From an uncultured Rhodospirillales bacterium (GTDB lineage: Bacteria; Pseudomonadota; Alphaproteobacteria; Azospirillales; Azospirillaceae): 51,754 nt of DNA. The stretch spans positions 1-51,754 of the forward strand of contig CAIOBP010000056.1 of assembly GCA_903856295.1 (NCBI GenBank), in the 5' to 3' direction. This document shows positions 1 to 51,754 of the stretch, piece by piece. The notes beneath the pieces were generated by a model, which was not told where the DNA came from, searched no databases, and saw only the letters and a program-made list of their open reading frames with translations. Each line of letters starts with the position of its first letter. The first letter of the stretch is position 1. A program made the position numbers and the translations under genes.

Positions 1-970
1 AGCTGATGCCATCGAACGCGGCAACACTCAGAGCCTCGCTGCCGCCAGCACCACTGCTGGCCACATACTGCAACTTACCCAAATCAGACGCCGCCACCCG
101 CACCACGCCCTGAGCCTGCTCGGACGCCGAAGCAAGGTTGGTGGCGCCGTTGAGCGCGATCGCGCCCAACCCGGCGGGATCACCGAACTGATACTGGGTG
201 ATGACGTCCTGATCGCCATCGCTGACGCTGAACAGCGTCGACAGCGCCACCGACTGTCCCTTGGCCAGGGTGCCGGGAGCGGAGCTTGTAACCACCGGCG
301 CGTGATTGCCGCTGCTGACCATCGATACGCTGGCGGTGTTGCTCCAGCTGGTGCCATCGGAGGCGGCGACGGTCAGGGACTCGGTGCCGCCGGCGGCGCT
401 GCTGGCCGTGTAGCGCAGCTTGCCCAGATCCGAGGCGGCGACCCGGACGATGCCCTGGGCCTGCTCGGACGACGAGGCGAGGTTGGTGGCGCCGTTGAGC
501 GCGATCGCACCCAAACCGGCGGGATCGCCGAACTGGTACTGGGTGATGACGTCCTGATCGCCATCGCTGACGCTGAACAGCGTCGACAGCGCCACCGACT
601 GTCCCTTGGCCAGGGTGCCGGGAGCGCTGGTCACGACCACCGGGACATGGTTGCCGCTGTTGACCATCGACACGGTCGCGGCAGTGCCCCAATCGATCCC
701 GTCATACGCTGAAATACTGAGCGACTCGGTGCCGCCGGCGGCGCTGCTGGCCGTGTAGCGCAGCTTGCCCAGATCCGAGGCGGCAACCCGGACGATGCCC
801 TGAGCCTGCTCGGACGACGAGGCGAGATTGGTGGCGCCGTTGAGCGCAATCGTGCCCAAACCGACGGGATCACCGAACTGGTACTGGGTGATGGCGTCCT
901 GATCGCCATCGCTGACGCTGAACAGCGACGACAGCGCCACCGACTGTCCCTTGGCCAGGGTGCCGGGCGC
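1..970 (-). repeat. Near-identical 345-bp tandem coding repeats
   Basis: The segment reading GCCACCGACTGTCCCTTGGC on the plus strand recurs with its CGACTGTCCC part at 251, 596 and 941, an exact 345-bp (115-codon) period. Long stretches between these points are the same almost base for base, for example 380-500 against 725-845. Further units lie at about 1310, 1640, 1960, 2290 and 2630 with similar spacing but have diverged in DNA sequence. The array continues past base 1. Confidence 0.9.
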
Positions 971-3577
971 AGTGGTCAGAACCACCGGGGCCTGATTGGC
1001 GGTAACGTTGATGTTGATGGTCGCGGAGTTCGACCAGTCGATACCATCATTGACGTAAACCCAGAGCGACTTGGCGCCCGCCGCTCCGGCGGCGACAGTC
1101 ACTTTCGCCAGATCCGCAGTATTGAAGCCATAGCTGTCATTATGACACCAGTCATAGAAATTGTTGGCGCCATTAAGCTGGAGACAGTGGTTGGGATCAT
1201 TGACGATGAAACAATCAACAGTATCACCATCAGGATCACTGACTTTGAAAAGGCTGGATAGCGCCACGGACGTCCCAGCCCGCATGGTATTGGTGCTGCC
1301 GGTAACAACCGACGGACGATTTGTGGTCAGGCTGATTTTGCAATCGCCCCAATATTGGCCATCGGACGCGGAAACCGTCAGGGTTTCTGTGACATGACTG
1401 CCGCCACCGACATAATTAATCTTGCCGATGTCGGCGGCGTTGATGATCGCGATGCCCTGCTGCTGCTCGCTGGCGCTGGCCAGATTGGTCGCGCCATTCA
1501 AATCGATCGAGCCCGCTCCCGCAGGGTCGGTGATCTTGTATTGGCTAATCGGCAAATTCAGCGTGTCGGAGACCGTGAACAGCGAGGACAGCGCCACCGC
1601 CTGCCCCGGTTGCAAACTCGTTGACCGGCTGGTGAGCAGCGGTCCCCGGGCATCGGCATTGAAATGGATCGAGGTGTAGGCGCACCAATTGGCATTGTCA
1701 CATGCCGCGACCTGGAGCCAATGGTCGCCGGCTGTGTCGACGGAATAGGTCAGCTTCGACAAATTGGCAGTATCGAAACAATACCACCCAGAAGATTCAG
1801 AGCTTGCCATATAGTTAGTGACGCCGTTCATATGGATACTGTGGCTATAATCCAGTATCTTGACATAATTGATTGGATCATTATCCGGGTCTGTAATCGA
1901 GATCACACTGGCAAGCGAAATCTCCGTCTTTGAATAGACCTGGGCGGCGAGCGCCGTGACCACCGGGGCCTTGTTCTGACCATTGATGGTAACGGAGGCG
2001 ACGTTGCTCCACTGAATGCCATCGCTGGCCGAGACCGCAACGGTGTGGTCACCAGTATAGACATAATACTGAAGCTTCGAGAGATCGCTGGCTTTGATCC
2101 GGTATATCCCCTGGGCCTGCTCGCTGGAATTCGACAGCACATCAAGATTGTACCAGGTGAAGTAGCCATTATGGCTGGTATCTTCGAAGCGATACTCGGT
2201 GATCGGATTGCCGCTGCTGTCATTGACTGAGAAAAGGCTCGAGGCGTCGACATAGTACCCTGCGTGAATTGGCCGCGACCGCGCGGTCACCACCGCCGCC
2301 GGGTCCTTCCAGTTGGCGACATCGGCGGTGTCAACGCCCCAGTGCTGGCCATCGAAGGCGGAAATCACCAGGGTTTCCCGGCTCGCGCTGGCCGAGGCCT
2401 GATAGGTGATCTTGCCAAGGTCGGCCGCCGCGAAACGATAGATGCCGTTGGCCTGCTCGGCGGCGGAGGCGAGGTTCGCTGCGCCATTGAGATTGATGCC
2501 ACCACTTCCCGTTGGATCACGCACCTGATACTGAGTGATCGTCAAACCAGCGAGATCTGCAACGGAGAACAGGCTTGAAAGAGCGATCGACTGACCGATA
2601 TGCACCGCTTGAGTGTGACCCGTGACATCAGGCGGCTGATAGGCGACCGGCCCGTCATGCGCGGCACCCGAGCTATCCGACAGCCGGTAAATGACAATCG
2701 TGCTGTCGTCGGCCCAGCCGGTGGCCGCGTCCACCGAGTGCTCGCCCTGGATCACGATATCGGCGGGATCGCCATTGTCCGGCGCCGGACCGCTGTTGTC
2801 GACCCAGAGCGCGTTGTGACCGGAGCCCGAGGTCACGGTGGCGATGTGCCCGCCACCGCCCTGCCAGCCCATTTCGACGATGTCGCCGGCTTGCAGCAGC
2901 GCCCGCCAGTCGCCGGTCTGCTTGCCGCCATTGAAAACGATCTGCCACTGGCCGTTGCCGGTGATCTCGGTGGTGTCGAGCCACGCGCTTTCTTCGGGCA
3001 GAGAGGCGCCGGCGGCGGCGGCGATATTGCTGGTCAGCACCCAGCAGCCGCAATTGTCCCAAACCTTGCCGATGAAGGTCTTGGCGATCGCCGCCACTTC
3101 CGCCGCCGTCGCCTTGTTCGGCGTCGGATCGACATAGTCGGTGCGGGTGACGAAATCCACGTCTCCGGCGTGGGTCCAGCTGGTGTCGAGCCAGCCGTTC
3201 CAATAGGTGGCGTTGGCGGCGTTGCTGGTATAAACGCTGAGATAGGTGCTGCGATATTGCTGATCCGAGCTCGTGAACTCGAATGAACTCAGGGCAGCGC
3301 CGTTATCCCGGGAAACATACTGCCCATTCTTGTAGTCGAATGTCAAACACGTATAGCCGTAATTATACTGATTCCCGGCACTGATCTTCCCATAATCGCA
3401 TGAGAAGTACCCATAATCATAGGTCTCCGCCCCGCCATAGTTATCGCGGTCATAGGCCCTGACCACCAGGCTTTTGGGCAAACCGCCGCTGGCATCGATT
3501 GTGAACAGGGAGGACAGGCTGTAGGTCTGGTGGCCGGTCGAAACGACACTGCCTTCGTTGAAAGAAATCTGTGCCAT
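1..3577 (-). CDS. Giant repeat protein with N-terminal NlpC/P60-like module (partial, C-terminus outside window)
   Basis: The frame is open from the ATG at 3577 (preceded by GGGAGA) to base 1, giving 1192 codons without a stop. Residues 1-150 match nothing I recognise. Residues about 155-290 look like a papain-like NlpC/P60 or CHAP module: a Cys pair (NCGCW, near 174-176), then about 70 residues on a GDIVEMGW...GHIATV stretch with the His near 244, then a WVDN stretch. Catalytic Cys and His are my assignment. From about residue 310 there are eight repeats of 110-115 residues, each with a (V/S)ALSSLFSVSD start, a TQYQFGDP-like strand, a NGA(T/A)NLAS segment and an (S/A)DG...WS end. Such repeats are typical of very large secreted or adhesive proteins. 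No N-terminal signal peptide is visible, so type I secretion through a C-terminal signal beyond the window is possible (inference). Stretches around 1100-1350, 1780-1900 and 2030-2240 are less GC-rich than the rest. Confidence 0.85.
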   Translation of the reverse strand, partial: MAQISFNEGSVVSTGHQTYSLSSLFTIDASGGLPKSLVVRAYDRDNYGGAETYDYGYFSCDYGKISAGNQYNYGYTCLTFDYKNGQYVSRDNGAALSSFEFTSSDQQYRSTYLSVYTSNAANATYWNGWLDTSWTHAGDVDFVTRTDYVDPTPNKATAAEVAAIAKTFIGKVWDNCGCWVLTSNIAAAAGASLPEESAWLDTTEITGNGQWQIVFNGGKQTGDWRALLQAGDIVEMGWQGGGGHIATVTSGSGHNALWVDNSGPAPDNGDPADIVIQGEHSVDAATGWADDSTIVIYRLSDSSGAAHDGPVAYQPPDVTGHTQAVHIGQSIALSSLFSVADLAGLTITQYQVRDPTGSGGINLNGAANLASAAEQANGIYRFAAADLGKITYQASASASRETLVISAFDGQHWGVDTADVANWKDPAAVVTARSRPIHAGYYVDASSLFSVNDSSGNPITEYRFEDTSHNGYFTWYNLDVLSNSSEQAQGIYRIKASDLSKLQYYVYTGDHTVAVSASDGIQWSNVASVTINGQNKAPVVTALAAQVYSKTEISLASVISITDPDNDPINYVKILDYSHSIHMNGVTNYMASSESSGWYCFDTANLSKLTYSVDTAGDHWLQVAACDNANWCAYTSIHFNADARGPLLTSRSTSLQPGQAVALSSLFTVSDTLNLPISQYKITDPAGAGSIDLNGATNLASASEQQQGIAIINAADIGKINYVGGGSHVTETLTVSASDGQYWGDCKISLTTNRPSVVTGSTNTMRAGTSVALSSLFKVSDPDGDTVDCFIVNDPNHCLQLNGANNFYDWCHNDSYGFNTADLAKVTVAAGAAGAKSLWVYVNDGIDWSNSATININVTANQAPVVLTTAPGTLAKGQSVALSSLFSVSDGDQDAITQYQFGDPVGLGTIALNGATNLASSSEQAQGIVRVAASDLGKLRYTASSAAGGTESLSISAYDGIDWGTAATVSMVNSGNHVPVVVTSAPGTLAKGQSVALSTLFSVSDGDQDVITQYQFGDPAGLGAIALNGATNLASSSEQAQGIVRVAASDLGKLRYTASSAAGGTESLTVAASDGTSWSNTASVSMVSSGNHAPVVTSSAPGTLAKGQSVALSTLFSVSDGDQDVITQYQFGDPAGLGAIALNGATNLASASEQAQGVVRVAASDLGKLQYVASSGAGGSEALSVAAFDGIS

Positions 3578-3725
3578 GGTCCGTCTCCCATTCACGAGAC
3601 GCCTTCTGCGTCTGGAATCTGGGGCTGGCGCCTTCGCGGCTTCTGGCCGACGTGACAAGGCTCCCGATATCCCACACTAAACGTATGGGCATCGGCCAAG
3701 CAGTGACGGTGATCACTCCCCCGTC

Positions 3726-3754
3726 AAAAAAGCCCGCCGCCGTCTTGAGGCGGG
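3726..3754 (-). terminator. Rho-independent terminator, minus strand
   Basis: On the minus strand, CCCGCC and GGCGGG form a 6-bp stem around a short loop and are followed directly by CTTTTTTG. It lies downstream of the CBS gene and upstream of the giant repeat gene, so it should keep CBS transcription out of the latter. Confidence 0.7.
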
Positions 3755-3797
3755 ATTGTTTCGGCGCGTGAGCCGTCGCGCCCGGGCACGACAAAAG

Positions 3798-3830
3798 GCG
3801 GGGCGCCGGTCAGGCCGACCGGCGCCCCGC
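3798..3830 (-). terminator. Strong hairpin terminator after the CBS gene
   Basis: A perfect 13-bp stem (GCGGGGCGCCGGT against its complement) with a 7-nt loop is followed on the minus strand by CTTTTG. It starts 36 bp past the CBS gene stop codon and forms a tandem pair with the hairpin at 3726-3754. Confidence 0.7.
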
Positions 3831-3865
3831 TCACTCGCAAACAATATCCCGATAAAATATAGTAT

Positions 3866-4324
3866 TTATTGTTTTGTGTCGTCAACGGCCCCGGAGCTGA
3901 CAATGAACTCGTCACTGTCCTGGATATCCTGCTCCAGGGAACGCCGCACCTCCATGAAGATGTCGCGCAGGGAAACAATGCCGATCACCTTGCCGTCCTC
4001 GACCACCGGCACATGACGATAGCCGTTTTTCTGCATCAGGTTCATCGCCTCGACCAGCGGCGCTTCGGGAGGCATCACCTTCGGGTTCTTGGTCATGATG
4101 TCAACCAAGCTGGTATTCACCGGATTCCGGCCGATCGCCACCACCCGGAAGTTGATGTCGCGCTCGGTGACGATGCCCAACAACTCATCCCCGGCCTGAA
4201 CCAGAATGGCGCCGACCTGACATTCCAGCATCTTGCGCGCGGCCAGGGACGCCGTGGCATCGCCGGGCAGAGACACCAGCTTGCCGACATTAATGAGGTC
4301 GCACAACATCTTGCGATGGGGCAT
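3866..4324 (-). CDS. CBS-domain pair protein
   Basis: A 152-residue protein made almost entirely of two CBS motifs (about residues 8-65 and 73-130), the Bateman module that binds adenosine nucleotides. The second repeat contains the usual YRHVPVVEDGKVIGIVSLRD-type strand pattern. Stand-alone CBS pairs of this length are common in alphaproteobacteria and act as energy-state sensors for partners that are seldom known. I chose the ATG at 4324 because AAGGAGA lies just upstream; the frame stays open further upstream but has no comparable ribosome site and would run into the divergent glycosyltransferase region. The C-terminus is acidic. Two terminator-like hairpins follow. The specific partner cannot be told from the sequence. 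Confidence 0.9.
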   Translation of the reverse strand: MPHRKMLCDLINVGKLVSLPGDATASLAARKMLECQVGAILVQAGDELLGIVTERDINFRVVAIGRNPVNTSLVDIMTKNPKVMPPEAPLVEAMNLMQKNGYRHVPVVEDGKVIGIVSLRDIFMEVRRSLEQDIQDSDEFIVSSGAVDDTKQ

Positions 4325-4470
4325 GTCTTGTCTCCTTGGCTTCGTGACCGGCGCGGACCGCGGCCCGCCTCCCCATGGTTTGTAACCGAAGTCGCGAACC
4401 ATGCCACCTAACATTTTTGCGTTGGCCCGTGTATGCTCCGCCGCCCGAAGAAGCCCAGGAGCGCCCGCCC

Positions 4471-5328
4471 ATGCCGTCTTTGCTTTCGATCGTGGTCTCC
4501 ACCTACAACTGGCCCCAGGCGCTGGAGGTGGTGCTGCAGTCGCTGGAACGCCAGACCGACCGCGGCTTCGAGGTGGTGATCGCCGACGACGGCTCAAAAG
4601 AGGAAACCGTGGCGCTGATCCGCCGCTATCAGGCCCGCTTTCCGGTACCGCTCAAGCATGCCTGGCAGGAGGATCGGGGCTACCGCCTCGCCGCCGGCCG
4701 CAACCGCGCCATCGAGGCCGCCAGCGGCGACTACATCGTGATCATGGACGGCGACTGCTTCGTGCTCCCCGACTTCGTGGCCACCCACCGGCGCTTGGCC
4801 GAACCGGGTTGGTTCGTCTCGGGCAAACGCTCCTACCTGCGGCCGGGCATCTCGGAGCGCATTCTCGGCGGACAGCCCTGCCTGGGCATGAGCAACCGGG
4901 CGGTGTGGTTCGCTCGTTCCCTGCTCAACCAGTGCACCCGCCCCGCCGAATTCATCACCCTCGGCGAAGGCGCCTTCCGCAAGAAACAGCCCACCGAATG
5001 GAAAAAGGCCCAGACCTGCAATCTCGCGGTCTGGCGCTCGGACTGCCTGCGCATCAACGGCTTCGACGAACGCTATGTCGGCCACGGGCTCGAGGATTCC
5101 GATTTCGTGCTGCGACTGATCCGCAGCGGCGCCCGCCGCAAACTCGGCAACAACGCCTCGCTGGTGCTGCACCTCAATCACGAACGCCGCAACCGCCCGC
5201 CCGAGTCGAAGAACGCCGAACTGTTCGCCGCCCTTGAGGCCGGAACCGCCTTCCGCGCCGGCTTGGGACTCGACGAAACGGGGTCTGGGGCCGTCGGCCC
5301 CAGTGGGGCTCAGGGGCGGAGCCCCTGA
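4471..5328 (+). CDS. Family 2 glycosyltransferase
   Basis: A 285-residue GT-A fold glycosyltransferase. It begins SIVVSTYN, has ADDGS at 39-43 for nucleotide binding, the metal-binding DGD at 93-95, and GLEDSDF near 206-212 carrying the ED pair expected for the catalytic base region (a GT2/GT7-C-like C-terminal half). It should transfer a sugar from a nucleotide donor to a surface polysaccharide or lipid; donor and acceptor are unknown. The ATG at 4471 has AGGAG about ten bases upstream; an earlier start at 4375 adds a Pro/Arg-rich extension unlike the family. Oddly, the last 16 or so codons are read from the hairpin repeat that begins at 5280, so the natural end of the family domain is about residue 269. 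It is divergent from the CBS gene. Confidence 0.88.
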   Translation: MPSLLSIVVSTYNWPQALEVVLQSLERQTDRGFEVVIADDGSKEETVALIRRYQARFPVPLKHAWQEDRGYRLAAGRNRAIEAASGDYIVIMDGDCFVLPDFVATHRRLAEPGWFVSGKRSYLRPGISERILGGQPCLGMSNRAVWFARSLLNQCTRPAEFITLGEGAFRKKQPTEWKKAQTCNLAVWRSDCLRINGFDERYVGHGLEDSDFVLRLIRSGARRKLGNNASLVLHLNHERRNRPPESKNAELFAALEAGTAFRAGLGLDETGSGAVGPSGAQGRSP

Positions 5329-5398
5329 CCATCGGAGACCCAGGGGCTCCGCCCCTGGACCCCGCCAAAGGCCGGCGGCCTTTGGAAACCGGGATTTT
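5280..5398 (+). repeat. Intergenic hairpin repeat, copy a
   Basis: A GC-rich palindromic block: GGGGCC/GGCCCC, CAGGGGC/GCCCCTG twice, then a 9-bp stem CCAAAGGCC-ggc-GGCCTTTGG at 5365-5385 followed by AAACCGGGATTTTTT. The same order of elements appears at 36139-36235, 42010-42078 and, inverted, at 51708-51754. It overlaps the 3' end of the glycosyltransferase gene and probably also works as its terminator. Confidence 0.85.
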
Positions 5399-6073
5399 TT
5401 AGAAGTAACCGTAGGCGGCGGCGCGCTCCCACCAGGGGAGCGCCTCGGCGACCGTCCAGGCCGGGCCGTGGCCGCTGTAGAGCTTGGCCGCCGGGTCCAA
5501 CTCCTTGAGCAGACGGCTGATCGAGGCGCTGAGCGTGCGCCCGTTCCCCCCCGGCAGATCGGTGCGCCCGACCCCCTGGTTGAACAGCGTGTCGCCGGTA
5601 AACACGAAGCCATCGAAAATATAGCACACCCCGCCCGGCGTATGACCGGGAGTGAACAGCACCTTCACCTCGAAGCCTTCGAAGGGCAGCACCGGTTCGC
5701 CCTCGAAATACTCGACCGCTTTCGGCCCCTGAATGCGCCGCTGCATCAAGGCTCCGGCCCAGTTGGCCACACCGTCGATGATCGGACGCTCCTCCCGGTG
5801 GGCGCGGCAGCCGACGCCGGTCGCGGCCTGAACGTCATGAACGCCGCCGAGATGATCCGGATGGCCGTGAGTCAAGAGTATGTCGGTCACGACGCCGCCA
5901 TTGGCCTGGACCGCCTCCAGCACCATCTCGGCATCGCCGCCGGGATCGATCACCAACTGGCGGCCGGTCGGCACATGCTTGACCACATAACAATTTTCGT
6001 ACCAAGGCGGCGCCACGACCACGGTGGTGATGGAAAAGTCGCCCACAGTCTCGCAGTTGTCACGCGGAGCCAT
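5399..6073 (-). CDS. MBL-fold metallo-hydrolase (glyoxalase II-like)
   Basis: A 224-residue metallo-beta-lactamase-fold enzyme. The metal motif THGHPDH (His69, His71, Asp73, His74), the third-strand His in FTPGHTPGG (His144), Asp161 in FTGD and a late His in YSGHGP make up the full dinuclear site of glyoxalase II-like hydrolases. It lacks the C-terminal helical domain of true GloB (about 255 residues), so it belongs with the small cytosolic YcbL-type group, which hydrolyses glutathione thioesters or related compounds; the substrate is not evident. The start at 6073 has AAGGGAG upstream. It lies 52 bp downstream of kup on the same strand and may be the last gene of that run. Its stop abuts the hairpin repeat. 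Confidence 0.9.
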   Translation of the reverse strand: MAPRDNCETVGDFSITTVVVAPPWYENCYVVKHVPTGRQLVIDPGGDAEMVLEAVQANGGVVTDILLTHGHPDHLGGVHDVQAATGVGCRAHREERPIIDGVANWAGALMQRRIQGPKAVEYFEGEPVLPFEGFEVKVLFTPGHTPGGVCYIFDGFVFTGDTLFNQGVGRTDLPGGNGRTLSASISRLLKELDPAAKLYSGHGPAWTVAEALPWWERAAAYGYF

Positions 6074-6125
6074 CAGGCCGCTCCCTTTCGACTAGAGTTC
6101 GGGAAGAAGGGTGTCGGGATCACGG

Positions 6126-8051
6126 TTATATATCGATGCGGATACCGACTTCCATCACCTGTGCATCGGGAATTTTGAAATAGTCGGCGGGATGGGCGGC
6201 GTTGCGCGCCATGAACGCGAACACGAACTCCTCGAGCCCCTCCATCGCCGGATTGTCGTCGTTGGGCACGATACGCTCATGGCCGATGTAGTAGCTGACC
6301 CGGTCGGGATCAATGTCGAGGTCCTTCTCCACCAGCACGCAGCCGCGCAGCGCCACCGGCAGGTTGGGCGTCTGCATGAAGCCGTAGCGCGCCTGCACCC
6401 GCCAGAAGCCATTGCCGAGCGATTGAATGTCGAGCCGGTCGCGCGCCCGCACCTGGGGTTCCTCGGCGGTGCTGACCACCACGATGATCAGGCGCTCATG
6501 CAACACGTGATTGTGCTCGGCGTGATGCAGCAAGGCCGGCGGCAGATCGCTCGAGCCCTTGGTCACGAACACCCCGGTTCCGGGAATGCGCGTGAGCCCG
6601 CCGGCCTTGAGCCGGGCCAGAAAATCGGGCAGCCCCTCGGTGAACTGGCGCAAGCGCTGATCGACGATGTCGGTGCCCTTGGTCCAGACCCACATCAGCC
6701 AGAACACCACGATCCCAGCCACCAGCGGCAGCCAGCCCCCCTCGGGCAGCTTCAGCAGGTTGGCACTGAAAAAAGCCAGGTCCACCGCGACGAACACCGC
6801 CACCATCGGCAGCCGCACATAGGCCGGCCAGCACCAGTTGGAGCGCATCGCCTCGTGCAGCAACACGGTGGTGATCAGCATCGTCCCCGACACCGCGACT
6901 CCATAGGCCGCGGCCAGATCGTCGGAGGTCTTGAACAGCAGCGCCACCGCCAGCGTCAGCAGCATCACGCCCCAATTGATCACCGGCACATAGATCTGGC
7001 CGTAGCCCTCGCCGGAGGTCTGGACGATCTTGAGCCGGGGCCACAGGCCGAGCTGGCTGGCCTGCCGGGTCATCGAGAACACCCCGGAAATCAGCGACTG
7101 GGAGGCGATCACCGTGGCCATGGTGGCCAGCCCGACCAGCGGCAGCATCATGATCTCGGGGGCGAGATGGTAGAACGGGTTCTCGATCTCGCCCGGATCC
7201 CGCAGCACCAGCGCCGCCTGACCGGCATAATTCAGCACCAGCGCCGGCAGCACGAACACCGTCCAGGCCACCCGGATCGGAAAGCGCCCGACATGGCCCA
7301 TGTCGGCATACAGCGCCTCACCGCCGGTCAGCGCCAGAAACACCGCGCCGAACACGAAGAACGGCGTCCAGCCGCCGCCGAGAAACACCCCAAGCGCGTA
7401 GTGCGGGTTGAGCGCCGCCAGCACCTGCGGCGTCCGGACGATGGACACCAGCCCGAGCAGCGCGATCGTCAGAAACCACACCACCATCACCGGTCCGAAC
7501 AACCGGCCGATTCGCGCCGTGCCCCTGGACTGCACCAGAAACAGCGCCACCAGAATCGCGATGGTCAGCGGCTTGACGTAGGGCAGCAGCGAGGGCGCCG
7601 CCACCCCCAGCCCTTCGACCGCGCTCATCACCGAAATCGCCGGGGTGATCACGCCATCGCCATACAGCAGGGCGGCGCCAAAAATGCCCAGCAGCAGCAA
7701 CGCGCTGCGCCGGTTCCGGCCGGCATGGCTCCAGGGATGCACCAGGGCCAGCAGCGCGAGGATGCCGCCCTCGCCATGGTTGTCGGCGCGCATCACGAAC
7801 ACGACGTATTTGACCGAGACGATCAGCAGCAGCGACCACACGATCAGCGACAAGATGCCCAGCACCTCGGCCGGAGCGGGGACGCCACTGCCCGCCGCCG
7901 CCAGCACCGCGACCTTGAAGGCATAAAGCGGGCTGGTGCCGATGTCGCCATAGACGATGCCGAGCGCGAGCAGGCACAAAATCGGCAACGGCCGCTTCTC
8001 CGCCGCTTTGGCCTCGGAAGGCGGATTCGGCGCGCTGATCACCGGAGCCAT
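6126..8051 (-). CDS. kup: Kup-family low-affinity potassium uptake protein
   Basis: A 641-residue inner-membrane protein of the KUP/HAK/KT family, which brings in K+ with protons. The hallmark GIVYGDIGTSPLYAF is at residues 31-45, followed by about twelve hydrophobic helices up to about residue 450 and a hydrophilic cytosolic C-terminal domain ending in a family-typical RIDI. Length is normal for the family (about 620-650). I chose the ATG at 8051, which has GAGGAA six bases upstream; a GTG at 8075 would add eight residues but overlays that ribosome site. It follows the scpB-like gene by 30 bp on the same strand, so the two are probably co-transcribed although no functional link is obvious. 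Confidence 0.96.
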   Translation of the reverse strand: MAPVISAPNPPSEAKAAEKRPLPILCLLALGIVYGDIGTSPLYAFKVAVLAAAGSGVPAPAEVLGILSLIVWSLLLIVSVKYVVFVMRADNHGEGGILALLALVHPWSHAGRNRRSALLLLGIFGAALLYGDGVITPAISVMSAVEGLGVAAPSLLPYVKPLTIAILVALFLVQSRGTARIGRLFGPVMVVWFLTIALLGLVSIVRTPQVLAALNPHYALGVFLGGGWTPFFVFGAVFLALTGGEALYADMGHVGRFPIRVAWTVFVLPALVLNYAGQAALVLRDPGEIENPFYHLAPEIMMLPLVGLATMATVIASQSLISGVFSMTRQASQLGLWPRLKIVQTSGEGYGQIYVPVINWGVMLLTLAVALLFKTSDDLAAAYGVAVSGTMLITTVLLHEAMRSNWCWPAYVRLPMVAVFVAVDLAFFSANLLKLPEGGWLPLVAGIVVFWLMWVWTKGTDIVDQRLRQFTEGLPDFLARLKAGGLTRIPGTGVFVTKGSSDLPPALLHHAEHNHVLHERLIIVVVSTAEEPQVRARDRLDIQSLGNGFWRVQARYGFMQTPNLPVALRGCVLVEKDLDIDPDRVSYYIGHERIVPNDDNPAMEGLEEFVFAFMARNAAHPADYFKIPDAQVMEVGIRIDI

Positions 8052-8081
8052 AGTCTTTTCCTCGTTCCTAGTCACCCCGGC

Positions 8082-8861
8082 CTAATCACCCCGGAACACC
8101 GGCGGCCTCTTCTCGGCGAACGCCTGCAAGCCCTCGCGATAATCGCGGCTTTCGCCGACCTGACGCCGCAAATCCTGCAAGCGTTCGAACTGAGTCGGCG
8201 CCAGGGACTGGGCGTCGGCCAGAATGCGCAAGGCTTCCTTCATCGCCGCGATGGTCAGCGACGCGTTGGCCGCGATGGTCCGGGCCTGATCGGTGGTGAA
8301 GGCGGTGATATGATCGCCGGGCACGATGTGATTGACCGCGCCGAGCTGATAGAGCCGCTCCACCCCCAGCGGCCGGGCGGTATAGATCATCTCCTTGACC
8401 ACCGCCACCGGCAACGCCGCCACCAGCGACTTCAGGCCGGTGACGTTGTAGGGCACGCCCAGCCGCGCCGGCGTGATCGCGAAGGTGGCATCGGGCGTGG
8501 CGTTGATCAGGTCGCAGGCGAACACCACCTCGCAGGCCCCACCCCAGACGCCGCCCTCGACCAGCGCGATCACCGGCGCCGGAAACTCCTGCAACCGCCG
8601 CACCAGGGTGCGCAGCGGGTAGCTCCAGCCGAGCGGATCCCGGGGCGAGGTCGGCAACTCGTCGACATCGTGCCCGGCCGACCACACCCTGGCCCCGGGC
8701 CGCGCCCGCAGCACCACCGCCCGCGCCGCGCGCTCGCGCAGGCGGTCGAACGCCCGCGTGAGTTCCCCGATCAGGGCCTCGCTGAGGGCGTTGCGCTTTT
8801 CGGGATGATCGAGAGTGATGGTGGCGATCGCCCCATCCTCTTCCACCGAAACCAAGGCCAT
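8082..8861 (-). CDS. scpB: Methylmalonyl-CoA decarboxylase-like crotonase
   Basis: A 259-residue enoyl-CoA hydratase/isomerase-fold protein that resembles E. coli ScpB (YgfG) along its whole length rather than generic crotonases. Shared features are SAGHDVDELP (61-70), PRDPL, VEGGVWGGACE (101-111), GVPYN (135-139) and the C-terminal FERLQ...Y.EG...F.EKR.P.F pattern. The residues used for decarboxylation in ScpB (His in AGHD, Glu after GGA, Tyr in VPYN) are all present as His64, Glu111 and Tyr138. The expected reaction is (R)-methylmalonyl-CoA to propionyl-CoA plus CO2. No methylmalonyl-CoA mutase or CoA transferase is nearby, unlike the E. coli operon; it sits between a coiled-coil membrane protein and kup. 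The ATG at 8861 is the only good start. Confidence 0.88.
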   Translation of the reverse strand: MALVSVEEDGAIATITLDHPEKRNALSEALIGELTRAFDRLRERAARAVVLRARPGARVWSAGHDVDELPTSPRDPLGWSYPLRTLVRRLQEFPAPVIALVEGGVWGGACEVVFACDLINATPDATFAITPARLGVPYNVTGLKSLVAALPVAVVKEMIYTARPLGVERLYQLGAVNHIVPGDHITAFTTDQARTIAANASLTIAAMKEALRILADAQSLAPTQFERLQDLRRQVGESRDYREGLQAFAEKRPPVFRGD

Positions 8862-8900
8862 GGCCGCTGGCCCTCCTGGGCGAAGCTCGGAAAAAGTCGC

Positions 8901-9626
8901 TCAGGGGTAGCCGCAACGATCCGCCGTCACCTCGACGAACGTCCGCAACCCGGCCACCGCGGTGAAGCGGTACTCGGTGTTGTCGACCACCACCGACTGG
9001 TGCAGCGGCAACAACCCGGTCACCAACTGCTCCTTGCCGCCCTGGGGCGTGATGCGCAGGGTGACCGTCTGAGTCGGATCATACCAGCCCTCGGGACCGC
9101 CGGAGGAATCGCGCAGCGCCACCCCCTCCCCGACCACGGTGATGGTGCCGGAGACGAAACTGACCGACCGGTTGGGCGACTTGTAGAACTGAGTCGACGG
9201 TTGCAGGCGCTTGGTTTCCGGCGGCTGGCAATTGCGCTTGTTCTGAGCGGCGCCGATCACGAAGGCCAGCCGGTCGGCCGACACCCCGGCGGTCAGACGC
9301 TCGGACGCCAACTGGGCGAGCCGCGCGAGATCGCCCTGGGGCACCTCGTTCTGAAGCCGCTGCTCCAACAAGGTCGACCGGGCCTCGGCGGTGTGGGTGG
9401 CCTCCTGCAACTGGGTGACGAACAGCTCGAGCTCACCCTTCTTGCGGGAAAGCTGGCCAACCTCATCGCGCAGGCTGGCGTCCCGGTCCTTGACCTGCTC
9501 AACGCCCATTTGATAGGCGAAAACGCTGACCACCAGCACGAACAGCACGAACAGCACAAACTGGACAAATCCGGTCCAGACCCGCCGCCGGTAGCGACGC
9601 TCGGAATCATAAAGGCCTAGAGTCAT
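8901..9626 (-). CDS. Membrane-anchored coiled-coil protein, function unknown
   Basis: A 241-residue protein I do not recognise. It has a basic N-terminus (YRRRVW), one strong transmembrane helix (about 16-38), a heptad-like coiled coil (about 43-85, including QLSRKKGELELFVTQLQ) and a C-terminal domain of about 150 residues with alternating beta-strand character (VSGTITVVGEG...VTLRITPQGG...YRFTAVAGLRTFVEV). The topology predicted is a cytosolic N-terminus and a periplasmic C-terminal domain. I chose the ATG at 9626; a more upstream frame to 9764 would run into the divergent gmhB-like start region and is rich in unlikely residues. It is 39 bp upstream of scpB on the same strand and could start that transcription unit. 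Confidence 0.75.
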   Translation of the reverse strand: MTLGLYDSERRYRRRVWTGFVQFVLFVLFVLVVSVFAYQMGVEQVKDRDASLRDEVGQLSRKKGELELFVTQLQEATHTAEARSTLLEQRLQNEVPQGDLARLAQLASERLTAGVSADRLAFVIGAAQNKRNCQPPETKRLQPSTQFYKSPNRSVSFVSGTITVVGEGVALRDSSGGPEGWYDPTQTVTLRITPQGGKEQLVTGLLPLHQSVVVDNTEYRFTAVAGLRTFVEVTADRCGYP

Positions 9627-9734
9627 GTCGACGATCCGATTCGGGTTCCGCCCAATCAACCAAGACGGCGGCGACCACCCGCCCGATATGCTCCGCCCGA
9701 CGGCTTCGCATCCAGACCGGTTGCCACCTGCTTT

Positions 9735-10382
9735 ATGGCTAGCCACAAATATACCGCAACGCAAGATGAGATGCTATCCTCCCTCGACACCGAAGCACCC
9801 AGGGAGGCGAAACTGGAGCCGGGAAAATCGGGGCGGCCGGCGTTGCTGCTCGACCGCGATGGCGTCGTCAACATCGACCATGGCTATGTGGCCACCTGCG
9901 AGCGCTTCGAGTTCGCGGACGGCATCTTCGCGCTGGCCCGCCGGGCGGTCGATTGCGGCTACACCGTCGCGGTGATCACCAATCAGGCGGGAATCGCGCG
10001 GGGCTATTACCCGGAAGCGCAGTTCCTGGCGCTGAGCCGCTGGATGGCCGGCGAATTCGCCGGCCACGGAGTCGACCTCGCCGGCATCTTCCATTGCCCC
10101 TACTTCGAACAGGCCGCCGTGCCGGCCTATCGCCGCGACAGCTTCTGGCGCAAACCGGCGCCGGGAATGATTCTGGAAGCGGCGCGGCGCCTCGGCCTCG
10201 ATCTGCCGCGCTCGATCTTCCTCGGCGACCAGCCCACCGACATGGCGGCGGCGGCGGCGGCGGGCATCGCCACCCGGGTTCTGATCGGCGACGGCGCCCC
10301 CGGCGCCGCCACCCTGACCATCCGCCGCCTCGAAGACCTGACCGAACGGCTGCGGGCCGACCGCGGGATGCCCCCCGACTAG
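9735..10382 (+). CDS. gmhB: HAD-family heptose-bisphosphate phosphatase-like protein (GmhB-like)
   Basis: A 215-residue HAD-IIIA hydrolase. Motif I is LLDRDGVVN (Asp40 nucleophile, Asp42 acid/base), motif II is VITNQAGIARG, the lysine motif is WRKPAPGMI and motif III is FLGDQPTDM. These match GmhB, which removes the 7-phosphate from heptose 1,7-bisphosphate for ADP-heptose and LPS core synthesis, or histidinol-phosphatase-type relatives. The zinc loop of classical GmhB (CPH...CxC) is mostly lost: only the Cys of HCPYF remains and the C.C before RKP is replaced by DSFW. The N-terminal 30 residues are not family-like, so the start could be the ATG at 9771; neither has a strong ribosome site. 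Its stop shares four bases with the convergent lptD stop. A role in LPS fits the neighbour but the substrate is unproven. Confidence 0.82.
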   Translation: MASHKYTATQDEMLSSLDTEAPREAKLEPGKSGRPALLLDRDGVVNIDHGYVATCERFEFADGIFALARRAVDCGYTVAVITNQAGIARGYYPEAQFLALSRWMAGEFAGHGVDLAGIFHCPYFEQAAVPAYRRDSFWRKPAPGMILEAARRLGLDLPRSIFLGDQPTDMAAAAAAGIATRVLIGDGAPGAATLTIRRLEDLTERLRADRGMPPD

Positions 10383-12754
10383 CCGTCGCTCTTGCGGTTG
10401 CCGCCGCCGAGCATCAGACCGGGATTGATGCTCGGCGACGAGACCTCGCCGAGGTTTTTGAACACCAACCGGAAATAGATGGTCTGGGACGGGCCGAGGC
10501 CGTTCTGGGTCGTGAAATCGACGCTGACGACGCTCTGAAACACCAGGCACTCATCGGCATAGGTCAGCATCGCCGCCGAGGTCCGTGGCCCGGGATCGGG
10601 CCGGAACGCCTGGGTGTGGCCGACCGAGGTCGACCAGTAACGGCTCAATTGCGAATTGGCGCCGGCCGTCATGTATTCCTGGCGATGCAATTGCTCGAGA
10701 TTGTTCGGATCGGGGGCGTCGTGGTCGTAATGATAGCCGGCGCTAACCGTGAGAGCCGGCACACCCGCCGAGGTGGTGACGCTCTCCCGGCGCGGCATCG
10801 GGCGTTCGCCCAGGGTATTGACGCGATAATCGGCATAGAGCCACTTGGCCGGCGACACATTGATGTGCCCGACCAGATCGGAGCCGCGCTGGTCCAGACC
10901 GGTTCCCGCCCCATAGGGCTGGTCGGTGCTGAGACGGCGGTCCTGACCGAGGAAAATACTACCCGCCCCCTCGTTGAAGCCATAAATCCCGGCACGCAGG
11001 CCATAGGTGGCGCGCTGCCCGCCCTCCTGGCGATCATTGCCGACAAAGCGGTTGAACCGGAACAGGCTGGTGTCGTCGAGTTCGACGTCCCGGCTGTCCT
11101 CGTTGGGAAAATTTCGCTTGTTGCTGAGGCGCGGCGCCGCGGTCAGGGCGCCGATCGGCTCGATCACCTGCTGCGACGACTCGCCGTTGCGGGCCATCGG
11201 ATAGGAGAACTTGACCTGGGCCTGGGGAAAAACCCGGTACACCGAGCCGTTTTGCCGGTCGGTCACCGCCGAGCCGCTCTGAAGGCCGACAGTCCGGTAA
11301 TCGGCATATTTCCAGACATCGGCCCGCGCCCGGGTGGTCAGGGTGGTGACCAGACCGGTGCCGGACACCAACTCCCGCGACCAGCCCGGCTCCAGCGACA
11401 GCCGCGTGGACTCGGGGCCGCCGGGCCGCGTCACCCCGACCGCGCCGCTGTCGAGCGACCAGCGCCCGCCCAGCGTCTCCCCCGGTTCACCGAAAACGGA
11501 ATACTCGGCCAACGGCACCGCCGGAGCAATCTGGGGGTTGCCGGCGCGCAGATCCTGAAAGCGGTAACCGCGAACCGTCGCGTAGTCCCGGCCGTAAAAG
11601 CCCTCGGCGAAGGCCCGGCTGGTCAGCAGGTTGCCGTGGAAGCCATAGAACTGGCTCATGAACGTCCGGTCGCTGGCATAGTTGAGGTCGGTGCCCCAGC
11701 GCCAGGCGTCGTCGACTTCAAAAAGGCCGGAGGCGCGGGCGTAACCGCGCGTGGTCTGCCCGGACCGCCCCGTCCCTTGCGAGTCGCGGTCGGCGTAGAC
11801 CGCGCTGCCGGCGAGACTGAACCGGCCGCTGTCGAAGCGCTTGCGCACCTCGCCGCCCATCATCGGCGCCGTCTTGGTGTAGATCGTGGTCTCGAGGGTC
11901 GCGTCCAGGTCGGGCTGAATGTCGAAATAGTAGCCCTGACGGTAGAACGCGCCCAAATGACGATTGCCGCCGGCCATCGGCGCGAGCAGGCCGCTGCGGC
12001 GCTTGACGCTCGGATCGGGGTGGGAAAAATACGGCATGTAGAAGACCGGCTGGCCCAATATCTCCAGCACGGCGTCGGTATAGCGGACGTCCTTGTCGAC
12101 GGCGTCCTGGGACATTTTGCGCGAACGCATCTGCCAGACCGGCGGGACGTCCGGCCGGCCGGCGCACAGGGCGCACGGCGAATAGGTCGCGTGATACAGC
12201 CGGGTGTAGCGCCCGCCGACCCGCTCGGCCTCGTTGCCGGCGGCGCGGGTGTTGTCGGCGAGAATGACCCGGGCCTGATAGATGAAGGCGTCGTGTAGAT
12301 CGTCGGTCAACTCGGCGTAGTTGGTGAAGATCACATCGCCGCCGGCCTCGAACATCCTGACATTGCCCGAGGCGACGACCACCCGGCTCTTCTGATTATA
12401 GGCCACGGTATCGGCATGAACGGTGCGCCCGCCCTGGGCCAGTTCGACATGACCGCGGGCGATCACCAGCCCGAGTTGCTCATCGGAAGTCAGATCGTCG
12501 GCGGCCAGAAACGCCGGTTCCTTGCGTTTGTCGCCGGGGACCGGCGCCGCGGGCACCGGCGCGCTCACGGTGGACGCGCTGGCGGCTGGCACGGCAGGAG
12601 CCGGCGCGGTCCCGGCGGCGTTCGGCCCGGCAGCCGCCACGGTCGCTCCCGGAACAAGCAGGCACGCCAAAGCGCCCGCGACCGCCAAGCAACGGCCCGC
12701 CGGCTTCCGCGTACTGAAGCCGCGCCCGGCGGCGGTGACATGGGACACTGACAT
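10379..12754 (-). CDS. lptD: LPS-assembly outer-membrane protein LptD
   Basis: A 791-residue outer-membrane barrel that, with LptE, inserts LPS into the outer leaflet. The N-terminus has a cleavable signal peptide (about 1-42, ending ATVAAA) and an Ala/Pro-rich linker. Next comes an LptA/OstA-type beta-jellyroll (about 75-190, with VIARGHVELAQGG and ASGNVRMFEAGGDVI), then the LptD barrel (about 210-770), with the family signature VFYMPYFSHPDPSVKRRSGLL. A CALC pair lies near residue 200, where alphaproteobacterial LptD proteins often have cysteines. The ATG at 12754 has AAAGGTG upstream; upstream codons are unlike the family. A 317-bp gap separates it from the Lrp-like gene. No surA or pdxA is present on the side where many bacteria carry them. 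Confidence 0.95.
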   Translation of the reverse strand: MSVSHVTAAGRGFSTRKPAGRCLAVAGALACLLVPGATVAAAGPNAAGTAPAPAVPAASASTVSAPVPAAPVPGDKRKEPAFLAADDLTSDEQLGLVIARGHVELAQGGRTVHADTVAYNQKSRVVVASGNVRMFEAGGDVIFTNYAELTDDLHDAFIYQARVILADNTRAAGNEAERVGGRYTRLYHATYSPCALCAGRPDVPPVWQMRSRKMSQDAVDKDVRYTDAVLEILGQPVFYMPYFSHPDPSVKRRSGLLAPMAGGNRHLGAFYRQGYYFDIQPDLDATLETTIYTKTAPMMGGEVRKRFDSGRFSLAGSAVYADRDSQGTGRSGQTTRGYARASGLFEVDDAWRWGTDLNYASDRTFMSQFYGFHGNLLTSRAFAEGFYGRDYATVRGYRFQDLRAGNPQIAPAVPLAEYSVFGEPGETLGGRWSLDSGAVGVTRPGGPESTRLSLEPGWSRELVSGTGLVTTLTTRARADVWKYADYRTVGLQSGSAVTDRQNGSVYRVFPQAQVKFSYPMARNGESSQQVIEPIGALTAAPRLSNKRNFPNEDSRDVELDDTSLFRFNRFVGNDRQEGGQRATYGLRAGIYGFNEGAGSIFLGQDRRLSTDQPYGAGTGLDQRGSDLVGHINVSPAKWLYADYRVNTLGERPMPRRESVTTSAGVPALTVSAGYHYDHDAPDPNNLEQLHRQEYMTAGANSQLSRYWSTSVGHTQAFRPDPGPRTSAAMLTYADECLVFQSVVSVDFTTQNGLGPSQTIYFRLVFKNLGEVSSPSINPGLMLGGGNRKSDG

Positions 12755-12970
12755 GGCCGCACCTTTGGTCAATGCCGCCCCGCTGTCAACGCCTCTGTCT
12801 TCGACAGCCGAACAGCGGAGCCAAAACAAATCGGAAAAACGCCCCCCATGGCCGGACGTCGCCCGGCCATTCGCGCCTTTGCACCCGCAACCATGCCAGA
12901 GGAACCGCGAGGACACCCGGACCACGTCCGGGCATGACCAGAAGGGCAGTCACACCTGCCGGACCCGACC

Positions 12971-13071
12971 AGAGCATGATGCGATCAAGCGGAAGCGCAT
13001 CATGCTCTCACTTTTTGCTTTTAGAGCGGGCTCACGCTACGCGGTGAGCCCACCCCTTCGCGACCCGCTCT
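12971..13071. repeat. Double-hairpin intergenic element
   Basis: The 315-bp gap between lptD (12754) and the Lrp-like gene contains two strong dyads. AGAGCATGATGCG at 12971-12983 pairs perfectly with 12996-13008. AGAGCGGG at 13023-13030 pairs with CCCGCTCT at 13064-13071 and encloses a second stem GGGCTCAC/GTGAGCCC. CTTTTTGCTTTT lies between them. The AGAGCATGAT half resembles widespread alphaproteobacterial intergenic palindromes. It may terminate the helicase operon on the minus strand. I see no gene in the remaining 12755-12970. Confidence 0.6.
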
Positions 13072-13312
13072 AGGAGAACGCCTTGAACGCGATCATGGTG
13101 AAGGTATCGCGCACGCCATCCAGGGTCTGAATATGATCGATCACGAAGCGACCGATGTCGGCATCATCGTCAAGACAACACTTCATCAGAAGATCGTGCT
13201 GGCCGGAGATGGAGTGCACTTCGGAAACCGGCTCGACCTGCTGGACCGCCTCATCCGCGACCTGATAAGCCTTGCCAAGCTCACACTTGACCAGCACGAA
13301 TATCGTCTGCAT
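13070..13312 (-). CDS. Stand-alone Lrp/AsnC ligand-binding domain protein
   Basis: An 80-residue protein consisting only of the RAM (AsnC ligand-binding) domain of Lrp-type regulators: MQTIFVLVKCELGKAYQVAD at the start, then VSEVHSISGQHDLLMKC and a final DTFTMIAFKAF strand. There is no helix-turn-helix, so it cannot bind DNA alone. Single RAM-domain proteins form oligomers that bind amino acids and may modulate full-length Lrp proteins (family knowledge). The ATG at 13312 is four bases after the helicase stop, and its GGAGGA site lies within the helicase 3' end, so the two genes are translationally linked. The stop codon overlaps the right arm of the intergenic dyad. Confidence 0.9.
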   Translation of the reverse strand: MQTIFVLVKCELGKAYQVADEAVQQVEPVSEVHSISGQHDLLMKCCLDDDADIGRFVIDHIQTLDGVRDTFTMIAFKAFS

Positions 13313-13316
13313 CAGC

Positions 13317-14897
13317 CTAGTCCTCCGCGACAACCGACTCCGGATCGGGGCTCCGGCGCACCGCCCGCAGCAAGAACGCCGGCACGTGATCGCCGAAACC
13401 GACCACCGAACGATCGTCATCCTCCTCGAAACGACGCCGACGGCGCTGATCGGGCTCCGGACGCGCCGGAGGCTCGGGCCTGCGCCCGCCACCGCCGGCC
13501 AAACGGCCACCGGTCAGCGACTCGCGCACTGGCGGTTCGATCGGACGGACCCGCAGCAAGTCGCTTTCCTGCACCGGCGCACGCTCGGGCGCACGCTCCC
13601 GCGCCGGCGGACGCTCGCGCGGCGCCTCCCCCCGGCTGCTGCCCGCGCCACTGCTGCCGCCGCGGTCTCCGCCACGCTCGCCCCGGTCCCGACCGCGGCC
13701 ACGGCCGCGATCCCGGCCGCCCTGGTCGCGCGCCGGCCGCTGCTCTTCCTCGTCGAGCCCTGCCCCCTCGGACGCGTCGAAGCCTTCCAGGGTGATGCGG
13801 GGCACTTCCTTCTTGATCAGACGGGCGATGCTGGCCAGCATTTTGCTGTCCTCGGACGTCGCCAGCATGAAGGCCCGCCCGGACCGCCCGGCCCGGCCGG
13901 TGCGGCCGATGCGGTGGACATAATCCTCGGAATTGATCGGCACGTCGAAGTTGAAGACGTGGCTGAGCCCGGCAATGTCCAGACCGCGTGCGGCGACGTC
14001 GCTGCACACCAGCAGCGCGATCTTGCCGGCCTTGAAGTGCTCCAGGGTCTCGGTGCGCTTGTTCTGGGGCATGTCGCCATGCAACGAACCGACGTTGAAG
14101 CCGTGCTTCTCCAGGGAGCGATACAGAATCGTGACGTCGCGCTTGCGGTTGCAGAAGATCAGCGCGTTCTTGACGTCCTCGGTGCGCAGCAGATGGCGCA
14201 GCACCTTGCGCTTGTCGTCGCGCTGGACCATCACCAGATTCTGCTCGACCGTCTCGGCCGGCGAGGCCGGCGGCGCCACCGTGACTTCCTTGGGATTGAT
14301 CAGGAAGGCGTCGGCGAGGCGGCGGATTTCCGGCGGCATGGTCGCCGAAAAGAACAAGGTCTGACGCAGGCGCGGCAACAGCGAGACGATCCGCTCAATG
14401 TCGGGGATGAACCCCATGTCGAGCATCCGGTCGGCCTCGTCGATGACGAAGACCTTGATGTCGTTGAGCATGATGTTGCCGCGATCGAACAGGTCCATCA
14501 TGCGGCCCGGAGTCGCGATCAGCACGTCGACGCCGCGGTCAAGCTTGCGCACCTGATCGCCGAAGGCCTCGCCGCCGATCAGCAGCGCCATGTTGAGCTT
14601 GTTGTACTTGCCATAGGTCTCGAAATTCTCGGCGACCTGAGCGGCAAGCTCGCGGGTCGGCTCCAGAATCAGCGAGCGCGGCATGCGGGCCCGCGCCCGG
14701 CCTGAGGCCAGAATATCGATCATCGGCAAGGTGAAGGACGCGGTTTTGCCGGTGCCGGTCTGGGCGCACCCCAGAATATCACGCCCTTGCAAAACCAGGG
14801 GAATAGCCTGCTCCTGAATGGGCGTCGGCTGGGTGTAGCCGGCATCTTCGACCGCTTTCAGGACATCCGGTCCGAGCCCAAGGTCTGAAAAACTCAT
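13317..14897 (-). CDS. rhlE: DEAD-box RNA helicase, RhlE type
   Basis: A 526-residue ATP-dependent RNA helicase. A Q-motif region (PTPIQEQAIP), Walker A AQTGTGKT (45-52), PTRELAAQ, TPGRMMDL, VIDEADRMLDMGF, FSATMP, then HGDMPQNKR, DVAARGLDI and HRIGRTGRAGR cover the full motif set. The tail from about residue 380 is Arg/Gly/Asp/Glu-rich (RDRGRGRGRDRGERGG), as in RhlE proteins that bind RNA through disordered ends. Roles in the family include ribosome assembly and RNA decay, often under cold stress. I chose the ATG at 14897, where the conserved MSFSDLGL starts; the frame upstream to 15035 is non-conserved. It is followed at four bases by the Lrp-domain gene. A consensus promoter and a structured leader precede it. 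Confidence 0.95.
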   Translation of the reverse strand: MSFSDLGLGPDVLKAVEDAGYTQPTPIQEQAIPLVLQGRDILGCAQTGTGKTASFTLPMIDILASGRARARMPRSLILEPTRELAAQVAENFETYGKYNKLNMALLIGGEAFGDQVRKLDRGVDVLIATPGRMMDLFDRGNIMLNDIKVFVIDEADRMLDMGFIPDIERIVSLLPRLRQTLFFSATMPPEIRRLADAFLINPKEVTVAPPASPAETVEQNLVMVQRDDKRKVLRHLLRTEDVKNALIFCNRKRDVTILYRSLEKHGFNVGSLHGDMPQNKRTETLEHFKAGKIALLVCSDVAARGLDIAGLSHVFNFDVPINSEDYVHRIGRTGRAGRSGRAFMLATSEDSKMLASIARLIKKEVPRITLEGFDASEGAGLDEEEQRPARDQGGRDRGRGRGRDRGERGGDRGGSSGAGSSRGEAPRERPPARERAPERAPVQESDLLRVRPIEPPVRESLTGGRLAGGGGRRPEPPARPEPDQRRRRRFEEDDDRSVVGFGDHVPAFLLRAVRRSPDPESVVAED

Positions 14898-14922
14898 CCT
14901 GTCTTTTTCTACCGAGAGAAAT

Positions 14923-14970
14923 GGGCGCGACCGCGTACCGGACCTCCGCCTACCGGAAACCCGCGCGCCC
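14923..14970 (-). promoter_or_regulatory. Structured 5' leader of the helicase gene
   Basis: Within the predicted transcript leader, GGGCGCG (14964-14970, minus) can pair with CGCGCCC (14923-14929), enclosing two copies of CCGGTA. DEAD-box helicase mRNAs are often autoregulated through leader structure; that link here is inference. The stem ends 26 bases before the start codon. Confidence 0.4.
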
Positions 14971-14994
14971 GCATCGCCTACTGAGCAGGTTCGG

Positions 14995-15022
14995 AGCATA
15001 AGAAGCCCTGGGCGCCTGTCAA
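14995..15022 (-). promoter_or_regulatory. Sigma-70-type promoter for the rhlE operon
   Basis: On the minus strand TTGACA (15022-15017) is a perfect -35 box, followed after 16 bases by TATGCT (15000-14995) as -10. Transcription would start near 14988 and give a leader of about 90 bases before the helicase ATG. Confidence 0.7.
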
Positions 15023-15109
15023 GGCTCTTCCGCACCGGGAAGCACTTCGGCGCGACGACCGGGCATTCCTGCCACTAAACCCAGCCGCAGAACCCTACCG
15101 CTAAACCAT

Positions 15110-15138
15110 GTGACAAGCCTCCCCTCGCCGCTTACCAT
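15110..15138 (+). promoter_or_regulatory. Possible promoter for the alpha/beta hydrolase gene
   Basis: GTGACA at 15110-15115 and TACCAT at 15133-15138 with 17 bases between them resemble -35 and -10 boxes, about 72 bases before the hydrolase ATG. The remainder of the 313-bp divergent gap (14898-15210) shows no gene. Confidence 0.35.
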
Positions 15139-15210
15139 GGGCAAACGTCGCCCGACACACCATGGACGGTTTCCAATGCCGCTTTCGGCCATACGCCCCG
15201 GTCCGCTGAG

Positions 15211-15930
15211 ATGAGCGAAACCGCCGCAGCCGACCGTTTGCCCCTGCTGTTCCTGCCCGGCCTGCTGTGTGACCGCGCCTTGTGGGAAAATCAGGTGCGC
15301 CACCTCGCCGACGTCGCCGAGTCGCAGGTCATGGACCTGAGCCGGGACGACACTGTCGGCGCCCTGGCCGCTGCGGTCCTGGCGATGGCGCCGCCCCGCT
15401 TCGCCCTCGCCGCCCTGTCGATGGGCGGCTACGTCGCCCTGGAAATCCTGCGCCGGGCGCCCGAACGGGTGCTCAGACTCGCGCTGATCGACACCACCGC
15501 CCGCCCCGACAGCCCCGAGCAACTCTCACGCCGCCGGGGGCTGATCAATCTGGCCCGCTCGGGCAAGTTCCGCGGCGTCACCCCCCGCCTGCTGCCGCTG
15601 CTGATCCACCCCGACCGTCAGGCCGACCAGCCCCTGACCAGCACCGTCATGGCGATGGCCGAACGGGTCGGACAAGAGGCGTTCATCCGCCAGCAGACCG
15701 CGATCATGAGCCGTCCCGACAGCCGCCCCGGCCTTGGCGCCATCGCCTGCCCGACCCTGGTCGTCGGCGGCCGCGAAGACGCCCTGACCCCGCCGCCCCT
15801 GCTCGCCGAGATTGCAGATCACATCCCCGGCGCCCGCCATGTCATTATCGAGGAGTGCGGCCACCTGCCGCCGCTCGAACGCCCCCACGCCCTCTCGGCG
15901 CTGTTGCGCCAGTGGCTGATTTACGGGTGA
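15211..15930 (+). CDS. Alpha/beta-fold hydrolase
   Basis: A 239-residue alpha/beta hydrolase. LFLPGLLCD near residues 13-21 provides the oxyanion strand, the nucleophile elbow is ALSMGG with Ser70, the acid is in VVGGREDALTPP and the base is His in ECGHLPPLERP near the C-terminus, so the catalytic triad is complete. The closest well-known groups are BioH-like carboxylesterases and 3-oxoadipate enol-lactonase relatives, but neighbours give no biotin or aromatic-pathway context, so the substrate is open. The ATG at 15211 overlaps TGAG and lacks a strong ribosome site. A 13-bp hairpin follows 28 bases after the stop. Confidence 0.88.
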   Translation: MSETAAADRLPLLFLPGLLCDRALWENQVRHLADVAESQVMDLSRDDTVGALAAAVLAMAPPRFALAALSMGGYVALEILRRAPERVLRLALIDTTARPDSPEQLSRRRGLINLARSGKFRGVTPRLLPLLIHPDRQADQPLTSTVMAMAERVGQEAFIRQQTAIMSRPDSRPGLGAIACPTLVVGGREDALTPPPLLAEIADHIPGARHVIIEECGHLPPLERPHALSALLRQWLIYG

Positions 15931-15958
15931 CCCCACCGAACAGTTCGTGCGAAAACGC

Positions 15959-15990
15959 GAACGGCGACCGGAATCCCCCGGTCGCCGTTC
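15959..15990 (+). terminator. Strong hairpin after the hydrolase gene
   Basis: A perfect 13-bp stem, GAACGGCGACCGG with its complement, around a 6-base loop. No T run follows (AAGAAGG), so it may pause or protect the transcript rather than terminate it, or belong to the structured region that starts just after it. Confidence 0.45.
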
Positions 15991-15995
15991 AAGAA

Positions 15996-16156
15996 GGAGG
16001 AAAGAGGCATGCGAAAAATGCCCTTTCTCCTGGTGCTCCAGTGGCGATCATGGCGGCCCAAGCCTTTAGGCAATGCCGAGGCGCATATCCGTATGACCAA
16101 AACCGGAGCCTAGGAGCCCGCTGGCGGGCGTTAGAGAGCATCCGCCAGCTTCCTCC
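15996..16156 (+). ncRNA. Candidate structured RNA of unknown class
   Basis: The gap between the hydrolase and thioesterase genes can fold into a closed multi-branched structure. GGAGGAA (15996-16002) is complementary to TTCCTCC (16150-16156). Just inside, GCTGGCGG (16120-16127) pairs with CCGCCAGC (16142-16149). AAAGaGGCAT (16001-16010) pairs with ATGCCCTTT (16018-16026) with one bulge, and GCCT/AGGC forms a small hairpin in the middle. The first and third pairings compete for two bases, so they may be alternatives. I could not match it to 6S, SRP, RNase P or a known riboswitch. It is a candidate only. Confidence 0.3.
16009..16113 (+). CDS. Possible 34-residue small protein
   Basis: An ATG at 16009 lies eight bases after a perfect AGGAGG and opens a 34-codon frame ending TAG at 16111-16113. 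The product would start MRKMPFLLVLQW, a basic then hydrophobic opening, and end basic and polar. It could be a small membrane peptide, a leader peptide whose translation is controlled by the hairpin covering its ribosome site, or chance. No family is recognised. It lies within the candidate structured RNA, and the two readings compete. Confidence 0.3.
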   Translation: MRKMPFLLVLQWRSWRPKPLGNAEAHIRMTKTGA

Positions 16157-16206
16157 GTAAGAATAGCCCAAGTCCCGCCGTTTTCCAATCCCGTCGCGAG
16201 GCCGCC

Positions 16207-16632
16207 ATGGACAGACCCGCCCGCAGTTTCACCCCCGAGGACATGACCCGGCTCGGCCGGGGCTACCTGCCCGGCCTGTTCGGCATCACCGTCACCGCCC
16301 TGGCGCCGGGCACGGTGACCGCCTGCCTCGTCGTACGGCCGGAGTTCCTGGCGCCCAACGGCTTTCTCCACGCCGGGGCGCTGGTGACCCTGGCCGACAC
16401 CAGCTGCGGCATCGGCACCATCGTGTCCCTGGGCGACTCGGGCGCCTCGTTCACCACCGTCGAGCTGAAGAGCAACTTCCTCGGCACCGCGCGCGAGGGC
16501 GAACTGGTGTGCGTGGCCACGGCCCAGCATCTCGGCCGCGCCACCCAGCTCTGGGACGCCGAGGTCAGCGCCGCCGCCACCGGCAAGCGCCTCGCCCTGT
16601 TCCGTTGCACCCAGATGATCCTAGGCCGCTGA
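16207..16632 (+). CDS. PaaI-family hotdog thioesterase
   Basis: A 141-residue hotdog-fold thioesterase. The long central helix and its lead-in, [18 protein letters not shown] (about 56-73), carry the PaaI/YdiI pattern HxG...D, with the Asp in LADT as general base. The following [17 protein letters not shown] strand is also typical. It should hydrolyse an acyl-CoA or aryl-CoA thioester in the cytosol; the acyl group is not predictable. No phenylacetate genes are near, so I do not call it PaaI itself. Its 3' end overlaps plsY on the other strand by 12 bases. The ATG at 16207 has no strong ribosome site but matches the family start. Confidence 0.87.
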
Positions 16633-17247
16633 ATCCTCTGCTGATGTCTTGCCGGCGCCGATGCGCGGCTCCTCGCCCTTGAGCAGGCGGCGAATGTTGG
16701 CCGCGTGCCGGATGAACACCAGCAGGGCGATGAACAGCGCCGCCAGCGCCAGCGCGCCGCCGGCCAGCGCCCAGGCGATCAGCGGGCTGAGGCCGAGCGC
16801 GACCAGCGCCGCCAGCGACGAAATACGGAAGACATACGCGGTCGCCAGCCAGGTCAGGCAGGCGGCAACACCCACCGGCCACGCGACAGCCAGCAGTATG
16901 CCGATGGCGGTCGCAACCCCCTTGCCGCCCTTGAAACGCAGCCAGACCGGAAAGGAATGGCCAAGCATGGCCCCGGCCGCCGCCGCCAGCGCCACCGGCT
17001 GACCGCCGACCGCCGCCGCCAGCAGCACCGCCGCCGCCCCCTTGCCGCCATCGAGCAGCAGCGTCGCCGCCGCCAGCTTCTTGTTGCCGGTGCGCAGCAC
17101 ATTGGTGGCGCCGATATTGCCCGAGCCGATCCCTCGTATGTCACCGAGTCCAGCCAGCCGGGTCAGCACCAGCCCGAAAGGAATCGAGCCCAACAGATAG
17201 CCTCCGGCCGCGACCAGCAGCAGCGCCCCCAGCATGTCGACAGTCAT
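16621..17247 (-). CDS. plsY: Acyl-phosphate:glycerol-3-phosphate acyltransferase PlsY
   Basis: A 208-residue inner-membrane enzyme with about five hydrophobic helices. It transfers the acyl group of acyl-phosphate to sn-glycerol 3-phosphate, the first step of phospholipid synthesis, and works with PlsX. The three cytosolic motifs are clear: GSIPFGL near the start, [16 protein letters not shown] (motif 1), [18 protein letters not shown] (motif 2) and [17 protein letters not shown] at the C-terminus (motif 3). The ATG at 17247 has GGGAGGAG upstream. It begins four bases after the pyrC-like stop, so the pair is an operon, an order common in alphaproteobacteria. Family length is about 200, so it is complete. 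Confidence 0.96.
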
Positions 17248-17251
17248 TGAC

Positions 17252-18553
17252 TCACTCCTCCCGCATGTAGACGGTCCGACCGTCGACAATCGTGCGCACC
17301 GCCCGTCCGGCCACCGGCATCTCGTCGAAGGGCGAGTTCTTGGACTTGGACAGAAACTTCTCGGCATCGACCACCCAGGGCCGGTCGAGATCGAACACCA
17401 CCAGATCCGCCGCCCCCCCCCGCTTCAGGCGCCCGAGATGATTGGGCAGCCGCAGCAGGTCGGCGGGACGGCAGGTCAGCGCCCGGAGCGCGGTCATCAG
17501 CGGCAACTGCCGCTTGCGCACCAGCCCGAGGGTCAGCGGCAGCAGGGTCTCCAGCCCGATCACCCCGAACGCCGCCGCCGCGAAGGGCACGCGCTTGCTG
17601 TCGGCGTCGTGGGGCGAATGATCGCTGGCGATGGCGTCGATGGTGCCGTCGGCCAGCCCCTCGACGATCGCCCGCCGGTCCATCTCGCCGCGCAGGGGCG
17701 GCGAGACCTTGGCGAAGGTGCGGTAATCGCCGACATCGGTCTCGGTCAGGGCGAAATAGTGGGGCGCGGTGTCGCAGGTGACGCGCACGCCCCGGGCCTT
17801 GGCCCGGCGAATCACCTCCACCGCCTCGCGAGTCGAGACGTGGGCGACGTGGTAGCGGGCGCCGCTGGCCTCGACCAGCCGCAAATCGCGCTCGATCATG
17901 ATCACTTCGGCCAGCGGCGAAATGCCCGACAGGCCGAGCCGGGTGGCGATCTCGCCCCGGTTCATCATGCCCCCGGCCGCCAGCGACGGCTCCTCGGGAT
18001 GCTGGACGATCAGCAGGTCGAAGGTGGTGGAGTAGCTGAGCGCCCGCTGCATCACCTTGGCGTCGGCCACCGCCTTGATGCCGTCGGTGAAGGCGACCGC
18101 GCCGGCCTCGTGCAGCAGCCCCATTTCGGTGAGTTCCCGGCCTTCGAGCCGGCGGGTCAGCGCCGCCTGGGCGAACACTTTCACCAGCCTGACCTCGCGG
18201 GCGCGCCGGGCGATGAACTCGATCGACGACACGGAATCGAGAGGCGGATCGGAATTGGGCAGACAGGCCAGCGCCGTGACCCCGCCCGCCGCCGCCGCCT
18301 GACTGGCGGTGAGGATGGTTTCCTTGTGCTCGGCCCCGGGCTCGCCCACCGACACCCGCATGTCGACCAGCCCCGGCGCCAGACACAGCCCGGCGAGATC
18401 GACTCGCTCGGCATCCTCGGGAGCGCCATCGGCGAACAGTCCCGGCCCGAAATCGGCGATTCTCGCATCCTCGGTGAGCAACGCGCCCGGCTGATCCAGC
18501 CCGGTCGCCGGGTCCAGCAACCGGGCATTGAGATAAGCGACACGACGAGCCAT
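17252..18553 (-). CDS. pyrC: Dihydroorotase-like protein (PyrC/PyrX), metal site degenerate
   Basis: A 433-residue amidohydrolase-fold protein of the multifunctional-complex dihydroorotase type. The fold is complete: [15 protein letters not shown] (60-73), [17 protein letters not shown], a TDG in place of the carboxylated-lysine region, [24 protein letters not shown] and [11 protein letters not shown]. The metal-binding DxHxH at the first strand is replaced by DMRVS, so both His ligands are absent. Such PyrX proteins are usually inactive partners needed for aspartate transcarbamoylase assembly, with a separate active dihydroorotase elsewhere. PyrB, the usual upstream neighbour, is not here: a tRNA and maeB lie upstream on the other strand. 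Many alphaproteobacterial genes annotated pyrC show the same change. plsY follows at four bases. Confidence 0.88.
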
Positions 18554-18701
18554 CGGCGATCCCCGGCGTAAAGTCAGAACCCGGACCCGGTTATAGGACG
18601 GGGGCCGGCCCCACCGAAGTTTTTTTTTAGCGGAATGGCGCTTGCGCCCGTCTTGGGGATTTGCTATCTCCGGCCACCCGAGAGTGGACGCCAGGAAACA
18701 T

Positions 18702-18788
18702 GCGGTCGTGGCGGAACTGGTAGACGCGCAGCGTTGAGGTCGCTGTGGGAGAGATCCCGTGGAAGTTCGAGTCTTCTCGACCGCACCA
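18702..18788 (+). tRNA. tRNA-Leu (anticodon GAG)
   Basis: An 87-base class II tRNA with encoded CCA. The acceptor stem GCGGTCG (18702-18708) pairs with CGACCGC (18778-18784), followed by ACCA. The anticodon stem CAGCG/CGCTG encloses the loop TTGAGGT with anticodon GAG at 18736-18738. A long variable arm (GGGAGAGATCCC) and a T-loop GTTCGAGTC confirm a leucine tRNA. T-rich DNA follows at once (CTTTTTCTTGTTTTTT) and may terminate it. Confidence 0.97.
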
Positions 18789-18872
18789 CTTTTTCTTGTT
18801 TTTTCCTGTTGAATTGAGCGTTTGTCCCGGCGAGGATGGCACCGGAAATAAAGTTACCAACCGGAAGCCATC

Positions 18873-21170
<2,298 letters not shown>

Positions 21171-21301
21171 TCCCCGAGTCGCTCACCACCGTTTCACGAC
21201 TCGCTCCGCGCCGGGCAACCGGCCGGGGCGCGGGGCGGGTATCCATGCAACGCCCATTCCGGATTATTGCGCATCGGATGAAATTAGTGGCTGGAATGTT
21301 T

Positions 21302-21325
21302 GCCGACATTGATTAATATGCCGGC
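21302..21325. promoter_or_regulatory. Candidate operator upstream of the MarR-family gene
   Basis: GCCGACAT (21302-21309) and ATGCCGGC (21318-21325) form an imperfect inverted repeat (seven of eight positions) around an AT-rich centre that includes TAATAT, a possible -10. It ends 60 bases before the regulator's start. MarR proteins commonly bind such dyads near their own promoters; binding here is inference. Confidence 0.35.
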
Positions 21326-21385
21326 CTGGGATTAGACATTCGCCAGACGGCGCAAAAAGACTGATTCAAGCCAGAGGAGACGGCG

Positions 21386-21859
21386 GTGCATCAGCCCTAT
21401 TATGAGAGCATCCTTCTGATTGAACGGCTGCACCGGCACTTTCTTGAAGTCCTCAAGACCGAGCTGGACCGGCTGAACATCCAGGATATCAACAACGTCC
21501 AGAGCCTGATTCTGTACAATATCGGCGAGGACGAGATGACGGTCGGGGAACTGACCGCCCGGGGCTATTATCTCGGCTCGAATGTGTCCTACAACGTCAA
21601 GAAAATGTTCGAGAACGGCTATCTCGGGCAGGAACGCTCGCCCCATGACCGCCGCTCGGTCCGGGTCCGGCTGTCGGACAAGGGGCTGGCGTTGCGTGAG
21701 AACATCCGCGTGATGTTCGAGCGCCAGATCAACGCCCTCGACGCCGCCGGCTTCAACAGCGAGGAGTTGGACCGCTGCAACGAGATCATGCACAAGCTTG
21801 AGCGGTTCTGGTCGGCATCGCTCGAATACGGCGCTTTCCCGCTGCGCCCCGCCGGCTGA
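21386..21859 (+). CDS. ldtR: MarR-family regulator, LdtR-like
   Basis: A 157-residue winged-helix regulator. It matches what I recall of the LdtR group of alphaproteobacteria: IERLHRHFLEVLK at the N-terminus, INNVQSLILYNIGEDEMTVGELT, then GYYLGSNVSYNVKKMFENGYL as the recognition helix and SPHDRRSVRVRLSDKG as the wing. In Liberibacter and rhizobia LdtR controls L,D-transpeptidase genes and cell-envelope and stress functions. No L,D-transpeptidase gene is in this window, so regulation would be at a distance. The start is GTG at 21386 with AGAGGAGA five bases upstream. A clear terminator follows at 21876-21912. Confidence 0.82.
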   Translation: MHQPYYESILLIERLHRHFLEVLKTELDRLNIQDINNVQSLILYNIGEDEMTVGELTARGYYLGSNVSYNVKKMFENGYLGQERSPHDRRSVRVRLSDKGLALRENIRVMFERQINALDAAGFNSEELDRCNEIMHKLERFWSASLEYGAFPLRPAG

Positions 21860-21875
21860 TCGTCCGCCCATCGCT

Positions 21876-21912
21876 CCGGCATCCGGGGGCCGCGCCTCCG
21901 GATGCCGGTTTT
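21876..21912 (+). terminator. Rho-independent terminator after ldtR
   Basis: A perfect 11-bp stem CCGGCATCCGG/CCGGATGCCGG around an 11-base loop is followed by TTTTA. It starts 17 bases after the ldtR stop codon. Confidence 0.85.
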
Positions 21913-21944
21913 ATCGTTTCCGGCCTCAGGGTTTGTTTCCGGTC

Positions 21945-22352
21945 TCAGGACTTGGCCGCGCGCTCGCGCAGGAATTTTGCCAGCCTCTTGTCGGAGGTGG
22001 TGACGTGCTTCACCACCCAGTTGTCGATGAACCCGGCAACGCTCATGAGGTCGTCATCGGCGGCTTCTTCGATCATTTGCAAGAACTTGCCCAACCCGCC
22101 CAACAGCATCCGATGCTCATCGATGTGAGCCGTGGTATCGGTATAGCGCGCCTCGACCATCAACTGGTTTTCGCGTTCGAAATGCGCGCTGAAGCGAACC
22201 GATATTTCATCAATATCATCATAGATACTGTGCTTGTCGGCGCCCGCCTTGACAGATTCGAAAAACTCACAGACAAGGGACATCAGCTCCCGGTGATCCC
22301 GATCGATCAGATCGTGCCCGACCAGCAGGGACTCGTCCAGTTCGAAGCGCAT
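21945..22352 (-). CDS. Bacteriohemerythrin
   Basis: A 135-residue single-domain hemerythrin that binds O2 at a non-heme di-iron site. All seven ligands can be placed: His20 (IDRDH), His57 and Glu61 (HFERE), His76 and His80 (HIDEH), His116 and Asp121 (KHVTTSD). Such proteins store or deliver O2, or sense it, in microaerobic bacteria including magnetotactic and methanotrophic groups. No signal peptide or partner domain is seen, so it is a soluble cytosolic protein. The ATG at 22352 has GGAGAG upstream; an in-frame extension to 22424 is unlike the family. It is divergent from the ABC ATPase gene, 117 bases away. Confidence 0.94.
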   Translation of the reverse strand: MRFELDESLLVGHDLIDRDHRELMSLVCEFFESVKAGADKHSIYDDIDEISVRFSAHFERENQLMVEARYTDTTAHIDEHRMLLGGLGKFLQMIEEAADDDLMSVAGFIDNWVVKHVTTSDKRLAKFLRERAAKS

Positions 22353-22469
22353 GCGACACTCTCCGATCGCCAAGATACAGGGCCGCGGGCCCGGAAGTCC
22401 GATCACTGGCGGCGATCCTAGCATATCGCCCGGCCGGAGAGAACGGTTCCGGTCGGAGCGCCACCTCCT

Positions 22470-23243
<774 letters not shown>

Positions 23244-23342
23244 GCAAAGAAACTCTGTAAGCAACCGGCGTTCCGGCGTTACACTCCGCGCCAAAACGAC
23301 CCGTGCGAGTCGAAGACGTCGAAAACAGGGGAGGACACCGCG

Positions 23343-25046
23343 ATGGATCATGGCGCCTGCGCACCTTGCGCCGACCGCTCGGCCGGCCGCGAGCCCAGGA
23401 CCGAGCCCAGGGGCCGTCAGGTCGAACCGGCGGCGCTGGCCGAAGTCCGGGCGCTGCTGGGCGGCCGTCCGCGCCGGCGCGATCTGCTGATCGAGCATCT
23501 CCACCTGATTCAGGATTTCTATCACGGCCTGAGCGCCCGCCACCTCGCCGCGCTGGCCAAGGAAATGCGTCTGCCCTACGCGGCGGTGTGGGAGGTGGCC
23601 AGCTTCTACGCCCATTTCGATCTGGTGCCCGATGGCGCGCCGATGCCGCCGCCGGTCACCGTGCGCATCTGCGAGAGCGTCGCCTGCGCCATGAAGGGCG
23701 CGGACCGGCTGCTCGCCGAACTCGAGGGATCGCTCGGGGCCGGTGTCCGGGTGGTCAAGGCGCCGTGCATGGGACGCTGCGAGCAGGCGCCGGTCGCCCA
23801 GGTCGGCCATAATCACATCGGCGACGCCACCCCGGCAGCGGTGCACAGCGCCATCGAACGCGGCCAGTTCCAGCCCGCGATTCCGCCCCATCTGGATTTC
23901 GCCGACTACAACGCCGCCGGCGGCTACAGCCTGCTGCGCGAATGCCTCGCCGGCCGGCGCACACCCGAGCAGGTGATGAACGCCATGGCCGAATCGGGGC
24001 TGCGCGGCCTGGGCGGCGCCGGCTTCCCGGTCGGCCAGAAGTGGCGGCTGATTTCGGCCCAGCCCGCCCCGCGCCTGCTCGCGGTCAATGGTGACGAGGG
24101 CGAACCCGGCACCTTCAAGGACCGCTCCTATCTGGAAAGCGACCCGCACCGGATCATCGAGGGTATTCTGGTCGCGGCCTGGGCGGTCGAAATCGAGACC
24201 ATCGTGATCTACCTGCGCGATGAATATCCCGGCGCGCGGGAGATTCTGGCGCGGGCCATCGCCACCGTCACCGCCTCGGGGCTGGCCCAGGGCCGCGACA
24301 TCCAGTTGCGCCGGGGCGCCGGCGCCTACATTTGCGGCGAAGAATCGGCGATGCTCGAGTCGATCGAGGGCAAGCGCGGCCTGCCCCGGCACAAGCCGCC
24401 CTACCCCTCGGAAGTCGGACTGTTCGGCCGTCCGACCCTGATTCACAACATCGAAACCTTGTATTGGGTGCGCGACATTCTGGAACGCGGCCCCTCGTGG
24501 TTTTCCAGCCAGGGCCGCAACGGCCGGCGCGGCCTGCGCAGCTTCTCGGTCTCGGGCCGGGTGCGCAATCCCGGGGTCAAGCTGGCCCCGGCCGGCATCA
24601 CGGTGCGCGAACTGATCGACGAGTTCTGCGGCGGCATGGCGCCGGGGCACACCTTCCGGGGCTACCTGCCCGGCGGCGCCTCGGGCGGCATCCTGCCGGC
24701 CCGACTCGACAGCCTGCCGCTGGATTTCGGCACCCTGGAGGCTTACGGCTCGTTCATCGGCTCGGCGGCGGTGGTCGTGCTCTCGGACCAGGACGATGTC
24801 CGCGAAATCGCCCGCAACCTGATGCGCTTCTTCGCCGAAGAAAGCTGCGGCCAGTGCTCGCCCTGCCGGGTCGGAACGCAAAAAGCCGTGGAGCTGATGG
24901 AAAAACCGGTGTGGGACGAGGTGCTGCTGACCCAACTCAGCGAAGCCATGCGCGACGCTTCGATCTGCGGCCTGGGCCAAGCCGCGACCAACCCGCTGCT
25001 CTCGGTGCTGAAATACTTCCCGGAAGACGTCAAGCGGGGAGCCTGA
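23343..25046 (+). CDS. Fused NuoE/NuoF-type NAD-dependent formate dehydrogenase beta subunit
   Basis: A 567-residue fusion. Residues about 30-165 are a NuoE-like thioredoxin-fold [2Fe-2S] domain with Cys110 and Cys115 (CESVAC) and Cys142 and Cys146 (CMGRC). Residues about 190-565 are NuoF-like: GLRGLGGAGFPVGQKW binds NADH, GDEGEPGTFKDR and AYICGEESAMLESIEG bind FMN, and ESCGQCSPC (near 500-508) with a later CGLG Cys holds a [4Fe-4S] cluster. The same two-domain fusion occurs in the beta subunit of the W-containing FDH1 of Methylobacterium, which passes electrons from formate to NAD+. The catalytic molybdopterin subunit is absent on both sides. FdhD lies 6.4 kb away. Hydrogenase or other NADH modules are alternatives. 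The ATG at 23343 has GAGGACA upstream. Confidence 0.87.
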   Translation: MDHGACAPCADRSAGREPRTEPRGRQVEPAALAEVRALLGGRPRRRDLLIEHLHLIQDFYHGLSARHLAALAKEMRLPYAAVWEVASFYAHFDLVPDGAPMPPPVTVRICESVACAMKGADRLLAELEGSLGAGVRVVKAPCMGRCEQAPVAQVGHNHIGDATPAAVHSAIERGQFQPAIPPHLDFADYNAAGGYSLLRECLAGRRTPEQVMNAMAESGLRGLGGAGFPVGQKWRLISAQPAPRLLAVNGDEGEPGTFKDRSYLESDPHRIIEGILVAAWAVEIETIVIYLRDEYPGAREILARAIATVTASGLAQGRDIQLRRGAGAYICGEESAMLESIEGKRGLPRHKPPYPSEVGLFGRPTLIHNIETLYWVRDILERGPSWFSSQGRNGRRGLRSFSVSGRVRNPGVKLAPAGITVRELIDEFCGGMAPGHTFRGYLPGGASGGILPARLDSLPLDFGTLEAYGSFIGSAAVVVLSDQDDVREIARNLMRFFAEESCGQCSPCRVGTQKAVELMEKPVWDEVLLTQLSEAMRDASICGLGQAATNPLLSVLKYFPEDVKRGA

Positions 25047-25087
25047 GCGCGCCCCGCAAGGGCGACCCCGCAAGGGCACGGCGCGGG

Positions 25088-26866
25088 TCAGCCCGGAGGC
25101 GGAGCCTCGGGAGCTTCGGGGGCGAGCACGCGGGGAAAGCGCAGGACGAAGCGGACCCCCCGCCCCTCCTGGGACTCAAGATCGATGCTGCCGCCCAGCT
25201 TGCCGGTCACCAGATTGTAGATGATGTGCAGGCCGAGTCCGGTGCTGCCCGAGTTGCGCCGGGTCGTGAAGAACGGATCGAAGACCTTGTCCAGAGTCGC
25301 GGAGGCGATGCCTTTGCCGTCGTCGGTGTAGGACAACTCGACCCTGTCGTCTTCGATCCGGGTGGCGGCAATGGTCAGCACGCCGCTTTGGCCGGGATCG
25401 AAGCCGTGAACGATCGAATTCATGACCAGATTGGTCAGAATCTGGGAGATGACTCCGGAGTAGCCATCCAGTTCGATCGGTTCGGGACAATCGATCTCAA
25501 CCCGGTGCCCCGCCTTGCGCCAAACCGGCCCCAGACTCACCACCGTGTCGGACAACCACTCGCACAGCTCGAAGGTATGGCGTTCGTCGCTGACCTGATC
25601 GGCGGCCACCTGCCGGAAACTGTGCACCAGATCGGCGGCGCGCCGGAGATTGGCCAGCATCAGCTCGCAGCCTTCGCGGGCGCCGGTGACATAGCGCTCC
25701 AGGTCGCGCCGGCGCAGCCGTCCGGCCTCGAGATCGACGGTCAATTCGCCCACCCGCTCGAACAGCAGGGACGCCATGGTGACGGCGATGCCGAGCGGCG
25801 TGTTGATCTCATGGGCGACCCCGGCGACCAGACGGCCGAGCGAGGCCAGCTTCTCGGCCTGGATCAAGCGGTTCTGGGCGGCGAGCAGGTCTTCGAGCGC
25901 GTTTTCCGCCTGATCGCGCGCCGCCTTCAGCGCCCGCTCGGTCCGGACCTGCTCGCTGGCGTCGACGGTGACGACCAGAAACCCGAAATCGCTATGGGGC
26001 GAGCGGGAGGCGTTGACGAAACGGTCATCGACGGTAGGAAACACCGAGGTGATCGTCTCCTCGGGACGGGAAGCGTACCACGCCATCCGCTCGGCGATGC
26101 GGCGCTCGATATCGCACTCGCCATACATGCCATGGGCGGCGGCCGGACGCAGGCATTCCGAAAGCCGGCCGCCGGGATAGAGGAACTGCTGGGTGAAACC
26201 GGCGACCTTGTTGACGTTCTTGTTGACCGCCGTGATGAGAAAATCCGGCTTGCCACCGGGGATCGGCTTGAGCAGAACAATGCCGGCCGGCACATTGTCC
26301 ATGATCAGGTCCATCCGGGCGGCGGTTTCGGCCAGTTGGCGCTCCAGGGCGCGTAAGCGGATCAGCGTGCCGACCCGGGCGATCAGCTCGGCGGCATCGA
26401 ACGGTTTGACCAGATATTCGTCGGCGTCGCGCCCCTCCCCGGACAACCGGGCCAGTTCGGCGCGGCTGGCCATGAGAATCACCGGCACCTCGCCGAGGGA
26501 GCCGGGATTGTCCTTGATCGCCGCGCACAAGGCGGGGCCGTCCATGGCCGGCATCGAGACCGCGGCCAGGACCAGATCCGGCGGATCGCGGAGGGCGGCG
26601 AGGTATCCTTCCCGCCCGTCGCCCGCGGTCACCACCCGATACCCCGTGCCCAGCCGCGAAATGATGAACCGGCGCGTGTCGGCACCGGGATCCACCACCA
26701 GCACCACCGGTTGCGAGCAGCTGACAACGCCGGCAAAGGTCAGGGCGGCATCGGCGTCGCTCACCTCTTCGAAGCGGGCGCGTGTCCGCGCCTCCCCGGC
26801 CGCCGGGCGCAGCCGCTTGCGGCGAAACCGCAGGGCAAAGGTCTCGGAATGAAACGACCCGGTCAT
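25088..26866 (-). CDS. Sensor histidine kinase with N-terminal pseudo-receiver
   Basis: A 592-residue soluble kinase. Residues about 53-170 are a receiver-like domain (VVLVVDPGADTRR, then DEYLVKPFDA with the conserved Lys), but the phospho-acceptor position is Ala102 in VLAAVSMPAMDG, and the Thr/Ser switch is MAS. Residues about 185-305 look like a PAS fold (MDNVPAGIVLL). A short coiled coil leads to the H-box GVAHEINTP with His352. The ATPase has N, G1 (TDDGKGI), F (DPFFTTRR) and G2 (GLGLHIIYNLV) motifs. I chose the ATG at 26866 with GAGGT upstream. It is 119 bases downstream of the second unknown gene on the same strand. No response regulator gene is in the window. Its catalytic core is closely related to the kinase at 33377. 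Confidence 0.9.
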   Translation of the reverse strand: MTGSFHSETFALRFRRKRLRPAAGEARTRARFEEVSDADAALTFAGVVSCSQPVVLVVDPGADTRRFIISRLGTGYRVVTAGDGREGYLAALRDPPDLVLAAVSMPAMDGPALCAAIKDNPGSLGEVPVILMASRAELARLSGEGRDADEYLVKPFDAAELIARVGTLIRLRALERQLAETAARMDLIMDNVPAGIVLLKPIPGGKPDFLITAVNKNVNKVAGFTQQFLYPGGRLSECLRPAAAHGMYGECDIERRIAERMAWYASRPEETITSVFPTVDDRFVNASRSPHSDFGFLVVTVDASEQVRTERALKAARDQAENALEDLLAAQNRLIQAEKLASLGRLVAGVAHEINTPLGIAVTMASLLFERVGELTVDLEAGRLRRRDLERYVTGAREGCELMLANLRRAADLVHSFRQVAADQVSDERHTFELCEWLSDTVVSLGPVWRKAGHRVEIDCPEPIELDGYSGVISQILTNLVMNSIVHGFDPGQSGVLTIAATRIEDDRVELSYTDDGKGIASATLDKVFDPFFTTRRNSGSTGLGLHIIYNLVTGKLGGSIDLESQEGRGVRFVLRFPRVLAPEAPEAPPPG

Positions 26867-26985
26867 CTCGGCTACCTCAATGAGCCGCGCCATCGCTGGC
26901 AAAGCTGTCGGGACTCTATTGGATCGCTCAATAATTGGCAATCACGGCCTGTGGGGCGGCGCACTTCCCGGCTGGCGAGCAGGAC

Positions 26986-28110
26986 TCAATTTTTCGGAGC
27001 CGCTGCGGACAAGCTCGCCTTGCTCATTTCAATCCGGCGCACTTGCTCGACATCCACGACACCACTGCGCCAGTCCGTATGTGGCTGGACACGCCGGCGC
27101 TGAACGACCGAGAGGGCTTCCATCTTTTGCGCGCCCCCGCCATCCCGGACCGCACTCGGGATGATCGGCAGGCGCGGCAACAAATCAACCACCAACTCGG
27201 CCTGCTGCTCGCGACTCGACCGCTGCGCGGCGCGATGGAAGCGGACCGGACCTCCCCAGCCATCGAGCAGCCAGGACAGATCAAGCATCGAGGAGATCAG
27301 ACGCTCGCTGTAAGTGTCCCAGGAGGTCAGGAAATTGATCAGCGACGCCATCATGATGTCGATCTGACCGATCTTCTGGGTCACCAGCCCGTGAATAAGA
27401 TTCGCGGTGTCGGCCTCGAACTCGGCGAGGGTGGACACATCATCCAGCCCCATCTCCGAATACTCGCGCAAGGCATCGCGCAACCGCCCGACCTCCTCGG
27501 CCATTTGCCGGAGGTAGCCGGCCTCGCAGGCGGAGCCCAGCCCCAGCGGCGAGACCAGGGCTGCCAGCACCTCGATCCGGGTGTGCAATTCATCATGCTG
27601 AATCTGCAACGAGGCCGCCAGATCCAGCAGCGCCGCCTTGATCTGGCGCTGAACGGATTCGCTGTGCAGGCTGGCCACGCTGAGATCGGGCTCCGGCATG
27701 TTCGCCGCCTTGAGCAGGGACAGCGTCAGGGTAAACGTGGTGTAGAGCTGATATTGCTGAACCTCTTCAATGTCTTCCCTGGCCTTGCGCGCCGCCACCG
27801 GGCCGGATATTCCGGTGGCGGTCACCTGCAACTCGGCCGTGCGCATCATCAAAGGCGTGCTGACATCCTGCTTCTCCACCAGATCGTACAGCAGACGATC
27901 GAACATGCTGATCGGCATCATCGCCCGGATCGCCGGCCATGATAGCACGTAATTCCCCTGCCCCCCCGAAGGATTAGGCAGCAGAAACTCCCGCCCTCCC
28001 TGGCCCCGGCGCAAGCGCGCGAAGGCGAGTTCCGGCGTGGTGAACGGAACGGCCATACCCCGCTCCGCCCAGGTCTTGGGATGGAAATCGCTATGCTTCA
28101 ACGACCTCAT
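26986..28110 (-). CDS. Unknown protein B in signalling cluster
   Basis: A 374-residue protein that I do not recognise. Its first 60 residues are Pro- and aromatic-rich (FHPKTWAERG, AVPFTTPELAFARLR, LLPNPSGGQGNYVLSW) and look like a conserved strand-rich lead domain. Residues 65-290 are mostly amphipathic helices (LYTTFTLTLSLLKA; LREYSEMGLDDVSTLAEFEADTANLI) with no transmembrane segment. The last 70 residues are basic and low in predicted structure. No Walker, nuclease, protease or helix-turn-helix motif is visible. It starts 22 bases after the stop of unknown protein A, and the two are almost certainly co-expressed. The ATG at 28110 has GAGAGC upstream. Cytosolic location is inferred from the lack of a signal peptide. 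Confidence 0.8.
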   Translation of the reverse strand: MRSLKHSDFHPKTWAERGMAVPFTTPELAFARLRRGQGGREFLLPNPSGGQGNYVLSWPAIRAMMPISMFDRLLYDLVEKQDVSTPLMMRTAELQVTATGISGPVAARKAREDIEEVQQYQLYTTFTLTLSLLKAANMPEPDLSVASLHSESVQRQIKAALLDLAASLQIQHDELHTRIEVLAALVSPLGLGSACEAGYLRQMAEEVGRLRDALREYSEMGLDDVSTLAEFEADTANLIHGLVTQKIGQIDIMMASLINFLTSWDTYSERLISSMLDLSWLLDGWGGPVRFHRAAQRSSREQQAELVVDLLPRLPIIPSAVRDGGGAQKMEALSVVQRRRVQPHTDWRSGVVDVEQVRRIEMSKASLSAAAPKN

Positions 28111-28132
28111 GGATAAGCTCTCGAGTGTGGCA

Positions 28133-29539
28133 TCAGGCCCCGATCGCCTGATCCATGGTCTTGAAGTGCGTGAGCAGAACCCGTTGCGCCTGATCGGGAC
28201 CGGCGAGCAGTTCGACCAGCCGCACCAGGAGCACCAGCCGCCGCTGGCACCGTTCCGGGCCGGGGCCGAGCCCCTCGCCGTAGCGCATGACTTTCTCGCA
28301 AATCTCTTTCAGCCGGTCCCCCAGTTCCCGCTTGATCCCGATGGTGTCGGCGAAGCCGGCGCAGCGTTTCAGGGACTGCGCGCACTCGTCGACGCATTTC
28401 TCGAGGCGGAACTCCGCCTCCTCGTCGCTCGCGCCATCCCCGAGGTTGATCGTCAGGGCTTGCAGCGCTGCGGCCATGCTGTCGTCGAGCGCGACCGTCA
28501 GCTTGTCGACGACGAAGGTGCCGATGTCGGTACGGGCGGCAGCGACCTGCTCGCGGAGGTTGCCCCGCCCGCCATCGGCCGATTGCTCGAGGGACAGCAG
28601 CCGGGAGACCAGTTGCTCGGTCGCCTGGGAAGAGCGGTTCGGGTCGGTGATCGCCTCGACATCGCGCATCTGCGCAGCTTCGCCGGCAACCGCGGCCACG
28701 GCGCTACCGCCCAGCTTCCGCACCAGAGTGAGGCGCGCGGACTCGTCGATCCGCACAACCGGACTCGAAATCAGCTTGATCATGTCCCCGGGATAACTCA
28801 TCCGCGCCATGATCACGCAAACAAAGCTCTCAAGGCCGACCAGGGAAACCTCGGCAAGATCATTGATGACTTTCCTGAGCAGGGTCTCGGAGAACTCCGA
28901 CAGCGCCATGATCGGCCGCGCCGGCAGGCGCTGCTTGACCAACTCGATTTCCGGAGCGACCAGAAGAATATCGGAGAACTGGGCAATCTGCCCCAGGATA
29001 TCCTTGGTGATCTCAAGATCGCAGCCGTCGACACGGCGCCGGCCGGATACGCTCACACCACCGATATAGTCAGAGAGCACCTCACCCACGCGCTTCCAGA
29101 ACATCTTCCCGATCTCGCAAACGCCTTGCGTGTCCGATGCCCCGATATCACGCAGATCATCGGTTGCCGCCTGCACCGTATCGGGATCGCACGCGAGCAA
29201 AATCTGCCAGCACGGCTTGATAAAGGCGCGCGACAAACGGCCGGGCGCCAAATGACGGGGCTCCTGGGACACCAGCACGTCTTCGGCGGGAAGAAACAGC
29301 AGACGCTGCGCCGTCATTTTCCGGGGTGGGCGCAACTCGAACAGCCGCGGACGCAGGCGACGCCGAAGCTCCTGGGCCTCGCCGGTCCCGGGCGCGCTCT
29401 CGACCAGCGACAAAACGCGGAGCAACTTCTCATCCGGCAGCCCAAGGCTGGCGACAGCGACTTCCCGCCATTCCGAAAGCTCATCCGTCGCCACGCGCTG
29501 CCCGCCTTTTCCCTGCCCGCACCATACATTAGGTTGCAT
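28133..29539 (-). CDS. Unknown protein A in signalling cluster
   Basis: A 468-residue protein without a recognised domain. Residues 25-110 contain a conserved-looking block (WREVAVASLGLPDEKLLRVL, QRLLFLPAEDVLV, PGRLSRAFIKPCWQIL). The remainder is helical, with a string of about eight amphipathic helices and a Cys-containing helix EKCVDECAQSLKRC near residues 385-400. No transmembrane helix or signal peptide is seen. The start is uncertain: the ATG at 29539 is used, but a GTG at 29494 has GGGAAAAGGCGGG upstream and may be the true one; a GTG at 29557 has none. It follows the EAL gene by 154 bases and precedes unknown protein B by 22. The helical-repeat look suggests a scaffold or adaptor, which is inference only. 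Confidence 0.78.
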   Translation of the reverse strand: MQPNVWCGQGKGGQRVATDELSEWREVAVASLGLPDEKLLRVLSLVESAPGTGEAQELRRRLRPRLFELRPPRKMTAQRLLFLPAEDVLVSQEPRHLAPGRLSRAFIKPCWQILLACDPDTVQAATDDLRDIGASDTQGVCEIGKMFWKRVGEVLSDYIGGVSVSGRRRVDGCDLEITKDILGQIAQFSDILLVAPEIELVKQRLPARPIMALSEFSETLLRKVINDLAEVSLVGLESFVCVIMARMSYPGDMIKLISSPVVRIDESARLTLVRKLGGSAVAAVAGEAAQMRDVEAITDPNRSSQATEQLVSRLLSLEQSADGGRGNLREQVAAARTDIGTFVVDKLTVALDDSMAAALQALTINLGDGASDEEAEFRLEKCVDECAQSLKRCAGFADTIGIKRELGDRLKEICEKVMRYGEGLGPGPERCQRRLVLLVRLVELLAGPDQAQRVLLTHFKTMDQAIGA

Positions 29540-29693
29540 CGTATCGTTACTGGCCACTGCACATCAAGAAGAAAAAAGAGCGACCCGGCACACAAAATTT
29601 TGGCTGGCATAACATGTCCAGCAACAGGAAGATTGCAGGCGGAGTTCGGAAGTTCCGAGGTCAAATCCAGGCGCGGCAAGCGCCAGACCAAGA

Positions 29694-31358
29694 CTAGGGC
29701 CTGCGGAATAAATCGATATTCGGCAGCGGAGTGAAATCGTTGAAATTGCGCGAGGGCTTGCCGAAGAGGAAGCCCTGGACATAATTGCAGCGGCAGTCGC
29801 GAACAAAGCGCAGGCTTTCCGGACTGTCGATCATCTCGGCGATGGTCTCGACCCCGAGCCGTCCGCACAATTCGGTCAGCGCCGACAAAAAGGCCCGGCC
29901 CTTGGGTGCCTTGCGCGCGTTATGCACGGCGCTGCCGTCGATCTTGACGACATCGACCTCGAGAGCGCTGAGATATTGAAAGCTGGCCGCCCCGGCACCG
30001 AAATCATCAAGACAAACCTGATAGCCAAGCCGGCGCAATCCTTGAATGAATTCATTGGCGGCGACCAGATCCGTCATCCGGGACGATTCGGTGATCTCGA
30101 ACAGCAACCGGTCGACTGTCCATGGATTGTCGCGCAGCAACTTGTGGAGCCCCTGGACATATTCGGGCATGCCGATGGAAAATCCGGAAATATTGACCGC
30201 GACCGAGAATTTGCTGTTGTTGACCGGCATCCGCCGCAGCCATTGCACCACCTTGGCCGCCATGGCCAGATCGAATTCGTGAATCAGGCCGATTTCCTCG
30301 GCGAAGGAAATGTAGCGATACGGCGACTCCTCCGGGGCCGCGACGTCGAAACGGCACAGCGCCTCGAAATGATGAATCGCCCCCGACTTGACATCGATGA
30401 TCGGCTGGAGCGCCATCAAAAAGCTTTTGTCCTTCAGGACTTGGCGGAAATCCCGGATATCCGTAATTCCCTGGGAGATCAGCGCGGATATATTGTCGGT
30501 CAGCGAGGACAGATTGAAACCGGCCCCGCTTTTCTTCTGGAAAGAGCTGAGAGCATACATCAGCCCCTTGGCCAAATCCTGCTCACTGATGCCACGCGCC
30601 GTATCCATGTCCACGGTGGAGTGGGTGATCTCCAGCGCCTGATCCGGCGACGCCAGCGGACGCACCGCTTCCAACAACTGGTTTCTCAGCGCCGCGACAT
30701 CGAGCGAGGGATCATGGAGCAGACCGAAGGAATCGCCGGCGATCCGAGTCACGGTCTCGCCATCCAGCGCGCTCTGGCCGAGACACCCCCCGATCGACGA
30801 CATCAGCGAGCGCGACTCCGGTTCGCTCAGCCCCTCGCTGAGTCCCGACAGTCCGGAAATGTCGAGCACGGTGATTTCGGCGCTCCGCCCCTGCCGCTCC
30901 AACTCCTTGATGCGCTTGCCGGCCTCGCGGGAGAAGGCGTCGCGGTCGAGAAAGCCGCCGCTTTCGGTCCCGGCCACCTCCGGCTCGACCGTGCCGGTGC
31001 GCAACCGGAAGGCGACATAGAAGCGCTCGTCCATGCAGTAGCCGGCCATGCTGACCGGCAGCAACGCCGAGGCGCCGCGCCGGATCTGGGCGGTCCCGCC
31101 ATCGACCCGGCCGCGACTGCGCAAGGCCTTGAGAAAGCGGGCGAGCGTGGGAACGTCGGAGGGAGCCATCAGATCGAACAGCGGCTGCCCGATCACCCCG
31201 TCGGGTGCGACGCCGGCGAATTCCTGCACCGGCCCGGCGCAAAACAGCACCGTGCCCGCGTGATTCAGTTCGAACAGCAAATCCCCCCAGCAGAAAGCCA
31301 GGGCGGCGTAGCGGTTGCGCTCCCGTTTGCTGGTCCTGGCGTCCGACGTGACGGCCAT
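29694..31358 (-). CDS. PAS-GGDEF(degenerate)-EAL cyclic-di-GMP phosphodiesterase
   Basis: A 554-residue soluble signalling protein. Residues about 18-125 form a PAS-like sensor. Residues about 138-285 are a GGDEF-type domain whose active loop reads AGDSF instead of GGDEF, so it should not make c-di-GMP. Residues about 300-540 are an EAL domain with the metal and catalytic residues present: FEAL near 331, NISGFS, ITESS, DDFGAG near 456, VKIDGS, ETIAEMI and QGFLFGKP. It should hydrolyse c-di-GMP to pGpG, perhaps with GTP or the PAS ligand as regulator. The ATG at 31358 with AGGGAGA upstream is preferred to a start 30 bases earlier. It lies between fdhD (95 bases upstream) and unknown protein A on the same strand. 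Confidence 0.93.
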   Translation of the reverse strand: MAVTSDARTSKRERNRYAALAFCWGDLLFELNHAGTVLFCAGPVQEFAGVAPDGVIGQPLFDLMAPSDVPTLARFLKALRSRGRVDGGTAQIRRGASALLPVSMAGYCMDERFYVAFRLRTGTVEPEVAGTESGGFLDRDAFSREAGKRIKELERQGRSAEITVLDISGLSGLSEGLSEPESRSLMSSIGGCLGQSALDGETVTRIAGDSFGLLHDPSLDVAALRNQLLEAVRPLASPDQALEITHSTVDMDTARGISEQDLAKGLMYALSSFQKKSGAGFNLSSLTDNISALISQGITDIRDFRQVLKDKSFLMALQPIIDVKSGAIHHFEALCRFDVAAPEESPYRYISFAEEIGLIHEFDLAMAAKVVQWLRRMPVNNSKFSVAVNISGFSIGMPEYVQGLHKLLRDNPWTVDRLLFEITESSRMTDLVAANEFIQGLRRLGYQVCLDDFGAGAASFQYLSALEVDVVKIDGSAVHNARKAPKGRAFLSALTELCGRLGVETIAEMIDSPESLRFVRDCRCNYVQGFLFGKPSRNFNDFTPLPNIDLFRRP

Positions 31359-31453
31359 CGCGGTCTCCCTGCTGCGCCCCACGCGCACGTGCCGGGGACC
31401 CTACGACGGCAAACCGGAAAATGCGACTCTCGATCGATGAACCCAGCAATGCC

Positions 31454-32272
31454 TCACGGCTCGGCGTCGAAGATCACCCGCTGCGCCCCCGAGAGCACGG
31501 TGAAGCGCTTGCCCCGCGCCCGGCCGATCAAGGTCAGATTCGCCTGCCGCGCCAGTTGCACGCCCCAGGCAGTGAAGCCCGAGCGCGACACCAGAATCGG
31601 CAACCCCATCCGCACCGTCTTGATCACCATTTCGCTGGTCAGGCGGCCGGTGGTGTAGAAAATCTTGTCGTCGGCCGCGATCCCCCGCCGGGCCATGACC
31701 CCGGCGATCTTGTCGACGGCATTGTGCCGGCCGACATCCTCCATGAAAAACAGCGGCGCGCCCTCGTGACAGAGCACACAACCATGAATCGCGCCCGCCG
31801 CCAGATAGAGGCTGGGCGTGGCGGTGATCCGGCTCGCCAGGGAATAGAGCCAGCTGGCGCGGATGCGCGCGTCGTCTGACAAGCGGGCCTGGGCGAAATT
31901 TTCCAGCACATCGCCGAACGCCGTGCCCTGGGCGCACCCGGAGGTCAGGGTCTTGCGTTTGAGTTTGGTCTCGAAGTCTGTGCGCCGCTCCGTGCGGACC
32001 ACCACCGCCTCGACCTCGGGATCATGCTCGATGGCGGTGACGGCGTCGTCCGGCCCCAGCATGTTCTGATTGAGCAGATAGCCCAGCGCCAGCTCTTCGA
32101 CATAATCCCCGATGGTCATCAGGGTGACGATTTCCTGGCCATTGAGAAACAGGGTCAGCGGCCGCTCGACCACCACCGGCATCTCGACGCTCCGCCCCGC
32201 CTGATCGATCCCTGTCACCCGTTCGGTCAGGCGCGGATCGTCGGGATCGGGCTGAATGGCATAGGACGTCAT
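31454..32272 (-). CDS. fdhD: Formate dehydrogenase accessory sulfurtransferase FdhD
   Basis: A 272-residue FdhD protein, which carries sulfur from IscS to the Mo/W-bis-pterin cofactor of formate dehydrogenase. Recognised by ERPLTLFLNGQEI, the TSGCAQGTAF active loop, the GAPLFFMEDVGRHNAVDK signature, YTTGRLTSEMV and the final LSGAQRVIFD. The catalytic CxxC of E. coli FdhD (CGVC) is here CAQG, leaving one Cys; this single-Cys form also exists in other lineages. The ATG at 32272 fits the family start; upstream codons belong to the intergenic gap. It is the first gene of a minus-strand run leading into the EAL gene, and is divergent from the substrate-binding protein gene 256 bases away. Confidence 0.94.
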   Translation of the reverse strand: MTSYAIQPDPDDPRLTERVTGIDQAGRSVEMPVVVERPLTLFLNGQEIVTLMTIGDYVEELALGYLLNQNMLGPDDAVTAIEHDPEVEAVVVRTERRTDFETKLKRKTLTSGCAQGTAFGDVLENFAQARLSDDARIRASWLYSLASRITATPSLYLAAGAIHGCVLCHEGAPLFFMEDVGRHNAVDKIAGVMARRGIAADDKIFYTTGRLTSEMVIKTVRMGLPILVSRSGFTAWGVQLARQANLTLIGRARGKRFTVLSGAQRVIFDAEP

Positions 32273-32528
32273 GGGCCGGCTCCGCTTGCCAGTATGCTCC
32301 CCGTCCCCTCGCACACTTCCCCGGGTGTTTTCAACCATGGAGAAAACCATCGCGCCCGATGCTCAGTCACTATACTCCGCCAATTCGAGACATCAGTCGC
32401 CGACCCCCGATGATTCTCCCAGCATAAAGCGATCTCAGCTTGGCCGCCGCCGTCACTCGGTGCTACCCTCCGGCCGGATAGTCTTGCCGCGCGCTGGCTA
32501 TCCGGGGATGGTCGCAAGGGGGGCGAAG

Positions 32529-33380
32529 ATGATCGTTGGGCGTTTTGGCCTGGGCTTGGCCGCCTTCGCTGTGGCCGTGCTGCTTGCGGCCGCCCCGGCG
32601 CGGGCCGACGACGTGATCCGGGTCGGCACCTACCGCCATTATCCGCCCTGGACGATCAGCGATGCCGCCGGCACCATCACCGGCTTCGAGATCGACCTGA
32701 TCCACGAATTGTGCCGGCGCATGGGCGCCAAATGCGAGATCGTCACCGTCGACTGGGAAAAGGTCTATGACGAGCTGGACGCCAGCAAATACGACGCCTA
32801 CATCGGCTGCATGACCGTCACCCCCGAGCGGAGCAAGCGCGTCACCTTCAGCCAGCCCTACGCCCTGACCCCGGAATATTTCGCGACCAAGAACGGCAAC
32901 GATCTGACCACCCTGCTGACCCTCAACCGGCTCGATCTCGATCGCATGAACAGCGAGGAGGAGGCGACGCTCACCACCCTGATCGCCGCCCTCAAGGGCA
33001 AGCGGGTCGGCGTTCATGTCGACACCGTTTATGAGACCTTCGCCAAGCAGTACCTGACCGGCGTCTCCGACGTCCGCATCTATCACGCCGAGACCGAGAA
33101 ATACGCCGACATGGTGAGCAGCAAGCTCGACGCCATTCTCGATGGCGGCGCCGCGCTCCACGAGTTCATCCTGTCCAAGGATGGCGGCGGCTCCGCCCTC
33201 ACCCTGTTCGGGCCGGCCCTGATCGGCGGGCCGTTCGGGCATGGCGTCGGGGTGGCGATGCGGCTCGGCAATGAGGGCCTGCGCCAGCGCTTCGACGACG
33301 CCATCGCCGCCACCAAGACCGACGGCACGCTGTCGCGGCTGGCGTTGACTTGGTTCGGCTACAACGCCGCCTCCGAATGA
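32529..33380 (+). CDS. Family 3 periplasmic solute-binding protein
   Basis: A 283-residue periplasmic binding protein of the amino-acid type (SBP family 3). A signal peptide (1-26, ending PARA/DD) is followed by IRVGTYRHYPPWTISD, GFEIDLIHELCRRMG and the family pattern YDAYIGCMTVTPERSKRVTFSQPY, then a second lobe with KGKRVGVHVDTVYETFAKQYL. Ligand is probably a small polar amino acid or related compound. No permease or ATPase gene is adjacent. Its stop overlaps the start of the histidine kinase gene (ATGA), which suggests that it serves as a sensor component rather than a transporter subunit. The ATG at 32529 has AAGGGGGG upstream; an ATG at 32508 is possible. Confidence 0.92.
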   Translation: MIVGRFGLGLAAFAVAVLLAAAPARADDVIRVGTYRHYPPWTISDAAGTITGFEIDLIHELCRRMGAKCEIVTVDWEKVYDELDASKYDAYIGCMTVTPERSKRVTFSQPYALTPEYFATKNGNDLTTLLTLNRLDLDRMNSEEEATLTTLIAALKGKRVGVHVDTVYETFAKQYLTGVSDVRIYHAETEKYADMVSSKLDAILDGGAALHEFILSKDGGGSALTLFGPALIGGPFGHGVGVAMRLGNEGLRQRFDDAIAATKTDGTLSRLALTWFGYNAASE

Positions 33381-35671
33381 CCGTGCCGGCGGACGTCATG
33401 GCCGAACCGTCCGGGGAACCGGTCGCACTCTCCCCGGCCGCACTCTCCGACGAAGCCGCGCCCGGCGCCCGGCCCCGGCGGGGCTTCGGCATCCGGTACA
33501 AGATCCTGATCGCCTTCCTGGTGGTCGCCGCCATGGTCGTGACCTCGGGCGTGGTGGCGTGGCTGTCGCTGCGCCGGATCGAGGCCAAACTCGCCGAGGT
33601 CGTCCATCATGCCGTGCCGGCGATGAGCATCGCCGAGGCGCTGGCGGTCGAGGCCTCCGCCATCGTCGGCAGCACCGCCACCCTGACCGCCGCCCTCACC
33701 GAGGAGCAGCGCGAAGCCCTGATGCTCTCGCTGGCCGGTCAGATCGAGGGATTGAACCACCGGCTGAGCGAACTGGCGGAGATCAAGGTCGACGAGCCCG
33801 TGCTCGCCGCCCTGCGCGAGCGTATCGCGAAGCTGTCCACCAATCTCAACCGCCAGGGCAATCTCGTCGGCCTGCGCATCTCCCTGGCCAGTCAGGTCCA
33901 TGGCGACGCCACCCAGCTCGCGCTCAGCCACAAGCAGTTTCTCGCCGCCGTCGATCCGCACATCGAGGAAACCTACCGCTCGCTGTTCACCGGCATCAAG
34001 ACCCTGGTCGCCGACCTGGGCGCGCCGCCGCCCTCGACAAGCGCCGCCCCGGCCCAGCCGGCGCCACCCGACGCCACGGTGCGCCTGGAACCCGCCCGCC
34101 AGGAGCCGACCCGCCAGGACATGGAGGTTTTGCAGCGCCGGATCGCCCTGCTGTTCAACCGCAATGTCGGTGAAATGCTGGCGCTGCTGCAACTCGCGGC
34201 CGCCGGCAACCTCGCGGCCGGTCTGCTCAACGAGGTGATTCTGGTGACCGATGCCAGCCAGGTTCACCAGCTGCGCAACCGCTTCGGCGAAATCACCATC
34301 GCCATGGGCGCGATCCGCCTCAACCTCGCGACCACCCCAGCCAATCAGGTGCTGCTCGGCCTGACCACGCCGATGCTGCAATACGGCCTGGGCAGCGACA
34401 ACCTCTTCGACCGCCGCCTGCGCGAACTGGAGCTGATCAACGCCTCGGACGCCGTGGTCACCGAGAACCGCGCGCTGTCGGCCGACCTGACCGTGGCGGT
34501 CGGCCAGCTGGTCGCCGCCGCCCGCGCCGAGGCCGAACGCTCGGCCAGCGCCGTGGAACAGGATGCCGCCTACGCCCGGCTGATGGAAACCGTCGCCGCC
34601 CTGTTCGCCATGGTGATGACGGTGCTGATCGGCTGGCGCTACGTCGGACGCCGGATCATCGGCCGCCTGCTTGCCCTGCAACAGGCGATGGAAGGCGAGG
34701 CCGCCGGCCGCGAAATCGTGATTCCCGACGTCGGCGAAGATGAAATCGGCGAAATGGCCGGCGCCCTCAATCACTTCGTCAGCCGGCGCAAGCAGGCCGA
34801 GGCCGACCTCCGCAGCGCCAAGGAACACGCCGAGAGCGCCTTCGCCGAACTCAAGGAGCTTCAGGAAACCCTGGTCCAGGCCCAGAAGATGGCCGCGCTG
34901 GGCCGGCTGGTCGCCGGAGTCGCGCATGAACTCAACACGCCGGTGGGAGTCTGCCTGACCGCCGCCTCCCTGATGACCGAAAGAACCGAGGACCTCGCCC
35001 GCAGCTTCGAGGCCGGGCAGCTGCGCAAGTCCAGCATTCAGGACTATCTCGGGGTGGCGACCGAAATCTCGACCCTGGTCCGCACCAATCTCGAGCGGGC
35101 CGGCGACCTGATCCGGGTGTTCAAGCAGGTGGCCATCGATCCCGGCGAGGATGAGCGGCTGATGTTCCAGGTGCGCGATCAAATCGACAATGCGCTCGGG
35201 CTGCTCGCCGACAAGATGCGGCCCAGCCCGCACAGCGTGATCGTCGACTGCCAACCCGGGCTGACCATCGACGGCTTTCCCGAGGCGCTGCGCCAGGCGC
35301 TGACCGTGCTGATCGACAACACCCTCACCCACGCCTTCACTGCCGACAGCCCCGGCACCATTACGATTACCGGCTCCGCCTCGGCGCCCCTTACCGGTGC
35401 GGACGCGCCTCCCGGCTCCGTCGTGCTCACCGTCGCCGATAACGGCGCCGGCATCCCGCTCCAGGATCAGCCCCACCTGTTCGAGCCCTTCTTCACCACC
35501 CGGCGCGGCCGGGGCGGCTTGGGGCTGGGGCTGCACATGGTGTTCAACATCGTCACCTCGGTGCTGGGCGGGCGCATCGCCGTCGAATCCCAGCCCGGCC
35601 AGGGCAGCCGCTTCACCATCACCATCCCCAGCCGCTCCCCCGCCGCCGCCTCGCTTGGCCAGAGGAGATAG
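33377..35671 (+). CDS. Membrane sensor histidine kinase coupled to a binding protein
   Basis: A 764-residue inner-membrane kinase. Transmembrane helix 1 is about 41-64 and helix 2 about 409-430; between them lies a large helical periplasmic sensor domain of about 340 residues (HBM-like or TorS-like, with a Pro/Ala-rich insert near 217-240). A HAMP segment (about 431-485) and a coiled coil lead to the H-box GVAHELNTP with His517. The ATPase has ADNGAGI, LFEPFFTTRRGRGG and GLGLHMVFNIV. No receiver domain is fused and no response regulator is nearby. The ATGA overlap with the upstream binding-protein gene ensures balanced synthesis, as for TorT/TorS-like pairs. The kinase core is related to that of the kinase ending at 25088. 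Confidence 0.93.
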   Translation: MTVPADVMAEPSGEPVALSPAALSDEAAPGARPRRGFGIRYKILIAFLVVAAMVVTSGVVAWLSLRRIEAKLAEVVHHAVPAMSIAEALAVEASAIVGSTATLTAALTEEQREALMLSLAGQIEGLNHRLSELAEIKVDEPVLAALRERIAKLSTNLNRQGNLVGLRISLASQVHGDATQLALSHKQFLAAVDPHIEETYRSLFTGIKTLVADLGAPPPSTSAAPAQPAPPDATVRLEPARQEPTRQDMEVLQRRIALLFNRNVGEMLALLQLAAAGNLAAGLLNEVILVTDASQVHQLRNRFGEITIAMGAIRLNLATTPANQVLLGLTTPMLQYGLGSDNLFDRRLRELELINASDAVVTENRALSADLTVAVGQLVAAARAEAERSASAVEQDAAYARLMETVAALFAMVMTVLIGWRYVGRRIIGRLLALQQAMEGEAAGREIVIPDVGEDEIGEMAGALNHFVSRRKQAEADLRSAKEHAESAFAELKELQETLVQAQKMAALGRLVAGVAHELNTPVGVCLTAASLMTERTEDLARSFEAGQLRKSSIQDYLGVATEISTLVRTNLERAGDLIRVFKQVAIDPGEDERLMFQVRDQIDNALGLLADKMRPSPHSVIVDCQPGLTIDGFPEALRQALTVLIDNTLTHAFTADSPGTITITGSASAPLTGADAPPGSVVLTVADNGAGIPLQDQPHLFEPFFTTRRGRGGLGLGLHMVFNIVTSVLGGRIAVESQPGQGSRFTITIPSRSPAAASLGQRR

Positions 35672-35739
35672 GGGCAAAACCATTGGACGCCCGCCGGCGC
35701 TTGGGCTTAAATGGCCGTCGCTTCCAAACGAACGACGGT

Positions 35740-36138
35740 ATGATGGTGATGGTTCGGCTGTGGACGGTTCTGGCCGTGCTGGTGCTGGCCGGGTGCAACG
35801 GCGGCTTCAACCCCGACGACGACGCTCCCTATGTCTGGCCGGCGCCGCCCTACGGTGTGCCATGGACGGCGCGCACCTTCACCCTGCGCTATAGCGAACG
35901 CGCGAACACGCTGGAGCAGATCCGCGCCGAGATCGCCGAACTCTGCGGCCCCGGTTTCGACACCGCCCGGGTCTTCCCCCAGCCCTATTCCGGACCGGTG
36001 CTGCACCCGCATTCGCTGCGCGTGGTCTGCGGCAGCCCGCCACCGGTACAGCCCGAGTTCCGGGGCCAAACCGTTCCGACCAGCTGGCTGCTCTCGCTCA
36101 AGCCCGGCGGCAGCGGCGGCGAGTTTTTCGAAAACTAA
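35740..36138 (+). CDS. Small lipoprotein, function unknown
   Basis: A 132-residue predicted lipoprotein. The N-terminus MMVMVRLWTVLAVLVLAGC has a lipobox VLAGC with Cys at residue 19, so it should be lipid-anchored and exported. The mature part is rich in Pro, Tyr and Trp (YVWPAPPYGVPW) and includes YSERANTLEQIRAEIAELCG and a second Cys near VVCGSPPP, which may form a disulphide. I do not recognise the family. The start is one of several ATG/GTG codons between 35740 and 35749. It follows the kinase gene by 68 bases on the same strand and could share its transcript. The intergenic repeat begins right after its stop. Confidence 0.8.
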   Translation: MMVMVRLWTVLAVLVLAGCNGGFNPDDDAPYVWPAPPYGVPWTARTFTLRYSERANTLEQIRAEIAELCGPGFDTARVFPQPYSGPVLHPHSLRVVCGSPPPVQPEFRGQTVPTSWLLSLKPGGSGGEFFEN

Positions 36139-36235
36139 CGGGGTCTGGGGCCCAGGGGCAAAGCCCCTTGGTCGCCGAAGGCAAGGCCAGGGCTCTGCCC
36201 TGGACCCGCCAAAGGCCGGGGGCCTTTGGAAACCG
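36139..36235 (+). repeat. Intergenic hairpin repeat, copy b
   Basis: Same block order as copy a: GGGGTCTGGGGCCC, an AGGGGCAAAGCCCCTT hairpin, CCAGGGCTCTGCCCTGG, then CCAAAGGCC-ggg-GGCCTTTGG at 36209-36229 and AAACCG. It fills the whole gap between the stops of the convergent lipoprotein and iorB genes. Confidence 0.85.
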
Positions 36236-36838
36236 TTACCCTTGGGATGACGCCTTGCGACCGGCGGCGAAGGCTTGACGGTTGAGCGCGGCAAGCTCCG
36301 GCTTTTTCGCCTGGAAGCGGGCGACGATCTTTTCCTCCAGCGCCTCGGCGGGAAACGGCAGCGCATCGGCCATGGCGCCGAGCATCACCGAGTTGCTCAG
36401 CCGGCGATCGCCGAGCGCCGCCGCGATATCCGCCGCGTCGACGGCGGTGACCGCGACACCCGGGGCCCTGAGCTGGGCCAACGGCTCTTCAGGGTAGCTG
36501 AACAACCCGCCCGTGACCACCGGCGGCACCAGTTGCTGGGTGTTGACCACGATCCGGCCGCCGGGACGCACCTGATCGGACCAGCGCAGCGCCTCGGCGA
36601 CCTCGAAGCCGGCCAGCAGATCGGCGGTGCCGGGCGCGATCACCGGCGACAGCACCCGCGGACCAATCCGAACGTGGGAGGTGACGACGCCGCCGCGCTG
36701 GGCCATGCCGGCGATCTCGGTCTTCTTGACGTCGAAGCCGTGATCGATCGCCGCCTGGGCCAGAATCTCGGCGGCGGTCATCACGCCCTGGCCGCCGATG
36801 CCGCAGACCAGAATGTTCAGGCTCGGTAAGGCGTTCAT
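36236..36838 (-). CDS. iorB: Indolepyruvate oxidoreductase subunit beta
   Basis: A 200-residue gamma/beta-type subunit of 2-oxoacid:ferredoxin oxidoreductases. NILVCGIGGQGVMTAAEILAQAA, GMAQRGGVVTSHVRIG and the NSVMLGAMADALPF segment are characteristic of IorB. With IorA it converts arylpyruvates (from aromatic amino acid transamination) and CoA to aryl-acetyl-CoA, CO2 and reduced ferredoxin. The ATG at 36838 overlaps the iorA stop (TGATG), so translation is coupled. Length equals that of archaeal and bacterial IorB. Its stop abuts repeat copy b. Confidence 0.95.
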   Translation of the reverse strand: MNALPSLNILVCGIGGQGVMTAAEILAQAAIDHGFDVKKTEIAGMAQRGGVVTSHVRIGPRVLSPVIAPGTADLLAGFEVAEALRWSDQVRPGGRIVVNTQQLVPPVVTGGLFSYPEEPLAQLRAPGVAVTAVDAADIAAALGDRRLSNSVMLGAMADALPFPAEALEEKIVARFQAKKPELAALNRQAFAAGRKASSQG

Positions 36839-38706
36839 CAGCAGCAACTCCCGGCGGCTTTGGCTCCGGCGACCGGCACGATGGCGCCATGATTGCACGC
36901 GGCGACGCACATGGTGCAACCGGTGCAGGCGCGGGCGTCGATCCGGGTGTAGGTGGCCTCGTAGGGCCGGCCGGCGTAATCGGTTTTCTCGACCCGCTCG
37001 CGCACCGTGATCGCCGGGCAGCCCAGATCCATGCAACTGCCGCAGCCGGTGCATTTGTCCTCGAGCACCTGATGGGGCTCGCGGCGCACGAATTCGCGGA
37101 TCAGGGTGCAGGGCTGATTGGTGATCACCACCGAGGGTTCCGGCACCTTGATCTCGTCGCGGATGGTGCGGAACAAGCCGTTCAGATCATAGGGATCCAC
37201 CAGCCTGATCCGCTCCTTCTTGACCCCCAGCGCCTCGCACAGCCGGGCGAAATCGACCCGCGGCGCCTCCTCGCCATGGATTTCATGGCCGGTGCCGGGG
37301 TGGTTCTGGCCGCCGGTCATGCCGGTGGTGCGGTTGTCGAGGATCAGCGTCGTGACATTGCCCCGGTTGTAGACGATGTTGAGCAGCCCCTGCATGCCCA
37401 TGTGCAGGAAGGTCGAATCGCCCATCACCGCCAGCACCGCCTTGCGGGCGTCGCTGGCGCCGCCGGCCTTGTCGATGCCCAGCGCCATGCCGACGGCGGC
37501 GCCCATGGAAATGCAGCTGTCGAGCGCGTGCCAGGGATGCCCGGCGCCCAGGGTGTAGCAGCCGATATCCCCCATGATCACCACCTTCTTGCGCATGGCG
37601 AACAGGGTATGGAAGACGCCGATGTGCGGACAGGCGGCACACAGGGTCGGCGGGCGCGGAAACACCGCCGGAGCCGGCGGCAGCGTCTCGGCCTTCGGCG
37701 GCTCGGGCTCACCGATCAGGGCGCGAATCGGCGGCGCGATGATGTCGGCGGTCAACTCGCCGATCCGGGGCAGGATGTCCTTGCCATGGACCGCCAGACC
37801 GGCCGCGCGCAACTCGGTCTCGATCAGCGGTTCGGTCTCCTCGACCACCACCAGCTTGCCGACCGTGGCCGCCAGCGCCCGGATGCGCCCCAGCGGCAGC
37901 GGATAAGAGAGGCCGAGCTTGATCAGCGGCGCGTTGGGAAACGCCTCGCGCAAATGGAGATAGGCCGGCCCCGAAACCACGAACCCGGCCCGGCGATCGT
38001 CGCCCGCTTCCTCGACGGTGAGGTCATAGCTCTCGGCAAAGGCCGCTAGCTTTTTCTCACGCTCGAGCTGAAGCGGCACCCGCTTCTTGGCGTTGCCGGG
38101 CACCATCACCCAGCGGGCGGGATTGATGGCGAAGCCGGGGACCTTGCGCTCTTCGCGCGCGCCCAGGGTGACCAGGGCCTTGACGTGGCAGACCCGGGTG
38201 GTCAGGCGCACGATCACCAGGGTTTCGAACTGCTCGGACAGCTCGAACGCCCGCTTGGTCATCTCGTAGGCTTCCTGGGAATCCGCCGGCTCCAGGATCG
38301 GCAAATGGGCGAAGCGGCCCCAATAGCGGGAATCCTGCTCGTTCTGGGACGAAGACTGCCCGACATCGTCGGCCACCGCCACCACCAGCCCGCCGAGCGC
38401 CCCGGTCAGGGTCACGGTCATCAGCGGATCGGAGGCGACATTCAGCCCGACATGCTTCATGGCGCAAAAGGCGCGGGCGCCGGCCATGCTGGCGCCGAGC
38501 GCGACCTCGAAGGCCACCTTCTCATTGACCGACCATTGGGTGTGCAGGTCGGGATACTGAGCCAGGGACTCCAGAATCTCGGTCGCCGGCGTGCCGGGAT
38601 AGCCCGCGGCCACCCGCGTTCCCGCCTCCCAGACCGCGCGGGCAATCGCCTCGTCGCCGGAGAGCAGCCGCCGCGCTCCGGCCTCGTCCTTGACCAGCAT
38701 ATTCAT
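36838..38706 (-). CDS. iorA: Indolepyruvate:ferredoxin oxidoreductase subunit alpha
   Basis: A 622-residue thiamine-diphosphate enzyme subunit. The N-terminal part (AGYPGTPATEI, SVNEKVAFEVALGASMAG, MKHVGLNVASDPLM) is the pyrimidine-binding half. The later part (LCAACPHIGVFHTLF, GDIGCYTLG, VMGDSTFLHMGMQGLLN, LDNRTTGMTGGQ) is the ThDP and Mg binding half. The C-terminus has two [4Fe-4S] ferredoxin motifs: CTGCGSCMDLGCP and CTGCTMCVAACNHG. This is the standard IorA architecture at standard length. It oxidises indolepyruvate or phenylpyruvate and is O2-sensitive, which fits an anaerobic or microaerobic lifestyle. AAGGAAGCG precedes the ATG at 38706. Confidence 0.96.
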   Translation of the reverse strand: MNMLVKDEAGARRLLSGDEAIARAVWEAGTRVAAGYPGTPATEILESLAQYPDLHTQWSVNEKVAFEVALGASMAGARAFCAMKHVGLNVASDPLMTVTLTGALGGLVVAVADDVGQSSSQNEQDSRYWGRFAHLPILEPADSQEAYEMTKRAFELSEQFETLVIVRLTTRVCHVKALVTLGAREERKVPGFAINPARWVMVPGNAKKRVPLQLEREKKLAAFAESYDLTVEEAGDDRRAGFVVSGPAYLHLREAFPNAPLIKLGLSYPLPLGRIRALAATVGKLVVVEETEPLIETELRAAGLAVHGKDILPRIGELTADIIAPPIRALIGEPEPPKAETLPPAPAVFPRPPTLCAACPHIGVFHTLFAMRKKVVIMGDIGCYTLGAGHPWHALDSCISMGAAVGMALGIDKAGGASDARKAVLAVMGDSTFLHMGMQGLLNIVYNRGNVTTLILDNRTTGMTGGQNHPGTGHEIHGEEAPRVDFARLCEALGVKKERIRLVDPYDLNGLFRTIRDEIKVPEPSVVITNQPCTLIREFVRREPHQVLEDKCTGCGSCMDLGCPAITVRERVEKTDYAGRPYEATYTRIDARACTGCTMCVAACNHGAIVPVAGAKAAGSCC

Positions 38707-38724
38707 GGATTCCGCTTCCTTACT

Positions 38725-38748
38725 CCCGGCTCCGCTCCCGGAGCCGGG
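38725..38748. terminator. Hairpin between tatC and iorA
   Basis: CCCGGCTCC (38725-38733) and GGAGCCGGG (38740-38748) form a perfect 9-bp stem with a 6-base loop. No T run follows on the minus strand, so it may be a weak terminator or a stabilising 3' end for tatC. Confidence 0.4.
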
Positions 38749-38796
38749 TTCGTTTAGCCAAAACGCGCGACTTTGCCAAGCCGGTTGCGCCCCGGA

Positions 38797-39621
38797 TCAC
38801 TCCTCCTCCTCGCCGCCAGCGGCCTTGCGCGCCTCGGCTTCGGCCAGGGTGCGGGCGATGTCGGCCTCGCGCTGGCGTTCGATCCAGCGGGCGGCCCAGA
38901 TCGACAACTCGTAGAGCCCGACCAGCGGAATCGCCAGACTGACCTGACTGAAGACGTCGGGCGGAGTCAGCACCGCCGCGATCACGAACACCATGACGAT
39001 GGCGTAGCGCCGCTTTTCGGCCAGTTGCTTGGAGGTGACCAGCCCGACCCGGGCCAGCAGGGTCAGCAGCACCGGCAGCTGGAACGCCACCCCGAAGGCG
39101 AAGATCAGAGTCATGACCAGCGAGAGATACTCGCTGACCCGCGCTTCCAGCTGAATCGGCAGCGTCCCGGGATCGTGGGAGTTCATCTCGAAGCCGAGGA
39201 AGAAGCGCCAAGCCAGCGGAAAGACCAGATAATAGACCACCGCGCCGCCCAGAAAGAACAGGAACGGCGTCGCGACCAGAAACGGCAGAAAGGCCTTCTT
39301 CTCGTGCTGATACAGGCCCGGCGCGATGAACATCCACAGCTGTGTCGCGATGAAGGGAAAGGTCAGAAACGCGCCAGACCAGAACGCCACTTTCATATAT
39401 GTGAAGAATGCTTCAGTCAGGCCGGTATAGATCATCTTACGCCCCTGCCCGGCCAGAATATCGGCCAGAGGCTGCACCAGGAAGGCATAGATGTGCTGGG
39501 AGAAACAATAACAGACCGCGAACCCCACCAGCAGGACCGCCACCGAATAAACCAGCCGGTTGCGCAACTCGATCAGATGGTCGAGCAACGGCATCTTATG
39601 CTGTTCGAAGTCCTCGTCCAC
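38797..39621 (-). CDS. tatC: Sec-independent translocase protein TatC
   Basis: A 274-residue inner-membrane protein with six hydrophobic helices, the receptor of the twin-arginine export pathway. HLIELRNRLV at the N-terminus, TEAFFTYMKVAFWSG, FPFIATQLWMFIAPGLYQHEKK and the FAFGVAFQLPVLL helix are TatC hallmarks. The start is GTG at 39621, with AGGGATAA upstream, six bases from the tatB stop. The C-terminus has an acidic EAEARKAAGGEEEE tail, somewhat longer than in E. coli. It exports folded cofactor proteins such as periplasmic molybdoenzymes. Confidence 0.97.
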   Translation of the reverse strand: MDEDFEQHKMPLLDHLIELRNRLVYSVAVLLVGFAVCYCFSQHIYAFLVQPLADILAGQGRKMIYTGLTEAFFTYMKVAFWSGAFLTFPFIATQLWMFIAPGLYQHEKKAFLPFLVATPFLFFLGGAVVYYLVFPLAWRFFLGFEMNSHDPGTLPIQLEARVSEYLSLVMTLIFAFGVAFQLPVLLTLLARVGLVTSKQLAEKRRYAIVMVFVIAAVLTPPDVFSQVSLAIPLVGLYELSIWAARWIERQREADIARTLAEAEARKAAGGEEEE

Positions 39622-39627
39622 GGGCGT

Positions 39628-40053
39628 TTATCCCTGACTGGCTGGTGTCGGTGGCGCGGACGCGGGGGCCGGCTCGGGGGCCGGCTCCGGCGCGGGGGGG
39701 GCGGCAAGCACCGCCACCTCCTCGGCCGGCTCCGGCGGGCTGCCGCCAAACCCCTCGGTCCCAAGCGTCGACGGATCGAAGCTCTGGCGGATCGAGCCGT
39801 CCGGATCCACGATGTCGGCCAAGGTCTTGGCGCCCGAGATGTTGCGCGCCGCCTGGGCCTGCTTGCGCAACTCCTCGAGTTCGGCTTCCTGCATCAGGTC
39901 GGTGAAGTGGCGCTGAAACTCGCCGGCCATCATGCGGGCGCGGCGCGCCCATTTGCCGGCCTCGTACAGCACCCGTGGCAGCTCCTTGGGACCGATGGCG
40001 ATCAGCGCGACCACCGCGATCAACAGGAGTTCCGTCCAGCTGATATCGAACAT
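39628..40053 (-). CDS. tatB: Sec-independent translocase protein TatB
   Basis: A 141-residue TatB protein. [26 protein letters not shown] gives one N-terminal transmembrane helix with the Glu at position 8 and the GPKELP hinge, followed by an amphipathic helix ([20 protein letters not shown]) and a Pro/Ala-rich tail (about 105-141). It binds signal peptides together with TatC. The usual third gene, tatA, is not upstream: the next gene is recJ on the opposite strand. The ATG at 40053 is fixed by the conserved N-terminus. Confidence 0.95.
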
Positions 40054-40199
40054 GGTTCCGGTGTTTCAAGTAACCAATGCGGCGGCTATCATCGACGCCT
40101 TGCCGGCCGCTGTCAACGGCACGCCGCATTTGTATCCTCGCGTAAGGGCGGGGCGATGGGGTATCCTGGGCGCCGCTGTCTTCACCGGAGGGTCCCGCC

Positions 40200-41999
40200 C
40201 TGACCGCCGACGCCCCCGCCGCCCAGCCCCCGGCCTTTCTCAACGTCGACCGCTCGATCTCCGGCCGGCGCTGGCAGGCGCGCGGCGGCTGCGAACGCAC
40301 GGCGCTGGCGCTGTCCCAGTCGCGCGGCCTGCCCGAGTTGGTCGGGCGGGCGCTGGCGGCGCGCGGCGTCACTCTCGAGGGTGTGGACAGCTTCCTGGCG
40401 CCGACCCTCAAGGCGCTGATGCCCGACCCCAGCATCGTCACCGACATGGACGCCGCCGCCGCCCGCTTAGCCAGCGCGGTGACCGGCGGCGAAGCCGTGT
40501 GCGTCTGGGGCGATTACGACGTCGACGGCGCCACCTCGACGGCACTGCTCTACCGCTATCTCGCGGCGGTGGCCAAGCCGCCGCGCACCTACATTCCCGA
40601 CCGCATCACCGAGGGCTACGGCCCCAACGCCCCGGCCTTGCTGAAGCTGCACCGGGAGGGTGTGCGCCTCGTGGTCGCCGTCGATTGCGGCACCAGCGCC
40701 TACCAGCCGCTGAGCGCCGCCGCCGAGGCCGGGCTCGACGTCATCGTCATCGACCATCACGCCGCCGAAGCCGCCCTGCCCGCCGCCACCGCCATCGTCA
40801 ATCCCAACCGCCTCGACGACAGCTCGGGGCTGGGGGGACTGTGCGCCGCCGGGGTGGTCTTTCTCACCGTGGTTGCGCTCAATCGGGAGTTGCGCCGGCT
40901 CGGCTGGTTCAAGACCCGCCCCGAGCCCGACCTGATGTCGTGGCTGGATCTGGTCGCCCTCGGCACGGTGTGCGATGTCGTGCCACTGGTCGGGCTCAAC
41001 CGGGCGCTGGTGACCCAAGGGCTGAAGGTGATGGCCCGGCGCGCCAATGTCGGCTTGGCCGCCCTGGCCGATGTCGCCGGAGCCAGCGGCCCGCCCGAAG
41101 CCTATCACGCCGGCTTCGTGCTCGGACCGCGGGTCAATGCCGGCGGCCGGGTCGGCGCCTCCGATCTCGGCACCCGGCTGCTGGCCACCGAGGACCCGGC
41201 CGAGGCCCGGGGCATCGCGCTGCGGCTCGACGAACTCAACGGCGAGCGCCGCCAGATCGAAAGCGCGGTGCTGGACGCCGCCCTCGATCAGATCGCCGAA
41301 CTGATCGGTGCGGGGGAGCCGCCGCCGCTGGTCTTCGTCGCCGGGGCCGACTGGCATCCCGGCGTCATCGGCATCGTCGCCTCGCGGCTGGTCGAACGGC
41401 TGAAGCGCCCGGCCTGCGTGGTCTCGCTGGTCGATGGCGTCGGCAAGGGCTCCGGACGCTCGATCAAGGGCGTCGATCTCGGCGCGGCGGTGATCGCCGC
41501 CCGGCAATCGGGCCTGCTCAGCCATGGCGGCGGCCACCGCATGGCGGCCGGCTTCACCGTGCAGGCCGAGCGCCTGGACGAGCTGATCGGGTTCCTCACC
41601 GGCCGGGTCACCGAACAGTTGGGCGGCGCCTCGCCGATAGCCACCCTGGAACTGGATGGCGCCCTTTCGGTCGGCGCCGCCACCCCCGCCCTGGCCGAAA
41701 CCCTGAGCAAGCTCGCCCCCTTCGGCAGCGGCAACGCCGAACCGCGCTTCGCGGTCACCGATGTCCGGGTGGTGCGCGCCGATGTCGTCGGCACCGGCCA
41801 TGTCCGCTGCATCCTGACCGGCGCCGAGGGCGGACGGCTCAAGGCCATCGCCTTCCGCGCCGCCGACAGCGACCTCGGCCACGCCCTGCTCGGCAGCGCC
41901 TCCCGGCCGATCCATCTGGCGGGAACCGTTCGCGTCGACAGCTGGAACGGCGCCGTCAACGCCCAGTTGGTGATCGAGGATGGGGCCTGGGCGGTTTAG
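40200..41999 (+). CDS. recJ: Single-stranded-DNA-specific exonuclease RecJ
   Basis: A 599-residue 5'-3' ssDNA exonuclease of the DHH family used in recombination and mismatch repair. DYDVDGATS (near 105), AVDCGTSAY, VIDHHAAE (near 185) and SGLGGLCAAGVVF cover the DHH part, and GGGHRMAAGF lies in the DHHA1 part. The conserved RecJ opening FLNVDRSISGRRWQ starts near 40235, well upstream of the first in-frame TTG at 40338. The frame is open from 40146 but has no in-frame ATG, GTG or TTG there. CTG at 40200 has GGAGGG seven bases upstream and is the best start. It is divergent from tatB. Confidence 0.92.
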   Translation: MTADAPAAQPPAFLNVDRSISGRRWQARGGCERTALALSQSRGLPELVGRALAARGVTLEGVDSFLAPTLKALMPDPSIVTDMDAAAARLASAVTGGEAVCVWGDYDVDGATSTALLYRYLAAVAKPPRTYIPDRITEGYGPNAPALLKLHREGVRLVVAVDCGTSAYQPLSAAAEAGLDVIVIDHHAAEAALPAATAIVNPNRLDDSSGLGGLCAAGVVFLTVVALNRELRRLGWFKTRPEPDLMSWLDLVALGTVCDVVPLVGLNRALVTQGLKVMARRANVGLAALADVAGASGPPEAYHAGFVLGPRVNAGGRVGASDLGTRLLATEDPAEARGIALRLDELNGERRQIESAVLDAALDQIAELIGAGEPPPLVFVAGADWHPGVIGIVASRLVERLKRPACVVSLVDGVGKGSGRSIKGVDLGAAVIAARQSGLLSHGGGHRMAAGFTVQAERLDELIGFLTGRVTEQLGGASPIATLELDGALSVGAATPALAETLSKLAPFGSGNAEPRFAVTDVRVVRADVVGTGHVRCILTGAEGGRLKAIAFRAADSDLGHALLGSASRPIHLAGTVRVDSWNGAVNAQLVIEDGAWAV

Positions 42000-42009
42000 C
42001 GGCGGGGAC

Positions 42010-42078
42010 GCAAGGCAAGGCCAGGGGCGCGGCCCCTGGACCCCGCCAAAGGCCGGGGGGCCTTTGGAAACCGGTTTT
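42010..42078 (+). repeat. Intergenic hairpin repeat, copy c
   Basis: A shortened copy: AGGCCAGGGGCGCGGCCCCTGG, then GACCCCGCCAAAGGCC-gggg-GGCCTTTGG (stem at 42046-42067) and AAACCGGTTTTTA. It lies between the convergent recJ and proS stops and, with its T run, can terminate recJ. Confidence 0.85.
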
Positions 42079-42080
42079 TA

Positions 42081-43394
42081 TCAGGCAGTTAGTTTGGCCA
42101 GAGCGGCATCCTGGGAGAGTTCGAGTTTTTCTCCGGTGGCGCGGTTTTTCAGTTCGACCACGCCGGACTTCAGGCCGCGCGGGCCGATGGTCAGGTGCCA
42201 GGGCAGGCCGATCAGGTCCATGTCGGCGAACTTGACCCCCGGTCGCTCGTTGCGGTCGTCGTAGAGCACCTCGACGCCAGCGGTCAGCAAATCGTCGTAG
42301 ATGTCCTCGCACACCCGGTCGCAGGCCGCGTCGCCCTGCTTGAGATTGATCAGGCCGACCTTGTAGGGCGCGACACTCTCCGGCCAGATGATGCCGTTGT
42401 CGTCGTGACTGGCCTCGATGATCGCCGCCACCAAGCGCGAAACGCCGATGCCGTAGGAGCCCATTTCCAGGGTGATCGATTCGCCGTTCGGCCCCGCGAC
42501 CACCGCACCCAGCGGCTTCGAGTATTTGGTGCCGAAATGGAAGATGTGGCCAACCTCGATGCCCCGCGCCGAGGCCAGTTGGTCCGCCGGCACCGGACAG
42601 CTGGCGGCGTCGTGCTTTTCTTCGGTAGCGGCATAAATGCTGGTGTGCTTGGCGAAAAACGGGTCGAGGTCCTCCTGATAGGACGGAGCGTTGCCCAGCA
42701 CGTCCAGCTCGAGCCACGCCTTGTCGCAAAACACCGCGCTCTCGCCGGTCTCGGCCAGAATGATGAATTCGTGGCTCATGTCGCCGCCGATCGGGCCGGA
42801 CTCGGCCTTCATGGGAATGGCGCGCAGCCCCATGCGGGCGAAGGTCTTGAGATAGGCCAGGAACATCTTCTGATAGGCGATGCGCGCGCCCTTGTAGTCG
42901 AGATCGAAGGAATAAGCGTCCTTCATCAGGAACTCGCGGCCGCGCATCACGCCGAAGCGCGGGCGGATTTCATCGCGGAACTTCCACTGGATGTTATAAA
43001 GATTGCGCGGCAGCTCGCGGTACGACTTGACGTAGCTCTTGAAGATGTCGGTGATGACCTCTTCCGCCGTCGGCCCGAACAGCATCTCGCGCTCGTGACG
43101 GTCCTTGATCCGCAGCATTTCCTTGCCGTAATCCTCGTAGCGTCCCGACTGGCGCCACAAATCCGCCGACTGAATGGTCGGCATCAGCAACTCGATCGCC
43201 CCCGCCGCGTCCTGCTCTTCCCGCACGATCTGCTCGATCTTGCGCAGCACCCGGTAGCCCAGCGGCAGCCAGGCGTAAATGCCGGCGCTGGTCTGGCGGA
43301 CCATGCCGGCGCGCAGCATCAGCCGGTGCGAGACGATTTGCGCCTCGTTGGGGGTTTCCTTGAGGGTGGGCAGGAAATAGCGGGTGAGACGCAT
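42081..43394 (-). CDS. proS: Prolyl-tRNA synthetase, alphaproteobacterial short type
   Basis: A 437-residue class II synthetase that charges tRNA-Pro. Motif 1 ([24 protein letters not shown]), motif 2 ([26 protein letters not shown]) and motif 3 ([17 protein letters not shown]) are clear, followed by the anticodon-binding domain ([23 protein letters not shown]). It lacks the large editing insertion found in the 570-residue bacterial form, as is usual in alphaproteobacteria, where Ala-tRNA-Pro editing is done by separate proteins. The ATG at 43394 fits the conserved [13 protein letters not shown]. It is divergent from the second glycosyltransferase gene. Confidence 0.97.
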
Positions 43395-43568
43395 GGCGGC
43401 AACTCGGCTGTAAAAAACAAAAGGAACGGCCTCCGACTTTAGGGAAAGCCGCCCCCCCTGTCCACAGCCACCGCCAGCGCCCTCGGACGAAGGCGGCGCC
43501 GAAAATAATCCACCGGGGCATTTCCCCGGCGACTATACTCCAGCCCGGTTTTTTCCAGGACGGACCCG

Positions 43569-44780
43569 ATGCGCGCCACCGATCTCCAGGGCATCGTCAC
43601 CGCGACGATCACCGTGAACAGCGCCGTGGACACCATCATGTCCGACCTGAGCGGCGCCTTCGCGGCCCTCGGCGTGTCGATGCGCACCGTGCTCGACGCC
43701 GCCCCCCTCTACGCCAATCCCGGACTGCTGCCGGCGCTGGCGGTTTCGCTGTGCCGCGAGGGCCTGCCCGCCTTTCTCGTCACCTGCAACGCCAAGGTCC
43801 GGGTGGTGGCGGGCCAGGAGCGCGGCCGGGACGTCACCGTCCACGAGGCCTTCGACATGCCGATGGTGGCGTTCATGGTCGATCACCCCGCCACCCACCT
43901 CGCCCACCTGCTGCGCGCCCCGGAAAACACCATCATCACCGTGATCGACGAGGGCCACCTCGCCTTTCTCGAACAGGCCGGCCTCGCGCCGCGCAGCCGG
44001 CTCTTTTGCCCCCACGGCGGCCCCGAGCCGGTCCCGAATCCCCGCACAACCCGTGAGCGCGGCATCGAGCTGCTGTTTTCGGGCAATGTCGGCGATCCCG
44101 GCCCGGAAGCGGCATGGCTGGACCGCGCCTCGGGCGGCCGCTCCGAACTCAGGGCGATTCTGGCCGAGGCGCTGGACGCCGTCCGCGACGAACAGCGCGA
44201 CCCGTATCTCGCGATCGTCGAAGCCTCGGCGCGGCGCGGTGCCGAAACCACGCCGCTGGCCGCCGCCAAACATGTCGCGGACCTCGACGCCTACGCCATG
44301 ATGAGCCGGCGCTTCCAGGTGCTGCGCGCCATCACCGGCCATCGGGTGACGGTGCTCGGCGAGGTCTCCGGCACCAACGCCCTCGACCACCACACCCTGC
44401 TCGGCACCGCCTCGTTCGCCCGCGCCCGCAGCAGGATGGCCGACGCCAAACTACTGATCAACAGCCGCTCGACCTTCGCCCGGGGCGGGCATGAACGCAT
44501 TTTCTATGGCCTCAGCCGGGGCGCGGTCGTCGTCACCGAGCCCAGCGCCTTCCTGCGCCAAGACCTGGAGACCGGCCTGGGCATGGTCGCCCTGCCCGCC
44601 GATCCGGCCGCGACCGACGACCTGCTCTCCGACCTGCTGGCCCGACCGGAGCGACTCGACGCCTTGCGCGAGCGCGGCCTCGCCGGCTATGCGCAACGCC
44701 ACGGCTGGCGAGAGCGGGCGGAGCGGATTCTCGGCGCACTCGCCGCCCATGCCGCGTCAAAGCAGGATGGCCGCCCCTGA
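43569..44780 (+). CDS. Glycosyltransferase family 1-like protein
   Basis: A 403-residue protein with a GT-B-like C-terminal half. LFCPHGGPEP near residue 140, IELLFSGNVGD, MADAKLLINSRSTFARGGHERIFYGLSRGAVVVTEPSAFL (about 290-330) and a late WRERAERIL segment resemble the glycosyl-transferase family 1 / CgeB-type C-terminal domain, where Glu in GGHERI would contact the sugar nucleotide. The N-terminal half matches no family that I can name. Substrate is unknown; a role in surface glycan or protein glycosylation is possible. The ATG at 43569 has AGGACGG upstream. It ends one base before the convergent thioredoxin stop. Confidence 0.78.
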   Translation: MRATDLQGIVTATITVNSAVDTIMSDLSGAFAALGVSMRTVLDAAPLYANPGLLPALAVSLCREGLPAFLVTCNAKVRVVAGQERGRDVTVHEAFDMPMVAFMVDHPATHLAHLLRAPENTIITVIDEGHLAFLEQAGLAPRSRLFCPHGGPEPVPNPRTTRERGIELLFSGNVGDPGPEAAWLDRASGGRSELRAILAEALDAVRDEQRDPYLAIVEASARRGAETTPLAAAKHVADLDAYAMMSRRFQVLRAITGHRVTVLGEVSGTNALDHHTLLGTASFARARSRMADAKLLINSRSTFARGGHERIFYGLSRGAVVVTEPSAFLRQDLETGLGMVALPADPAATDDLLSDLLARPERLDALRERGLAGYAQRHGWRERAERILGALAAHAASKQDGRP

Positions 44781-44781
44781 C

Positions 44782-45369
44782 TCAGCCGCTGGTCCGGATC
44801 AAACCGGCGGGCAGTTGCGGCGCCGCGCGCTCGCCGATGGCATCCTCGATCAGGCGCCGGGCGGCGGCCGAGTCCCAGCCGGGATCGCCCTCGGCCCGGC
44901 CGATGATCCGGCCCTCGCGGTCGAGCAGGAACGAGGTCGGCACGCCGGAAACGCCGAGCTGGCGCAGAATCCGGGAGCTGGGATCGAGATAAACCGGCAG
45001 ATGGCTGGCTCCGATCCGCTCCAGAAAGGGCTCGACCACCCCGCCGGCGCCGCGATCCACCGACACCGCCACCACCTGGAAATCCTCGCCGCCGAACCGG
45101 GCCTGGAGATCGTCGAGGGCCGGGATTTCCGCGACGCACGGGCCGCACCAGGTCGCCCACAGGTTCAGCAGCACCACCTTGCCGGCAAAGGCGCCGAGAT
45201 CGAGCCGCTGCCCCTCGCCGTCGCTGAAGGCCAGCGGCGGCGGCACCTGGGGCGCGGCATAGGGGACATAGCCGCGCAGCCCCGGAGACGCCGCGGCCGG
45301 AGCGAAAACCACGACCGCGCCCGCCCCCAACAGCAACAGAGTCGTTGCGATGACGCGCAAAAGCGGCAT
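44782..45369 (-). CDS. TlpA-like periplasmic thiol-disulphide protein
   Basis: A 195-residue exported thioredoxin-fold protein. A signal peptide or anchor covers residues 1-28 ([18 protein letters not shown]). The active site is WATWCGPC, followed by [31 protein letters not shown] contains the cis-Pro. This TlpA/ResA/DsbE class reduces disulphides in the periplasm, often for cytochrome c maturation or copper-site assembly. In proteobacteria a TlpA-like gene next to argH is frequent. The ATG at 45369 is used; a start at 45417 would overlap the divergent argH start. Confidence 0.9.
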
Positions 45370-45415
45370 AGTAGCGGCCCGATCCTTCGTGACTTTGCCC
45401 GGCTGTTTCCCGATC

Positions 45416-46846
45416 ATGACCAAACCCGCCCCCCCCCCATCCGCTGCCACCACCCCCGACACCCAGCACGCCAACCAGCTCTGGGGCGGGCGCTTCGCCG
45501 CCGGGCCGGCCGCGATCATGGAGCGCATCAACGCCTCGATCGGCTTCGACCGCAAGCTCTATGCCCAGGATATCGCCGGCTCCAAGGCCCATGCCGCCAT
45601 GCTCGCCCGCCAGGGCATCATCGGCGCCGACGATGCCGCCGCGATCGCCACAGGGCTCGACGCGATCCTACAGGAAATCGAACGCGGCGTCTTTCCCTTC
45701 CAGGTCGCCCTCGAAGACATTCACATGAACATCGAGGCGCGGCTGGCCGAGCTGATCGGCGAGCCGGCCAAGCGCCTCCACACCGGCCGCTCGCGCAACG
45801 ATCAGGTGGCCACCGACTTCAAGCTGTGGGTGCGCGATGCCCTCGACCGGCTCGATGCCGGCCTGAAGGACCTGCAAGCGGCGCTGATCGAGCAGGCCGA
45901 GCGGCACAGCGACACCGTGATGCCCGGCTTCACCCACCTGCAACCAGCCCAGCCGGTGACCTTCGGCCACCACCTGCTGGCCTATGTCGAGATGTTCGGC
46001 CGCGACCGCAGCCGGGCGCGCGACGCCCGGGCGCGGCTCAACGAATGCCCGCTCGGCTCGGCGGCGCTGGCCGGCACCCCCTACCCGATCGACCGCGACT
46101 TCACCGCGCAGGCGCTGGGCTTCGACCGCCCGACCGCCAATTCGCTGGACTCGGTCTCGGACCGCGACTTCGCCCTCGACTACCTCGCCACCGCCTCGAT
46201 CGCCGCCGTGCATCTCTCGCGCTTCGCCGAGGAAATCGTGATCTGGTGCACCGCCCAGTTCCGCTTCATCACCCTGTCCGATGCCTTCACCACCGGCAGT
46301 TCGATCATGCCCCAAAAGCGCAATCCCGACGCCGCCGAGCTGGTGCGCGCCAAGTCCGGGCGGGTGATCGGCTCGCTGACCGGCCTGCTGATCGCGCTCA
46401 AGGGCCTGCCGCTGGCCTATTCCAAGGACATGCAGGAGGACAAGGAGCCGGTGTTCGAGGCCGACGACACCCTGGCGCTGTGTCTCGCCGCCACCGCCGG
46501 CATGGTCCGCGACATGAAGGCCAATCCGGTGGCGATGCTGCGCGCCGCCGAGCGCGGCTTCCTCACCGCCACCGATCTCGCCGACTGGCTGGTGCAGACG
46601 CTGGGCATGCCCTTCCGCGAGGCTCATCACGTCACCGGCCGGTTGGTCAAGCTGGCCGAGGAGCGGACGATCGGCTTGGCCGAACTGGAGCTTGCCACCA
46701 TGCAAACCGTCGAGCCGCGCATCACCGCGGCGGTGTTCCAGGTCCTGAGCCTCGAAGCCTCGGCCGCCAGCCGCAAGAGCTTCGGCGGCACCGCCCCCGA
46801 ACGGGTGCGCGAGGCGCTGAAGGCGGCGCGGGAGCGGTTCCTGTGA
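45416..46846 (+). CDS. argH: Argininosuccinate lyase
   Basis: A 476-residue enzyme of the fumarase/aspartase superfamily that splits argininosuccinate into arginine and fumarate. Signature elements are [11 protein letters not shown] at the start, [35 protein letters not shown] and the mobile loop [22 protein letters not shown] with the catalytic Ser. Length is normal. The N-terminal Pro/Ala-rich 20 residues are extra. The ATG at 45416 lacks a strong ribosome site. Its stop overlaps the next start (GTGA), and argH, lptM and lysA form one coupled operon. Confidence 0.97.
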
Positions 46847-47178
46847 GCGCCCGGCCGGTTTTCCGCTGGCTGCTGCTGGCCGCGCTGGCGCTGACCCTGC
46901 CCGCTCTTGAGGGCTGCGGCCGCAAGCCCAAGCTGCTCGACCCGCCCGAGGGCTCCGGCCCGGCGGCGGCGACCTTTCCCCACGATTATCCCAATTCGAA
47001 ATACGACCCGCGGCCGCCGGGCCAACCCGCCTCCCCGGCCGCCCAACCCGGGCCGCTGGAACCGGGCAACGCCTATCCCACGATCATCCGGCCCGACGAG
47101 ATCGGCAACTCCACCTCGCTCTCGATGCCATCTCCGGAAGCGGCGTGGGCGACGCCCAGCACGAGAAATCAGCCATGA
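46843..47178 (+). CDS. lptM: LptM-like small lipoprotein
   Basis: A 111-residue lipoprotein. The GTG at 46843 overlaps the argH stop. [19 protein letters not shown] is a lipoprotein signal with lipobox LEGC, followed by [12 protein letters not shown], the short N-terminal motif of the YifL/LptM family, which helps LptD fold and form its disulphides in E. coli. The remainder is a Pro-rich, disordered tail (about 35-111). Position between argH and lysA agrees with the family in many proteobacteria. Its stop overlaps the lysA start (ATGA). The tail is longer than in E. coli LptM, so function is inferred mainly from motif and place. Confidence 0.82.
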
Positions 47179-48440
47179 CCCTGTTCGCCTATCGCAACCG
47201 CGCCCTCCATGCCGAAGCGGTGCCGCTGGCCGAGATCGCCGCCAGCGTCGGCACGCCGTTCTACTGCTATTCGCGCACGACGCTGGAAACCGCGTGGCGC
47301 GCCTTCGCCGCCGCCTTCGCCGGCCAGGACGCCACCATCTGCTACGCCCTCAAGGCCAACTCCAACCTCGCGGTGGTGCGCACCCTGGCCCGGCTCGGCG
47401 CCGGGGCCGACGTGGTCTCCGAGGGCGAACTGCGCCGGGCGCTGGCTGCGGGCGTGCCGGCCGGGCGCATCGTTTTTTCCGGGGTCGGCAAAAGCCGGGG
47501 CGAAATGAAGACGGCGCTGGAGGCCGGCATCTTCCAGCTCAACGTCGAGTCGCTGCCCGAACTGGAAGCGCTCAGCGACGTGGCCAGCGGTCTCGGGGTG
47601 GTCGCCAACATCGCGCTCAGGGTCAATCCCGACGTCGATGCCGGCACCCATCACAAGATTTCCACCGGCAAAAAGGAAAACAAGTTCGGCATCGATTTCG
47701 ACCACGCCCGGGCGTTCTATGCCCGCGCCGCCGCCTTGCCGGGCCTTAAACCGGTTGGGCTGGCGGTGCATATCGGCTCCCAGCTCACCGGGCTCGAACC
47801 CTTCCGCGATGCCTTCCGCAAGACCGGCCAACTGGTCGAGGCGCTGCGTGCCGATGGCCGGACGGTGTCGCGGCTGGATCTGGGCGGCGGCCTGGGCATC
47901 GTCTATCGCGATGAAATCCCTCCCGAAATCGCCGAATACGCCGACATGGTGCGCGAGGCGACCCGGGGTCTGGGCGTCCATCTGGTGCTTGAGCCGGGAC
48001 GGGCGCTGGTCGGCAACGCCGGAGTGCTGGTGTCGCGGGTGCTCTATGTGAAGAGCGGCCTGCACCGCCGCTTCGTGATCCTCGACGCCGCCATGAACGA
48101 TCTGATCCGCCCGGCGCTCTACGAGGCATGGCATGGCATCGTGCCGGTGACCGAACCCCCGGCCGACAGCCAGCCCGAACCTTTCGACGTCGTGGGACCG
48201 GTGTGCGAGACCGGCGACACTTTCGCCACCCAGCGCCCGCTCGTGCCGCCGCGCGCCGGCGACCTCATGGCCATCCGCTCGGCCGGAGCCTATGGCGCCG
48301 TGATGGCCTCAAGCTACAACACCCGGCCACTGATCCCCGAAGTCCTGGTCGAAGGCCAGCGCTTCGCCGTCATCCGCCACCGCCCGAGCTACGAGGAGAT
48401 GCTCGGACTCGATCACCTGCCATCGTGGCTGGAGGAGTGA
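47175..48440 (+). CDS. lysA: Diaminopimelate decarboxylase
   Basis: A 421-residue PLP enzyme (fold III) that makes lysine from meso-diaminopimelate. CYALKANSNLAVVRTL contains the PLP-binding Lys, followed by GADVVSEGEL, FSGVGKS, HHKISTGKKENKFGI, AVHIGSQ, LDLGGGLGIVY, LEPGRALVGNAG, then VGPVCETGDTFA with the catalytic Cys and AGAYGAVMASSYN. Length is typical. It is translationally coupled to lptM. An 8-bp hairpin (TTGGCGTG/CACGCCAA, 48481-48517) follows 40 bases after the stop and may end the operon. Confidence 0.97.
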   Translation: MTLFAYRNRALHAEAVPLAEIAASVGTPFYCYSRTTLETAWRAFAAAFAGQDATICYALKANSNLAVVRTLARLGAGADVVSEGELRRALAAGVPAGRIVFSGVGKSRGEMKTALEAGIFQLNVESLPELEALSDVASGLGVVANIALRVNPDVDAGTHHKISTGKKENKFGIDFDHARAFYARAAALPGLKPVGLAVHIGSQLTGLEPFRDAFRKTGQLVEALRADGRTVSRLDLGGGLGIVYRDEIPPEIAEYADMVREATRGLGVHLVLEPGRALVGNAGVLVSRVLYVKSGLHRRFVILDAAMNDLIRPALYEAWHGIVPVTEPPADSQPEPFDVVGPVCETGDTFATQRPLVPPRAGDLMAIRSAGAYGAVMASSYNTRPLIPEVLVEGQRFAVIRHRPSYEEMLGLDHLPSWLEE

Positions 48441-48534
48441 GTTGAAAGAAGTGATGGCTGGGTTGGTAATCAAGGCCTTCTTGGCGTGATGGGGGCGTGA
48501 CGGCGACGCCACGCCAAAACGTCCCCGCCGCCCT

Positions 48535-49872
48535 TCACCCCTCCCCCAGCATCTCCCGCGCCGCCGCCGCGACCTCGGCCAGCGCCACTTCGCGCTGGGT
48601 GCCGCTGGAGAGGTGCTTGAGGGTGACGGTGCCCCGCGCCTTCTCGTCGCCGCCCATCAGCAACACCAGCGGGATGCCGGCACGGTCGGCGTACTTCACC
48701 TGCTTGCCGATCTTGCCGGCCTCCAGATAAACCTCGGTGTTGATGCCGGCGGCGCGCAACGCCGTGGCGATGGCGAAATAATCCGCCGCCAGCGCCGGGT
48801 CCATCTGGGTGACCAGAATCCGGCTGGTGGCCCGGCCGGCGCCGTCGATCAGGCCGGCGTCGAGCAGTTGGGAAAACAGCCGGGTGGCGCCGATCGAGAT
48901 ACCGACACCGGGCAGCTTCGACTTGGTGTACTGGCTGGCCAGATTGTCGTAACGCCCGCCCGAACACACGCTGCCCAGACCGGGACAGGCATCGAGAAAG
49001 GTCTCGTAGACCGTGCCGGTGTAATAATCCAGCCCGCGCGCGATGGTCAGGTTGAGCCGGAAATTGCGCTCCGGCACCCCGAAGGCGCGCAAGCCGGCAA
49101 CCACGGCCTCCAGTTCCTCAAGGCCCTGGCGCACCTGGGGCCGATCGCTGTTCAGCGCCCGCAACCGGGCCAACGTCTCGTCGGTGGTGCCGCTCTCGCC
49201 GAGCAGATCGAGCAGTTTGGCCTCGTCGGCGGAGAGAGTGGCCGCCACCGCCGCGCGACCGATCTTGTCGAGCTTGTCGAGTTCGCGCAGCACCGCGCCC
49301 TGGCGCTCGGGCTCCGTGACCCCGACCGAGGCGAGCAGGCCCAGGAGCAGCTTGCGATTGTTCAGATTGATGACGAAGCCGCCGACCTTCAGCTCGGTGA
49401 AGACATGGTTGATCACCGCCGGCATCTCGGCATCGAAGGCCACCGGCAGGCTGTCCTTGCCGATGACGTCGATGTCGCATTGATAAAACTCGCGATAGCG
49501 GCCCTTCTGGGCGCGTTCGCCCCGGTAGACCCGCTGAATCTGATAGCGCCGGAACGGAAACACCAGATCGCGCTCATGCTCGGCGACATAGCGGGCCAGC
49601 GGCACCGTCAAATCGAAGCGCAAGGCCAGCTCCGGCCGCTTGTTCTGCTCCAGGGCGCCGGTCGACTGGACGAAATAAACCTGCTTTTCCGTCTCCCCCC
49701 CCGACTTGGTCAGCAGCACCTCGCGGGTCTCGAACACCGGCGTCTCCACCGGCAAAAACCCGAAGCGCTCATAGCCGCGCCGGATGGTCTCGAGCATGGC
49801 CTGAAAGGCGACCTGCTGACGCGGCAGCAGCTCCATCACTCCGGGCGGGGTCTTGGGGGCGATCAGCGACAT
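48535..49872 (-). CDS. hisS: Histidyl-tRNA synthetase
   Basis: A 445-residue class II synthetase. [13 protein letters not shown] at the N-terminus, motif 1 in [33 protein letters not shown], motif 2 [29 protein letters not shown], the histidine A motif [12 protein letters not shown] and the motif 3 region [12 protein letters not shown] are all present, followed by the anticodon-binding domain. It is slightly longer than E. coli HisS (424). The ATG at 49872 fits the family start; upstream frame to 49965 is not conserved. It is convergent with lysA, with 94 bases between the stops. Confidence 0.97.
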
Positions 49873-50066
49873 CGGGCTTTTCCGGCTAGGACGGGGGAGC
49901 AACTCCCCATGGGTGCCGCGCCCGGCGGCAAAAGGCAAGGGGGAAGGCGAGCCGCCCAGACACACCCGCCGCCGGGGTTGGTGCCGGCGGTTCGGGCGCT
50001 ATCTCACCTTGCAGCCGGTTTCCGACAGCTCCGGGGCTCGCCCCCACATCCAGAGGAGTCCGAACG

Positions 50067-50507
50067 ATGATCTACACACAGCTTGACCAAGAGGCCGCCC
50101 TGGCCACCTTGAACAAAATTCTCGAGACGGAACTCGCCGGAGTGGTTCGCTATACTCACTATTCGTTGATGATTTTCGGCCATGGCCGCATTCCGATCGT
50201 CAAATGGCTGCGCGAACAGGCCACCGAGTCGCTGGATCACGCCCAGACCGCCGGGGAACTGGTGACCCATTTCGAAGGCCACCCGTCGCTGGAAATCGGA
50301 CCGCTGCTCGAGACCCACAAACACTCCATCGGCGATATCCTCAAAGAGTCCCTGGAGCATGAGCGCGCCGCCGTCCAGCTCTACCGGGATTTGCTGGCTC
50401 TGGTCGCCGGATGCTCGGTGATCCTCGAAGAGTACGCCCGCCAGATGATCGCCCGGGAGGAAGGCCACATCGGCGACGTTCTGAAAATGCTGCGCGGCCA
50501 AGGCTGA
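50067..50507 (+). CDS. Ferritin-like/bacterioferritin-family protein
   Basis: A 146-residue four-helix ferritin-like protein. The di-iron ligands can be placed in LETELAGVVRY (Glu21), ATESLDHA (Glu and His four apart), SLEHERAAVQLY (Glu) and AREEGHIGDVL (Glu and His), so the ferroxidase centre looks complete. The Met that binds heme in bacterioferritin (ESIDEM context) is not present, as the helix reads TESLDHAQTA, so I do not call it Bfr. It may store iron or protect against oxidative damage. GAGGAG precedes the ATG at 50067. It stands alone, with a 194-base gap from the divergent hisS. Confidence 0.87.
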   Translation: MIYTQLDQEAALATLNKILETELAGVVRYTHYSLMIFGHGRIPIVKWLREQATESLDHAQTAGELVTHFEGHPSLEIGPLLETHKHSIGDILKESLEHERAAVQLYRDLLALVAGCSVILEEYARQMIAREEGHIGDVLKMLRGQG

Positions 50508-50678
50508 CCAGAACCGGAAACCGGGAGGACGGTGACTTTCGCCGCGAGGACGATCGGGCGAAGGAGAAAGTCGTGACGGCTTTCAAGCGCGGAAGAAACC
50601 GTCACCCGATTCCCCGGGGACGGGTGCTTCCCGATTTTGCCGCTCGGTGCTATGCTGGGCCGGATCAGGAGGTGGGCC

Positions 50679-50966
50679 GTGACGGCCGTCGCGTTCGATA
50701 CTCTCAAGCTGGCAGATCAGCTCCAGGCGGGCGGTTTCACCGCCGAGCAGGCTCGGACCGCGGCCTCCGCTTTTGCCGAAGCGACCCGTGGCGCCGACCT
50801 GTCGACCAAGACCGACCTCGCCAACCTTGCAACCAAGACCGACCTCGCCAACCTTGCAACCAAGGCCGATCTCGCCGAGGCCAAGGCCGAGTTCCTCAAG
50901 CTGATGATCGGCGCCATGATCGCGCAGACGGGTCTGATCGTCGCTCTGGTCAAACTGATTCACTGA
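50679..50966 (+). CDS. Small coiled-coil membrane protein (CCDC90/DUF1640-like)
   Basis: A 95-residue protein. The opening FDTLKLADQLQAGGFTAEQARTAA is typical of the CCDC90/DUF1640 family, whose eukaryotic relative MCUR1 is mitochondrial. A coiled-coil stretch made of a nine-residue repeat (TKTDLANLA) follows at about 43-68, and a C-terminal membrane helix (LMIGAMIAQTGLIVALVKL). The predicted topology is a coiled coil in the cytosol with a tail anchor. The start is GTG at 50679 with a perfect AGGAGGT; an earlier TTG/ATG start is less likely. Function in bacteria is unknown. Confidence 0.85.
   Translation: MTAVAFDTLKLADQLQAGGFTAEQARTAASAFAEATRGADLSTKTDLANLATKTDLANLATKADLAEAKAEFLKLMIGAMIAQTGLIVALVKLIH
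50805..50885 (+). repeat. 27-bp tandem repeat in the coiled-coil gene
   Basis: ACCAAGACCGACCTCGCC starts at 50805 and 50832, and a third slightly altered copy (ACCAAGGCCGATCTCGCC) starts at 50859. The period is 27 bases, or nine residues. Confidence 0.9.
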
Positions 50967-50987
50967 CCTTACGGTCACATCCGCGGT

Positions 50988-51689
50988 TCACCTCTCTCGC
51001 AGCACCACCTCCCGCCACCATGCGATGGTGGCGGCGCGGCCCCAGAACAGGGCGTGGAGGGCGGCGGTGACCGCCAGGATCAGGGCGCCGGCAAAGACCA
51101 CATCGCTGAAGAAATGCGCGCCCTGGCCGATGCGGACCAACCCGGTCAGGGCGCCGGCGCCGATGCCGGCCCAGAAGATCGCCCGCCGCCGCCGTTGGGC
51201 GACATAAGCGAACGCGGTCAGAAAAAAGCCGGCCGAGGCGTCGCCGCACACGAAGGCGCAGTTGCGGTCGCATTGCTTGGCGTCGGACATCACCAGCGGC
51301 GGCGTGAAGCGGGAGGCGCCGCCGAACTCCTCGACCTGAACCGGCCGGGCGCGGTGCCAGTTGTCCTTGAGCACGACATTGGCCATCAGCACCGGCCCGG
51401 CCAGCAGGGCCAGCAGCAGGAACAGCCAGTGTAGCGTGCCCAGCCCGGCGAGTTGGCGCCGGCGAATCGCGCACCAGAGGCAGCCCAGCAGCAATCCCAG
51501 ACCGAGCACCATCGGCCCGTAGATCGCGAGATCGTGAATGGCGCCGGCCAGCGGCACGGTGTTGAAGACGAAGCGCAGTGTCGGGTCTTCGACGCCGGGC
51601 AGGAAAAACAGCCGTGTGATCCCGAGATCGATGCCGGGGAACATGATCAGCGCCAGCCCGATCAGCCCGCCCCCCCACCAAAGCCGCAT
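50988..51689 (-). CDS. PAP2-family membrane phosphatase
   Basis: A 233-residue protein with about six membrane helices. Two of the three PAP2 motifs are standard: KDNWHRARP (K-x6-RP) and RIGQGAHFFSD (R-x5-H-x3-D). The middle motif, normally PSGH, reads VCGDAS, so the His is replaced by Asp, and Cys residues cluster before it (KQCDRNCAFVCGD). Such proteins dephosphorylate lipid phosphates, for example undecaprenyl diphosphate, phosphatidylglycerol phosphate or lipid A (LpxE-like), facing the periplasm. With LPS genes elsewhere in the window a lipid A role is possible but not shown. AAGGAGC precedes the ATG at 51689. Repeat copy d lies just upstream. Confidence 0.86.
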   Translation of the reverse strand: MRLWWGGGLIGLALIMFPGIDLGITRLFFLPGVEDPTLRFVFNTVPLAGAIHDLAIYGPMVLGLGLLLGCLWCAIRRRQLAGLGTLHWLFLLLALLAGPVLMANVVLKDNWHRARPVQVEEFGGASRFTPPLVMSDAKQCDRNCAFVCGDASAGFFLTAFAYVAQRRRRAIFWAGIGAGALTGLVRIGQGAHFFSDVVFAGALILAVTAALHALFWGRAATIAWWREVVLRER

Positions 51690-51707
51690 GGTCTCTGCTC
51701 CTTCACG

Positions 51708-51754
51708 GTTTCCAAAGGCCGCCGGCCTTTGGCGGGGTCCAGGGGCAGAGCCCC
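51708..51754 (-). repeat. Intergenic hairpin repeat, copy d (inverted, cut by window end)
   Basis: GGTTTCCAAAGGCC-gcc-GGCCTTTGGCGGGGTCC and the start of an AGGGGC hairpin: the reverse complement of copies a to c. It begins 18 bases upstream of the PAP2 start and continues past the window. Confidence 0.85.

Follow-up and report, generated by a model that had tools for sequence, protein, structure and literature searches.

Trigger phosphodiesterases are EAL proteins that control partners, and PdeR and PdeL of E. coli are described as such (PMC5052742). In the window analyzed here, a stretch of 51,754 nucleotides from an uncultured Rhodospirillales bacterium (Azospirillaceae; assembly GCA_903856295.1, contig CAIOBP010000056.1), a gene for an EAL protein adjoins genes for two proteins, A and B, which are undescribed in the libraries searched; the arrangement hints at a new signalling partnership with the EAL protein. 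The locus (25088-32272) comprises five genes, all on the minus strand, in the order fdhD, PAS-GGDEF-EAL, A, B and kinase, with intergenic gaps of 95, 154, 22 and 119 bases when A starts at ATG 29539; these places and gaps from the first-pass annotation were confirmed with its gene starts. Since the genome assembly consists of 255 contigs, a chimeric join at the locus may be conceivable.

Protein A (minus strand) was previously given as 468 aa, which is correct from ATG 29539 (28133-29539), but its true start is probably GTG 29494 (28133-29494, 453 aa), because A relatives start later; the gap between the EAL gene and A would then be 199 bases instead of 154. As had been anticipated, A carries no nameable motif (no family in Pfam, NCBIfam, PADLOC or PHROGs) and is predicted to be helical throughout in a confident AF2 model (pLDDT 92.6). 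Relatives share a conserved N-terminal motif, RPRL..LRPPR..T..RLLF.P.E, and A matches were found in 33 of 59 genomes (own genome included, two matches marginal). The model had no Foldseek match at E 0.001, and a second structural comparison (VIA) returned designed repeats and importins with Z up to 10.5; with the C-terminal half, designed repeats reached 10.5 and importin beta 9.8, a range common for helical repeats. A search of PDB sequences yielded at best a stray helical match (E 0.018).

Protein B (26986-28110, minus strand, 374 aa) similarly lacked a family above chance in the same four libraries, its single Pfam match being at chance level (E 0.072), and its AF2 model (pLDDT 87.9) is mostly helical, with a small three-stranded N-terminal sheet ahead of the helical bundle. 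Positions invariant over 43 sequences read RG, R, D and W..DGW. B matches were present in 31 of 59 genomes, own included, with up to five copies in one genome (the six matches in genome G010 include one split gene), and a class-wide sample of 289 genomes showed the family in 26. Foldseek gave no match for the B model at E 0.001, VIA gave Z scores of at most 8.1, to BAR domains and designed bundles, and the best PDB sequence match was again a stray helical one (E 0.0055). For both proteins we treated the middling Z scores as common helical arrangements, and the Foldseek negatives are not evidence of a new fold. The N-terminal arginines and SGG loop of B are reminiscent of PilZ. A PilZ-like c-di-GMP receptor was nevertheless rejected for B: none of 43 members matched PF07238 at E 0.01, profile comparison with five PilZ domains of the genome gave E 0.85, and the predicted model has three strands only. 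No c-di-GMP-binding motif was recognized in A or B, and a relationship between the two proteins was also rejected (hhalign E 0.2-0.4).

Known families thus accounted for neither protein in the libraries searched, and the two belong together across genomes, as first proposed. Of 120 B loci compared, a count that includes repeats of one genome, 110 have A adjoining B (102 in the order B>A, 8 in the order A>B), and the other 10 have no A within 700 bases. Furthermore, ten single open frames of 812-847 aa encode B followed by A, and such fusion genes form tandem arrays in three MAGs (L134, L141, L146). A and B are a genuine conserved pair, and the fusions together with the linkage provide good support for one complex, in which A and B would bind physically. 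Named carriers include Azospirillum, Skermanella, Thalassobaculum and Rhodopila, some with several copies; three Azospirillum pairs of relatives are annotated as hypothetical in RefSeq, and we found no open-access paper on six A/B accessions or locus tags, though the pair may still be published. A conflict pair, of the toxin-antitoxin or immunity-like kind, might also produce multiple copies (as many as five B genes in a genome), tandem fused arrays and the long branches of the window copies, but we consider it highly improbable: A and B have no PADLOC or PHROGs match, and fused forms are easier to reconcile with a complex than with a toxin-antidote pair. Anti-phage defence gained no PADLOC match at E 0.1 for A, B, the EAL protein or the kinase.

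The EAL protein (29694-31358, minus strand, putatively soluble) matched Pfam EAL with E 1.6e-63 and PAS weakly, with GGDEF below threshold and a degenerate GGDEF site reading AGDSF, which bears out its earlier description as a PAS protein with a degenerate GGDEF domain. Compared with a canonical GGDEF-EAL protein it keeps ExL, NxS, E.TE, DDFG, KxDG, AE and QG; here, as for the GGDEF site and the kinase receiver discussed below, we take the positions concerned to be the catalytic or phospho-acceptor sites. From these residues, the protein is putatively an active phosphodiesterase.

We compared the neighbours of A/B across genomes, with genes called by a codon-usage script that missed some (as in L058 and L146) and with EAL and kinase genes tagged by phmmer with the window sequences at E 1e-4, a setting at which distant kinases may be missed. 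Copies of A/B adjoined by the PAS-degenerate GGDEF-EAL type occur in the window and in four genomes of the genus Skermanella, and the type also adjoins one lone B. The window order EAL>A>B recurs in four of five Skermanella-genus genomes (G010, G019, G030, G034), in each of which the linked EAL protein is the sole match to the window EAL at E 1e-60 (23 candidates per genome). At the lone B (L109), B is followed by the EAL gene and has no A beside it, A genes lying elsewhere in the genome. This EAL type accounts for 6 of 251 A/B-adjacent genes versus none of the 1207 other genes (p 2.5e-5, not adjusted for ancestry, like all Fisher p values here except where lineages are named). Counting the three lineages once each gave p 0.005. 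From genome-wide numbers, 0.029 adjacencies were expected outside the genome of the window and two independent ones were seen (P 4e-4); adding to the expectation the 80 loci that had led to L109 gave 0.061 (P 0.002).

The claimed EAL linkage holds in that it recurs in three lineages, but it concerns only 6 of 145 unique B loci, all six with the window EAL type; the link is rare but recurrent. A class-wide draw showed no EAL gene beside A/B among the called genes of 36 stretches, at least 2 of which repeat known loci. These numbers bear on the possibility that A-B works on its own as an adaptor or scaffold complex whose EAL neighbours reflect chance, or shared regulation without contact. We regard this as somewhat less likely than not. 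Most A/B pairs adjoin other, varying genes, EAL orthologues (54-57%) stand alone in three genus mates (G001, G002, G004), on another contig than A/B, and the lineage-collapsed adjacency with the window left out (2 versus 0) is weak, at p 0.03. Against it stand the two adjacencies seen outside the window's genome, where 0.029-0.061 were expected, and the identical EAL type, with matching order twice, in lineages that the A, B and EAL trees place apart. In Skermanella aerolata, A-B has no adjoining EAL gene and instead a CRP-like gene (identified by eye) upstream. Elsewhere, an EAL fragment lies at a contig end (L302, G059:C539), two genes from a B-less A and on the opposite strand; it falls outside the neighbour counts, which took B loci only. 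We found no open-access paper on EAL domains and c-di-GMP in Skermanella, nor on the neighbourhood in Rhodospirillales.

Tree analyses showed that the EAL-linked A/B copies have no single origin but separate ancestries. Both window proteins cluster with the genus's own pair (support 100/100 for A and 99/91 for B), and a single clade with the Skermanella EAL-linked copies was rejected (AU p 3.9e-5 for B and 4.7e-5 for A). The EAL-adjacent state requires 3 changes on the B tree, and the A/B-linked EAL proteins fall in three different supported clades; the AU test for EAL is partly trivial, as orthologues without A/B are among the kin of the tested rows. The window copies sit on long branches relative to their paralogues (1.14 versus 0.25 for A, 0.89 versus 0.11 for B), and despite this the invariant residues are kept in both. 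A stronger reading, which we consider unlikely, is that the B-A heteromer, fused in some species, founds a new class of EAL-controlled effector complex, repeatedly placed by rearrangement under a dedicated PAS-degenerate GGDEF-EAL protein, so that several copies of a single unnamed machine would have come under c-di-GMP gating independently.

The remaining two genes showed no comparable association. The fdhD identity (31454-32272, minus strand; formate dehydrogenase accessory sulfurtransferase) was upheld by Pfam FdhD-NarQ and TIGR00129 (152 bits versus a cut-off of 140.9). The kinase (25088-26866, minus strand; Pfam Response_reg, PAS_7 and HATPase_c) is indeed a pseudo-receiver kinase, with Ala in place of the phospho-acceptor Asp, and its family has 8 matches within the genome of the window. 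Its proposed linkage to A/B was rejected: kinases are not enriched next to A/B (4 of 251 genes, counting the window kinase, versus 17 of 1207 further away, p 0.5), and in both G003 and G001 its nearest relative is on a different contig from A/B, that in G003 being 0.2 kb from a contig end with one flank unseen. The first-pass annotation had read all five genes as one module, with c-di-GMP turnover and phosphorylation both acting on A/B. The tight packing on one strand is consistent with this, and a receiver unable to take phosphate at the usual Asp could fit regulation by contact, yet the kinase comparison, a promoter-like site just upstream of the kinase (though near chance, 3 found versus 1.2 expected) and the lack of any tie to fdhD make it very unlikely. 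An fdhD-like gene lies 3 kb from one further pair (L067), which we took as chance. On present evidence the kinase and fdhD are bystanders; the A/B pair and, in part, the EAL gene are what survives of the proposed module, so the candidate unit is EAL-A-B rather than five genes.

Our preferred reading, to which we give slightly less than an even chance, is that A/B forms a helical adaptor complex whose window copy acts with the EAL protein as an EAL-controlled unit. A and B would be the paired subunits of a complex so far undescribed, which Rhodospirillales and related Alphaproteobacteria have in one to several paralogous copies per genome, and the window would hold a fast-evolving second copy directly downstream of the PAS-degenerate GGDEF-EAL protein. 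EAL-A-B would most likely be one unit, a point against which the EAL-A gap of 154-199 bases counts. The EAL protein would bind and hydrolyse c-di-GMP and, like a trigger phosphodiesterase, switch the complex through contact with A and/or B; we infer such control from the recurrent adjacency. Given their natural fusions, the recurring EAL neighbour and the separate origins, A and B are no longer two blanks but a complex that can be tested and that has a candidate input. If true, EAL signalling would gain a partner class not known so far, and the same pairing of EAL with A/B would have evolved more than once.

Several known families approach parts of this locus. DibA (NF045675) is the best NCBIfam match over the degenerate GGDEF and EAL domains of the window EAL protein, at 147 bits, far short of the 980 bits set as cut-off for that family. 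The C-terminal half of A has middling structural matches to HEAT-like superhelices (importins, exocyst Exo70), with no sequence relation found in Pfam or PDB sequences. DUF2336 (PF10098), which we take to be a helical HEAT-like family, came into view through L201; a DUF2336 protein gave weak HEAT matches, but none of 41 A members matches PF10098 at E 0.01, and profile comparison with A gave hhalign E 0.65 on a thin alignment. One DUF2336 member lies two genes after the window EAL type in G041, where the 465 and 423 aa genes following the EAL gene, A/B-like by size, encode a PAS-GAF-GGDEF and a DUF2336 protein. No open-access paper linking DUF2336 to c-di-GMP was found. Trigger phosphodiesterases differ from the window system in that here the partners match no named family, the GGDEF site is degenerate, and both contact and c-di-GMP dependence are putative; common to both are the intact EAL catalytic residues and, as proposed for A/B, partner control through contact, for which c-di-GMP serves as input.

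The first-pass annotation described a run of five minus-strand genes in the window, and its positions and gaps (95, 154, 22 and 119 bases) were confirmed for fdhD (31454–32272), a PAS-degenerate GGDEF-EAL protein (29694–31358; the EAL protein), A (28133–29494 or 29539), B (26986–28110) and a histidine kinase (25088–26866). In Pfam and NCBIfam searches, A and B had no above-chance match, while fdhD, the kinase and the EAL protein were all identified. Sequence comparison revealed intact EAL catalytic residues in the EAL protein, AGDSF at its GGDEF site, and Ala at the phospho-acceptor Asp position of the kinase receiver. GTG 29494 is a likelier start of A than ATG 29539, which lies ahead of the starts of A's relatives. 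GC content is 0.60–0.65 over 27000–31000 (B, A and the EAL gene) and mostly 0.66–0.70 between 20 and 36 kb, with further dips at 21000 (0.62) and 32000 (0.64).

The predicted models of A (pLDDT 92.6; about twenty helices) and B (mean pLDDT 87.9; a short three-stranded sheet, then helices) agree with the earlier description of both proteins as mostly helical. A carries the N-terminal motif RPRL..LRPPR..T..RLLF.P.E, with R49, R57, R63, P68, R88, R424 and E427 invariant in 41 sequences (numbered from 29491); R16, G17, R31, D70, P85, G99, W279, D282, G283, W284, P314 and P317 (numbered from the second residue) are invariant in 43 B sequences. Searches placed neither protein in a named family: Pfam over these 41 A and 43 B members gave stray single matches and no fitting family, the PDB sequence search gave at most stray helical matches (lowest E values 0.0055 with B and 0.018 with A), and Foldseek gave zero matches for either at E 1e-3. 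Three Azospirillum B-A pairs are annotated as hypothetical proteins in RefSeq.

At E 1e-3, we found A in 33 and B in 31 of 59 genomes, a set made up of the window's genome, relatives of it and further members of the class; A matches were marginal in G037 and G043, and all remaining carriers belong to the window's own family. In a class-wide sample of 289 genomes, the B profile matched 26. Scanning named genomes gave 106 confirmed B loci, of which 80 were kept, with carriers including Azospirillum, Niveispirillum, Skermanella, Thalassobaculum, Acetobacteraceae such as Rhodopila, and one Geminicoccaceae MAG. The window's genome holds a second pair on contig C101 (38% identity for A, 42% for B). 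A hemerythrin-like gene lies about 1.1 kb from that genome's other A-B pair (stretch L053), with 39 of 134 residues identical to the hemerythrin encoded at window 21945–22352.

Among 120 B loci, a set counting some loci of one genome twice, A lies directly downstream in 102, upstream in 8 (110 in total) and is absent within 700 bases in 10, the A-first order being limited to the window and seven Skermanella-genus loci. The A/B pairing is thus conserved; the two can also be unlinked, since one genome (G059) has five of each, of which two are neighbours on a shared contig. In two Skermanella-genus stretches (L070:8719–12679 and L117:4099–8062), an A>B pair stands opposite another B, which is divergent and without its own A. 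Orphan A-like genes without B occur in L188, L189, L190, L192, L193, L215 and L216, each adjoined by the same two genes, which resemble glpX and recJ in sequence.

Three MAGs carry tandem pairs, three or four per row (L134:1531–9418, L141:3385–11902 and L146:1545–11999), each of the ten pairs being one continuous open frame of 812–847 aa in which B precedes A; fusion was seen in 0 of the remaining 92 B>A pairs. Two proteins fused in some genomes and split in others are a classical sign of a joint complex, and from fusions and linkage together we consider it highly probable that A and B form one. Copies within one array mostly spread over different B-tree clades, two L141 copies being close.

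The order EAL>A>B on one strand recurs in four Skermanella-genus genomes (G010, G019, G030 and G034); in each, the linked EAL is the only scored candidate to match that of the window at E 1e-60 (23 of 27–36 candidates scored per genome). The gene after a lone B in stretch L109 encodes an EAL protein that shares the window EAL's architecture and nearly ties with one other as that genome's best match to the window EAL; the same genome has an EAL fragment at a contig end (L302:11234–11527), two genes from an A without B. In L182 (4028–5299), one pentapeptide-repeat gene separates a canonical GGDEF-EAL gene from B-A, and in L299 a gene near A looks by eye like another pentapeptide protein. In G041 (L201:3846–8162), the genes after a window-type EAL encode a PAS-GAF-GGDEF protein and then a DUF2336 protein.

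With the EAL type defined from the window protein itself, 6 of the 251 genes directly adjoining B loci belong to it, versus 0 of 1207 other fetched genes (145 unique B loci; p 2.5e-5, related genomes counted as separate); p is 0.005 when collapsed to three lineages, and 1.6e-4 (five loci) or 0.03 (two lineages) without the window. Per-genome counts of B and EAL-type genes predict 0.029 adjacencies across 31 genomes excluding the window's, or 0.061 with L109's 80 source loci added at the mean rate, and two independent ones were seen (P 4e-4 and 0.002, respectively, again with related genomes counted as separate). Against this link count the long EAL-A gap in the window, the three genus mates (G001, G002 and G004) carrying the EAL apart from A/B, S. 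aerolata, where A-B is present with no EAL adjoining, and 36 stretches of the class-wide draw (at least two repeating earlier loci: L263 = L114, L270 = L130), whose called genes include no EAL beside A/B. Most A/B pairs have no EAL nearby.

A B tree of 76 rows places the window's B beside that of its own genus (99/91) and far from the EAL-linked B of Skermanella; joining the window and Skermanella copies was rejected (AU p 3.9e-5), and the EAL-adjacent state requires at least three changes. The A tree (37 rows) is concordant (window A with its genus, 100/100; joint origin rejected, AU p 4.7e-5). In the EAL tree (28 rows), the window EAL groups with the orthologues of G001, G002 and G004, which have no nearby A/B, and the Skermanella and L109 EALs fall outside its clade. 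From these trees and the three-change minimum, the EAL-A/B arrangement was very probably assembled more than once. Window A and B are also fast-evolving, with end branches of 1.14 and 0.89, where the C101 copies have 0.25 and 0.11.

No kinase enrichment was observed beside A/B (4 of 251 adjacent genes, the window's own included, versus 17 of 1207 non-adjacent; p 0.5). The contigs that carry the nearest relatives of the window kinase (G003:C190 and G001:C46) gave no A or B match, and this kinase has eight matches in its own genome at E 1e-60. A second histidine kinase (33377–35671), preceded by a gene that looks by eye periplasmic solute-binding-like (32529–33380), shares its kinase core (E 5.7e-62); two kinases of one family flank the run. 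No evidence of the analysis tied fdhD to A/B; 6 kb from fdhD, a single gene (23343–25046) combines NuoE-like and NuoF-like parts, as soluble formate dehydrogenases do in their diaphorase subunit.

The run had been put forward as the best candidate here for an undescribed system, with c-di-GMP turnover and phosphorylation acting on A/B. That call stands for A and B, holds in part for the EAL, a recurrent but infrequent neighbour, and found no support for the kinase. In the window and Skermanella, the EAL protein would be a dedicated regulator of the A/B complex, its binding or cleavage of c-di-GMP altering contact with A or B; from recurrent gene order, we give such control roughly even chances. 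A/B may be an adaptor serving several settings, as the varied neighbours of its paralogous copies, several in number, suggest. The A and B families are new relative to the libraries searched, and the proposed signalling logic is already of a known kind: trigger phosphodiesterases, in which c-di-GMP binding or cleavage changes partner contact (PMC5052742), would be the model for EAL-A/B contact switching.
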